From: Diphasiastrum complanatum | Lineage: Eukaryota > Streptophyta > Lycopodiopsida > Lycopodiales > Lycopodiaceae | Assembly (NCBI GenBank): GCA_029204225.1 | Contig: MU832121.1 | Coordinates: 1-64,000 of the forward strand | Reading direction: 5' to 3' | Length of the DNA: 64,000 nt | Shown: in pieces, positions 1-64,000 of the stretch | Position numbering within the stretch: the first letter of the stretch is position 1 | Layout: each line of letters starts with the position of its first letter | Notes under the pieces: generated by a model | What the model was told of the DNA's origin: nothing | Databases searched by the model: none | The model's input: the letters and a program-made list of their open reading frames with translations, nothing else | Program-made: the position numbers and the translations under genes

Positions 1-1222
1 CACTTGAACCAAAGTGAGATCTTTGTCCAAATATATCTTGGTATCCTGCAATTTTGGTGTCTTTTGCAACACTTCACGATGGTGAGATATTGATGTGAAA
101 TGTATGATGAGGACTTTCGAACCCTTCTAGGTCGCCACGCTATTTCCATACCTCTAATGTGGTGTAGAAGGTTGTCATCCAAAAACTTTCTAGCTTCTTT
201 AATAAAAATTTGGAAATTCAAAATGACTCTAACCCGAACATTAAAGCTTTCTGCTCGTGTAGTCGGTTCTCATTGAAATGTAGCTTAGATAAACAAAGGT
301 GGAGGAATAGCCTGAACCTGAGAACATTTGCCCATGATTGGACAACAGTTTGATGTTGTTCAACTTGACGTTTGAGTCACTAAATCTTGGCTAAAGTAGC
401 TTATTGAGAGGATGGTTCATTTTTTATTGTTGTAACTTCTATTTTGATTTTTTCAATGGATGTATCCATTTGGAGGAGGTTCGATTGCACAACTAGAATT
501 GTGTTGATGAGATAAAGAAAGAAAGCTCTATTAATGTCTTGTTGTTATTCGTAAGTACAAAAGGCTGATAAGTACATGTCAAGTGTATCATAACCATAGG
601 AGCGTAAAAAAATCCTCTCCATAAATAACAATAATAAGGAAAATTTAACTAATCTATCATGAAATAAATCCTTGTCAAGCAATACTAAGTTTTCAGAAGG
701 AGAGCACTACCTCACTAAGGTACAATAAGTAAAATAAGTAGAGAAAAAAACTCTCTTGACTCTATTTGTCACTATCAATCCTCCTAAAAAAGCATGTGAT
801 GGATGTGGCGGTGATGTCATCATCTCTGAATCTTTGTTGTCATGTCATGTCTCTGTAATTAGGCCAAGCATGAGGTCTACATTGTTGCTATTGTTGTTGC
901 TATGTTGGCGATCGCTTGCTGTCTCAAATTCAAAATGTGGCTCGACCTAATGCACTGATGTCTAGTGCAATGTCTGTTTCTCACTGGAATGTCTATCTTA
1001 TCCTCTAATTTGTCCTCTATATCCTCTATAGATCTCTGTCTTCATCTAGTAAAGAACTCTGTGATCATCTAGTGATGTGAAGAGGTATGGCCTTCGGATA
1101 AGTCTCTTCTCAAAGTCAGCGTCCTTGTATCGTCAAGGCTACACAATGTGGATCCTCATATGTAATTAACGAATGGAGTCTCGTGGGTGTCTCACAACAT
1201 AAACATTTCTCCCCCTGATCGT

Positions 1223-1267
<45 letters not shown>

Positions 1268-2083
1268 TTTTGTGACCTTATCTTACTTGACTCTATTATG
1301 GACAATGGATCGAGGTTATATTTGAGTTTGGATCTTGTTTATAATTTCAAAAAGATCATGCCAGAAGGTTATATTTCAGCTATAGTGGTTATGGGGTTTG
1401 TATTTTGCCAAATTTAGTAGATTGTTGTGTGCACTCAAGAGTCAGCACTTGAAATAGGCCATTGCTGTGAAGATTCTACATTATTTAGGTATAAGTAAGA
1501 AGTAAATTATGTGAAATGCAAGACAAATTATTGATTTCTAGATTTTTTTAGACAATTTTTGTAAAATATTGGCATGCCAAAAAGTAGACTGATTCTTTCG
1601 ATTTTTTTCTCGGAGAATGTGAACCACCTGAAATGATGATTCTTCCGATTTTGAAAAGATGGGAAGCCTTATGCCCGCCAACTCAGTCGTAATTGGCATT
1701 GGCCTCAGAGAGTGGATATGTTGGCTGCTTGATCAATTACAACATATGCATGTAGTGCCCTTGACCTATTCAGCAACATTGGCTGGTTGCAATAGTTGTC
1801 ATTTGGTATCATCCAAAACGTCCGAAAATGTGCCTAAGATAGTTAGAAGTATGATTTTCTGCAATCCAGCAAAATGAGTGGTCTTCCTAGAGCTTCATGG
1901 GCCTTTAAGGATTTTTCCTACACCGGCTGCCCAAAATTTGCACTTTTTGCAATTGGAGTGCCATCATAAACAGCTGAACTTCTGGTTATTTGCTGTTTTT
2001 TTTCCAAATACACAAAAGGAGCTTCTTGTTGTGTCCTATATGAATCCGGATATACTGATCTAAAGGCTATGCTATGTTTGCAG
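1..2083. other. Unassigned AT-rich sequence left of the MLO remnant
   Basis: No coding region, LTR or tRNA could be recognised. The open frames here are short and read like noise. N-terminal MLO exons would be expected in this stretch; a short stretch near 1978-2000 reads N-F-W-L-F-A-V, vaguely like the MLO segment before the third loop, but this is too weak to call an exon. Confidence 0.5.
1225..1262. repeat. (AG)19 dinucleotide microsatellite
   Basis: Uninterrupted AG/GA repeat of 38 bases, read directly from the sequence. Confidence 0.95.
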
Positions 2084-2629
2084 CTGATATTGCTGGTGGG
2101 TGCAAAACTTCAGCATGTAATAGCGACCCTTGCATTGGAAAGATGCCGGGATCCAGGGTCGCTATGATCCACAAATTCGACCCCGTGATGATCTTTTTTG
2201 GCTTAATAGACCTCAGATGATGCTTTCATTGATACATTTTATTCTATTTCAGGTATTTTCAAGGCTTGCCACCAGCTTGTCTGTTGAATTTACATTGACC
2301 AAGTTATTACAGCTGAGAATAAAAAATTTACATGTAGTAACTAAAGCTATCCTCCTGTTCTTCTTACAGAATTCATTTGAGCTGGCGACCTTCTTGTGGG
2401 CTTTGGTATGTGCAACACAACTTTCATATTAATCTCTGTCTTCCTTTTTGATGAATCAAATTGCAAGGTTGCAACTTTTCAAGTCTAGGATCCTGAAGTT
2501 GGTTTTGTGATATGAGACATATTTTGATGTTTAGTGTTGCTGCCTTTCATATCTCTCAATACTTTATTATCTATAGTTGCAAACTAGGTCAGGCAACAGT
2601 CTAAATTTGAAAATGGCAAAAATGGCCTT

Positions 2630-2734
2630 CTAACTTATGGCATGCACTTCGAAGAATCACTTAGGTCCCTAGGTAACTAGGTGAAGCTACCAATTTATGA
2701 CCACTTATGATAACAGTGTCCAGATATGGTACAT
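2630..2734 (+). repeat. 105-bp direct repeat, copy 1 (in an MLO intron)
   Basis: This segment recurs without a visible difference at 2879-2983, offset by 249 bases. Both copies lie in the long intron between the MLO exons ending at 2405 and starting at 3344. Confidence 0.9.
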
Positions 2735-2878
2735 CTCTGTGAACAGGCTGTACTGGTACTGTCCTCCACACGTGTGAGGCCGCCCATCCATGTTTTTGAT
2801 CATTTGATCCATTGCTCTTGCTTAAATCATAGTGTAAAGCATCTAGATCAAGATCTAACACCTAATGGTTCCAATACG

Positions 2879-2983
2879 CTAACTTATGGCATGCACTTCG
2901 AAGAATCACTTAGGTCCCTAGGTAACTAGGTGAAGCTACCAATTTATGACCACTTATGATAACAGTGTCCAGATATGGTACAT
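2879..2983 (+). repeat. 105-bp direct repeat, copy 2 (in an MLO intron)
   Basis: Second copy of the 2630-2734 segment, identical by eye. The 144 bases between the copies are not repeated. Confidence 0.9.
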
Positions 2984-4173
2984 AATATTCTGAAGTCTTG
3001 CAGGCCAAATGGCTCCAATACGCTAAACGGTTGCTACCTTTGATCCATAATCAATCCAGAAATTATGTCCACAAACTACTGCCAATTCTCATACTTTGTC
3101 AGTTCTTCAATCTTATATGGACTGTATTTCCTGTTGTTGGCATAGATTGAATATGTGCTGCTTCCTTTCTCTTGACGTCTGTAGAAGTATAGCATCTCAA
3201 TAGATATCTTTGATTCGATATCACGGAAGGAGTCTTAGGCCTGCATCAGCATAAGACTTGCCATAGTTTTTGTAATTCATGGAGCTGTTTTCTTTTAAAA
3301 CATCTTTGACATGAAACTCATCATCCTCTACCATTCGTTACAGTGGCAGTTTGGAACTCGCCATTGCTTTCTGCGCAAGCACTACCTGGTTTATGGGCGC
3401 TTAATATCAGGGTATGCAATGTTTCTAGATTGCCCATGGAAATTCCAATATATTTGCTCTCTGTTGATTAAATCTATTAAAGTAGGAAACGATATCATTA
3501 TGAATCTGGTTTCATCGCAAGCAATTTGTGCCTTGATTAAGTTTTGGGCTCCCGTGTTGATCAGTCATATAGTAAAAGTAGCTTCTCATCAAAGATTATG
3601 CAACAAGTGATCCTGTCAACATTGGAGCTGAATTATTGCTTTTAGCTAAAAACTGGGCTGGCTGTGTTGGTCACAGACTTGTGGTGCAGGTCTTTTGCAG
3701 CTACAGTACGTTGCCACTTTATGCCCTTGTCACACAGGTATCATCATGTCTTATATATTACACTCTCGAGAATACTTAGAGACTTTTGTTCTTACGGTTT
3801 GACTTATTTCTTAATTTACAAAATGCCGCAGATGGGCTCCACTTATAAGAAAGCCATCTTCAAGGAGGGGGTTCTGGAGTCACTGCATGGATGGCGTAAG
3901 AAGGCACATAAAAAAGCAAAGCTTGGGGAAGTCCATGAGGGCTCTACAGGAGCTTCTCCTGAGGGCCTCAATGGTGGCTCAAGCAATACTCCTATGGATG
4001 AAAGAATTTTGGAAGATGCTGGTGGCTGGGATGAGATTAAAGTGGAGTTGGAAGATTCCCAAGGATCTTCACATGATACTTTTAGGAACCAATCCATGCC
4101 CATTCTAAGATATTTACCTTCGTCTCCACGTGCTATGATGGAAATAGGCAGATCTGGCACAACACGGAATTGA

Positions 4174-6225
4174 GATATTGCTGATGCACTAAGAGAAGTG
4201 GGATTCATCTGGCTAAAGCTTTTCATGCTGAAACACAATCTTTTTGGACCACTTCAAGATAGAACCTATTCCTGCCTACCAACAGGTTCCGTTTTCCCCA
4301 TGGTAATAAAGATTTGTATTACTTTGTTCATAGACAGGGTTGCCCTTGCCCAATGTCCCGAGGATCAAACTCTGATGTGTATATTATCATTATTCCATAA
4401 CCAAGTTTCTTGAATTTCAGTACAAGATTTTCTTTTCACTTTTCTATTCTGGAATATTTATTAATGCTGAAGCTGAGAATGAGGAACTGCTGTACATTTT
4501 ACTGTACAATTAACATAAAATCAGTTTTAACATTTTTATGAACTAAATGGAGGAGCCTCACAGAATGGCATCAATTTGTTTTGGAGTATTTTCTCACTTA
4601 AATCTTTCATTTGTATGCTAATTTTCCAATTTGAGACATCATTAAAACTTTGCATTCACAACAAAATCCTTTTGCTCCAAAAGAAATTTTATGCACAACG
4701 ATCTTATACATGGTGGTTATGTCCTCTCCTCTATTGTTAAGGCCTAGACATATTTACAAAAACCACTCTTATTCAAAGTAAATTATCACAAGGTTTGTCA
4801 CCACAATGTGTCTAATGGTTGGCGACTTCCCTTTTGACCTTGAGGTTTGGAGTTCGATGCGATTGTCGGGACATACAAGATAAAGGAATCTAGTACAAGC
4901 TCCGATATAACAGACTTTGCAATTAGTAATGCCTTCTCAAAATTGAATCATGATGATATTAGAATGTTTAATATCCTCAATCTCAGTTTTTTGAGTTTTT
5001 CACAAATGCTCAATATGGATATTGTTGATTTTGTAAGGTTAAAACTCCTACTTCTCACTGGCTTAAAGGTCTATGTTAGTGTTCATCAATCTCTATACTT
5101 CACCACTCCTATATTGAGCAAGAACTTTTTGCTCGAAAGTGTGCTTGTTCAGTCCTTGGTTGCAACTTAATGCATTTCATTATATTCAGATGCTTCATAA
5201 ACAATTCCTTTGAAAGTTATCAGAACTTCGCATGCTAGAACCAACACTTTCCTAGAACCATCGATTTTCTCCTACAATTTGATTTAACCAAGCCATCTTC
5301 TCTTCTCAACCTTGGGCAGTTCAACTTACCAATCATCTCCTAACCACAACCACTTGCACTTCTAGACCTTCAAGATTGCTTATTGTGAGCTCATTGGAAC
5401 CTACTTGTCCAATCTTTTGACCACAAACCTTGGAAAGAGAGAATAAGCAAATGCATCGAACTCATCTTCAAGGATGAAATATAAGTATACACACGAAATT
5501 TTGAAATAAAATCCTACAAAACAAGACAAAACAAAATATTTCATGTTGACCAAGGTTTGAATTTGCAATCATTTCATTTCTAGCAAGTAAAATAGAATGG
5601 AAAATCGATTTGGAGGCTTGTAGGAACATGTAGAAATACTCAAAACAGGAATAAAAAAGTGCTTATAAATTATAGAAGTATTTCCTTTGACCAAAATGTT
5701 GATTTGGTAATAACATTTGATGTATAATTCTGTGACATGAAAGTTGGATTAATAGCTTTGTCATAACGTACTGCCCTCAAATATGTAGTGATCTTCAACA
5801 TTTGTTGCCAAAAAATCATGAAAGGGCAGCATTGTTATTGAAAATCAAAATATATCTTTTTGGTATAGTTTAAAACATAATGTGATCAAAGTGAAATTAC
5901 ATGGTAGTTTAGTAAAATTTGATTGCATGGTTACTTCTTGGAGTTTGGTTTTTGCTTTATGTGCCTTATACTCAAGTAGCTTGCACCATTTTCTCTTTTA
6001 AAATCCATGATAGAAGAAGAAAATCTTAAAGAAAACATCATGAGGTTGATCCATTTGTCTTATCAAACCATTTGGGTTTAGCATTCAAGCACTTTTATAT
6101 TTTTTGATGAATTTGATTAGCATTGGTGGATGGACTTATTTGAAAAACTAAAAAAATCGTGTGAAGGACAATGTATTACTAATGTTGTACGGACATGGAT
6201 AATACTATATCAGTTCTTAGTGATT
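4174..6225. other. Unassigned sequence between MLO remnant and copia remnant
   Basis: AT-rich sequence. Just past the MLO stop the same frame continues with DIADALREVGF, which may be a former C-terminal extension. A 107-codon open frame at 4847-5170 resembles no family I know. Nothing else is supported. Confidence 0.5.
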
Positions 6226-6366
6226 ATGATCAGATCTTCATGTATTTCCAAGTTTTAGCATGGTAGATGCATGATTTCTAGGTTGTAGATGAACATAGAT
6301 GTGCATCCAAATTTAGCCAAAGATCTAATGATCCATTAAGCATGTTTTGGATCTGATTTTTTCACA
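6226..6366 (+). repeat. 3' portion of a copia LTR
   Basis: The stretch resembles the inner end of the LTR of the intact copia element at 49674-55534 (reverse complement of its right LTR). Shared pieces include ATGATCAGAT, GATGTGCAT, TTTTGGATCTGA and the terminal TTTTTTCACA. A primer site follows directly. The outer part of the LTR is not recognisable. Confidence 0.75.
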
Positions 6367-6378
6367 TGGTATCAGAGA
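6367..6378 (+). other. Primer-binding site (tRNA-iMet type)
   Basis: TGGTATCAGAGA follows the LTR end CACA; the plant initiator tRNA-Met primer site is TGGTATCAGAGC, so only the last base differs. Confidence 0.8.
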
Positions 6379-7348
6379 AGGTTGTAGGCTAAAGTTGGTG
6401 GATTTGCCAAATCTAGAGGTGGATTTGAGGGCGCCATCAATTCTATGTGAAGTTGAAGTGGTTTCTATCTCAAATCAAGCATTTTCAAGTGTAGAAAGTG
6501 GATCTTTGTGATCCTAGCATCATTTTAGGTCAAATCACTTGGAGTAGGCCAATTTTTGAATCCACTTACTAGAATGTGGAGACAAAAATTGCTCATGATT
6601 GTGGATGTTGCATTCTATTAGTAGATGTATCACGATTCTAGCTTTTGCATATAGCTTTTGCTTGATTCAATATTTTGCGTTTTTGTGAAAACCCTAAAGT
6701 TGATAGGTCTCTGGATTTTGAAGTTTCCAAACTTTTCAAGAGTGTGTTTCAATCTTAGGGGAGTGAAAAAGTTCATGATATTGTGGGTAGATAGTCTTGA
6801 TTGCCCAAGGAAAAGACAAGGTGAGCTCTACAAGCTTGATGGATATGTTGGTTCTAACCATGGTGGTTTGAAGGCAAAAAAGCAAGTTGGTGAGCTTTGT
6901 TCAATGTCAAATTCCCAAGTAATGGAGGAGCAAAGATGTTTGTGAATTGCATTGATGACTTTAGTAGATATTGTTGGATCTCTCTTCTAAAGAGTAAGAA
7001 AGAAGTCTTTGTTGTTTTTCTCAACTTCAAGAATGTTGTGGAGAGTCAATTCAACATGAAGATCAAGTGCTTAAAGTTGGCAAATGAAGACCTATCAACC
7101 GAGTTCAAGAAGGTTTGTGTGGCACATCATGGATCAAGAGGAAGCTTTCAAACTCAAAGGTTCTAGATGGTGTGGAAGAGAGGAAGATCAATCTTTTTGA
7201 AAGAGCTAAATCCATGAGGGTAAATGCAAATCTTCCTAAGTTATTTTGGGGTGAAGCTTTGATGTGTGATAACTTTCTTTGCAATAGGTACTCAAATGAA
7301 GACTTGGATGTCAAATTTTGGGGCAAATTTGGATCAATTAGATTATGA
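6379..7348 (+). pseudogene. Decayed copia internal region: pre-integrase and integrase
   Basis: After a noncoding leader, the pre-integrase segment (KRQGELYKLDGYV, about 6811-6849) and integrase core pieces (FVNCIDDFSRYCW; NVVESQFNMKIKCLK; then NANLPKLFWGEALMCDNFLCNR near 7216-7290) appear in changing frames. Gag, zinc knuckle, protease and the first catalytic Asp of integrase are absent, so an internal deletion joined the leader to the pre-integrase segment. The remnant ends abruptly near 7350; the copia reverse transcriptase at 16338-17735 on the same strand begins at about the next expected part of such an element, so the two may be halves of one element separated by later insertions. Confidence 0.8.
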
Positions 7349-7536
7349 TTATGAGAATTTATCATTTTTAGAAGTGTTGATCGCTTGATCATAGATCTTT
7401 TTCCAAAAATCAAAAATCTGATTATTGTCAAGTGAAAAGAATTTTGCAGATCTGAATTGAGATAGTTCTTGATTGAAAATCTAGATCCAATCTCATTGTC
7501 TGATTGATTTTCAATAGGTCTGTGGCGATCCTGTGT

Positions 7537-8190
7537 CTAGATACTATATGGCCAAGAATCAAGCCATGTGTAATCCAAAATTGACATTTTTTTTGGGTTC
7601 AAGGAGATCTGAAATTTGCGGCATTTTTGTAGCGTTTTCTCTAGGTTAGATAGGTGCCCAGCATTAGGTCCATGCACGCACAGATCGTCTAAGAAAATCT
7701 TCAAAATTTTTTGCACATATTCTTTGAACGTCGCCTGCATAACTCTCTGAAAAGTGCTTGGGGCGTTACAAAGTCCGAATGGCATCACCTTATAGGCATA
7801 AGTCTCCCATTCAGTGGCGAATGCGGTCTTGTGCTGATTTTGAGACGCTATCTTCACCTGATTGTAACCACTGAAGCCATCCAGGAAACTGTAGGCTTCC
7901 GTTCCAACTACTCTATCCAGGACACTTTTCGTAAATGGTAAGAGAAAATGATCCTTTTTGGTGACTACATTTAGTGCCTTCAGACTTACACAGATTCACA
8001 TTTTGTCGTTCTTCTTGGGTACCATAACTATAGGCGACACCCACTCCGTGTGCTCGATTTCATAGATGAAATCGGTGTCTAGCAGTTTCTGAAACTCTTG
8101 CTTGATCAACTCCGTGTAGTTGGGTTGCAGCGGTAATAACGGCTCACCTTGAGGACTGCTCCATCTACCAAAGATATGGTATGTTGAACT
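7537..8190 (-). pseudogene. GypB reverse transcriptase fragment
   Basis: On the minus strand the sequence runs through EWVSPIVMVPKKN, an FSGYNQVKIA segment, YKVMPFGLCNAPSTFQR and IFLDDLCVHG, which are gypsy RT motifs; the catalytic Asp pair is present as L-D-D. Upstream parts need frame changes and the fragment stops within the palm, with RNase H and integrase absent. Confidence 0.85.
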
Positions 8191-9322
8191 TCCGTTGGTG
8201 GGATACCCTTTAAGTCACTATAATTCCATGCAAAACAATCCTTGTATTCCACCAACAATGATCATAGTTTTTTGAATTGTGTGGGCGTTAACTGCTCTCC
8301 CATGTGCACTATCTTTTCTTCTCTTGGCTCGACAAGATTCATCGATTGCGTTTGCGTAGGTCTCTTGAAGATTTGTTCTGCTGGTTCCTGACTTTGATCA
8401 GGTTCTCGTTGTGCTTGCAGCATCATGATCACCACGTCATCCAAGGCATAATTCTTAAAGGTCTCAGGCACTCGTGAATTGGTGCTCGATGAGACTCCTC
8501 CTCCAGCATGTTGATCTTAGCCCAATTGGTAATTTTTTGATTTTCTGTCATCTGTGACGAAGATGATGCTACATCTGAGTCCATTCTGATCGACTTCAAG
8601 GAATCCAACACCTTCTTTTTGTCTTTTCTTGTCACAAAGTTGGATTTGTCCTTGTTGTCTTTCTTCAGAAGTGGTGAGATATTCACCTTGTGGTTGCGAA
8701 TATCAACATCCACTGTAGCTATAGCCTCTTCATGTAGATCACTCCATCGGATCACCTAGTTGTAGTGTTGTTTCATCTGGCTCTTCTTTTGCGCAGGTGT
8801 CCTTGGGGGATCTATTTTAGAAACTTTTGCCATAGCAAATTTTTGCGGCGGTTGAGCTGGTACTGTCTTGATTCCATAGCAATCTGGGTCCATATGTTGT
8901 AGGACCTATTCATCTGTCAACTCAATCTCCTTGTTGTAAGTCAGAGCATGTTGCCAAGGGACTAAATCATCATCCATTGGGTTCTCAATAGTTTTTGCTG
9001 ACATCCATGCTACGTTGATCATATTCACCCCAATTGTAATTGGTTTGTCCATGGTATAACACTTGGGTGAAGATGTGCTGGGTTCATGATCCGATTCATA
9101 TTGACATGCTTGGCAGTCAATCATTGCTAATGCATCCGTCCATATCATGACATCTGTCTCCGAATCGTAGTGATCCCCCTTGGCTTGCCTTGGGCGATCG
9201 ATCATATGGTCTGTCGTGGATGATCCATCATCAACCTTGGATGCAATAGGTTTTACCGCCCATGTGGTTCGATCGACCTTTACAGCCTGCTCTCTATTCT
9301 CAAAGGTGAGTTTCCTTGTACC

Positions 9323-9568
9323 TTAGTTGTGAACTACTTGCGTAGTCTTCAACCATGGTCTTCCCAGTAAAACATAGTATGCGGTAGGGGACTCAGGTAT
9401 GTCCATCACTACAAAAGTGATCACAAACTGCATGCCTGTTATTTTCACAGGGATGTCATTGACTACACCCTTTGGCTTTACACAGGATTGATCTGCTAAC
9501 TTGATGGCAAATTTTGTTGGCTTCAATCCCTGTAAGTCCCACTTCTTATACAAAGTAGTGGAGATCAA
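9323..9568 (-). pseudogene. GypB aspartic protease fragment
   Basis: The frame ends with YYVLLGRPWL, the typical end of plant gypsy retropepsins, preceded by VKITGMQFVITFVVMDIP. Neighbouring linkers are out of frame. The same protease end occurs in a second GypB fragment at 15869-16258. Confidence 0.75.
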
Positions 9569-10209
9569 ATTGATACCTGATCCTCCATCTATGACTGCTA
9601 TCTCGTCCTCAAATATCTTGTGCTTGATTGGTAGGGTGATGTTGTGTTCTTCACTTTCTCACGCTGTCCCAATGTGGAGGATTTTGCTTGTCTCGTCATA
9701 GCTCGCACAATATACGGGCTCTGGTATTACAGGTTTCGCTTCTGTTTTGGCCCATTCAACCAGAAGGCCTTTAGCTTGTGGTGCAATTCGCAACAACTCT
9801 CCCAGAGATAAGCTGACACGGCTTGCTAGCAACTGGCGAGAACTTTCGTATGCAGTTCCTCAAGCTCCACCATGTAGAAAGGTGGTCCATGATGATGCAA
9901 CCGATTGTTTTGATCAGTGCACAGTGGTGAGCCCATTCGTGGTACTGGTTCTTCGTTAGCAAGAGGTTCTATAGTTGTGGGTTTTTCTTGTGTCTTCTCC
10001 TCCGCTTGCGCTCTCTGTACCCACTGCCGTATCTTCTAATACTGCCTCCTTTCTTCCCTCACATTCGGATGTGGCGTTGAAATTGAGGGTTGGATGATCA
10101 ATGACCGATGGTCGTGGTGAGAGAGCCACTTCCTTCCTCTTATGTGCTCGCGTGAAGGCCAACACAAGGGCATGGAACCGTTGCTTTTTCGGTGGCATCC
10201 CCGCTGGAA

Positions 10210-10437
10210 CTATTGCTGGTTGTATCGCAATGAAGTTCTGGTCCCAGTTCTCAATGGACAGTTCTTGTAGCAGTGTCCATAACCGCATTCTTGGTAGAAG
10301 GATGTATATTGTCCCTTGTAAGGACATTCAACAATTTTGTGTCCTTCGTCGCATCCGTAGCATCCATTATTTCTCCCACCCCGACGCTGACTTTGAGCTG
10401 CATAGGCTGCATAATATTCATTTATGGCAGGATCCAT
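10210..10437 (-). pseudogene. GypB gag C-terminus with zinc-knuckle-like cysteines
   Basis: The 75-codon frame contains CYGCDEGHKIVECP followed by CGYGHCYKNCP. This paired Cys/His layout (C-x2-C-x3-H-x4-C, then a second cluster) is close to that of the G2 gag-like protein at 55540-56206, so the two elements are probably related. The family role is RNA binding by the retroelement capsid protein. It is a fragment; the upstream part of gag is lost at the LTR junction. Confidence 0.65.
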
Positions 10438-10486
10438 ATATGGTTCATCCGACCCATAATGATTGCTGTTGCTCAGGTTGAGGTGA

Positions 10487-11751
10487 TGTGTGATGCCATG
10501 AAAATGTTAAAAATTGAATATCAACATAAATATGGCATGATATACTCGAAAATGAAGATATGAGCCGGTTAAGTATAAATCATAAAGAGGCCTAAGTCAT
10601 TTTTCGGAAATATATTCTCCTAAGTACTTGCCTTGTAATTAAGGGCAAGACCTTCAAAAGGAAAAGACATTGTCTTGGACAACCTTTACTAGGTCGTTCA
10701 TACAAAACGACTAGATACAAAAAGACATGATAAACTAGAGTAACTTTAACTCATAGTTAAGTATACCTCCTATGGTATAGTTGAACGTATTTTCAGTCTA
10801 ATTGTTAACTAGACCCTTTCGCGAGAGCGACGCACCTGTTGTTTTAGAGGTGTGTTTGTTCGCCCCGTAGAACATATATAGAACTCACACTTCAGTCTCG
10901 ATCATCGAGAGAGAAGAGTTTATGCTTATGGAAGAGATTGAAGAAGTGAATAGAGTTCTGTGAGTTATTCTCTCTTATCTCTGTTCTCCGCACTACTGAG
11001 TGTGATTGATTTTGAGTCTGCTAACAATCTCTAACGCATTTCATGAATTACTCTCTGATCATACGGACACTCTAGTGCATTACAATCGTTTGCTGTGTTT
11101 CTGTAAAGCATGCTCTAAAGAACTGTCTTTAAACCATCTTATTCGTCTGTCGCGAATACTTTCTTTTTGGCACTTGAATAACGACTATCTTTGGTACAGT
11201 CTAGCACGATCATTGAATAAAGCTGTATGTATACATGTGAGATGACACTCCCTGTCTGAAAAATTGAGTCTCTGATCTGTTTTCCTGATTGGCATTGACA
11301 TAAGTTTCTAACTTGTTCTAAAACTCTTCGTGTTCTTTAACCATTAAGTTAGGCTTTAGTTGTTGAGGACTTTTGTCTAGAAACGAATAGTTCGCGAACG
11401 CGATTAATTAATTGTCTGCACAGTTGCGAATACATCGAACAATTCTCGATTATCTGTTGACACCTTAATCAGCCAGAGTGTAGTACTGTTGTACTACTCT
11501 GATAACATCTCATCTGTAGAACACACTTCATTCAATTGACAGAGACCAGATTGTTGTTTTGAATTTATTAACATTACCCCTCCCAAACATAAGTAATATT
11601 GGTTACTTTTTAATGTCTGTCGACAACCAGAATAACACTCGAAACCACTTGTCATAATTGTACCAAAAACATAACTTTCTAACGTTGTCCTCTGTGGGAA
11701 CGACATTATTTACTACAAAATCTATATTAACCCTGTTGGTATAGTACGACA
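10487..11751 (+). repeat. GypA LTR, left copy (long form, 1265 bp)
   Basis: Starts TGTGATGCC and ends GTACGACA. It aligns along its length with 30074-30881, sharing for example the piece around 'gagcgacgcacctgt' near 10825 and 30405. It is longer because of an extra segment at about 11039-11502. No primer site follows: integrase-region sequence begins within about 20 bases. No 5-base target duplication is visible, so this end has been rearranged. Confidence 0.8.
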
Positions 11752-11759
11752 TATACCAA

Positions 11760-12838
11760 TTTTTGATGATTTTCCAGACGAACATTTATTCGAGATTTCA
11801 TCTACAAATTCGTTATATTCTGATATTATTACTTATCTTAAGGATTAGATATATCTGGATGGTTACGATTTGGAGCAAAAGACAGTTTTTCAATATAAGG
11901 TAGCACCTTATACAATTATTAACAATGTTCTGTACAAGCTTGGTGCTGACCATCAACTCTGGTAAGCCTACAAAAGCAATGAGTTGGCCATTGACACCAA
12001 TCCTGTCTCTTGCACCATTCGAGAAGTGGGGGATTGACTTTGTCGGTCCAATCAAGCATGTTACCGACATACGAAATGTCATTATATTCTAGTTGCCATG
12101 TATTATGCTACCAAGAACGTTGAAGCAGAGGTGACGAAACGAAACAATGCGAAAACTGTTGCGACGTTCTTATTCAATAGTATAATCACAAGATATGGTT
12201 GTCCACTCAAACTAGCAAGTGACCGAGGTACACATTTTTTAAATGATCAAACACAGAAAAACTACACCGTATAGTCCAAAAGCAAACGGGTTGACAGAAA
12301 GAGCTAATGGAATCTTATGTAAGATCTTGACTAAAATTACTATTGCACATGCAATGGATTGGAATCAGAAACTACCATCAGTTCTCTGGGCTTATCGCAA
12401 CACAAAGAAAATCATGACAAAACAGATACCATGTTTTCTTATATATGGTATGCATCCTATTTTGTCAATTGAATTCAAGGTGAAAACCTTTTGTATTCAA
12501 GCTCAACGAACAGATGCAGAATGTATAAACAAAAGGTTGACTAATATTGAAAAACTAGCTGAAGCTCGAGAGACTTCACAAAAATTAACGAAAGAAATAA
12601 CAAAGAAAGAAGAAATATGACAGTCATATAAAAAAATGTGATCTTAAAGCTGATGATTATGCGCTGATATATGATAGTCGCCATCAAAAGTTCTCTGGAA
12701 AACTCCATATGCGATGGCTTGGACCTTATAAAGTCATAGAGGTGTTTGACAATGGTTCTGTGCAACTTCAATCACTTGAAGACGAACTATTACCGACACA
12801 TATTAACAGCTCCAGATTGAAGAAATATTACCTTTGAC
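11760..12838 (+). pseudogene. GypA integrase region, copy 1
   Basis: Follows the left LTR directly. It starts with the RNase H-integrase linker (FEISSTNSLYSDIITYL), loses the zinc-binding part by deletion near 11960, then shows ATKNVEAE, FNSIITRYGCPL, the NGLTERANGIL segment with the third catalytic acidic residue, and the C-terminal GPY motif (MRWLGPYKVIEVF near 12709-12747), ending in YYL and a stop at 12838. Several frameshifts separate these pieces. The GPY end without a chromodomain points to a non-chromovirus gypsy lineage; homologues lie at 26735-27695 and 18906-19143. Confidence 0.8.
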
Positions 12839-13300
12839 CAGAATTTTTTTTATTCTTATTATTTTCTAGTATTTTTTTAGAAATTCATCGCGAATTTTCT
12901 TTTATCTTGTCTAAATTTTTTCGTGACTTTTCTTTTATTTATTTTTTCTAGAAATTTTCTAGAAATTTTTGAGAATTTTTCTTGACTTCTCTCAATCTTT
13001 CAATATCATTTTAAAAAGTATTTTCAAGAACTTTTTGAGATTTTTTTCGCGACACTTAATTTGTTAATCAAATTTTCGTAAATCGTTTTCGAGAATTTTT
13101 CTAGAATCTTTTCTAGCATTATCTCCAGTCTTTTGAGAAATTTTCTAGTATGTTGCTAAAATTTTTGAGAAATTTTCGTGAGTTTCTGTAACATTTTTTT
13201 AAAGATCCTTCGAGAAAGTTTCGCGAAACTTTCTAGAATCTTTCTGGCATATTTTCGAAAATCTTTCAAGAATCTCTCGACCTACTTTTTATATCCCTCC
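12839..13300 (+). promoter_or_regulatory. AT-rich spacer with nine TTCnnGAA boxes (heat-shock-element-like), GypA copy 1
   Basis: Between the integrase stop and the extra ORF lies a T-rich stretch with nine palindromic TTCnnGAA boxes between about 12945 and 13275: TTCTAGAA, TTCGAGAA, TTCGCGAA and TTCAAGAA variants. Three stand exactly 11 bases apart (13209, 13220, 13231). TTCnnGAA is the core of heat-shock-factor sites, and plant retroelements such as ONSEN are known to be heat-driven by such sites in their LTRs. Function here is inference. Related spacers occur at 27696-28150 and, inverted, at 18430-18905. Confidence 0.5.
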
Positions 13301-13667
13301 ATTAAAGATGATGGCCACGTGATCATCATTATTCACACGTGTGTACGCTCATAGATATTGTTTCTCCTTAATTGATTTTTTTCTTTTCACAAACGGCCTT
13401 CCGTCATTAAAGATCGATTTGGCAAATTATAGTTTCAAACACTGAGCCATGCACGTCCTCCATAAATGGAAGTGACAGATGTCAAGTCACCATGCCACAT
13501 CATCATCCCTTCCACACCGCTACTGCTTATCAGAGTTATTTTCCATTTTTCTTCTTTACACTTTCTACTTGCGAGTTTATGCTTTCCTGCGCTCATTCTC
13601 TTTGCGATCAAATCACTTTTTTGCGAACTATTGTCGATCTACGAAGCTATCGTTAAACATTCGAACA

Positions 13668-15112
13668 ATGGCTTCCGGATCAGGTTCTAGCTCTACTATC
13701 ATCTGGAAAGCACGCGCATGAATCCATCTGGCATCCATCTAGTCCTTTTTGGATCGATGCAGGTTGGGTGATTTGAAAGTGGACCCCTCCATCATCCTCT
13801 CTGAAGTCAGTACAGAGTTTGTGAACTCTATCCATTCAATTTCGGAGGAGGAATTCAAAGTTATGTATGAGGCAAATTCTTCACTATCTCTGAAGATTTG
13901 TTTTTCACAGCCCTCGGACTACCATTGGATGGGAAGCTGGTTGCGACCAATAAAGAGTCGGTGGATGAAGCTGCCCACTTTTTGAGCAACTGCTTTGTAC
14001 CCACGAAGGGATACAAAATTTCTATGATCCGAGATGCCACATTCAAACTATTTTGTAAATACGCAAACCAAGACATATTTTTGACGGATGCGGATGCGAC
14101 AATATCAGTACAAATTTTTGGCTACATATTGGATGCGCCTGCGGGTAATCCAGTATGCTTTGGCGTTATCACTTACAAAGCCTTTTTGCAATGGATCAAA
14201 CATCAAAAGTTTTTTGGAGTTGGAGCCCATGTCTCTCGCCTGTGCGCTCGTTTTCAAATTTTGACCGATCCAGAGAAAATACTGCTGACGGGAAGGATGT
14301 TGGCTCCCAAGCCAATTGATCTTTCCAATCTAATTTTTGTACCTACTCCGGTTCCAGTCGATGCTGCACCAACAGTCGAAGTAGCAGCCACAACTGCTAT
14401 GGAGAGTAAAGCTGTGGCAATGGAAACCGATGGAGCTGCTGATTCTTCAAAGCTAGCATCTGCTTCCACATCTCAGAAGCAACTGAGTGCATCCACCTTT
14501 GAGGATGATGCAACCCAGTCTGATACATCCGACAAGGGACGAATTGTTGCTGAAGGCGACACTGGGGCACCTGTGGTGGATGAAGAAGAACCAGACGACC
14601 AGCCCCAGTGGTTTCGATCCATGACAGAGAAAGCCAAGAATCTAGTGGCTGAAGTATATGAGTTTGACAAGTACCACCGTCAACTCACGATGCAACTTAT
14701 CACCTTAGAGAGAAAATCACTAGAATTTCTGAAGGAGTCCTTCGAGAAGATCAATTCGCTCGAATCAGACAACACGAAGCTGATCGAAAAACATCATTCT
14801 CTTGAAACACAGCTTCAGACTTTAATAAAGGAAGCTGATTTTTTGAAGCAGACCAATAAGACGATTTAGGCCAAGTCTGACAATTTTCAGACTCAAAACG
14901 ATTCTTTGAAGCAGCAACTTTTGGTTGCAAATCAACATAATGTCGCGCTCCAGAAACATCTACAGGAGGAGCGAATAAAAAGATTAAAGACAGAAGCTGC
15001 TTTGTCTCTAAGTACCACTGCAGGGTCTGCTTGTTCTTTGTCAAAAGGACTTATCTTGGATCTTTGCTTAACCTTCTTAGCAGGAATTGATCGTGGAGGT
15101 GATGACTTCTGA
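13668..15112 (+). pseudogene. Extra ORF of GypA downstream of integrase, copy 1
   Basis: Starts MASGSGSSS (13668). The first part carries two stops and a frame change near 13895; from 13898 a clean 323-codon frame runs to a TAG at 14867, after which the same frame continues to 15112. Seen features: a conserved N-terminal block (LGLPLDGK, FLSNCFVPTK, DATFKLFCKYANQ, LTDADATISVQ), an Ala/Thr/Ser-rich acidic middle (about 14350-14600), and a C-terminal coiled-coil-like stretch (about 14650-15050). I do not recognise the family. The same block in the same position after integrase at 28396-28947 shows it belongs to the element. It could be a structural, env-position or regulatory protein. It runs into GypB sequence near 15060. 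Confidence 0.7.
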
Positions 15113-16258
15113 GAAGATAAACTCTTCTTCGAAGGTGAAGACTTCCTAGACGACGATGTCTTACTAGAACTCTGACTTTAGAATCATCCTTGACTTTTTC
15201 TTTGTCTTTATCCAATAAGGTGGCACATTCTTTGAATCAATCTTTTGAGAAGGATTTTTTCATTTCAGAACCGTAATAGAATGTTGCTTGGCTTGCTTCT
15301 TCGTCATTGACCCTGTGATCCTGTCTTTCTTCAATATAACTGTTTTTGGCAGTTTTATTGTTGGTTCATCAAGAATATTACGCACTCCAAATCTGGTCAG
15401 ATCCATATGATTTAGAATCTACTCATCAGTAAGTTCTGCATTGTCATCATAAGTCAAGACATGACTCACAGGAATGAGTTCATTTTCAATCGGATATGGT
15501 ATAGGTTTCGTTGATATCCAAGCTACATTTAGCACATTCAATGGAAAAGTGATCGGTGTATCCAAGTTTTAATCCAATAATGAAATCTCGCTCAAATTTG
15601 ATTGATTATCTTGTTGACACATATATCCTACTGTACAGTCAATCGTTGTAAGAGCTTCATTCCAGTTGACAGTATCGGTTTGAGAATCGTAATGAACTCC
15701 CAATTTTTTTTTTGGTCGGTCACAAGTATGTTCCGTTGTTGATGAATCATCATTCTCTTTTTGAACCTTTGGTTTGATAGTCCAAGTTGTAGGATTAACC
15801 TTGACTGCACATTCACGATTTTCAAAAGTGACTTTTCCGGTACCCCAATTATGAATTACTTGCGCAACTCATAACCATGGGAGTCCCAATAGGACTCGGT
15901 AGACATTTGGTGTTTCTGGTAGGTCCATTACTACGAAAGTAATGATGAACTGTACTCCGACAATTCTGACAGGTATATCTTCAACTATTATGACAGGTAC
16001 TTCGACTATTGCTCTAGAAGCTTCAAGCTCCTCTTCTTCTTGCAGATGTTTAATCCACTGCCTCATATCCTGATATCTTCTTTTTTCTGTATAAAGATTT
16101 AAATAGACTCCAGATGCTTTTGGTATATCAGTTAATGGTATAGAATCAGTAGGTATTGGATCTGCTACCGGTTCTTTATGCTTCTGTGTTCTGGTGACCA
16201 CCATCAAGGGTACACTTGGTTTATTCTGAGCTATTGGTCTTTGCTTGATTGTTATCAA
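15060..16258 (-). pseudogene. GypB gag-protease fragment, second copy
   Basis: Minus-strand sequence related to 8262-9568. The 129-codon frame at 16258-15869 ends in VQFIITFVVMDLPETPN and YRVLLGLPWL, the protease end. The linker below it (15825-15628 and further left) is broken. It directly abuts the end of the GypA extra ORF and the copia RT, so it is one block of a mosaic. Confidence 0.75.
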
Positions 16259-16337
16259 ATTTATAGGAGTTGTAGCCAGTGGTGGCTCCTCACATTGGGC
16301 TACGAGGGGCTTACTCTATATCAGGGAGTAGGCAAGG

Positions 16338-17735
16338 TTGGGTGGATCAGTTAGTGTTTGCCCTACTATGATGTTAGGATCTATTACAACTAGCAAGGTG
16401 ATAGTGAGTAGGGATGTTATTTCTTATGAAGGACATGCTTGTGATCTGGATGATTATGCTACTAATCATCTTGATGCCAAAGATCATGACAAGATGGAGG
16501 AGGAGCCTCCAATTGAAGAAGAACTTGAGGATCCACCTCAAGATGCAAGAACTCCAAGAACTCCAAGAAGATCTACAAGGGCAAGGACCGAGCCATTGAG
16601 GCTCACCTATGATGGTCAAGGTGATCAAAGAGAAGGCTCATCATCTTTCACATCTTACACCTTTCTTACTTCAATGTTAGATGATCCAACATGCTATGAA
16701 GATGCTTGTAAATCTAAGAGTTGGATGGATGCTATGCAAATAGAGTATGATGCTCTCATTGAGAATCATACTTGGGATCTTGTGAATCTTCCTCAAGGGA
16801 AGAAACCACTTGATTGCAAGTGGGTGTTTAGATTGAAGTATAATCAAGATGGATCAATAAGTAAGCATAAAGCTAGGCTTGTAGCCAAAGGTTTTTTACA
16901 AACCAAAGGCACTGATTATGATGAGACTTTTTCTCCTGTGGCTAAGCTTGTTACTATCAAGTTGATCATTAGTCTTGCTACAACCTTCAATTGGGAGCCA
17001 TTCCAACTTGATTTCACAAATACATTCCTCAATGGTTATTTGGAGGAAGAGATCTACATGAGGCAACCCGAGGGCTTCATCAAGGCAAAGCATGAAGGAA
17101 AGGTGTAGTTTTTGAAGAAGAGTCTTTATGGGATCAAGCAAGCACCTAGGGCATGGTACTCTATGCTAAACTCTTTTCTCATTTCCATTAATTTTGTAAT
17201 GAGTGCTTATGATCCATCATTGTACTTAAGATTTCATGATGGCAAGTTCATTATTCTTGTTTTGTATGTAGATGACATTATCTTGAGTGGTAATGATCTA
17301 GATGGAATTAGAGATGTAAAAATTGCTTTGGCAAAAGAGTTTGAAATGGTAGATCTCGGCCTATTCAGCTTCATTCTAGGAATAGAGGTTATTAGAGGAT
17401 GTGATTTTAGGTTTATTTGTCAATCTAAATATGCTACATCCATCCTAGATAAATTTGGAATGAAGAATTGTAAAGGCATTGAGACACCAATGGAGCAACA
17501 TGTAAAAGCATCTATTGATGGTGATGACGTGTCCTTTGAGGACATCACATTATATAGAAGGCTTATAGGCTCCTTGATTTATTTAACTATAACTAGACTT
17601 GATCTTAGTTATAGTGTTGGAAAGTTAAGCCAATTCATGCAAAGTCCTCTAGTTTCACATTGGAAGATGGCCAAAAGAGTTCTTAGATACATTTCATCTA
17701 CTAAGAATTTTGGCATTTTGTATAGACTAAGAGCC
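16338..17735 (+). pseudogene. Copia reverse transcriptase and partial RNase H
   Basis: One frame from 16338 to 17735 with a single TAG at 17106. It shows the end of integrase (VSRDVISYEGH), the copia RT start (WKSW-like KSKSWMDAMQ, then CKWVFRLKYNQDGS), KARLVAKGF, FSPVAKLVTIK, FLNGYLEEEIYM, SLYGIKQAPRAWY, the catalytic LYVDDIILSG and RRLIGSLIYL. It stops before the RNase H catalytic residues, where minus-strand GypB integrase sequence begins. Apart from the stop, the RT motifs look intact, which suggests a fairly recent loss. Confidence 0.9.
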
Positions 17736-17968
17736 TATAGTGAATTGTCTGATCTGGTTAAGGCTTTTTGTAACTGACTTACATGAAAGACTGGAAAAAC
17801 CTTACTGTTGTGTGGGAGTTTTGGTTCATAGGTGACCTCGCCTAGTCTCCTACTGATGGTAAAGGGACCACAATACCTTGGAGACAACTTAGCACACACT
17901 CTTGATTTGAGGGTTTTAGAGTCGACTGGGACTCTCAAGTAGACTTTCTCACGAGTGGAAAACTGCAC
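17735..17968 (-). pseudogene. GypB integrase C-terminal fragment
   Basis: Minus-strand frame with FSTREKVYLRVP, CAKLSPRYCGPFTISRRLGEV and FPVFHVSQLQKA, the typical integrase end of plant gypsy elements before the chromodomain position. Only this fragment is present; it is separated from the other GypB pieces. Confidence 0.75.
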
Positions 17969-18309
17969 ATCCCGTATGTATAATTGTCATCAGAATTGAT
18001 AATTTTTTGTCCTCTTTCAAGAAACGTTTGCCGAGTTGCAAGCGCCTTTGGTTTTGATCACATAACCTTTAGTTTGAATGACAAACAATCCTTCCCAGCA
18101 GATTTCTAGAAACACCAGAAAAACCATAATAAAAATACCAAAAAATCACCACAACCCTTAAAATACAGAAAAAAAAACCTTCGTCTGATTCACTGTGCAT
18201 AGGTGTGATTCAGATCTATCTACTACCAAGTCGGCGAAATATTATTTCAGAAATAGAAGGTTTCTCAGAGGATCAATTGTCATATTGTCATATTTTTGTC
18301 TATAATTTG

Positions 18310-19143
18310 CCAGATCGATCTTTAATGACGGAAGACCGTTTGTGAAAAGAAAAAAATAAATTAAGGAGAAACAATGTCTATGAGCGTACACACGTGTGAA
18401 TAATGATGATCATGTGGCCATCATCTTTAGTGGAGGGATACAAAAAGTAGGTCGAGTAACTCTCGAAAGATTCTCAAAAATATGCTAGAAAGATTCTAGA
18501 AAGTTTCGCAAAACTTTCTCGAAGGATCTTAAAAAAATGTTATAGAAACTCACGAAAATTTCTCAAAAATTTTAACAACATACTAGAAAATTTCTCGAAA
18601 AACTAGAGATAAAAGATTCTAGAAAAAATTTCGAGAACGATTTACGAGAATTTGATTAACTAATTAAGTGTCACGAAAAAAATCTCGAAAAGTTCTCGAA
18701 AATACTTTTTAAAATGATATTGAAAGATTGAGAGAAGTCAAGAAAAATTCTCGAAAATTTCACGAAAATTTCTAGAAAATTTCTAGAAAAGAAAATAAAA
18801 TAAAATAAAATAAAAGTCACGAAAAAATTTAGACAAGATAAAAGAAAATTCGTGATTAATTTCAAAAAAATACTAGAAAATAATAAGAATAAAAAAAATT
18901 ATGGTCAAAGGTAGTATTTCTTCAGTCTGTACCCGTTAATACGTGTCGGTAATAGTTCGTCTTCAAGTGATTGAAGTTGCACAGAACCATTGTCAAACAC
19001 CTTTATGACTTTATAAGGTCCAAGCCATCGCATATGGAGTTTTCCAGGGAACTTTTGATGGCAATTGTTATATATCAGCGCATAATCATCAGCTTTAAGA
19101 TCACATTTTTTTATATGACTGTCATATTTTTTTTTCTTTCTTT
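18310..19143 (-). pseudogene. Inverted GypA block: integrase C-terminus and TTCnnGAA spacer
   Basis: Reverse complement of roughly 12602-13435. Minus-strand reading gives the integrase end (MRWLGPYKV, about 19060-19015) down to its stop near 18906, then the T-rich spacer with TTCnnGAA boxes (for example 18494-18501), then the sequence upstream of the extra ORF. The block ends near 18310 before the extra ORF itself. With the plus copy it forms inverted arms of about 830 bp. Confidence 0.8.
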
Positions 19144-19679
19144 CTGGCTTTCTTTCGAGGAAAAGCTAAATAAGTTTTAAAAAAATGGTAAAAAAACACA
19201 GCCTTCAAAAAAATATAGACACTTTTTGTGGGTAAGTGCCCATTGCCCGTCATCGACGGGCACAAGCAATTAGTTTTTCTATAAAGATCATTGTTGCCAC
19301 CAATTCTCATTCACCTAAACACAAAGTTGGATGTGCTCTTTCCTATTGCAAATTAGGACATGTCGTTTTCCTTGACAAAAGAGATGCAGACAATGACTTT
19401 CACACTAGTGGTTACTTCCCCGACAACTAGTTGGGGCAAGCTCATAGCCTAGAGCCGACCCACATTTCCAATGCACTTTTTCCAACCTCAAATCAGATTT
19501 CTCAGAAACCACATGTCTGAAAGGAGTTGAGGAAGAGCTGAGAAGGGCTTTTCTTGATTCTCTCCGTGGAAGTACAGTTCTCAGAAAAAGCTAAGTTTTC
19601 TTCCCTTGTACAGTTGTAAATTAGTCTTTTCGACTTTTTTTCCTTTAGAAGTTGAGGCACCTCTCTTTCAGTTTCCAAG
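19144..19679. other. Leader-like sequence upstream of a gag frame
   Basis: No long frame. A short hairpin-like CCCGTCATCGACGGG lies near 19247-19261. It directly precedes the gag start at 19680 and may be a retroelement leader; no primer site or LTR end was found. Confidence 0.4.
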
Positions 19680-20372
19680 ATGACCACTCCTCAGGGACCT
19701 GATCAACCCTTGGAGAGAGGCTTCGACGAACTTGAAACAGAAGCCTTGGCTTACAGTAAAGGGAAGGAACCCATGGAATTGAAAAAACATGAACAGTTCG
19801 CCGAAGAACTCGACGAACTAGTTACCAATGAGCAGTTTCTCCAGTTGGTAACAGAAGTGGATGAACTGAAGTTGGCATTAGCCAATTTCAAGACCAGTGT
19901 GGATGACTCGTTCGCTGAACTCAAAAGCTTGATTTTGAGTTCCGCGAAAGGAAGCCTTCCCTCCACTTCTCAGTTATCCCCTTCTCCACTTCCATCAATT
20001 TCGGGTGAGACTTTATGGTCTCACCCGAGTGTTTTTAAAGATTTAAAGCCTCCTACTTTTAATGGGGAAGAGAAGGATAGAAATGCAGATATTCTACAAA
20101 CCTTCCTCAGCAAATGGAAGAACATTCATGCTCTTAAACAGACCCCTGACCATTTGCAAGCTATCGAGACCAGTCTTTCCTTAGGGCCTATGGCCTATAA
20201 GTGGTGGTTAAATCTCCAGGAGACTGGGCAGACTCCTCGGTCATGGAAAGCTTTTGAAGAAGCTTTCCTAAGAGAATTCCTACCAGAAAATGAGCTTGAT
20301 AGAGCCTGGGAAGCCTGCGAAAGAACAATAAAGGATAAATCCCTCATCCAATATATCTCGCAGTATCGATAA
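19680..20372 (+). pseudogene. Retrotransposon gag-like protein, truncated
   Basis: A 230-codon frame starts MTTPQGPDQ and shows a heptad-like acidic stretch (about residues 35-90), a Ser/Pro-rich linker, then a gag core: LKPPTFNGEE, LQTFLSKWKNI, LGPMAYKWWLNL and WKAFEEAFLREFLPENE. This is the layout of plant gypsy Retrotrans_gag proteins (capsid). A TAA at 20370 interrupts it; the same frame continues with gag-like sequence (IRGFVRGLKDEYK) to about 20510. Near 20690 it meets inverted GypA RT sequence. The family is not otherwise represented here, and an endogenous pararetrovirus seems less likely as no movement protein or RT follows. Confidence 0.7.
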
Positions 20373-20696
20373 GTAATTTTAAAAATTAAAACTATGGATG
20401 ATTATCAGAAAATCAGAGGATTTGTCCGTGGCCTCAAAGATGAATATAAAGTAGAGGTCTAGAGAAACTCGCCTACTACCCTTAAGCAAGCTCTCAGATA
20501 TGCTCAAATCTAAGAGGGCGAGACAACAGCCACTTTCTGAACAGCCTCCTCAGAAAGACTTTCAATTTAATAAGAAATTTTTAAAAAGAAAGAACAAGAT
20601 AAATTTAAAAGTGAAGCTCCTCAGAAATGCCCTTCACTCATACAGCCCTTAAAACCAGATGATTTTGAGAAAGCCAAACAAGAACGTTTTTATATG

Positions 20697-22271
20697 TGTT
20701 TTTATATCACTATATACACAGAAATTATCAATGAAAATTTCAAGAAAATTTCTTAGGAAGGCAGCAAAAATTAAAATCATTATTCCCTGAAAAGTCGCTA
20801 GTGCATTGCAAAGACCAAAGGACATTTTGTTGTAGGCATAAGTGCCCCAATCCGTAGTAAACGTGGTCTTTGAACGATCCTCCTTTCTCACTCCAACTTG
20901 TTTATAACCAGAGAAACCGCCACAGAAACTATAACGCTCTTGACTAGCAACCTGATCTAAGATAGAATAAGTGAAGGGCAGAGGATGATGATCCTTCCTT
21001 GTGGCAGCATTAAGCTTTTGGAAATCCTAGCATATTCGTATTTTGCCAGTCTTCTTCTTTGGAACAACAACAATGAGAGAAACCCATTCACTGCTTAAGA
21101 CGAGATATATAGTAACTGCCTTAAGGTGTCTGTTGAATTCGTCCTTAACCATGAGGGAGTACTTTGGATTGAGATGATACTGTCTCTGTCGAACAGGTAC
21201 AACATCTCCTTTAAGATCAATACAGTGCTCTCCAAATTCTGCAGGTATACCTTTCAAATCGTCGAGCGACCAGACAAAAACATCTTGGTACTCCTTCAGC
21301 AATTCCGTAAATTCAGCTAATTTCGTTTCTCCAAGTGACTTTCAGACATGTACAAATCTGCTAGGTGCAAGTTCAATTAGTTCAGTAGACTCTCGTAGAA
21401 TGATATCTTCTGTCATACTGGCCTTGGTATGGCCATGAATTTCATGCATGGTTGACTCCATAGATATATTCTTTTTGTCAGCTTGGTTCTTATTACCAAA
21501 TTCTTGTTCATATTCGTCAAATTTGTCACTTGAATCATTATCAGACTCTTTAGAGTTCATGTTTGCAACGTTTATTTCTTTATCCACAACATCTGCTTTA
21601 GTGTTGCAGGCATCGAAGAATTCTTCTTCGTCAATATTCTCATAGCATTTGAAATATTGTACTTCGATGTCAGATGCATTGGAAAAAATATTTAATGCAT
21701 AAGAAGAACCTTCTGAGGTAAATTTGGTGTTAGACAAAGGAGTTCCACCTTCATATTTGTCACGATTCCAGGTGATTATTTGTTCTGCTGGCTTACCTCG
21801 ATTATTGGTCTCACCAGTTTGAAATCTCAATTCTATGGATTTCTAGTGAACACTTGCATTTGATTGATAAAGCCAAGGCCGTCCAATTAGCACAGAATAA
21901 GATGGCAAACCAAGTGGTTTGATAACTATAAAATTCATTGTGAAAGGCTTGGCTTGAATGTAAATAGTGACGTCCTTCAATTCTCCAACAGGCTTTCGTC
22001 GCGTCGAATATGCTAAGTTGATATTCTGTTGTGTTTGGTTGAATGTTAGTCAGTCCCAAAGCATGAGATGTGTCTTTTGTTATTATGTCACGTTTGAACC
22101 AAAATCTATCGGCACTTTTTCAATCAAACATTCCGCAATGGTAACATCAATTTTAGGTGCCCCGAGATCTCCTAAATCAATAGACAGTACACCAGCATCT
22201 GGCAAAGAAACTCTTTTCTTCTTTTTAGGAGCAAAAAGACCTTTCAATTACTTACGGTAATAAGTGTTGTC
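20697..22271 (-). pseudogene. Inverted GypA protease-RT block
   Basis: Minus-strand copy of 24624-26199, about 1575 bp on each side. It reads protease (SYSVLIGRPWL region near 21900), an acidic linker (21830-21342), the RT start (EYQDVFVWSLDDLKGI; RQRQYHLNPKYS; VPKKKTGKIRIC then a stop), and NKMSFGLCNALATFQ with IDNF in place of the usual catalytic Asp pair. The stop after RIC, the IDN change and a double stop in the protease are shared with the plus copy, so they predate the duplication or were amplified together. Confidence 0.85.
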
Positions 22272-22990
22272 TTTATGTGTTTAATCAGAAAATATTTTGT
22301 CAGTAGCCGTATTGTGTCATTTAGAAAATGTGTACCACAGTCACTTACTAGTTCAAGAGGACAACCATATCTTGTGATTATAGTTTTGAATAAGAACGTT
22401 GTGACAGTTTTCGCATCGTTTTGTTTCATCGCTTCTGCTTCAACGTTCTTTGTAGCATAATTCGTTGCAACAAGAATATAACGACACTTAGTACGTCGAG
22501 TCACGGGTTTGATTGGACCGACAAAGTCAATTCCCCACTTCTCAAATGGTGCAAGAGGTAGGATTGGTGTCAATGGCCAATTCATTGCTTTTGTTGGCTT
22601 GCCAGATCTCTAGCATGGATCACACGAACGAATATAATTCGATACATCCTTGAACATAGTTGGCCACCAGTACTTGACAGTTAGTATTTTATTAACAATT
22701 TTCTTTGAAGCAAAGTGTCCACCAGCATCCTCTGAATGTAAGGCTTGTACAAGCTTTTTAATATCTTCAGTTTCGAAACATCTTCTTAGTTGTTGATCAG
22801 CACCAATCTTGTACAGGACATTGTTAATAATGATATAAGGTGATACCTTATATTGAAAAATTGTCTTTTTCTCCAAATCATATCCATCCGGATATATCTG
22901 ATTCTTGAGATAAGTAATGATATCAGAATATAACAAATTTGTAGATGAGATTTCGAATAAATTTTCTTCTAAAAAATCTACCAAAGTCTT
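22272..22990 (-). pseudogene. GypA integrase N-terminal and core fragment
   Basis: Minus-strand reading: FEISSTNLLYSDIITYL, a zinc-binding part (HSEDAGGHFASKK, YIRSCDPC), WPLTPILPLAPFEKWGIDFVGP with the first catalytic Asp, and RYGCPLELVSDCGTHF with the second. A stop falls in the knuckle at 22610. It breaks off at RLLTKYF near 22272, where inverted protease-RT sequence follows: an order (integrase then protease) that no gypsy element has, so this is a rearrangement joint. Confidence 0.85.
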
Positions 22991-23957
22991 GAACTTTACA
23001 AAAGACTCAAACACCATAGATTTGCTAGACAAGAGGTACATCCAACAATATCTAGAATAGTCATCAATGAAGATTACATAATACTTGGCACCACCATTAG
23101 ACTCATGTGAAAAGCTATGAACATCCGAATGGATGAGTTCAAGAGGAGAGCTTGATCTTGATGTAGATCTTGAGAAGGGTAGTTTGTGAGCCTTTGAGAG
23201 GCTACATGCTTCACATATCTTTCCACACTTTGAGAAATGCCTGGGGAGGTAGAGTGCAAGCTCCTTAGCACACATAGTTTCCATGGCTTTGAAGTTGGAG
23301 TGGCCCAACCTTTTGTGCCATAGTTTCACCTTTGATATCTCCACCTTTGCTAAGCTAACACTCTCCACTGTCAAGCTTAAACAATTTACCTTGCTTAAAG
23401 CCTTTAGCTATACATTCATCATTTCTAAGGATGGAACAAACTCCATGCTTTAATTATACATCACGACCATTATCCAGTAATTGGCCAACACTAAGCAAAT
23501 TCATAGTTAGCTTAGGAACATAAAGAACATTCTCAAGATTCATCCTTTTGGATGATCCAACATACAATGGAATGGTTCCTATTCCACTTATCTTACATTC
23601 TTGACTACTTGTAGTATAGATTGATCTATGTACATCATTGTAAGAAAGTAAAGTGAAAAAAATGTCCTTTTGATATGTCATGTGGGAGCTAGTTCCACTA
23701 TCAATCCACCAAGAATCATTGGTATTGCTCTTGGATGATGGAGGTATGTTGGAAACCATCAAAGATGACTCTTCTTCATCCTCCTCCTCATCCTGATGTG
23801 CAATGTTGCTTTGTTTGCTCTCTTGTGCCTTCTTCTTCTTGAGACATTTTTTTCCACAGAAAATAGACCAAAGTTCGCACCAAGAAGACACAATCTTCCT
23901 GAATTTATTGGACCAGCGAATGAAGTCACAAACCACGACTAAGCCAGTGTCGAACAA
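22970..23957 (-). pseudogene. Copia protease to integrase fragment
   Basis: Minus-strand reading: protease WWIDSGTSSHMTY (near 23690), PKLTMNLLSVGQLLDNG, pre-integrase and integrase zinc part (LWHKRLGHSNFKAM, CEACSLSKAHKLPFSRS) and the core start (LIHSDVHS; IDDYSRYCWMYLL). One frame change near 23420 separates protease from integrase. At about 22975 the frame runs without interruption into the GypA integrase region. The N-terminal Cys-His pairs are intact; the rest of pol is missing. Confidence 0.85.
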
Positions 23958-24650
23958 CTGTTACAACTATGGAGAGCCGGGACATTTTTCAACTGATTGT
24001 CCTCAGTCACGAAAGCCGATTGGTTATGTACCGTTATGTTCGAATTGTAGGGAGTCTGGCCACAAGTATCATGACTGCCCCCAGCCATAGAAGCCGCAAC
24101 ACTAGCTGCTGCAGACTCGAAAGCAAAAGTTTTGACTGATGCTGTTGTGCAGAGGATTGTTATTATTGAAGGAAAATTGGCGAAGATAGAAGACCAGTCC
24201 TAACCAAGTGACATGGAAAAGCTATTCAAAGTCACAACAAGAAGCAAAGGCTCTTCAAAATCCGAACAGAAATCTTCAACAAGGCGTAGAAACTCTTCGA
24301 AGAAGAATCTTCCAGCAAGTCAACGAATAAATCTACAACTAAAGAAGATCTTAAAGATGACCCCAACTATGACCGCAATGCTACAAAATTATTTGCAAAA
24401 GACATCTCAACAGAAGCGAAAGATATTATTAATACTGAACTACAGTCAGCTGCTGCACAGAAGGTGGTCATGTTCGAGGAAGGGGACAATGAAATACCAA
24501 AGACTAAATTGTCTAGTGCCGTTATTGACAAGCCAATCTCGAAAGCAAAGATGAAGGACTATGATATAGTGACTGATATTGGATCTCTTCGTCCAAACAT
24601 CACTTTTGAGCAATTGCTGGCAGACAATACTTATTACCGTAAGTAATTGA
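23870..24650 (+). pseudogene. GypA gag C-terminus with two CCHC knuckles, copy 2
   Basis: The frame at 23803-24090 holds NCYNYGEPGHFSTDCPQ and CSNCRESGHKYHDCPQP. The first knuckle has Tyr in place of its second Cys; the second is complete (C-x2-C-x4-H-x4-C). A lysine- and serine-rich linker with frame changes follows to about 24650. The 5' part of gag is lost at the junction with the minus-strand copia fragment near 23870. Confidence 0.75.
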
Positions 24651-26670
24651 AAGGTCTTTTTGCCCCTAAAAAGAAGAAAGAGTTTCTTTGCCAGATGCTG
24701 GTGTATTGTCTATTGATTTAGGAGATCTCGGCACACCTAAAATTGATGTTACCATTGCGAAATGTTTGATTGAAAAAGTGCCGATAGATTCTGGTTCAAA
24801 CGTGACATAATAACAGAAGACACAGCTCATGCTTTGGGACTGACTAACATTCAACCAAACACAGCAAAATATCAAGTTAGCAGATTCGACGCGACGAAAG
24901 CCTGTTGGAGAATTGAAGGATGTCACTATTTACATTCAAGCCAAGCCTTTCACAATGAATTTTATAGTTATCAAACCACTTGGTTTGCCATCTTATTCTG
25001 TGCTAATTGGACGGCCCTGGCTTTATCAATCAAATGCAAATGTTCACTATAAATCCAGAGAGTTGAGATTTCAAACTAGTGAGACCAATAATCGAGGTAA
25101 GCCAGCAGAACAAATAATCACCGGGAATCGTGACAAATATGAAGGTAAAACTCCTTTGTCTGACACCAGTTTTACCTCAGAAGATTCTTCTTATGCATTA
25201 AATATTTTTTCCAATGCATCTGACATCGAAGTACAATATTTCAAATGCTATGAGAATACTTACGAAGAAGAATTCTTCGATGCCTGCAACGCTGAAGCAG
25301 ATGTTGTGGATAAAAAAATAAACGTTGCAGACATGAACTCTAAAGAGTCTGATAATGATTCAAGTGACGAATTTGATGAATCTGAACAAGCATTTGGTAA
25401 TAAGAACCAGGCTGACAAAAAGAATATATATATGGAGTTAACCATGCGTGAAATTCATGGCCATACCAAGGCCAGTATGACAGAAGGTATCATTCTACCA
25501 GATTCTACTGAACTAATTGAACTTGCACCTGGCAGATTTGTACATGTCTTGAAGTCACTTGGAGAAACAAAATTAACTGAATTCACGGAATTGCTGAAGG
25601 AGTACCAAGATGTTTTTGTCTGGTCGCTCGACGATTTGAAAGGTATACTCACAGAATTTGGAGAGCACCGTATTGATCTTGAAGGAGATGTTGTACTTGT
25701 TCGACAGAGACAGTATCGTCTCAATCCAATGTACTCTCTCATGGTTAAGGACGAATTCAACAGGCACCTTAAGGCATGTATTATATATCTCATCTTAAGC
25801 AGTGAATGGGTTTCTCCCATTGTTGTTGTTCCAAAGAAGAAGACTGGCAAAATACGAATATGCTAGGATTTCCAAAAGCTTAATGCTGCCACAAGGAAGG
25901 ATCGTCATCCTCTGCCCTTTACTGATTCTATCTTAGATCAGGTTGCTAGTCAAGAGCGTTATAGTTTCTGTGACGGTTTCTCTGGTTATAATCAGGTTGG
26001 AGTGAGAAAGGAGGATCATTCAAAGACCACGTTTACTACGGATTGGGGCACTTATGCCTACAACAAAATGTCCTTTGGTCTTTGCAATGCACTAGCGACT
26101 TTTCAGCGAATAATGATTTTAATTTTTGTTGCCTTCCTAAGGATTTTTCTTGAAATTTTCATTGATAATTTCTATGTATATAGTGATATAAAAACACATC
26201 TACAAAAACTGAAACTTACATTGCAACAGTGTCGAGATACTTGTTTATCCCTTCATTCAGAGAAATATTTTTTCGGTATGAAAGAAGGAATTTTACTTGG
26301 ACACATAATATCAAACAGAGGAACATAGGTCGATAAAGATAAAGTCGAGCTTCTAAAGAACCTCCTGATACCAACAAATCTATGTGAACTAAGAGCTTTA
26401 ATTTCTTAGGACATGTCAGCTATTATCGGAGATTTATCCAAAATCATGCCTCTATTGCCGCCGCTCTTATGCATCTACTCAAGAAACAAGTGGAATACTT
26501 GTGGACAAATGAACAGTAGAAAGCATTCGAAGAACTTAAACAAAGGTTGATCAATGCTCCTATTCTGAGACCACCCAACTAGGCTATTTTATTTCATAGT
26601 TATGTTGATGTTTCTGCATTTGCTATTGGCGTCTGTCTAAGCCAGAAGGACGATTAGAAGAAAGACCATT
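24651..26670 (+). pseudogene. GypA protease-RT and RNase H fragment, copy 2
   Basis: Protease with SYSVLIGRPWL (about 24990-25022), an acidic 'D/E/S' linker with about 140 residues, then RT: EYQDVFVWSLDDLKGI, RQRQYRLNPMYS, VPKKKTGKIRIC followed by TAG, GYNQVGVRKEDHSKTTFTTDW, NKMSFGLCNALATFQR, and IDNF where the family has two Asp. An RNase H start (FSHYRRFIQNH region near 26405-26450) breaks off near 26670. The longest clean frame, 24913-25866, covers protease to RT fingers. Stops and the IDN change make it inactive. Its inverted partner is at 20697-22271. Confidence 0.85.
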
Positions 26671-26689
26671 CCATATACTATGCAAGTCG

Positions 26690-27695
26690 ACAGCTGGCGG
26701 ACACTTTGCTTTAAAGAACATTGTTAATAAAATATTGACTGACAAGTACTGGTGGCCAACTATGTTCAAGGATGTATCGAATTATATTCGTTCGTGTGAT
26801 TCATGCCAGAGATCTGGCAAGCCAACAAAAGCAATGAATTGGCCATTGACACCAATCCTACCTCTTGCACCATTTGAGAATGGGAGATTGACTTTGTCGG
26901 TCCAATCAGACCCGTGACTCGACGTACTAGGTGTCATTATATTCTTGTTGCAACGGATTATGCTACAAAGAACGTTGAAGCAGAAGCGATGAAACGAAAC
27001 GATGCGAATACTGTCACAACGTTCTTATTCAAAACTATAATCACAAGATATGGTTGTCCTCTTGAACTAGTAAGTGACTGTGGTACACATTTTCCAAATG
27101 ACACAATACGGCTACTGACAAAATATTTTCTGACCCCTTATAATCCAAAAGCAAACGAGTTGAAATACTATGCAAGATCTTGAACAAGATTACTATCGCA
27201 CATGTGACTGATTGGGATCAGAAATTACTTTTAGTTCTCTGGGCTTATCGAAATACAGAAAAGATCACGACGAAGCAAACACCATATTTTCTTACTTATG
27301 GTATGTATCCTATTTTACTTGTTGAATTTGAGGTGACAACTTTTCGTATTCAAGCTCAACGAACAGATGCAGAATGTATTAATGAAAGGTTGACAACTAT
27401 TGAAGAACTATCTGAAGCTCGTGCAAATTCACAAAAATTAACGAAAAAAATTCAGGAACAACGAAAGAAAAAATATGATAGTCATATCAGAAAAAGTGAT
27501 CTTAAAACTGATGACTTTGCGCTGATCTATGATAGTCGACATCAAAAGTTCTCTGGAAAACTTCATATGAGATGGCTTGGACCTTATAAAGTCATAGAGG
27601 TGTTCGAGAATGGTTCTGTTCAACTCCAATCACTTGAAGGCGAACTATTACCGACACGAATTAATGGGTCTAGACTCAAGACATATTATCTTTGA
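26690..27695 (+). pseudogene. GypA integrase, copy 2
   Basis: Begins in the zinc-binding part (GGHFALKN, then YIRSCDSCQRSGKP), continues with LPLAPFEN, FLFKTIITRYGCPLELVSDCGTHF, a segment that has lost the third catalytic region near 27145-27180, and a clean 171-codon C-terminal frame (27180-27695) with ALIYDSRHQKFSG, the GPY motif MRWLGPYKVIEVF and the end LKTYYL. Integrase joins retroelement DNA to the chromosome. Deletions at both ends of the core make this copy inactive. Confidence 0.85.
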
Positions 27696-28150
27696 CCAAA
27701 AAAAAAAATTTCTTCTCATTCTTTTCTAAATTCTTTCTGAAATTTTTTGCGACTTTTCTCCTATCTTTTCTAGAATTGATTATGATTTTTCTACCAGTTT
27801 CTAACATTTTTCTAGAATTTTTCTCCATCTTTTCGAGAATTTTTTCTAGTATCTTCCTCCCAGTTCTCGCAAAATTTTCTAGCATCTCTCTCCAATTTTT
27901 CGAGAACTTTTTCTAGCTGTCTTTTCAGCGTTTGAGTATTTTTCTAATATCTATCTCCATTTTTTTTGAGAAATTTTCTACTGTATTTTCATTTCCGAAA
28001 ATATTTTGAGAAATTTTCTATCACCTTTACTAAAAACGTTTCGAAAATCTTTCGCAAGTTTTTTCTATCATCTTTTCTAAAATCTTTTCGAGATTTTTTT
28101 TCTAGAATTTGTCAAGACGATTTTGAAATCTTTCAAGAATCTTTTCAGAT
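27696..28150 (+). promoter_or_regulatory. AT-rich spacer with six TTCnnGAA boxes, GypA copy 2
   Basis: T-rich stretch between the integrase stop and the extra ORF. Six TTCnnGAA boxes were counted between about 27768 and 28140 (TTCTAGAA three times, TTCGAGAA twice, TTCAAGAA once). They are less regularly spaced than in copy 1, so the boxes persist although the sequence between them has diverged. Confidence 0.5.
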
Positions 28151-28395
28151 TGTAGGAGTTATCTCCTAGATTGTAGAAATCTAGAAGGTCAACACAAACC
28201 ACCAATGGATGATGTGGCAGATTAGATAGTCACACCGCCACTACATATCATAGTCATTTTCTATTTTTCTCCTCACACTTTTTTCTTGTGTTTTTTTTAT
28301 GCTTGCTTTTGCTACTTACGATCACTATTGTTGCGATCAAGCATTCTATTACGACTTGTTAAGCTCTGCGGAGCTTTCGTCATTTATTCGACTTA

Positions 28396-28947
28396 ATGGC
28401 TTCTGGATCCAACTCTTCTATCAACTGGAAAGCATGCGCAGGAATCCGGATGGCATCAATCCAATCCTTTCTGAATCAATGCAGGTTGGGACGCTTGAAA
28501 GTGAAACCATCAGTCATCCTTTATAAAGTCAATACCGAGTTCATGAATTCCATCCACTCAGTATCTGATGTTGATTTTAAAGTTCATGTGTGAGGCAAGT
28601 TTTTTACTATCTCGGAGGAAGTATTCTCCACAACTCTGGGTTTGCCACTTGATGGTAAAGTTATTTCTATGAACAGAGTTGTCGTGGACGAAGATAAATA
28701 TTTTTTGAGCAACTGCTTTGTACCTACAAAGGACTCCAAAATTTTTATAATCAAGGATGCCACATTCAAAATGTTTTGTGAATACGCCAATCAAGTTATC
28801 TTTTTGACGGATGCGGATGCTACCATTTCGGTACAAAATTTTGGATATTTGTTGGACGCTTTAGCCAACAATCCTGTATTGCATGACCCAGGTTGCCGTT
28901 GGCGGGACGCGTGTCCCGTCGACTTGCCTCGTGGCGAGGCCAACTGA
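28396..28947 (+). pseudogene. Extra ORF of GypA downstream of integrase, copy 2
   Basis: Starts MASGSNSSINWKA at 28396, 700 bases after the integrase stop, and aligns with the N-terminal third of the copy at 13668. Shared blocks: CRLGRLKV, LGLPLDGKV, YFLSNCFVPTK, DATFKMFCEYANQV and LTDADATISVQNFGYLLDA. One stop (TGA near 28591) interrupts the frame. After NNPV near 28880 the sequence diverges from copy 1 and the frame ends. The function is unknown. Confidence 0.7.
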
Positions 28948-28949
28948 TC

Positions 28950-30060
28950 CTTATCCACTGATAGGACCCACAGTACAGTAACACAGTGATTCTAACTTTA
29001 ATTCTAACTCAGTAGGCATCGCCTTCGATGATTGGAAGACACCATGGAAAAATGATGACTTTCTCTAGTTATGGGCCCAGTTATCTATCGAGCAGAAAGG
29101 ATGTCTCTGCTGGGGCATAATTCAGGGGAAATTTCAAGTCATGCCTTTTGGATCAGCTGAGTTATACATAGGCTCTTCTGTTATGTATGTCTTAGAGTAT
29201 ATCCATATTAAAGAATATCATTTTTTGTGAAATGAAGACAATAAGCCACAATTTTGGAAGCGAAAGTCGCAGTTCCCATTGTACAAACCAAAAGATGTTG
29301 CGGACTTAGGCGCTTTTGATGATGTAGGTTTGCTTATCAATGTAAATATGGTGTATCGAAAACTTTTTAGTCTTTATATGGATCGGGAGCGAAATCTTGT
29401 TGACTATTTTGCAGAAATTAAATACAATCTGCAAGACCAAAGAAAATCAAGTCGTATCAAGAACTTTTGTACATATTTGTTTTGGCAGTTTGGAACTTTT
29501 GCAACAAAGACTTTGTTTTTCATCCAGAATCTTTATGTTAAAAGTTCTTTTATAAGATTTTCAGCTCACTTTTGTAAGGAAATCACACTTCGTAGTGATT
29601 CAGATGAAGATGGAAAGTTAACTTAGGTTAAGGTTAAAGGATTCGACAACCTACCAGTTGGCCGTTATACGAAATCAAAGGAAACCTTGATGTTGTATGA
29701 GGCTCAACGAAACTTGGAGTTAGCCCAACGATTACATGAAGAATTGAATCAATCATGAATATTCATTCTTGCCTATGTAATGGTGATGTTTCTATGTGAT
29801 TTTAAAAGCTGAATCTTTGAAGTTTTGAAGATGTTTTGAAGTTTGATTCCTATTCTCATCAATAATTTAACGATCAACTCCAATCAACCTATTCAATTCA
29901 AGAAGTAGCAAAGTCATATGTCTCTAAAGCAGAAGAAATATTTAAAGGAAAAAACATATGAAGAAATATCTTTTCACCTTAACGAATATCTGAAGAACAG
30001 AATGATTCGCGAGTGATCCTCAAAATAAAGATTATATGTTCACGTGGACGTTTCACATTT
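28950..30060 (+). other. GypA 3' internal region with short broken frames
   Basis: Frames at 29279-29626 (VADLGAFDDVGLLINVNMVYRK and onward) and just after (GFDNLPVGRYTKSKETLMLYEAQRNLELAQRLHEEL, to about 29757) look coding and may be a further part of the extra ORF or another element protein. I recognise no domain. About 300 noncoding bases follow up to the polypurine tract. Confidence 0.4.
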
Positions 30061-30073
30061 GAGGAAAGGGATA
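30061..30073 (+). other. Polypurine tract of GypA copy 2
   Basis: GAGGAAAGGGATA stands directly before the LTR start TGTGATGCC, the expected place of the plus-strand primer. Confidence 0.8.
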
Positions 30074-30881
30074 TGTGATGCCACGAAATTGTTAAATATT
30101 GAATATCAATCTAAGTATGGCATGATATACTAAAAAATAAAGATATGAGCTAGATAAATATAAACCATGAAGAGGCCTAAGTCATTTTTCGAGAATATAT
30201 CTTCTAAAGACTTGCCTTGTATTTAAGGGCAAGACCTCTAAAAGCGAAACACTACCTTGGATAAGTCTTTACTAGGTCATCTACGCGAAATGACTAAATA
30301 TGAATCAACATGTTAAACTAGAGTAATTTTAACTCTTAAATATACTTCTTATGGTATAATTGAACGTACATTCAACCTAATTGTTAACTAGACCTTTTCA
30401 TGAGAGCGACGCACCTGTAGTTTTAGAGGTGTGTTTGTTCGCTTCGTAGAACATATATTGATCACACGCTTCAGTCTTGGTCATCGAGAGAGAAAGAGTT
30501 TATGTATTTGTGAGAGATTGAAGAAATGAATAGAGTGTGGAGGTTTATTCTCTCTTATCTCTGTTCTCCGCACTGTTGAGTGTGAGTGATCCTGAGTCTA
30601 CTAGAAATCTCTAATGCATAACATCTCACCTGTAGAATGCATTTCATTCGATTTGGTAGAGGCAAGACTGCTGTTCTGGAATTATTAACACCACACACCT
30701 CCAACACAAGTAATATTGGTAACTTTCTAATGTCTGTTGACAACCAGAATAACGCCCGAAGCTACTTCACTCGAAATAAATCATAAATTGTACCAAATAC
30801 ATAACTTTCTAACACTATCCTCTGTGGGTTCGACATTATTTACTACAAAATCTATATTAACCTTGTTGGTATAGTACGACA
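30074..30881 (+). repeat. GypA 3' LTR (808 bp)
   Basis: Starts TGTGATGCC after the polypurine tract and ends GTACGACA. It aligns with 10487-11751 except that the left copy has about 460 extra bases at 11039-11502. Confidence 0.85.
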
Positions 30882-31267
30882 TCAATATATTGTGAATTGT
30901 GAAGGAGTTGAGTGTTATTACATGATGCTTCCTACGCTCTTATCAAGCAGATCGTTCACATCCAGAAAGTATTGTAGTTAGATCTCTATCAAGCTTTCAA
31001 GCTTGAACTGTAGTGAGCATTCTAGTTCAGTCTTTTACAGATTTATTTTAGAGTTGCTATTGCGCTACTGCTTATCAACAGAGTCGTTTATTTCGGACTT
31101 ATTCTCAATAACTCAGAGATAGCTTAAGAGTACGCAGTTTCTATCCGCTATTGTTTTGAACTCATTAGCATCTGATCTTGTTTTTCTGAATCAATAATAT
31201 TTTCTTATTGCGTTCAATTTATGTCAGAATGCATGCATCTCTGTACTGCTTTTGTAACTGGTAAAAA
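30882..31267. other. Unassigned spacer between GypA LTR and transposase remnant
   Basis: No frame, terminal repeat or target duplication was recognised. The CACTA end expected upstream of the transposase was not found here. Confidence 0.5.
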
Positions 31268-33746
31268 TTGTTTGAGAATTCAATACTTTATGTTTGGCTA
31301 CGTAATCACTTAGTATCTAGTGAAAGTTTGTTGCTAAAGATTGGACGTGATTCCTATCACTACTGCTTTGTTCAATTTTTTATAGGCGTAGTCATGCATT
31401 GGAAGTCGGAAGTTTTTGCTATTCCATTACTCACCTATTTCCGACAGTTAGCACTTCTTATTCCTGAAAAACATAAAGTGAAAAATATGGATGTTTACCT
31501 TTCACCCTTAATTGAGGAATTAGAACTACTTTGGAAAGGGGTCCAATGCTACGACATCTCATGTCCGCCCCAAGAAAAGAATTTTACGATGTGTGCCATT
31601 TTAATGTGGACAATGCATGACTATCTAGGATTGGGTGATTGTTCAAGTAATTTCATTCCAAACATGTCTATTTGTTGATAATTTCATGTTATTGTACTGT
31701 GGAACATGCTTATGTTTATTTGTTTGAAATTATTAGGCTTTACAACTTCAAGATATCATGTGTGTCTCATTTGTGGACCAAATCTTGATAGTCGACACTC
31801 ATGCCATTTGAAAAAAGTTATATATGAAAATCATCAAAAATATTTGCCTAAAGATCATCCATTCAGGAATACACAAAAAAGAGGATGTGGGGGGAGACAA
31901 GAGACAAAAAATCCTCCAACAAAAATGTCAGTGGTAGATTGGCACAAACTTTGGATTGAATCCGAGACTAAGCCAATAAATGGTATGAAAAGACTATCTA
32001 TTCTTCTGGTTTACCATATTGGAATAATCTGTTGATCAAGCATTTGCTTGATCCTATGCACATATTTAAAAATGTGGCCGAATCAAATATGGAAACACAT
32101 GGCGGGTGATAAAGATAGTATGCATGCTCAAGAGGACTTACAACTATGAAAAACAAAAAAAGAGTATTGGCCAAAGTTGGGTGCAAATGGAAATAATACC
32201 CATAGTATTCCAGGAGCAAGTTGGATTCTTAGCAAAGAAGAGTAGAAATATGTACGATCAGTTTTTTCTGATATGAGAACACCAACGAATTTTGCTCATT
32301 CATTGCAAACATCATTCACAGTAGATGGAAAGCTTCATGGTCCAAAATCTCATGACTGGTTAAAAATGCTTGAATATATATTTCCAATGTGCATTCGTGG
32401 TTGTCTAACAGAACATCTTCGTGAGACATTCACAAACTAGCAGCTGTTGTGAGGTACTTATACATCTTTATGTTATTTGTTTGTTTTTACATGGATTCAT
32501 TTGCAATAACACCAAATGACAATTGTATACATGATGTAGATAAATATGCAACAAGGAGATTCACGAGGTGGACATACAAAAAAAACATGAAGACATGGTG
32601 GAGGCTGTATGTATGTTTGAGAGGGATTTTTCGACTTCTATTTTAGACATCAAGAAGTTAGTATTGCTGGCCCAGTGCACTCCAAGTATAGATATAAAAA
32701 ATCATGGCTTTAATTGAGCTTACCAAATTGACTGACGTTCTCATGTTTTTTAATTTTTTGTAGGTGGATGTTTTTTTTGAAAAGGTCTATAAAAGTCTTG
32801 AAAGACTTTGTGCATCAAAAAGCAAGGCCCGAGGGAAGCATGTCAGAGGGTTGGTTAGCACAAGAATCCCTCTTTTAAATTTTTGAAGTTTTGTTTCAGA
32901 TTGATCCATTGTCTCCAAGATTATGGGATGATGTGAAAAGAGATGAGGTCATAGGTGAAAAAGCTCAAGGTATGGGAAGTCTAAAGAAATTGACACATTC
33001 TTTACAAGATAAGATCTCTACTTTTATGCTCTATAATTTTGGAGTAATGGATAAATGGTTGGAAATATACGAGCTAGAGAAGAAACAAAGAGCAATGACT
33101 ATTAAAAGGCAGCGTAGTAATTGGCAATGTAGAGGCCAATTTTCAACTTCTCGTGACATTGAACCATTACCTAATCAATGCACCACAGAGTAGATGCATG
33201 ACACACTAAAAAATACAAAATCCAAGGGACAAATCATATCTGACATGGAATGGAAATTTGCTAGAGGATGTGATTGACTTTTAGCATGATTGTTTATTGT
33301 ATGATTTGTGGTAAATGTTATATGATAGTATTGAACATATAGCGTTATGTGGCATATGGTTGCCATCATCGTGTTAAACGAATCGATGTGAAACGACGCA
33401 CATATGATTGTGGTGTTATGGCATTTTTTCACCAAGAAAGTTGTATGTTTTTCAAATTAAGCCACGTTCAAGGCACATATTTGAAAATGCATATGTTGAG
33501 GATTTGAACTCCTTCAACTTAGCATCTAACGAGAATATAGAAATTATATCTTTAAACATGTTAGATATTGAAGATTCTACAAATGAATTGGAGGACGTTG
33601 CAAATGAAAAAGATAATAGTGATTATTTTAGTAAAGACAATGAAGTAGTTGGGGCTGAATATTTTAGTGATGATGGAGTCCATCTAAGTGGAGATGAGTT
33701 GCAAGATATATTGGCCGATGAGTTTGAATCTTATGATGATATTTAA
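31268..33746 (+). pseudogene. CACTA/En-Spm-type (Tnp2) transposase remnant
   Basis: Pieces in successive frames match the plant Tnp2 transposase family (Transposase_21). 31268-31678: LIPEKHKVKNMDVYLSPL, IEELELLWKGVQ and NFTMCAILMWTMHDYLG. 31706-32035: LGFTTSRYHVC, CGPNLDSRHSCHLKK and YLPKDHPFRN. About 32020-32110: PYWNNLLIKHLLDPMHIFKN, then KSHDWLKMLEYIFPMCIRG near 32345-32400. Further broken frames reach an acidic C-terminus at 33408-33746 ending FESYDDI. Such transposases cut and paste elements with CACTA ends. Many stops and at least one intron-like gap make it inactive; no terminal inverted repeats were located. Confidence 0.8.
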
Positions 33747-34411
33747 TTGGATTAAAAATCAGTTGTTTTGGTGCAGCAATTTTTTTGTAGAATTGATTGA
33801 TCTTTGGCATGATCATAACGTTTGGGTCAAATTTTGTTTTCAAAGCAAGTGTTTTTAAATATTTTCATTTTTTTTCCTTCGTTTGAATCATTATAAACGA
33901 TATCATACATTAATTATTGCATTTTTTTTTTTACATGTGTGAGCGCAACACATCTCTACATACACATTTTGATTGCTATCAACCAACAGTTTTCATCTTG
34001 TACATCCAATTGTAATTAATGATAGAACAATTTCCAAGACTAATGTTTGAATTGATATCAAAAATTTAAACTATGTGAACATTAATGAATTTTTTGATCA
34101 TGGAATTTATCTATGCTATTAAGTTATTTTACATCATCCTTATAACATTGGCACTGACACTTTGTCTTTTTTGGCCCTCTATATATTGCAATCAGCACAT
34201 AATGCATAGCTGATTTAACCAAAGGCTACAAATATATGATTAGATCGAGATTGCTAATTGATTGATCAACTTAGAGTAATCTTGTATTTAGTGCATTCAA
34301 ATAACTTCAATTTCATGCTCCCTATGGCTGCTCATAATTCAATTAATGCCAAGCTTACGAGCTTTAAATAACTCAACAATATTGACCAATATCGCGTTTT
34401 AGTACATTTTG
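33747..34411. other. Unassigned AT-rich flank of element G3
   Basis: Nothing coding. G3 begins at 34412 with TGTTACGACC. Confidence 0.5.
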
Positions 34412-34507
34412 TGTTACGACCATATTTCGCTAAGGACATAAAATAGTCCTAATATGGTAGACCGGCCCTCCAGTGTTCAAGTTTATTGGTCACGCCTAGA
34501 TTTTATT

Positions 34508-36470
34508 TGTAATTTGTAGAGTCAAGTTGCTCCTAAGAAATAAAGACTTTCCCAACTTCCAACCCAGATAGACTTTGATGATATAGAATTATCAATGATC
34601 AGTATTCTTTTAGAATATTGTATGAATTTATTTCTTTAATTAATTGAGTAACAAGCATTGACACCTATAGAACTAAGAATCTTCTATGAACCATGTTTGA
34701 TGATATTATGATCACTAACCTTTCTTTGAAGGGATGTGCAGGTACACATGAACGTACCTGATGAATCTGAACAATAATAAGAAGCCCTCTGGGCTTAAGG
34801 ATTGATCTCTTTTTGAGGGTATGTGCAGGTACTCGAGAAAGTGCCAAGAAGAACAAGAATCGAATCAAGAAGCTTTCTAAGCTTAAAGACAATATACACG
34901 AAGGCTTTTGACAAAGTCTATAATGAAGGCTCAGAAGAGTCTATAAAGAACTGGACAAGGCTTAGGGTCTGATCACCCTAATGACTTGTTCCACCATAAA
35001 AGGCCTAGGAATTGATGGACATTATGCAAAAACAAGATGGACATATACCTTGGCTCTTCCATAGCAAGATTGCACTTGGGTGAATTCCCAAGTTGTAACC
35101 ATGTAAAACTGTATGTAATTAAAAGTCAAGTTGAAACCTTGTACCACCTGCCTCCCACCTACTTTTTCTCATGCATTCTAGGCAATTTGACACCTAGAAT
35201 GGGGCGCCCTCCTACACTCTCACTTCATGGCCAAATCACCAAAATAATTCTCCCAAGCTAGTACACATCACCCATTCACCCTCCCTAACTAAAACACCTC
35301 ATCCATGCACTCCACTTCTCCCTAAGTCCAATTGGAGTCTCCCTCACACCTCATACACTTGAACTTGACACCTCACTCACTTTGGAAGGCCTCTCCACTC
35401 TTTATATAAGTGGAAATGCGCCACTAGGAGGATGGAAGGTTGATGCATCCAAACTATGCCATTTTGTTTCTTGTTGTGTACAGGTGCTTTGGAGAAGGGG
35501 ATTGAGGCATCACCTCAAGGAGACTATGTCATTTTTGTGATTATAGGATTATTTGGAGCTCAAACCCTCGGATTTCTATCTCACTCTCAGATCACCACAC
35601 AAACAGACATTCTCTCTCCCTCTCCCTCTCTCACTTTCAGCTTCTCTCGAAACTATGGTATGCTCTTGAAACTGTTACCCATATGTCAGAATGGCTGATC
35701 AGTACTTTTGCATGTCATAGTATCGGTGTCCAATTGTCTATGCATGTCAGTTGTAGAGCATGCATGTCATAGCATCAGTGGCCTATTGTCTTTGCATGTC
35801 AGATCTAGAGCTTGCATGTCTTAGCACCAGTGGTCTATTGCCCATGCATGCCAGATCTAGAGTTTCCATGTCAGATCTAGAGCTCGCATGTCAGTTTCAA
35901 AGCTTGCATGTCAGTTATGAAACTTGCATGTCACTCCATGCATTCTTGAAAGGCCATGCATGTCACTTCATGACAATTGCATGTCAAGAATCTATGAACC
36001 CTTATGATTGCATGTAGTGAATCTAAGATCCATTGTGATCACATGACAAGAATCTAAGATCCAGCATGATTGCATGTCGGAAAGATTGAGACTGATGAAG
36101 AGATGTCTATGCTTTTGTTAAGCTAGATATGGAATTAAGATTATTGAATATGAACTAAGTTTATGAAAGTTGATGTTCCTACATCTGAGACCCTATTGGA
36201 ATCCATTGTATATGTAATTGGCATTGGCCAATTGGATTTGCATAATGATAAGAAAAGAATCTTTCGGGGGGGGGGTCCCCATCTTGACCCCTTAGTGCTT
36301 CCGCTATTGTGTGAATGAATCTATGTGATGCAGTTGTTTTTCAAGTTTTGATTTAAAATCTTAGTTGATTTTCATTAAGTTGATTTGATACTAGCTTATG
36401 TAAATGAAAAGCCAATTAGTTCTTTTGGCCTTTAAGAACTTAGGATAGGCCTTTCACCCTCGAATTCACA
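34508..36470 (+). mobile_element. LTR-like insertion (probable solo LTR) within the G3 LTR
   Basis: The insert starts TGTAATTTG and ends AATTCACA, so it has TG/CA ends, and is bracketed by a TTATT target duplication (34503-34507 and 36471-36475); the other G3 LTR (46145-46530) shows the empty site. It has a TATA-like CTTTATATAAG near 35399 and repeated GCATGTCA motifs. No internal direct repeat, primer site or coding region was seen, so a solo LTR of about 2 kb is the best reading; a non-autonomous element is the alternative. Confidence 0.8.
35700..36085 (+). repeat. Degenerate GCATGTCA-rich tandem repeat
   Basis: GCATGTCA or one-base variants recur more than a dozen times, often as 'gcatgtcagatctagagc', at irregular spacing of about 18-35 bases inside the probable solo LTR. 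Confidence 0.8.
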
Positions 36471-36859
36471 TTATTCCACGTCGAGGCCTGTTGGTGACTA
36501 ATAAGCTTGAGAGGACCCAGACACTCTAATTGAGACATATGGAGTAGTGCATGTACGTGTGATTGATATAGGCAGGAGTTATGCATGAAGAGCTGTGACC
36601 TATTTATAGTTGACCTGCATGGGGATTGCATGGACTCATGCACAGGATCTTACTCTCTATATATTGAGGTAGTGATTATTCCGTCGACGACGTTGGTATA
36701 GGTTACCTGATGAGCTCTTCTTCTCTTGCTATCACATGGCATGGCTTGGGGGCTAGATCCAGGAGGGATCTAGGATTGGTTGGGTGGTTTTGCTCCACAG
36801 TCTCTCTTGTGTTTTCCTATCCTCATCTTAGGAGTGGTTTTCCCTAGTGGTTATTACAT

Positions 36860-36875
36860 TGGTATCAAAGCCCGG
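36860..36875 (+). other. G3 primer-binding site (tRNA-iMet type)
   Basis: TGGTATCAAAGCCCGG, one base after the LTR end CA. The plant initiator tRNA-Met site reads TGGTATCAGAGCCAGG, so 14 of 16 bases agree. Confidence 0.85.
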
Positions 36876-38850
36876 CTAAGATGCGGTTTTGGATGGGATA
36901 GAGACAAGTTCTACATGGATTGGAAGTAAAGCACTTGGAGTTGCATCCCGGATTAGAGTGCTGATTTCTCACGTGGAATAATGAAAGTGGATTCACAAAA
37001 TTCTAGTTGTTGCATGCTCTCCAAAATTGTGATAGAGTGCTCTCCTACAAGGCTGATTTTGGATTTTTGATACTGAGAATTTTTGTGACTTCATTCATAA
37101 TTTCTATTCTTTGAGGAAGCTTTCAATTCGGGTAGAATGAACTGCTAAGCCATATTTGGATGCTTGTCTTTTTGCTAGAATCTATTTGGATTAAGTTTGA
37201 TTGCAAGTTTTAGTCCATAATGTGTTGAATCATGTCTTGTTAATTGGTTTCATTGATAGATTGATTTAAGTCAATTCATCAAGATAATATGAACAACTAA
37301 ATTGTTACTACATGATTCTATGGTCTACATGTTGTGGAGGAAGGGATTTAGCCCAAAATTCTCTTACAGAGCTGCATGAGAAAAGACATTGATGGATGGC
37401 TGTCAAACTAATTTATTGCAAAATTGATATCTAAGCTAACTGTGTGAGCATTCACTTCCTTAGGAAGGATTTTAATCCTACAAAAGTCGTTAAAGCAAAA
37501 CAAATGGTTCTTAAAACTATTTTATGTTTGAAGAACTGCCAAAGGTCGCTTGACAGCAAGTTGTTGCTTGAAGTCTGACTCTTAGGGATTGATTTGCATG
37601 AATTGGTTCTGCAAATTGTTGGCTGATTCTGACGAATCCCCAAGATACTCGGCCAGAGCTACCCAAGAGCACCTCTCACCTTAGACCGAGGAGGTCTTTG
37701 AGAAGACAAGACTGAGAGCCGAGGAATACTATTTAGTAATGACAAGCAAGAATTGTGTAAGCCTCATGGTGAATCCCGGAAGATGGAATGACCATGTAGG
37801 AACTAGTATTTCTAGGCAAAGTAAAAAATGCAAGTAGACTCCTCTTAAGGAAAGTACAGTGAGCCATCTATTGATGGTGACCTCTAGTGGAGAGCATTTT
37901 GTAATTTGTGTAATGTGGAGATGCCACTAGGATGCCACCTAAGGAGCTTTCTTATTTAAGAGACTCCTTATTTGAGAAGAGGAGCTTTTTGTGTATTGTG
38001 TCTACTCCATGCTGAAATGAGAAGAGCCCCCACGAGTTTGGTGCATCCGTTGAGTTCCTTGATCACGCTTGTTTCTTGAGTGATGCATTCATGATCTTGC
38101 CCTTCCCTCCTTTGTGTGTGGTTGTGGATAGTAGAGTGGAATAGTTTTCTTGCTATCCTAGAGTGGAATAGATTTTCTTTCTTGCTTGTGGATTAATGTA
38201 GGAATCAGCATTCATGTAAACTATAGAGGCTAGAAATGTGGTGTAAATCTTGCAGATTCTTGACATTCTAGTTCTTGATGTTCTTGGGATGTCCAATAAT
38301 CAAAAGACTGGTTGGTGTCTTGATTCTTGGACTTCTAAAATGCTATAGATTAGCTTTTTGTTTTGCTTTCTATTAATGTTGTAGATTAATTGGAGTTTCA
38401 ATAGCTGTTCCCTGGTCGTTTTTAGGGTAGGTAGCTATAGGAACTATTGAACGTTCATTTGAGCTGCATGCTGATCTGTAAATGAATTCATGGCTTGCAT
38501 TTCTGATTGAGTGTGAGTGCTTTCAAGAGTGAACGACCCTGGGTTGTTCTCTGACAGGCAGGACAAACATACTACATCGATACCAGTCTCTTTCTGCCTG
38601 ATTTGGGCCTTGAATAAGAATGTTAACTTTCAAGAAAATGCCTAAATGTGCCTGGTGACAGGCAGAAACAGTTCTGAAACTAAGAAGAAGCAAAGAACTA
38701 GTAAACAGATCCTCCTAAGCAGAGGAATCTGTAAACATCAACGTGGTTCTCAATCCGATCAATCAAACACATTCTACATATCTAGATCTACCATCATCTG
38801 CAGTCTGAAGCTTATTGCCTGAAAGTTCTTGAACAGTCTCATCACCAGAA
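36876..38850. other. G3 internal noncoding region
   Basis: Nearly 2 kb with no convincing frame, domain or repeat. Lack of coding sequence is typical of the long leader of a non-autonomous LTR element. Confidence 0.55.
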
Positions 38851-39318
38851 AGTTCTTGAACAGTCTCCTCACACCTCTACGATTGTGTGTTTACCTCTCT
38901 GGTCGACATCCATATGCAACACATGATTCAGACCTGACAGACCTACACACTCCCTCCATTCCTCGTTGACTGAACCGACTGCGCAACCATGACACTTTCA
39001 TCCCCAGACCTGCATTCTCCACACACCTGACCGAATAGCATACACCTTCCTTCCTCCCTGACAAAGCTTCAACCAGAGCTTAATCCACCTCCTATCTGGA
39101 CGTTGTCTTCATCTTCTTCCACTGAGTCCCTGCATCCCTCTTTTCACTGAGTCCTATCCTCTTCGTACTTGTCCGAGTCTCCCTGCATCCGCATTTGCCC
39201 GACTCTTCCTACATATGCATTTGCCCGAGCCTCTCCTTCACCATCTCGCCTGCGTCTCTTCACTCAATCTCGCCCGCGCCTCTCCTTTAGATCTCAACCG
39301 AGCCAGAAGGCTTTCAAA

Positions 39319-39420
39319 TCTCGACTCGGTCTGTGTTTAAAATCTCGACCGGGTCTGTGTTTCAAATCTCGACTCGGTCTGTGTTTAAAATCTCGACCGG
39401 GTCTGTGTTTCAAATCTCGA
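39319..39420 (+). repeat. 24-bp tandem repeat with alternating units
   Basis: TCTCGAC units start exactly at 39319, 39343, 39367, 39391 and 39415. They alternate between two versions (CTCGGTCTGTG with TTTAAAA, and CCGGGTCTGTG with TTTCAAA), giving a 48-bp higher-order unit. Confidence 0.9.
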
Positions 39421-39599
39421 CTGCGCCTACGTAGCCATTTCGACCGCGCCGGCACGTAGCCATCTCGACCGAGGATGGCACATAGAAAACTCGACCGGGT
39501 CCTGCACTTAGTAACTCGACCGAGCCTCTAAGTTGCTCACATATTGACCATGCCTCAAATCACTCAAAACTCAATCGGGTCCTGCCACTTAAAATCTCG

Positions 39600-40290
39600 A
39601 CCGGGTCCGCCAATTTGGAATCTCGATTGCGTCAAAAAAGCATTTTTCGATGCCACATTTTTTCGATACCTCGCTAATTTTTTCGATACTTCATTACTTT
39701 CTAGATGCCTCATTAATTTTTTGAGCCTTCACTTTTTTGAGCTTTGATTATTTTTTCGATACTTCATCAAAATTTTCGATGCCATCAATTTTTCAACCCT
39801 TCACAAATTTGTCGGCCCAGTCTACATTTTTTTTTATTCTTTCTAATTCCACTTCCATTTTCCGACCTGACTCCATTTCTCGAACATCCATTCTTTTTCG
39901 AACATCCATTATTCGCCCATCCAGTTTTTGAGTCATCCATTTTTAGATACTACATTTTTTTCAAGTCATCCAAAATTTTCGATCCACGATTTTCAATCCA
40001 TCAAGTTTTTTGAGTCATAATTTTCGAGTCATCAAATTTTTCAATTCATAGTTTTCGAGTCCTCAATTTTTTTCGAGTCATAGCTTTTTGAGTCACAGTT
40101 TTTTTGAGTTATACTTTTTTTTGAGTCATAGTTTTTTTGAGCCACTCTTTTTTTCAAGTCACTAGTTTTTCGAGTCATCAAATTTTTCGAGTCACCAGTT
40201 TTTCGAGTCATACATTTTTTGAGTCACCAATTTTTGAGTTATCAGTTTTTCGCGCACCGATTTTTTGAGTCATCCATTTTTCGATCCATC
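39600..40290 (+). repeat. Degenerate short repeat of the type TTTTTCGAGTCA
   Basis: Many copies of a T-run followed by CGAGTCA, TGAGTCA or CGATNC, spaced about 15-22 bases. It follows the 24-bp repeat and precedes the gag-like frame; it is probably leader sequence of the same element. Confidence 0.75.
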
Positions 40291-40665
40291 AATTTTTCGA
40301 TACCGCCATTTTTCCAACCTCTGATTCAAATTTCGACCGACCCACCATATTGACGAAGCCTTAAAGCACAGCCAAGAAAAAAAACCAAAAATAAAAAACA
40401 ACAGAAACCCATACAACACCCACAAATACACGACAATACACCATGGACCAACATACTGATCCTGAAATCCCATAAGCTTATCCATACGAAATAAGGTCCC
40501 CTACAGCTGAACAAATTAGACATCATAGGTTCTACCAAATGTGATCCCAAATACACGAACCATCCACAAACCCATTCGCAGAACAAGAGCCTAATAGAGC
40601 CGAGTCTTCACGAGCACAAGCCCATGTTCATGGTGTTGAAGCATCACACGCCAGAACACACATGA

Positions 40666-41049
40666 ATGGAGCTTCTACCACTCACGGAGCTCATATTGAG
40701 AGACGAACACCCAAGTTGGATCTACCAAAGTTTGACGGTAGACCCTCAAAGATTCTTGCAAATCTTTGAGAATGCGTGCGACGTGTACGGCGAAACATCC
40801 TCCGACGCTATGGTCCAACTATTTTTCATGACCATGATCGCTAAAGAACGTGACTGGTTTTTTAACCTCGATCGTGAAGATAAATTGGATTGGTCTAATC
40901 TGAAAGAGTCCTTTATCGAGTGTTTTAAACCATTTCGTTTGATAGAGAGTCCTTTTGTCAAACTGAGTAACATCAAGATGGCAAAAGATGAACGGGTACG
41001 AGACTATATCGAGATATTCAAACACCTCAAAAGTCAAGTACAAGAATAG
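40666..41049 (+). pseudogene. Gag-like fragment in G3
   Basis: A 127-codon frame with LDLPKFDG-like sequence just upstream in another frame, then QIFENACDVYGE, MTMIAKERDWFFNL, WSNLKESFIECFKPF and DERVRDYIEIFKHLKSQV, the pattern of the Retrotrans_gag capsid domain. It ends at a TAG. No zinc knuckle, protease or polymerase follows in the next 5 kb. It could be the only coding remnant of G3 or a separate insertion. Confidence 0.7.
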
Positions 41050-42844
41050 CCCTCCGAACAGATGCTCATCATTTGGTTTTTAGTCGACCAATCTCCTTCT
41101 TCAACCAGCCTCTTGCCATACTTCTGCACCCATTCTCATGCCTATCGCCCACACCATCTACCATTGTCACCACCACCACCATCCTTCCTTCCATCTATTT
41201 GTTTATCATCAATTCACTGTTCTTCTAAGAAATCTCCAGTTTTTTATAGTCTTACCGAAGTAGCTGATAGATTATTGCAAATGTCTTACGAAGACCAACT
41301 ACTACCTACACTGGTTGGTCAGCCAGAAAAGAAGACCTAAGTAGTAGGCAAAGCAGCTAGAAGAAATAAAGAGAAAGATCCAAGAAGCTGAGGAGGAAAG
41401 GACGAAACTTAAGCAACAAATGAGTCAGATTGATCTTGATAAAAAGAAACTCTCTGGAGCAATGATAGCTGAATCCCCTCCTATGAAGCCCGAAGAGATC
41501 CTAAAGTAATGGATCGAAAGAAAGAGCTGCAGAAAAAGAAAGATGAAGACAACCGTAAATCTGCAAAATAAAATGAGCTCTTCACCCAATGAGTGGTGGT
41601 CGAAGCTCGACATTACAAGAGTCTAAGACTGCAACTGAAGAACTATCAGTTCCTTCATCCTTCCACCAAGCTGTCGGACGTTTCTCACAGCAGGTGATGC
41701 TTGAGCGCTGAGGTAGCTAGGCGTTTTTGTGACCGATTCTTTCTGCTTGGAGGCTGCAGCTGGAATGCTATGGGGATGATCCTGCAAATTCATTCTTTGT
41801 AGGCTTGTTGGCAGCTGGTGCAGAGTGGGCTGTTTGCAATTTGTTTTGCATGAAAGTCGTTGAATGGAGAACAGGATAAAACCGAGATGTAGAGCTGTTT
41901 TAGTGCATTTTTTCGGCTGATTATGGTGCGCTTTCCACCTCTTCTTTCTTAGAGGGAGGTCGGATTGCATCTGGTGATCAATTGGTGGGTAGTAGTGCCT
42001 CGATGCTCTCTCTTTCCCTTGTTCTTTCTGGCTTTGTGGTGTCTCCTTTCCCTCTTTGATGGCGGCTATAGTGCGACTATGGCAGGAGCTGCCTTTCTTC
42101 TTATTTCAAAAATAAATCTTAGGGTTTTTTTTGGAATGAAGGCATGTGTGACATTTTGGGGGTTTGTGTTTTTGCCTTGTGCATGACTTTTTTGGTGCTT
42201 ATTATTGATTTGGTGCGTGTTACCGATAGGACAACAGTTTGAGAAATTGCATGAATGTCCAATCGATGCTTTGCATGCCGGTTGACAGAGGTTTTTATTA
42301 AGGCTTGACAAGTGCTGATTTTCGGCTTCAAATTTGTTTCGGAATCAATTCAAAAATTTTAGTTACAAGCACCCAGTTAGAGGAACTTTGGTTTCTTGGT
42401 GCTCGGTAGTCAATGCTGTAACCTTGTCGTTTTGAAAGTAGCTTCCCGGTCTTGGCAAGAGGAATTTACTTTTTTCTTCTCCATGGGCAATATGCATGCT
42501 TGAGGCCTTATCAACTTGACAGTCACCTGTAAGCCTAGTTTTTTGAAAACTTATTACTGTTGTTTTTGTGTCAAGCTGTAATAATTGGTCAAAATTTTAT
42601 TTAACTGATCTTGATAAAATAATGGTAGTGGTTTGGTTCTCCAGGCATGTATCCAGTTAATGGAGATTTTGGGGACCCTAGTACTATACTTTTTACCGAT
42701 TTAACTTTGGAGTAAGATTACTCCCAGTAAATTGAGTTAAATGGTATTTTTTATGGTTCTTCCTTATCAACTTCGGTGTTGCACCAATAGGTTATCCTAA
42801 AAGATTTTGATCTTTAGGATTGAGAAAATTAAAGCCTTTGAAAA
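41050..42844. other. G3 internal region, no recognised coding sequence
   Basis: A proline-rich frame follows the gag stop briefly (41062-41340) and a lysine-rich stretch lies near 41340-41580; neither matches a family. The rest appears noncoding up to the TRIM target site at 42845. Confidence 0.5.
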
Positions 42845-42849
42845 CTTGT

Positions 42850-42984
42850 CATTAGAAAGTGTCAAGGCTATAGCCCTTGCACAACACTCTAGGAACACAA
42901 ATGGACGGGTAGCTCAGTGGTAGAGCACCCCACCAGAATGGGGGAGGTCCCGACCACACACACCAAGTGTAAAAACTTTTTACA
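42850..42984 (+). repeat. TRIM 5' LTR
   Basis: Starts CATTAG, derived from TGTTGG in the other LTR by three transitions; ends TTTTTACA. It lacks 7 bases of the B-box region that the 3' LTR keeps. Confidence 0.85.
42903..42950 (+). other. tRNA-like sequence in the 5' LTR
   Basis: GGACGGG, then the A-box TAGCTCAGTGGTAGAGCA (42910-42927) with a perfect GCTC/GAGC D-stem, and a CCCCA/TGGGG anticodon-like stem with a 6-base loop. The 7-base gap removes the B-box, so this copy is not an intact Pol III promoter. Confidence 0.75.
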
Positions 42985-43001
42985 TGGTATCAAAGCCATG
43001 G
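42985..43001 (+). other. TRIM primer-binding site (tRNA-iMet)
   Basis: TGGTATCAAAGCCATGG begins right at the LTR end. The plant tRNA-iMet site is TGGTATCAGAGCCAGG; the match is close, with one substitution and one extra T. Confidence 0.85.
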
Positions 43002-43033
43002 TTGTGGGCGGTAGCTAAAAAGGGCTATGCCTT

Positions 43034-43042
43034 GAGGGAGAG
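43034..43042 (+). other. TRIM polypurine tract
   Basis: GAGGGAGAG directly before the 3' LTR start TGTTGG. Confidence 0.85.
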
Positions 43043-43184
43043 TGTTGGAAAGTGTTAAGGCTATAGCCCTTGCACAACACTCTACGAACACAAATGGACG
43101 GGTAGCTCAGTGGTAGAGCACCCCACCAAAATGGGGGAGATCCTAGGTTCCAACCACACATACCAAGTGTAAAAACTTTTCATA
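43043..43184 (+). repeat. TRIM 3' LTR
   Basis: Starts TGTTGG and ends CATA (CA-type end mutated). It is followed by the CTTGT target duplication. Confidence 0.85.
43096..43160 (+). other. tRNA-like sequence in the 3' LTR with A- and B-boxes
   Basis: GGACGGG acceptor-like start (43096-43102), A-box TAGCTCAGTGGTAGAGCA (43103-43120), D-stem GCTC/GAGC, anticodon-like stem CCCCA/TGGGG with a 6-base loop (43121-43136), and B-box GGTTCCAACC (43146-43155; consensus GGTTCGANNCC). The T-arm pairs poorly and no 3' acceptor strand complements GGACGGG, so it is not a working tRNA gene but may still bind TFIIIC. Confidence 0.75.
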
Positions 43185-43189
43185 CTTGT

Positions 43190-46130
43190 TAAAGTGAATA
43201 AATGGATTAAAAGTCATATTATTTGGAGGTAGTTCTATATTTGACAAATTTTTATGTATCGAATATCGTACAGGACTATTTGGATCCAAATTTTATGGAT
43301 TTCCCATTAGGATCTGACAACTTTAACGAGGTAATACTTAAGCTAGTGTCGTTAAAAAGGAAGCAGCCTAGCATTTACTTGTGTCTAAGGAGTTTTCAGT
43401 GTTTAGGGTATTTGGAGAGGTTATGAGATATAGATCCGGATCCCTCAATGGTATTTCATAAATTCCAAATCACAAACCCTTAAAAGCTATTTCTCTTTTA
43501 AATTAAACCTCTACTTTTTGGAAATTTCTTAAATGCAAGGCAATTGGATTGAGATTCATATAATTTCTTTTAGTGTGGAATTAGGTCCCTAAGGAATTTT
43601 AAAGTTATATGAATTCATACTTCCATTTCAGTTGTGAATATAGCTCAGCATCAATTGATGTTTTAATTGATTAAGAGGAATTTAGACTTCCTAAGCCAAA
43701 TTGATTATCTCTATTTGATAGTTGATTATTAAGAGTAATATTTCTATCACTCAGGATAAGATATTTTATGATTTTAAGGAAAAAGTCTAGTTTGTAATAG
43801 TATTGGATACTCATTACTGACTTTTTTGAATCTTTGATCTCTTATACGTTGTCTCTTGAGAACTTTTTAATCTAAATAATGGAATTTCTTTTAAAAGGGG
43901 GAAAAGAAAATGATAGGAATAAGACTTTCATGGGATCAACCAGTTGCATAGATTTCTTTGGTGGAATCCAGTTTGTGTGCAATCGTGGAACTATCCAGTG
44001 GGAATAGAGGAAATCTCTAGTGATTGTTTTGAATAATCTGGAACTAGAGGAGTTTTGGGGATAAGGAGCTGTGTGATATTCATGAATATGGGAAATGTTG
44101 GTAAAGATTAAATTAAGATTCATTGATTGGCTACCAAGACCATTTAGTTATGGATTGGATCAATGGAATAAAGCTTTAATTTGAACATTTTGTCCAAAGA
44201 TGTATGTATAAGTCAACCTAATCTTAGTTTGTGCACTAAGATCTGGAGTAGTTTGATTGTTTGAAGGAATTTTGTTGGTAAAAGTATGATGGTTGGAAAA
44301 CTCGTGATGTGAAATTATTCACTTCAGATATTTTCCAGATATGTTATTTCCTCAAGAGAAATAGAAACTTTTGTAGCTGACTTACAAAATTTTGAATGAG
44401 ATATGTGAGTAACATATGCGGATTTTGGAGGAATCTGCCAGGTAAGGACATATGTGTTTATGTACTGGGTCATAGTGAGATTATTCTCATATGTGCACGA
44501 GTAATCTTGTTTGGATCTACTATGTATTCCTGGTTACTGAGGTTATTTGGTGCACTTAACCTAGTTGTTACATAGACATATGATCAAGTATTGTGTTTGA
44601 CAATTACTTGCAGAGTTGACGGATCTGTTCTGATAAGATCTATGGGTTAACTTATAAATGATTTGGTTATGGATCTAAATGTGGTGTTGTACATGTACAA
44701 TTAAGAGCTGCACCTAGACATTTAAGATTTCTAAATCATGAGCAATTAACTTGAGTAGTTGATTTACTCCTGTGGAAGTTAATTGGTGAAATGAACAGTG
44801 TGAAGAGAATTCATTAGAAACTGTTTGTTTTGTGTGTATTGCCTGTAAGACACATAATTTATGAGTCATTTGGATTCATTACAAAATTGTGTGCATAGGA
44901 TACTGAAATCTTGGATGAGTATTTTCTAGTGGAGGAATATACTTAACACATTAGTGATTGTATCCCTATGAGCTCAATTGGATACTGGATCCTAATGGTT
45001 CCAAGAATGGTAAATTGAATTTTGGAAATTTAGCAGAACTTTGTAATCTCTAGATGTTGTTCTAAGAGATTGTATAAAGTTTATTTTGTTAAAGATGAAT
45101 GTTATAATGGTCTTTAATTACTTGGATGATTGTAGAATTTGGAACTTATAATCTGGTTAAGAATCGGATTAGAGGAATATTCCTAGAATCTAGTTATTTT
45201 CCTTGTGGAAGAGATTTCAGAATAGTTCTTATATATTTTTTGAGTTGTATGTTGTGCATATACTCCAATATCTTTTAATGATTAAGTATGGTTTTAGAAT
45301 CCTGAGAATTATGATTGACAAATCATAAGATTCTAAATGTTTATGATTAACGGATCATAAATTGATGCTTAAAGGTCATTTGAAGATTTTAAGAAAATGT
45401 GAGAATTCTTAAGAGGATGAGTAATTCTTGATCAATTGGGTGAGTTAAGGATTTAGATCTGTTAGTTGAATTCTAAATTTCTTTACTCCAGCACATACTT
45501 GAGATTGTGTGGATCTCACAGACATTTTCATTAAGTAATTGCTAACTTATGAAGAATTTGCTTACTTTACAGATTGTAGTCTATAAGTGCTTGTGTGCAA
45601 AGTTCAATCTATATCTCCAGGTTAATAGGAGACAGATAAATCTATTAAGATATGGATAGTTGCTGATTTCTTGCATATGATGCTAGAAATGGGGCTGTTA
45701 ACTCATTAGATTAACTGTAGTACTCTGGTTTGAGTTATAAATGTCTGAGACTTGACGGATCTCCTAGAGATTTTAGATGACTGAATTGAGGTATTTTAGA
45801 ATATTTAGATATTCTAAGAATATTTGTACCAAGAAGCATTATTTTCTACAAGATATTGAAATGGAATTTCTCCAGTTTTTGGATTTGCTTTCTGAAATAA
45901 AGTAAGATCACCCAGTGTTTCATGTAATTGAAATTACATGAAGGTGATGAATTTTTATTTTGGAGTAGATCAATCCATTTGGAAGATTTATAGCTTAGTG
46001 TATCTTTTGGAATCTGAGTACTTATTCAGATGGAAAGATCAGACTAAGAATAATGATTCATGGATAAGATTTGAAAGCGTAAGGGATAATTTCATGTTTT
46101 CTTTTTCCCATTCTGAGGACAGAACCTGTT
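43190..46130. other. G3 internal noncoding region after the TRIM
   Basis: About 2.9 kb of AT-rich sequence with no frame above 70 codons until 45938-46249, which overlaps the LTR start and resembles nothing. No polymerase or integrase motif was found on either strand. Confidence 0.55.
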
Positions 46131-46144
46131 TAAGAGAGGAAGAA
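46131..46144 (+). other. G3 polypurine tract
   Basis: AAGAGAGGAAAGAA directly before TGTTACGG at 46145. Confidence 0.85.
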
Positions 46145-46530
46145 TGTTACGGCCATATTCCGCTAAGGAAATGGAATAGTCCTAATATGGTAGATCGACC
46201 CTCCAATGTTCGAGTTTACTGGTCACGCCTAGATTTTATTCCACATTGAGGCTTGTTGGTGACTCATAAGCTTGAGAGGACCTAGACACTCTAATTGAGA
46301 CATATGGAGTAGTGCATGTACGTGTGATTGATATAGGCAGGAGTTATGCACGAAGAGCTATGACCTATTTATAGTTGACCTACATGGGGATTGCATGGAC
46401 TCATGCACATGATCCTACTCTCTATATATTGAGGTAGTGATTATTCCGTCGACGACTTTGGTATAGGTTACCTAATGAGCTCGTCTCCTCTTGCTATCAC
46501 ATGGCATGGCTTGGGGGCTAGATCTAGGAG
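46145..46530 (+). repeat. G3 3' LTR, interrupted by G1
   Basis: Matches the 5' LTR from TGTTACGGCC to GATCTAGGAG. The last roughly 90 LTR bases seen in the 5' copy (36769-36858) are missing because G1 starts at 46531; they may lie beyond the right edge of the window. Confidence 0.85.
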
Positions 46531-47067
46531 TGTCATGTGCCAAATCTTATGCAAATAGCAATTACAATGGAAGTAAAGCTAAGAGCAAGAAAAGTACAAA
46601 GCATTCAAGATAGCATATCATTAGAAAACTAGAAACAATGAGATCACAATGGAATCACATTAGCAATGAAAGAAAGAGTACAATCAATGGAAATGGAGCA
46701 TGGATTCATGGAGATAGGGCACATGAGACCTAGCAATGGAGATCCCTATGGCTCACATTCACAAGGATGCTGGAAGCTCTCACTTGCAAATGAGTCAAAA
46801 GATTCACAAAATGATGTCTCTTGCCTAGTTATAATCAATGCTCTTGCTTAACTAAACATAACTATCTTGAAGGATAGTTGACCCTTGTTAAGCATTATTT
46901 AGCCTACATTGGGCCCTTAGTGGCCTATTATCTTTATTTATTACTTTGAAGGGCCTAAAGAGGGAACCGCCTTGTTCTTAAGGCTAATAGCTCCTTTTGG
47001 GCCTACAAAGCTTACAATGGATATTCTAATGCATTGATAAGCATGGATGTACTAAAAGTACATGACA
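46531..47067 (-). repeat. G1 3' LTR (537 bp)
   Basis: Bounded by perfect 8-base inverted ends, TGTCATGT and ACATGACA. On the element strand it is preceded by a purine-rich tract (AAGTAAGGGGAG, reverse complement of 47068-47079). No second copy was found in the window. Confidence 0.8.
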
Positions 47068-47079
47068 CTCCCCTTACTT
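47068..47079 (-). other. G1 polypurine tract
   Basis: AAGTAAGGGGAG on the minus strand, abutting the LTR. Confidence 0.75.
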
Positions 47080-47173
47080 AAACATTTTTGTCCTAAAAAA
47101 TGAAGACATCTGCCTAGTAGCTCTAGGGACACATTTCAAATTGTATCGATGGAGAATGTCGTTTCCAACAACT

Positions 47174-48094
47174 TCATGGTAATAGTTGTGGCCACTTTTG
47201 AATGAAGGAGCTGTTGACCCAAGAATTGTCTTCATCAAGAAGATTCTTCCAATGAATTAGATATTCCTTGATTAACTTCCCATTTCGCAATACCTTGTCC
47301 CCATATCCAACGATTTTGGCTGGTTCCAGAACCATATGACCCTCATGATCTAACGGTGGTAGAGTAACAGTTGCAGATAAGTGTTCTCCCAAACTCCTCT
47401 TTAGAAGAGATACATGGAATACACAATGCACACGGGTTGCTGATGGTAGATCCAGTTTGTAATTCAACTCCCCAAGCTTCTTCACAATTTTGAAGGGTCC
47501 ATAAAATCTGGGAGCCAACTTTTCGCTTTGAGTTTTCTTCAGCTTAGTGTATCTATAAGGTTGTAACTTTAAATATACATAATCCCCTTCAGCAAAATCA
47601 TGGAAAGTCCATTTTTGGTCAGCATATTGCTTCATTCGTATCTGAGCTGCTTTAATGTGCTCTTGATTGGCCCACAAAATATCATTCATGTGCTGAACCT
47701 GGTCCACAACTACCGAAACTACAACCTCTGACAAATTTGCACTAATGGATTGTAATGATTCATGGCCATATGATGCAAAGAAGGGCGTCATACTGATTGA
47801 CACATGTGGAGTGCTATTATAACAAAATTCAACGAGATACAACCAATCGACCCACTTTGTCTGATGATCCGAAACAAAATGTCGCAAATAACACTCCAAC
47901 CACTTGTTAACCCTTTCTGTTTGCCCATCAGTTTCTGGATGAAATGATGTACGTAAGCACAATTTAGTGCCCAACTTGACCTTCCAAAAAGTGGAAAAAT
48001 CTACTATCTCTGTCACTCACTATCTCTTTTGGTATTCCGTGTAACTTGAAGACATTCTTCAAGAATATTTGTGCTACTTGGGCTGCACTATCAG
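47174..48094 (-). pseudogene. G1 integrase C-terminal half with chromodomain
   Basis: Minus-strand reading: AAQVAQIFLKNVFKLHGIPK, IVSDRDSRF with the second catalytic Asp, a frame change near 48005, SFHPETDGQTERVN with the catalytic Glu, ALQ-type YADQKWTFHDFAEGDYVYLKL, LAPRFYGPFKIVKKLGELNY, CVFHVSLLKRSLG and a chromodomain-like end (EPAKIVGYGDKV to EYLIHWKNLLDEDNSWV). Chromodomains direct such elements to marked chromatin. It continues the integrase started at 60878-61536; G2 sits exactly between, flanked by TAGTT duplications. Confidence 0.9.
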
Positions 48095-48099
48095 TAGTT

Positions 48100-48924
<825 letters not shown>

Positions 48925-49119
48925 GGGTCCACGTCCCAAAGTAGTGTCGGTCCCTCGGCACTAGGCTGCAATTGCCATGAAGGGGCGTTGTTGTCGATTC
49001 TTTTATTGTTGGAACATGGTGCTTCAGGAAAAGCATGGATAGAATTCGCTTACGTAAAACCTGAGGCTTTATTAGATGATGACGATCATCAAGAACTTGG
49101 ACTTGCCAGATTTTCAATA
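48925..49119 (-). other. G2 3' untranslated region
   Basis: Lies between the stop of the gag-like frame and the 3' LTR. The expected polypurine tract is poor (TTTGGGACGTGGACCC on the element strand). Confidence 0.5.
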
Positions 49120-49668
49120 TTACCCATAAGGGTCTGGTGGCCATTCCGGATAACCTTGTTCATCCACAATTGGGTAGTTGAGGCATTCCATCAGAGTATC
49201 CCAAGATAAAACTGGATCCTCATAGATTGGCGCAACTGGTCCCAATGTCATGGACTCCCCCAAATCATAATGTGGATATGACATGCTTGCTTGACTCTCT
49301 TGTCTGTCCAGGTATTCGTGGTATGCCATAACCTGACAACTTTCCTCAGCAGTCAATATCAAAGACTTAGCACAAGGCTTTGTCATTGTAGGCACTAGTG
49401 CTTGCTGTACTGGAGGCCTATTTGGGCTTGAATTCCCTGGATTTGGTGCTCGTTGAGGGGCAATCATCAACTTTAGTCTTCCCTTGGTCATTGCATTTTC
49501 TCGTTGAAGGCTGCATGATGGCATTGGATCTTGTGTTGAATTGCCTTCAAGTTGCTCTGTTGACGCTAGTCCCCTTTGTAATTCATCACTAAGAATTCTT
49601 TGTAGTGATTGTGCCAAGAGACTTGGTAAAATCCGTTGGACTTCGTCGGATGCCAATTTCTTGACTTC
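49120..49668 (-). pseudogene. G2 gag-like protein, C-terminal part
   Basis: Continues in frame from the part at 55540-56206 across the copia target site (CTGAG on this strand). The clear part starts MASDEVQRILPSLLAQS and is Gln/Ser/Pro-rich, then acidic, ending EWPPDPYG before a stop at 49120. No domain was recognised. It would have been one frame before copia insertion. Confidence 0.7.
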
Positions 49669-49673
49669 CTCAG

Positions 49674-50326
49674 TGTGAAAAACTCAGATCCAAAAGATGC
49701 TAAAGTTTCATAAAGATCTTGGCCATGGAAGTTATGCACATCTAGATTGAAAAAATGATAGAAATTGTGATGTTAAGCATACTAAACATCAACTAAACAT
49801 CAAAATCTGATCATAAGCTTCCACAAACAGAAACTTGCTGTCCCTGTCCGTACTTCAGAGCCTACAACCTGCATTTCACACGTGTGAAGCCATAGCAACA
49901 AAGAAATCACAATTCTAGTGGCTAGAATGCAAGATATGAACAAAAAAGTGAGAGAGAAGAAGATGGACCTTCAAAGAGCATAACATTCATTCAATAGAAT
50001 GAAAATGAGATGTGTACATACTCGTGGAGATGGCTATTTATAGCAGCCATAGTGCCTCTTGGCCACTTGTCTTATGATAGGCTAAAATTGGGGTCCAATA
50101 GGATTCACCCATATACCTAGAAATTTGGTCAAATAGGAATGCACCAAATTATGAGCCAATAGAAGAGCTCCACACTCGACCTCCTCTAATTAATGTGACC
50201 TCAAAAGTAGTGTACACATACTTTGGGCCTCTACATACATGTATGAACCTATCTCTAACTTTTATTTGGCCATAGGCCTACAAAATCTCAAGTTAGGAAA
50301 ATACTACTAGTTGACAATTTTTCACA
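49674..50326 (-). repeat. Copia 3' LTR (653 bp)
   Basis: TGTGAAAAAC to TTTTTCACA, with perfect short inverted ends. The TATTTATAGCAGCC near 50034 read in either direction is promoter-like but untested. Confidence 0.95.
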
Positions 50327-53300
50327 CTCCCTCTTCAACTAGTTTTAGCATAGATTTAGAAAGTACACCAAGACTTGTTCTATGCTTGAAAAATAAGTCC
50401 TTTCCCAATGCTTTGGTAAAGATATCAGCCACACATTCCTTTGATGGGACATGTTCAAGCTTGATCTCTTTTGCCAACACTTGTTCTCTCACAAAATGGT
50501 AAGCCACCTCGATATGTTTGCTCCTTGCATGGAAAACCGGATTGCTTGCTAGACTTTGGGCTGAAAGGTTGTCACAAAAGATGATTGGACTCTCTGAAAA
50601 ATCCAGCAAATGAAGCTCCATAATCATCCTCTTGATCCACACCATCTCCTTTGTGCATGATGTCAAAGCTTTGTACTCGGCCTCACTAGAAGAAAGTGAT
50701 ATAGTTGCTTGTTTCTTCGACATCCATGAGATAGCTCCATCACCTATGAAAATAGCATGTGCATTTATGGATTTTCTATCCATAAGGTCTCCTGCAAAAT
50801 CTGAATCTGAAAAACCAAATAAGTTAGGTGATGAGCCTCTATAAACAATGCCAAAATCTTTTGTTCCCGAGATGTATCTCAAGATCCTCTTTCCTAGTTT
50901 CCAATGTTCTATGCTAGGATCTTGCATGAATTGGCTTAATTTACCAACACAATAAGATAAATCAGGTCTTGTGATGGTTAGATATATAAGAGAACCTATT
51001 AGCTTCCTATAGAGAGTAATGTCCTCGAAGGATCTTTCATTACCTCTTATAGTTAGCTTTACATGTGATTCCATAGGTGTATCAATAGGATTTGCATCTA
51101 CCATATGAAATCTATTGAGAATAGAAATAGCATACTTCTCTTGTGAAATAAAAGTGATTTGAGAAGTTCTAATTACTTCTATTCCTAAGATATAGCTCAA
51201 AAGACCAAGATCATGCACTTCAAATTCCTTTTTTAGTGCTTTCTTGATATCTTCTATATCTTCCTTGTTCCCTCCACTTAAAATAATGTCATCCACATAA
51301 ATTAGAAGGATTGTAACATCATTAGCACTAATTCTAAAGTAAAGTGAATGATCATACTCACTCATAGTGAAGTTTTGAGAAAGTAGAAAAGAGTTAAGCC
51401 TAGCATACCAACTCCTTGGTGCTTGCTTAAGACCATACAAACTTTTTTGTAGAAAACACACATGATTAGGCTTGCTATGAGAAACATAGCTCTCGGGTTG
51501 CTCCATGTAGACTTCCTCTTCAAGATCACCATTCAAGAAAGCATTAGAAATGTCTAATTGCCAAAGATCCCATCCATAAAGAGTTGCAAGGGAAATGATT
51601 ACTCTTATGCTCACCATCTTTGCCACGGGTGCAAAGGTTTCCTCATAGTCAATGCCATGCTCTTGAGCATAACCTTTAGCCACCAACCTTGCCTTCAACT
51701 TGTTGATAGATCCATCTTGATTTGTCTTTACCTTGAAGATCCATTTGCATCCAATTGCACTTTTGCCCTTTGGAAGCTCCACCAATCTCCATGTGTTGTT
51801 CTTCATAAGTGCTTCAAACTCAAGATCCATTGCTTGGATCCATTCCTCTTCTTGCCTTGCTTCATCTACACATGAAGGTACATCAAAAGAAGTTAGGAAA
51901 GCATAGTTGGATCCATCCACCACTTGCTTACCTTTGCCATCATAAGTGAGCCTTGAGGGTTTCACTTTATGCCTTGGAGTTCTCCTTGGAATTTGACTTG
52001 AAGAGGCTTCTTCAACATCCACATCCAATGTGTCATCAACTCCATTGTCATCAAGCACATTAGTTGCAACAACACCATCATCACTTGAAACAACTTTTGG
52101 AATGTTACCTTCATAAAAAATGACATCCCTACTTGTGAACACTTTCTTGATTGAAGGAACATAAATCCTATATGCTTTGCTTACTTCACTATAACCAACA
52201 AAAATGCCCTTTCTTGAAGATGGATCCTCCTTAGTTCTATCATCAAGAGTAATGTTGAAGTAGCAAATGCATCCAAAAGTTCTTAGAAACTTGACATTAG
52301 GCTTCGTACCAAACAAAGCTTCAAAAGGGGTTTTTCCTTCCAATACAACACTTGGCCATCTATTGCATAGGAAATTTGCACACAACAAAGCATCACTCCA
52401 AAAAGGTTTAGGAAGATTAGCATTCAATCTCATTGCCTTTGCACTCTCACACAAGGTTCTATTCTTCCTCTCGGCCACTCCATTTTGTTGTGGTGTTCTT
52501 GGACATGTGTACTCCCTCTTGATCCCATGCTCATCGCAAAAGGCTTTGAATTTGTTAGAAATGTATTCACCACCATTGTCGCTCCTCAAGCATTTGATTT
52601 TGGTTGTAAATTGAGTCTCAATAGCAACTTTGAACTTGACAAACACATCAAACACCTCATCCTTGCTCTTTAGTAGATAAACCCAACAAAATCTACTAAA
52701 ATCATCAATGAAAGTTACATACATCTTAGCACCTCCATTGCTAATTGTAGTAACACCATGAATATCCGAATGCAAGAGAGAAAAAGGCATCTTAGATCTA
52801 GATATAGATCTAGTATATGGCAATCTATGTGATTTAGACAAAGCACATTCTTCACAAACATGATTCAAGCAAGTAAGAGACTTGGGAAGTCCCCTTACTA
52901 CCTCCTTTTTGGCTATTACCTCCAAGGCCTTGTAGTTGAGATGTCCCATCCTTTTATGCCATACCTCTTGAATTGACATTTGTTCATTTGCCATGCATCC
53001 AACTTGGTTAGCAACAACACATGCATCAAGCTTGAACAATTTCCCTTGCCTTTTCCCTTTTGCAATGATACTACACCCCTTTTTGATCAAGCAAGCATCA
53101 CCATCAAACTCAACTTTGAATCCTTTGTCAAGCATTTGGCTTACACTAAGTAAGTTCTTGGTAATGGATGGAATGAGCAAAACATCTTTCAATTCTATAT
53201 TCCTATTTGTAGAAAGTGAAATAGGAATTGTGCCAATCCCCTTGATTGCACACTCACCATCATTTGCGGTATAGATTACCTTCCTATCACCATCAAATGC

Positions 53301-54272
53301 CATTAAAGATGAAAAATACTCTTTATGATATGTCATATGAGAAGTGGCTCCACTATCAATCCACCAAGGATCAATGTCTCCATGATTAGCCAACAAGCAA
53401 GATGACATAACAAAAGCATCATTTGAAAGAAGCTCATCCCCACCCTCATCAATAGTTAGATTGGTTTGCTTTTCCCCTTGATCCCTCTTTTTCTTAAAAC
53501 AATCACTAGCGAAATGCCCTTTGACTCCACAATAGAAACATTTTAGCTTAGATCTATCCTTCTTTTTGCCAAAAGTAGAGTGCTCACCTTGGTCTTGCCC
53601 TTTAGACCAATTGCTTTTACCTTTGCCCTTGAACTTGCCTTTAGAGAACATTGCCTCCTCTTCTCCTCCTTGAGATGTAGAAGATGCTCCCACTCTTGCT
53701 TGCAACCTGAATTCTTCAGCCAACAAGACCTCTTGCAAGTCTCCAACACTTGGTAAACATTTTTGGATAGCATAACTTTGAACAAGATTAGCATGATCAT
53801 CCAACAAACCATTGAGAATCACTTGAACAAGCTCCTCATTATTTATGCCATCATTAATGCATGCTAACTCATCATTCAATGCTTTAACTCTCAAAACAAA
53901 AGCATGTCCATTCTCACTCTTCTTTTGCATACAAGAAAAGATTTGCCTTCTTAAAGTCAACACTCTAGAAGTAGACTTGGATTCATAAACCTTCTTCAAG
54001 GCTTCCCAAGCTTCACTAGATGATGTGCACTTACCAACCTCTTTGATAAGCTCATTTGTCACATTCATCTTGATCATGTGAAGGGCTTTCTTTGCCCTCT
54101 TGTCATACCTCAATTGTTCTTGAGGTGCCAAAGGTCTCTCCTCCACACCTACAACAATATCCATCAACTCATTCATCTCAAGCAAAGACTCCATCCTTAC
54201 TTTCCAAGTAGAATAGTTGAGGGAGGTAAGCCTATCATTGCTTTCCAACATGTAGCCTCCATTTGTAGCCAT
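50322..54272 (-). CDS. Copia gag-pol polyprotein, 1316 aa, intact
   Basis: Retrotransposon polyprotein, cleaved into capsid, protease, integrase, RT and RNase H. Seen in order: gag (LNYSTWKVRMESLL near residue 18), zinc knuckle C245-C248-H253-C258, protease D306-S-G in WWIDSGATSHMT, integrase zinc residues H439/H444 and C473/C476, catalytic D503, D565 and E601, RT from about 840 (KARLVAKGY, FAPVAKMVSIR, SLYGLKQAPRSWY) with YVDD at 992-995, and RNase H with D1156 and SSSEAEY around 1194-1200. No stop or frameshift; the length is usual for the family. The ATG at 54272 lies 600 bases after the primer site. The stop TGA is formed by the first bases of the 3' LTR. The family acts in cytoplasmic particles and the nucleus. 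Confidence 0.97.
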   Translation of the reverse strand: MATNGGYMLESNDRLTSLNYSTWKVRMESLLEMNELMDIVVGVEERPLAPQEQLRYDKRAKKALHMIKMNVTNELIKEVGKCTSSSEAWEALKKVYESKSTSRVLTLRRQIFSCMQKKSENGHAFVLRVKALNDELACINDGINNEELVQVILNGLLDDHANLVQSYAIQKCLPSVGDLQEVLLAEEFRLQARVGASSTSQGGEEEAMFSKGKFKGKGKSNWSKGQDQGEHSTFGKKKDRSKLKCFYCGVKGHFASDCFKKKRDQGEKQTNLTIDEGGDELLSNDAFVMSSCLLANHGDIDPWWIDSGATSHMTYHKEYFSSLMAFDGDRKVIYTANDGECAIKGIGTIPISLSTNRNIELKDVLLIPSITKNLLSVSQMLDKGFKVEFDGDACLIKKGCSIIAKGKRQGKLFKLDACVVANQVGCMANEQMSIQEVWHKRMGHLNYKALEVIAKKEVVRGLPKSLTCLNHVCEECALSKSHRLPYTRSISRSKMPFSLLHSDIHGVTTISNGGAKMYVTFIDDFSRFCWVYLLKSKDEVFDVFVKFKVAIETQFTTKIKCLRSDNGGEYISNKFKAFCDEHGIKREYTCPRTPQQNGVAERKNRTLCESAKAMRLNANLPKPFWSDALLCANFLCNRWPSVVLEGKTPFEALFGTKPNVKFLRTFGCICYFNITLDDRTKEDPSSRKGIFVGYSEVSKAYRIYVPSIKKVFTSRDVIFYEGNIPKVVSSDDGVVATNVLDDNGVDDTLDVDVEEASSSQIPRRTPRHKVKPSRLTYDGKGKQVVDGSNYAFLTSFDVPSCVDEARQEEEWIQAMDLEFEALMKNNTWRLVELPKGKSAIGCKWIFKVKTNQDGSINKLKARLVAKGYAQEHGIDYEETFAPVAKMVSIRVIISLATLYGWDLWQLDISNAFLNGDLEEEVYMEQPESYVSHSKPNHVCFLQKSLYGLKQAPRSWYARLNSFLLSQNFTMSEYDHSLYFRISANDVTILLIYVDDIILSGGNKEDIEDIKKALKKEFEVHDLGLLSYILGIEVIRTSQITFISQEKYAISILNRFHMVDANPIDTPMESHVKLTIRGNERSFEDITLYRKLIGSLIYLTITRPDLSYCVGKLSQFMQDPSIEHWKLGKRILRYISGTKDFGIVYRGSSPNLFGFSDSDFAGDLMDRKSINAHAIFIGDGAISWMSKKQATISLSSSEAEYKALTSCTKEMVWIKRMIMELHLLDFSESPIIFCDNLSAQSLASNPVFHARSKHIEVAYHFVREQVLAKEIKLEHVPSKECVADIFTKALGKDLFFKHRTSLGVLSKSMLKLVEEGV
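50327..50336 (-). other. Copia polypurine tract
   Basis: GAAGAGGGAG on the element strand, directly before the 3' LTR and inside the coding frame. Confidence 0.9.
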
Positions 54273-54869
54273 GTTGCAATGATTGATCTCTGATCTTTGA
54301 CCTGTTCCAATGCACTAAGCACTCTCTTGAATCAACAAATGAAACACAAGAAGAAATCACAAAGATTTGGAACCTAAAACCTTACTTTTTCTCTCTTTTC
54401 CTCACTTTTTCCTTAATTTTAGCCACTAGTTTTATGATTTCTTGATCAAACCAAGACCAAACCTCAATATACTTGCTTTTCCCTCACTCCTAAGATTGAA
54501 ATACACTCTTGAATCATTCAGCAAACTGAAAATCAGAGGGTTACATCAATTTTGAAGTTTTTGACATGAAGAAGCAAGAAATTGAATCAAAAAACTATAT
54601 GCTAGAATGGAAAACTAATAGGATCTTGTTGGATCTTGCATCTCCCTCTTTCCAAAACAATTTTTGTCTCCTTATTCTGATAAGTACAGAGGGAATTCGC
54701 CCTACTTCAATTGAAATGCATACAAATGATGTTTTGATCACAAAGATCCAATTTCTACACATAAATCAACAAGATTTTTAGCTAGAAACTTGATTGGAAT
54801 GCTACAAAAGCAAACTCGCCCACAAATCTCTTCTAAATCTGGCAAAACCTGCACATTTGGCCGCCTAAT
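54273..54869 (-). other. Copia untranslated leader
   Basis: About 600 bases between primer site and polyprotein start, with no coding region. Confidence 0.7.
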
Positions 54870-54881
54870 GCTCTGATACCA
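54870..54881 (-). other. Copia primer-binding site (tRNA-iMet)
   Basis: TGGTATCAGAGC on the element strand, a 12-base perfect match to the initiator tRNA site, abutting the 5' LTR. Confidence 0.95.
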
Positions 54882-55534
54882 TGTGAAAAACTCAGATCCA
54901 AAAGATGCTAAAGTTTCATAAAGATCTTGGCCATGGAAGTTATGCACATCTAGATTGAAAAAATGATAGAAATTGTGATGTTAAGCATACTAAACATCAA
55001 CTAAACATCAAAATCTGATCATAAGCTTCCACAAACAGAAACTTGCTGTCCCTGTCCGTACTTCAGAGCGTACAACCTGCATTTCACACGTGTGAAGCCA
55101 TAGCAACAAAGAAATCACAATTCTAGTGGCTAGAATGCAAGATATGAACAAAAAAGTGAGAGAGAAGAAGATGGACCTTCAAAGAGCATAACATTCATTC
55201 AATAGAATGAAAATGAGATGTGTACATACTCGTGGAGATGGCTATTTATAGCAGCCATAGTGCCTCTTGGCCACTTGTCTTATGATAGGCTAAACTTGGG
55301 GTCCAATAGGATTCACCCATATACCTAGAAATTTGGTCAAATAGGAATGCACCAAATTATGAGCCAATAGAAGAGCTCCACACTCGACCTCCTCTAATTA
55401 ATGTGACCTCAAAAGTAGTGTACACATACTTTGGGCCTCTACATACATGTATGAACCTATCTCTAACTTTTATTTGGCCATAGGCCTACAAAATCTCAAG
55501 TTAGGAAAATACTACTAGTTGACAATTTTTCACA
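54882..55534 (-). repeat. Copia 5' LTR (653 bp)
   Basis: Same length as the 3' LTR with two differences by eye. Followed on the plus strand by the CTCAG target duplication. Confidence 0.95.
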
Positions 55535-55539
55535 CTCAG

Positions 55540-56372
55540 TTACCATTGGCGTGATGGATTCTACCATCTTTGTCTTCTGTGATGGTTTTACTTGTTTGCC
55601 CGAGGGTATCTTTGCGTACTTTGGGACTTTTGCCATATCGTCCTCTTCGTCACTCGTTTCATAACCCGGTGGCACTAAGATTTTTCTTTTGTCGTACGTT
55701 CGAGGTGGAAGGGTTACCCCAGGTGCATGTCGGTCTACATAGGCCAAATGCCTCCTGGCTATTTGTGAATTTCTCATCGGGCAATCTCGGCATGGATGAT
55801 AAACTCTGCATTGTGAACATGAGGGATCAAATGTTGACAGATCCCCTCGGTGTGGACATTCAACACGGCGGTGTTTTCCTCCGCATCCGTAGCACCTAAT
55901 TGATTGCAGTATGCCATCACCTCTAAGTTGATAGGCATACACTGGTAACGAATTCCCCTTAGGATCTTCCACAAAATAGACTGGTAGGCTGTTATGGTCC
56001 TCCATTGAATGCGGTGACATGCAAGAGGATATAACCAAAACTTCTACCTTGCCACTTCTTGTTGAAGAAAGTTGTGATTTAGATGGATCAATCTGACATC
56101 CATCCTTCTGGTGAGCTCCTTGTTGGCTTGATTCTACTTCTGACCGTTGAACCGCTGGATCTTGTTGTCGATAAGCCTGTTGCTCTGTATTTTGTTCTTT
56201 TAACAAGCGCGGATTCTTGATTGGACACCTGGTACTTGGATGATCTCCAAAGCAGCTTCACTTTGTTGCCTTGCATGGGGTTCCATTCTTGTTGGATCAT
56301 TGCTCGTTGTCGACCTTTGTTTGTTTTTTCATTAGCAAGCATAGGAGCAATTGAGCTGACCTCCACCTTCAC
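55540..56372 (-). pseudogene. G2 gag-like protein, middle part with zinc-knuckle-like clusters
   Basis: The main frame (56206 to 55540) is Gln/Ser-rich, then carries CYGCGGKHRRVECPH and CSQCRVYHPCRDCP, a paired Cys/His layout like the GypB gag end at 10210-10437, and a basic tail up to the copia target site. Sequence from 56372 to about 56206 continues upstream in another frame. Nucleic-acid binding is inferred from the knuckles. The C-terminal part lies at 49120-49668. Confidence 0.75.
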
Positions 56373-56478
56373 TCCCTTTCTCTCTTCTCCCCTCTATTTC
56401 TTCTACTCTTCTCTTCACATTCTCTCTAAAATCATGTGAAATGTTAGTTAGTGGTGTAGAGTTAATGGTGGGAGAATA

Positions 56479-56485
56479 GAGAGAG

Positions 56486-56532
<47 letters not shown>
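56479..56532. repeat. (GA)n tract in G2 / copia-remnant junction region
   Basis: About 50 bases of GA with one interruption (GTAGA near 56487). It is followed by TATGCGGCGAAGCGAGTG (56534-56551), a motif that recurs at 60052-60069 next to the G2 primer site with one change. Confidence 0.85.
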
Positions 56533-56534
<2 letters not shown>

Positions 56535-56552
56535 ATGCGGCGAAGCGAGTGT

Positions 56553-57013
56553 GTGACCATAAGGTGGTAAGACATTTTCCCATCATACCCAGGATACGCC
56601 ACATGTCATCATCATCAAACGCTTTCACTCTGTCCATAGAATTGCTATTGGAACAAATGACAAAACTACACAAACAGCAGATGGAGCAACTTGTTCTAAA
56701 TGCTAGTTCTTGGAAGTCCTTGAAAATGGCCAAGTCTTCAATGACTTTAAGTAATTGAACTTAACATCTGAACTTGAAATTATGACAGGATTGGTTATCC
56801 TTTGCTGGAGATCAATTGGATGCCCGTTGTAGATGTTCTTCAAATAATTTGGTTGTCTAAGTTTTGTGATTCCTGCAAGTATCAGATGAGCAGACGTAGA
56901 ACCAAAGTTGGTTTCACCTGACCCTAGATCAATGATCAATAAACATGCAGGAAGAATCATGAAATAGATTTAGTCATTCACCAAGGAGAAAATTGTGGGC
57001 TTAATTTCCAACA
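56553..57013 (-). repeat. LTR of a truncated copia element
   Basis: The plus-strand right end CCAACA at 57013 is next to a polypurine tract (reverse complement TTAAGGGGGAC, 57014-57024), which marks a 3' LTR on the minus strand. The left border is a guess based on a TG dinucleotide after a G2-like motif. Confidence 0.55.
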
Positions 57014-57032
57014 GTCCCCCTTAAGGTCACAG

Positions 57033-57385
57033 TTAGTGCCTTGGTATCTTCGTCAGGTTTAGCATATTGAAGAACTTCTGGTGCTTGATCCTTGGAAGCA
57101 CTTTGGTGAAGATGTTTGCAATCATTTTTGTTATGGAGCAGTATTGAAAGATCACTTGCCTTGACAAAACTTTCTCCCGAATGAAATGATACTGGATTTC
57201 TATGTGCTTGGATTTGCCATAAAATCTGGGATTCAGTGATAGTGAAATACAGCTCAAGTTGTCACACAGAATGGTGGTAGCATTAAACTGAGTGTGATGT
57301 AAGTCGTGAAGTAATAACCTAATCCATACAACTTCTTTTGAAGCTTGACATGCTGCAATGTACTCTGATTCCTCATCTGGATAGG
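57033..57385 (-). pseudogene. Copia RNase H C-terminal fragment
   Basis: Minus-strand frame with EYIAACQASKEVVWIRLLL, ILCDNLSCISLSLNP, KSKHIEIQYHFIREKV and IANIFTKVLPR, the end of copia RNase H. It is 5'-truncated and fused in frame to a gag-like segment at about 57385. Confidence 0.85.
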
Positions 57386-57644
57386 GAAAATCCTTCTTCT
57401 CGAGTGAGATTTCCATCAAGGCAGCATCTTTACAAAGTTGTGCAAGCGACGCATAGGATGCTAATTCTTCCATACCAGATCTGATCCTTTTGGGCAGTCC
57501 GGCATAGTATTTTGCCATGATGATCTGTTGGGGAATCGAGGGATCACAATCCTTCACTAGATGATAGATCCGATAGGTGTAGTCTCGAATTGTTTCAACA
57601 TGGAACTTTTTTAATTTTGATAATCCTACAAGGGCGGTCTCCAT
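57386..57644 (-). pseudogene. G2 gag-like fragment (capsid end)
   Basis: Starts METALVGLSKLKKFHV, then TIRDYTYRIYHLVKDC, IPQQIIMAKYYAGLPKRIRSGM and SYASLAQLCKDAALME, the late part of a Retrotrans_gag domain. The copia RNase H fragment interrupts it on the left; the knuckle part of the same protein probably resumes near 56372. Confidence 0.65.
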
Positions 57645-58180
57645 AGTTCAGCACTAGAATGTTGCAAAGTAGCTGGTTGGTGAATTGCTTCAAGGTTTGC
57701 TCAATGACTCTAGTGTAAAAACTTTTTTTTTTTTTTTGAAGTGGAAGAAGAAAAAGAAGAGGAGAAAGGAATCAAGAAAAGAGGGATCTGTGTGGATGTG
57801 AACAGAAACATAAATGGATTTAACAGATAACCGCAATGAAAGTTACATTGTCAAGAGAATATGGATATGGACAAAAGAGTGTGGACAAAAGAGTGATGAA
57901 TGGTTGGTATGGATGGTGGTGGAAACTGATTTTTCTTGGTACTAATCAACTTGATCTGAGGTTCATTCACTTGGTTCAGTCCACGGATGTTGGATCTTGA
58001 TGGATATTGTGACTGCAACCTAGGTTTGACAAGATCTGACCAGTTTCAGTTGGCTAATAGTGTGATTTTAGCCCCTTTTCTTGGTTCTTTGTGGTTTTTT
58101 TTTTTTGGTTGAGATTTCTTCAGATCTGAGTGAATCTAACCTTCAACCTTCCTACAATAGCTGTATATGGACCATTTCTA
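57645..58180 (-). other. G2 leader, proximal noncoding part
   Basis: No coding region; contains T/A runs near 57721-57740 and 58087-58106. Confidence 0.5.
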
Positions 58181-59275
58181 GACAATGTGAGTTATGCAAG
58201 AGTTCTTGATGGGCAGATTTGTCAGGATCTTGAAAAAACTCAGTTTTTTTGGCATGTTTTGGCACGTTTTCTTAGATATTTCTAGATCTAACCATTGGAT
58301 CTTCACAAAAATTTCACAGTGGCCAGATCTTGGTTATATCTACTTAAGAAACTCTTTGCAAAGGTTACTTCCTAGCAGGTCTCAAAAACTCATAGAAAAA
58401 GTGCATTTTTTTGGTGTTTTTTTGCAAAATTTTAAGATTTTCTGAGAACAAACCATTGCAGATTGGTAAGAACTTGTATCTCAGTTAGATTCACCTACTC
58501 ACTAAGCTGCAAGAGCTACTTCTCAAGGAAACTCAAAAAATCTTGAAAAAAGTGCATTTTGTTGGGGTGTTTTTGTAAGATTTTAAGATTTTCTGGGAAA
58601 AAACCCTCGCAGATTGGCATAAACTTGTATCTTAGTCAGATTCAGCTGCCTACCAAGCTGCAAGAGTTACTTCCCAAGGAAAATCAAGAAATCTTGAAAA
58701 AAGTGCATTTTTTTGGGGTTTCTTTTGCAAAATTTTAAGATTTTCTGGTAACAAACCCTTTCAGACTAATATGCACTTGTATCTCAGTCAGAGCTGCTCA
58801 CCAAGATGCAAGGGTTACTTATCATGGAAACTCAAAAAATCTTGAAAAAAGTGTATTTTTTTGGGGTTGTTTCGCAAAATTTTAAGATTTTCTGGGAACA
58901 AACCCTCACAGACTAACATGCCATTGTATCTTAGTCAGATTCAGCTGTTCACCAGTTACTTCCCAAGGAAACTCAAAAAATCTTTAAAAAAGTGCATTTT
59001 TTTGGTGTTTTTTTTGCAAAATTTTAGGATTTTCTGGCAAAAAACCCTTGCAGACTGGTATGCACTTGTATCTTAGTCAGATTCAGCTGCTCACCAAGCT
59101 GCAAGAGTTACTTCCCTAGGAAACTCAAAAAATCTTGAAAAAATTGTATTTTTTGGGGGTTTTTTGGCCAAATTTTGAGATTTTCTGGGAACTAATCTTT
59201 GCAAGCTGGTATGTGCTTGTATCTGAGTCAGATCCACTTGCTTACCAAGCTGCGAGAGTTACTTCCCAGGGAAAC
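58180..59275 (-). repeat. About seven tandem copies of a roughly 150-bp repeat in the G2 leader
   Basis: A repeated block containing 'aaactcaaaaaatcttgaa', an AAGTGCATTTTTT run, TTTTAAGATTTTCTGG and 'agctgcaagagttacttcc'. The AAGTGCATTTT landmark recurs near 58229 (degenerate), 58401, 58552, 58703, 58851, 58993 and 59141, a period of about 142-152 bases. It lies between the primer site and the gag-like protein. Confidence 0.85.
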
Positions 59276-59575
59276 TAAAAAATTTGTTGTCTGAGAAGGT
59301 TCTAGGCCACTTTTTGCTCTTGGGAACCTTCACAGGGGCACTTTTTTTGGGATCTTACTCTCACTGACTTCTCTGTGTCCTCGTATCAGTGAGATGGAAC
59401 TTCAGAGAGCTCTGTGAAGATTACTTCCCAAGGAAACTCAAAAATTTGTTGTTTGAGAAGGTTCTAGGCCATTTTTTGCTGTTGGGAACCTTCACAGGGG
59501 CACTTTTTTTGGGATCTAACTCTCGCAGACTTCTTTGTGTGGAACTTCAGAGAGCTCTGCGAAGGTTAGTTTTGA
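59276..59575 (-). repeat. Two copies of a roughly 165-bp repeat in the G2 leader
   Basis: A block with 'aatttgttgtctgagaagg', 'ttctaggccactttttgct' and 'gggaaccttcacaggggca' appears at about 59279 and again at about 59445, related to but distinct from the 150-bp array. Confidence 0.8.
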
Positions 59576-60079
59576 GTTTTGATTTTTTTTTTTTGATTTT
59601 TACAAAGGATTTTCGATTTTTTTTTGGGTTTTTCTCTGGTTTTTCAAAATCCGATGGGAACTAACCCTCGCAGGCTTCTATGCAGGTCTGGGACAGTACA
59701 CTGAAGCTGCTGCCAGTCATGCGAAAGTTCAAGCCCACTGGTTTTTGAGAAATCAAAATATGATGACATTTTGCCTCTCTTTTTCCCTCCAAAAACAGAT
59801 TTTGAGCTTCTTTTTTATTTTTATTTTTATGGATTTTATGGATTAATGAAGGGATTGGGTGCTTGGATCTGATCCCCCCACCCCACAATCTCTCCCTACA
59901 GTGCAAACAAACAAAAAAAATCACAAAAAACGACAAAAACTAATACTACTCACACTATTCTACCCCTAAAATCCGATTTTTTTGGTGAAAAAAGAGAAGA
60001 GAGAGAAGAGAAGAGGGAGAGAAAAGAGAGAAGAAGAGAGTGCGAGAAAAACTATGCGGCAAAGCGAGTGTGTGGTGCT
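59576..60079 (-). other. G2 leader next to the primer site
   Basis: T-rich and GA-rich noncoding sequence. Contains the TATGCGGC-AAGCGAGTG motif (60052-60069) also seen at 56534. Confidence 0.5.
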
Positions 60080-60096
60080 CCCCGGCAATGGCGCCA
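60080..60096 (-). other. G2 primer-binding site (tRNA-Asp)
   Basis: TGGCGCCATTGCCGGGG on the element strand, one base from the LTR. Plant tRNA-Asp(GUC) ends CCCCGGCAACGGCGCCA, so 16 of 17 bases pair. Confidence 0.9.
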
Positions 60097-60097
60097 C

Positions 60098-60872
<775 letters not shown>

Positions 60873-60877
60873 TAGTT

Positions 60878-61536
60878 TTATAAGGTAGGAAATGTGCATA
60901 TTTTGTAAGCCGATCCACCACCACATAGATACCATCATATTCCCCAGTTGTTGTTGGCAAGGAAGGTATAAAATCCATGCTAATACTCGTCCAACGCTGC
61001 ATGGGAATGGATAGCGGATGCAATAAGCCTGGTTGCTTAACATGTTCCACCTTATTCACTTGACAAGGAATACATTCTTGCACGTGCGTGTATATAGCTT
61101 TCTTCATACTAGCCCATTTGAATAGCTTGCGGGTGGTTTGATATGTCTTCAAAATTCCACTATGCCCAGCACTGGGAGATGAGTGTAGCTCATATAACAC
61201 TTGCGGAATGAACTCAGATTTAGAAGCAAGCACAACTCTAGAATTGTCATACAACAATATTTGTCCTTGTTTCCTATAACGGGGATGAACATCTGAGTTG
61301 GAAACTTGAGTTTCCTCCCAAAAATCATTCAAATCTGGATCCTCCATATATTTTGCTTGAATGTCTTTTATCCAATCTGCACTCAACGCAGCTATTGCGG
61401 AGACTGTGCCGAATCTCAGATTTGACCACAAAATTCTGTGCTCTTCCGTTAGAGGATGATCCAAAATTTCGTTTTGATGTTCCGCCAAGTATGCCACATA
61501 TTTCTCTGTAGATTTCGATGATGCATTCATCTGCAA
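60878..61536 (-). pseudogene. G1 integrase N-terminal half
   Basis: Minus-strand reading: KYMEDPDLNDFWEE, the zinc-binding part (ELHSSPSAGHSGILKTYQ, VQECIPCQVNK), LLHPLSIPMQRWTSISMDFI with the first catalytic Asp, and VVVDRLTKYAHFLPYKT, where G2 is inserted. The remainder continues at 48094. The reading frame across the insertion point would be open once one copy of TAGTT is counted. Confidence 0.9.
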
Positions 61537-61581
61537 AGACTATTCTCGATAATGCATCTGCAACCACATTGTCCTTTTCTT

Positions 61582-61875
61582 TTAGATATTCAATGTTAAA
61601 ATCATAAGATTGAACCATCTCTTCTGCTTGTCATTCAATTGCTTTTGGCTCAAGAAATATTTCAGACTATGATGGTCACTTTTAATCAAGAATTTAGAAC
61701 CATATAAATAGTGTCGCCATTTCTTAAGAGCATGCACAATTGCCAACATCTCCTTATCATGAGTAGGATATGACGCTTCCTTATCAGTGAGTTTCCTACT
61801 TTCATTAGCAATAACTCCATTTGATTGGCTCAAAATAGCTCCTAGTCGACCACCTACCAGCATATTTAGGCTCAA
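61582..61875 (-). pseudogene. G1 RNase H fragment
   Basis: Reads SYPTHDKEMLAIVHALKKW, YGSKFLIKSDHHSLKYFL and QKRW, typical gypsy RNase H, then shifts frame to YLKEKDNVVADALSRI (61618-61540). Its start is fused to gag sequence near 61865; RT is missing. Confidence 0.85.
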
Positions 61876-62836
61876 TTTTAAGAGCCACCCGCATAGCTTG
61901 ATCGAGATCAGTACAAAAACATGACGCTACATCAGCTCCAACATCTGGCTGCAGTCCTTGTATATACCTTCGTAAGTGATCTGCATCACAGATTGTGGGT
62001 AGTTTAAGAGTTAGACTCCAAAAATCGATATACTCTTGTATTGAACTCTTCTGATGTATCCTTGTCCATCTTTTAAAGTTGTCGTCATCTTGGAATGGTC
62101 TTCTGAAGGTCTCAATATAAGCATTCTTAAATAACGGCCAATTAGTTCATGCATTACATTCCTCTATTGATAACCCATTCTCCCTTCGCCTCCACCATTC
62201 ATAAGCTGCTTCTTCAAAGTGGATCGTAGCGAAAGTGATTTTATCTCGGTCATCTCTATTGAACAGAGTAAAGTAACGATGTAATTTATTTACCCACTCC
62301 TCAATGTCAAGGGTCTTAAAGTTACCATTGAATTTTGGAATGGTTATCTTATCCTTGTACTCCCGAACATCAAAGTGGTTCCGTTGTTCATGAAGTCTCG
62401 TGGAGTGTTGCACTCGTTGTTCAGACATGCCCCTATCAGTTCCAAGTCTGACTGGGTATTCAATATTAGTCTGTAATACTTGTTTTCCCCTATCCATGTC
62501 AATTCTTTGTACATCCTAAGAAGATGTTACATTTTGTGATGGAGACGATAGTCAGAATGATGTAGATGGCTCATTAGATCTCTGATCAGCTCCCGCTAGT
62601 TTGTCTTGCCTACCAGCTAGGCTATGAAACAATTTTGTCCATTTCATCTCATCATCTTGTCGATTTTGTTTCATTTCTTGTCGATCTTGTCTCATTTCTT
62701 GCAACATTGCCACTATCAGATCTTGTGTGGCTTGCATCTTATTTAATATGTTATCTGGCTGGTTTGGAACCTGTAGTTCTTCCATCGTTTCATCAGTAGG
62801 CAAAATATCCACTGTCTGTTTTCCCTTACCACCCAT
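61862..62836 (-). pseudogene. G1 gag
   Basis: Starts MGGKGKQTVDI at 62836, with a Gln/Arg/Met-rich helical stretch, then from 62497 the capsid core: FNGNFKTLDIEEWVNKLHRYF, EEAAYEWWRRRENG. Two in-frame stops lie between 62552 and 62510, another (a Trp codon changed to TGA) at 62147, after which capsid-like sequence goes on in a shifted frame to about 61865. No zinc knuckle before the deletion joint. Confidence 0.8.
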
Positions 62837-63290
62837 TCTAAAGTGTTACAACAGTAATTTGGATAGTCTCGGTGAATTTGTCTTATCGTTCTGAACACTT
62901 TTTGTTTTTAATTCACTGAATTCGGAGCTCAAATAAAAAAGTTACGTAGAGTTAAAGAATGAAAGGTAAGTTGAATTTAGACAACTTAGAATTAAGGGGC
63001 TAAAGAAAAGTGAAAATTGAATTCAATAAATTTTTGGAATCCACAAGACATTCTTGTGCTCAAAGAAGAATAGAAAAGATCTTGAAGATTTTCAAAATTT
63101 AAGACAATTTTCCCTATTACTTCTATGGTGCATTCTGGTGCTCGTGGATGATCTTGGAACCATAATTTTTTTTGAAAAATGTCGGCAAATATTTTTATTA
63201 CCGAGCACGGAGGTGAGGCAATGAGTGGAATATTTTGAGAATAGTAGTGGAAAATATTCTATGGAATATTCTATATGAGACGACTCAAGA
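62837..63290. other. G1 upstream region, no primer site or LTR confirmed
   Basis: AT-rich noncoding sequence. A possible minus-strand primer-like TGGTTCCAAGATCATCC ends near 63163, but no LTR homologous to 46531-47067 follows. Confidence 0.4.
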
Positions 63291-63294
63291 AGAC

Positions 63295-63740
63295 TAGGAC
63301 AGAGGGAGAGAGAGAAAAGGAGGGCGCTCCTGAAGAGGGAGTGAGAGAAGGTAGGTGACCGAAGGAGGGTAGAGAGAGAATCGGGGAAGAGGGAGTGAGA
63401 GAAGTAGGTAACCGAAGGAGGGTAGAGAGAGAAGAAGGATAACCGAAGGGTAGAGAGAGAATAGGGGTAACTGAAGTAGGGTAGAGAGAGAAGATAGGTG
63501 ACGCAGGAGAGAGAAAGAGGGCGGTAGAGAGGGGAGAGAGGCAAGGTAACCGAAGGAGAGAGAAAGAGGGCGGTAGAGAGAGAAGGTAGGTAACCGATGG
63601 CTTCGTAGAGAGAGGAGGGAGGTAGCCGACGTTTCGTCAACCGATGGCTTCGTATAGAGAGGAGGGAGGTAGCCAACGTCGTGGTAGAGAGAGAGAGAGA
63701 GAGGAGGTGACCGACGTCGGGGGTAGAGAGAGAGCGAAGG
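63295..63740 (+). repeat. GA-rich minisatellite upstream of the calmodulin sequence
   Basis: Irregular tandem units of about 25-45 bases built from GTAGAGAGAGA and GGTAACCGAAGGAG. GA-rich leaders near plant gene starts are common; the minus strand yields long but meaningless frames here. Confidence 0.8.
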
Positions 63741-63815
63741 TGACCGAAGGAGAGGGAAAAATTCTTGGAAGGATCTTGGTAAGATCCGTCTCCTCACCGC
63801 TTCGTGAGGTGTTGA

Positions 63816-64000
<185 letters not shown>

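Follow-up and report, generated by a model that had tools for sequence, protein, structure and literature searches.

Does a 335-bp stretch in the genome of the clubmoss Diphasiastrum complanatum represent a miniature LTR retrotransposon (TRIM) which carries a tRNA-type promoter in its long terminal repeats (LTRs), and, if so, is it a member of a class already described? The question is raised by positions 42850-43184 of the window, i.e. the whole 64,000-nucleotide stretch of contig MU832121.1 analysed here, where an element of the LTR type without coding capacity is found. The initial annotation of this locus had proposed a class parallel to Cassandra, whose members might be transcribed by Pol III from a captured tRNA or SINE promoter. 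As a structure, a TRIM with a tRNA-like Pol III promoter in its LTRs is supported by the sequences of a family in the same genome. The novelty of the class did not hold: it has been in print since 2024 as Helenus, and the name TRIMp3 has been proposed for a group uniting Helenus with Cassandra (PMC10886601). The reading favoured here, which we consider probable with considerable reserve, is that of an old, partly decayed Helenus-type TRIM of D. complanatum, in whose intact relatives the tRNA-like block would act as an internal Pol III promoter.

Anatomy of the window copy

The element is made up of the following features, given with strand and basis.

42845..42849, no strand: left copy of the target site duplication, CTTGT (direct reading and alignment of the flanks)
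42850..42984, + strand: 5' LTR, 135 bp, first bases CA for TG, 18-base deletion within the T-arm and B-box region relative to the 153-bp family LTR (reading, LTR alignment, family form)
42869..42872, + strand: TATA of the 5' LTR, 29 bases upstream of CAA (reading; putative role, by likeness to plant tRNA genes)
42898..42900, + strand: CAA of the 5' LTR, directly upstream of the tRNA-like block (reading; putative role, like a plant tRNA start)
42903..42956, + strand: tRNA-like block of the 5' LTR, 28.2 bits with Rfam RF00005, cut-off 29 (Rfam scan)
42910..42920, + strand: A box TAGCTCAGTGG of the 5' LTR (reading)
42946..42955, + strand: remnant of the B-box site of the 5' LTR, where a deletion joins GGTCC to CGACC (reading, comparison with relatives)
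42977..42981, + strand: T5 run near the end of the 5' LTR, possible Pol III terminator (reading)
42985..43042, + strand: interior, 58 bp (reading, alignment)
42985..42998, + strand: primer binding site (PBS) for tRNA-iMet, 13/14 bases (reading, comparison with genomic tRNA-Met)
43020..43071, + strand: hairpin, 16-bp stem of 43020-43035 with 43055-43071, junction of polypurine tract and LTR in the loop region (fold, z -2.9)
43034..43042, + strand: polypurine tract (PPT) GAGGGAGAG, abutting the 3' LTR (reading; same place in relatives)
43043..43184, + strand: 3' LTR, 142 bp, last bases TA for CA, 11-base deletion within the T-arm and B-box region (reading, LTR alignment)
43062..43065, + strand: TATA of the 3' LTR (reading)
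43091..43093, + strand: CAA of the 3' LTR, upstream of the tRNA-like block (reading)
43096..43156, + strand: tRNA-like block of the 3' LTR, 20.7 bits with RF00005 (Rfam scan)
43103..43113, + strand: A box TAGCTCAGTGG of the 3' LTR (reading)
43146..43155, + strand: damaged B box GGTTCCAACC of the 3' LTR (reading, comparison with relatives)
43177..43180, + strand: T4 run near the end of the 3' LTR (reading)
43185..43189, no strand: right copy of the target site duplication, CTTGT (direct reading and alignment of the flanks)

Two LTRs, a total length of 335 bp and CTTGT target site duplications (TSDs), all claimed in the initial annotation, were recovered by reading and by alignment of the LTRs. 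The tRNA-iMet primer site at the LTR edge was likewise correctly recognised: in the window copy it reads TGGTATCAAAGCCA and agrees in 13 of 14 bases with the reverse complement of the genomic tRNA-Met(CAT) plus CCA (reference gene at L166 of the same genome), and the common family form, TGGTATCAGAGCCA, agrees in all 14. The reported polypurine tract does lie directly before the 3' LTR, and the A box described for both LTRs is contained in a 17-base stretch, TAGCTCAGTGGTAGAGC, exact in each, for which 0.22 matches at up to three mismatches are expected by chance in the window. The B box read in the 3' LTR stood only in part: GGTTC is kept there, but GGTTCCAACC is the leftover of an 11-base deletion at a place where relatives have GGTTCAATCCC, and GGTTC has been lost from the 5' LTR. 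The T-arm deletions differ between the two LTRs (18 bases in the 5' LTR vs 11 in the 3' LTR, with lengths of 135 and 142 bp vs 153 bp in the family), and because of them both B boxes of the window copy are broken; the A boxes are intact in both LTRs.

The outer ends are also decayed, with CA at the start and TA at the end, where relatives have the form TGTTAG...TTTTCACA. In alignment, the LTR pair is identical at 124 of 135 bases, with one 7-base gap, and this divergence (K2P 0.088) indicates that the insertion is not recent. No tRNA was reported in the window by ARAGORN, or by Rfam at the gathering threshold. A copy identical to the window element is present at C4:74335966-74336306 of the same genome, and the window contig, C603, may represent either an allele or a duplicate of C4.

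Further repeats were observed in the window. A Copia element on the minus strand (49674-55534), with a single 1330-aa open frame, LTRs that are 99.7% identical and CTGAG flanks, appears from its sequence to be young and intact, and it shares the end grammar of the small element, namely TTTTTCACA, TGGTATCAGAGC, AGAGGGAG and a 5-bp TSD, here CTGAG. Direct repeats of 295 bp, 95% identical, were found at 36471-46530, with TGGTATCAAAGCC near the first of them, and the small element may be nested in a longer LTR element whose primer site is similar. An 825-bp repeat with long (CT)n runs occurs at 48100-48924 and 60098-60872 (93% identical), and overlapping direct repeats with a period of about 150 bp, 77-82% identical, occupy 58357-59571.

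A multicopy family in the clubmoss genome

The window element is one copy of a large genomic family. A search of its own genome (1.74 Gb) with the whole element, in which 40 of 565 candidates were scored, returned at least 68 element matches. The LTR search recommended in the initial annotation was run with 27 bases of the LTR start region as the pattern: allowing one mismatch, the pattern occurs at 592 places, against 0 in the reversed control, and it has no match in IMG/VR. Two samples were drawn from these searches. The first consists of 40 stretches around the best element matches, among them one without an element (L048). The second consists of 64 loci from the first 100 pattern places listed, on C1-C5, with 8 loci already in the first sample not recounted and 5 places on C1 left out; it is unbiased for the T-arm, but selected for an exact LTR start region. 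The common family LTR measures 153 bp and the interior about 73 bp, with TGGTATCAGAGCCATGGTTGTGG and CTTGAGGGGGAG as its first and last bases.

Target duplications of 5 bp, for which the initial annotation had advised looking in other copies, are found in both samples. In the first, 31 stretches with both outer LTR ends (window included), minus 7 repeats, left 24 non-redundant loci, of which 10 have perfect TSDs and 12 agree in at least 4 of 5 bases; shuffled pairing gave means of 0.45 and 0.69, with maxima of 4 and 5. Among the 18 complete multi-LTR loci of the second sample, TSDs are perfect in 5 and agree in at least 4 of 5 bases in 8 (shuffled means 0.5 and 0.84, maxima 4 and 4), and two of the five perfect loci, L098 and L099, have TCTCT in common and are perhaps a single duplicated locus. 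In these multi-LTR loci the LTR pairs are 88-98% identical. Single-LTR loci (n=16, with an amplified cluster reduced to one) include one perfect TSD and two with agreement in at least 4 of 5 bases.

Tandem arrangement of the LTRs is common. Across the 64 loci of the second sample, one LTR match is present in 33, two or more in 31 and three or more in 6. The longest array of the family has nine LTRs (L012); a six-LTR array and a three-LTR array (L015, L017) have perfect TSDs at their outer ends. Other arrangements were also noted, such as family LTRs near each other in inverted orientation (L022, L038). Element copies with a truncated 5' LTR and shared flanks recur at L062-L074 (C1, 94.6-99.8 Mb), with similar ones at L093, L094 and L097 on C3, and these copies are apparently passengers of a larger repeat, which is amplified chiefly within 5 Mb of C1. 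At L033, L085 and L176, and also at L175, L083 and L080, the family LTR is followed by the PBS and then by a different interior, in some loci with another PPT, e.g. CTTGAGTGGGGGTGTTG; we read these as chimeras with sister TRIM families, or as recombinants.

The junction between PPT and LTR is enclosed by a 16-bp stem, as the interior end and the LTR start are inverted copies of each other. In four family copies this hairpin folds at z -2.9 to -3.8; over 19 aligned junctions, 95.9% of the stem cells pair vs 20-55% when slid, and at least 10 pairs close over the junction in 74 of 82 distinct junctions. Since no stem pair has changed on both sides in the 19 aligned junctions, the hairpin is to be taken as conserved sequence and not as proven structure. 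It may shield or present the PPT, or mark full-length RNA. The window Copia folds into a similar but weaker hairpin (z -1.06), matched by 57 of 1000 arm shuffles, and a PPT hairpin is absent from another LTR element of the window.

The tRNA-like block and the Pol III question

In a scan of 20 loci with the Rfam tRNA model, 17 loci gave matches above cut-off, 28 in all (best 52.1 bits); of 32 loci examined with ARAGORN, 10 yielded tRNA calls, most of them lacking a proper anticodon. Motif counts cover 68 second-sample LTRs, a set in which one amplified cluster is reduced from 11 LTRs to one. The A box TAGCTCAGTGG is recognisable in 65/68 LTRs, with at most one change in 52/68; the B box GGTTCAATCC follows with at most one change in 50 of the 65 A-box LTRs, at an A-to-B distance of 43 bases in 47 of those 50. 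A CAA lies within 10 bases upstream in 50/65 LTRs, and a TATA further upstream in 59/65, but the search pattern itself contains TATA; in plant tRNA genes CAA is often present upstream, and TATA less often (PMC11700998). A run of T4 or longer is present within the final 16 bases in 56/65 LTRs, and T4 elsewhere after the A box in 0/65.

A 41-base block pattern is present at 445 genome places (reversed control 0). All 15 of the places fetched lie inside a family LTR, whose start region is complete in 12 cases and truncated or deleted in the other 3. Copies of the tRNA-like part outside LTRs, named in the initial annotation as the opposing outcome, did not appear among them, and on this ground the block is not a free SINE. 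No clear parent tRNA emerged from a comparison with 49 ARAGORN calls from the 63 best-scoring tRNA loci of the same genome, the best alignments being with tRNA-Cys and tRNA-Thr at 62-68% identity, and the RNA fold of the block is no stabler than shuffles in four copies (z -0.2 to -1.0).

Both boxes, which the initial annotation had proposed to check for conservation, are present in most of the LTRs counted. Outside CG and CHG sites, mismatch amounts to 2.7% in the A and B boxes, 3.2% in the rest of the block and 5.5% in the LTR outside it; LTR positions 42-153 stand at 4.1% vs 2.7% for the boxes (p 0.08). The boxes are not clearly better conserved than the remainder of the block, and column variation shows no box selection; the block as a unit is conserved somewhat better than the remaining LTR. 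Selection on the promoter boxes had been indicated by an earlier test (p 0.02-0.03), which was discounted because positions decaying through CHG methylation had not been accounted for; the signal vanished once CG/CHG decay was removed. The T-arm is an indel hotspot: among the second-sample deletions which span 3 bases or more, 10 of 18 fall at LTR positions 98-119. Within the first sample, an intact 3' LTR is often paired with a 5' LTR which has its own T-arm deletion. This pattern is suspect, as the query behind that sample was the window element, from which the T-arm is itself missing. The 5'-LTR deletion as a strand-transfer scar was considered and rejected: LTRs of the second sample, whose search pattern lies outside the T-arm, are mostly intact, and their deletions have no 5' bias.

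A second tRNA-LTR family, partly in tandem, adjoins a first-family copy at L040 (C3:4649400-4650600, positions 1-435). Its LTR-like unit is ~145 bp long and recurs every 260 bases, the repeats being 98% identical; it reads TGTTGGAATATC...TTTCTAACA, then TGGTATCAGAGCC. The tRNA-like blocks score 47.3 and 50.0 bits with the tRNA model, carry a canonical GGTTCGAATCC and are 78-79% identical to the block of the first family. Neither a T4 at the LTR end nor a PPT-type fold was seen in this second family.

In intact relatives of the window copy, the tRNA-like block would serve as an internal Pol III promoter through its A and B boxes, with TATA and CAA upstream, and RNA would start near the 5' end of the block in the 5' LTR. 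Transcripts not terminated at the T-run which closes this LTR would continue across the interior and end within the 3' LTR; because of this start and stop, the repeated R region would correspond approximately to the tRNA-like block. First-strand synthesis would be primed by tRNA-iMet at the PBS and second-strand synthesis by the PPT, while an autonomous element, probably a Copia, would provide reverse transcriptase and integrase and cut the 5-bp TSDs; the LTR arrays would be made afterwards by unequal recombination. No autonomous partner with a matching interior was found in the analysis, nor was a long interior shared with the window Copia. As box conservation shows no selection, it is from anatomy and class that Pol III transcription of the family is considered plausible. 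The T-run at the LTR end predicts that most Pol III transcripts would stop before the PBS, giving mostly short RNAs, and therefore that the template RNA would need read-through. The T4 run is also a plain part of the Copia LTR end, and the LTR TATA could serve Pol II equally.

This last point leads to an ordinary Pol II TRIM, in which transcription would be driven through Pol II by the LTR TATA, and the block would be a passenger, the relic of a tRNA or SINE which inserted into the founder LTR. We regard this account as doubtful, though serious enough to be kept in view. It accommodates the TATA at a Pol II-compatible place in 59/65 LTRs (counted with a search pattern which itself contains TATA), box positions without special conservation, a T-run ahead of the PBS which hinders Pol III, the concentration of 10/18 larger deletions in the T-arm and the lack of an intact B box in many copies, the window copy among them. 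It does not readily explain why the block has been kept tRNA-like, with its 43-base spacing, in most of the second sample, why a block of this kind, complete with canonical B box, recurs in a second LTR family, or why the same boxes are conserved in Helenus of other kingdoms (PMC10886601).

Two further explanations concern the nature of the element itself. A tRNA-derived SINE family, with the look of LTRs arising from tandem copies, would agree with a multicopy tRNA-like unit and with the many tandem arrays; however, the 15/15 sampled block places within an LTR, together with PBS, PPT, TG/CA ends and 5-bp TSDs, make it very improbable. A chance assembly of motifs could be suspected from the window copy, with its marginal tRNA scores of 28.2 and 20.7 bits, but faced with 592 LTR-pattern and 445 block-pattern places vs 0 and 0 in reversed controls its probability is negligible.

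Comparison with known element classes

With tRNA-derived SINEs the clubmoss element shares a tRNA-like head with A and B boxes, whereas it has no LINE-type tail and instead two LTRs, a PBS and a PPT. SMART and other plant TRIMs, including the tandemly arrayed ones, resemble it in size, PBS and PPT, 5-bp TSDs and frequent arrays (PMC3281118, PMC4717578, PMC4528315), tandemly arrayed TRIMs being common in plants (PMC4717578); the word tRNA is absent from the available text of these three papers. Cassandra is closer, since it has a Pol III promoter derived from a small RNA in TRIM LTRs, and tandem arrays, but that promoter is 5S-derived, and in the clubmoss family it is tRNA-derived (PMC7215508, PMC10853983); no 5S family was found in an Rfam scan of the window element and 20 loci. 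For Cassandra, Pol III transcription has been demonstrated, as stated in PMC10886601 and PMC12786077.

The closest likeness is to Helenus (Kojima 2024), TRIMs with tRNA-derived LTRs known from fungi, animals and one plant, Selaginella moellendorffii (PMC10886601). Elements of this class are TRIMs below 1000 bp with a tRNA-derived block of A and B boxes in the LTRs and PBS and PPT between them; plant and fungal members have 5-bp TSDs, and some have solo LTRs and tandem arrays, all as in the clubmoss family (PMC10886601). The Helenus A box (TRGCY and YGG) and B box (GGTTC) are both found in the family forms TAGCTCAGTGG and GGTTCAATCC, while the window copy has the A box in both LTRs and, of the B box, GGTTC in the 3' LTR alone. 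Since every Helenus-defining feature tested is present at family level, the most careful filing is as a new Helenus-type plant family, likened to Helenus-1_SMo by description only. The latter, the only plant family listed, has an LTR of 120 bp and an interior of 85 bp (PMC10886601), close in size to the 153 and about 73 bp of the clubmoss family, and the hosts belong to different orders of Lycopodiopsida, Selaginellales and Lycopodiales respectively. The clubmoss family has a full primer site for the 3' end of tRNA-iMet, which few fungal Helenus use, and a PPT hairpin, for which the available text of PMC10886601 has no mention in Helenus. Pol III transcription is described as unvalidated for Helenus by the same paper, and no second paper describing tRNA-LTR TRIMs was found in the open-licence literature.

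A broader proposal, which we consider unlikely, would make lycophyte Helenus one old lineage predating the split of Lycopodiales and Selaginellales, with the T-run as a switch: RNAs would be mostly short, tRNA-like and PBS-less, and a rare read-through RNA, marked in its 3' part by the PPT hairpin, would be the template of retrotransposition. A multicopy family with near-intact members is a place to test whether Pol III makes the genomic RNA of the class, and it carries a warning for tRNA annotation, as matches to tRNA models in such genomes can be retrotransposon LTRs. Furthermore, the printed plant record of Helenus consists of a single species (PMC10886601, Table 1), and D. complanatum extends it to another lycophyte, whose genome contains two tRNA-LTR families.
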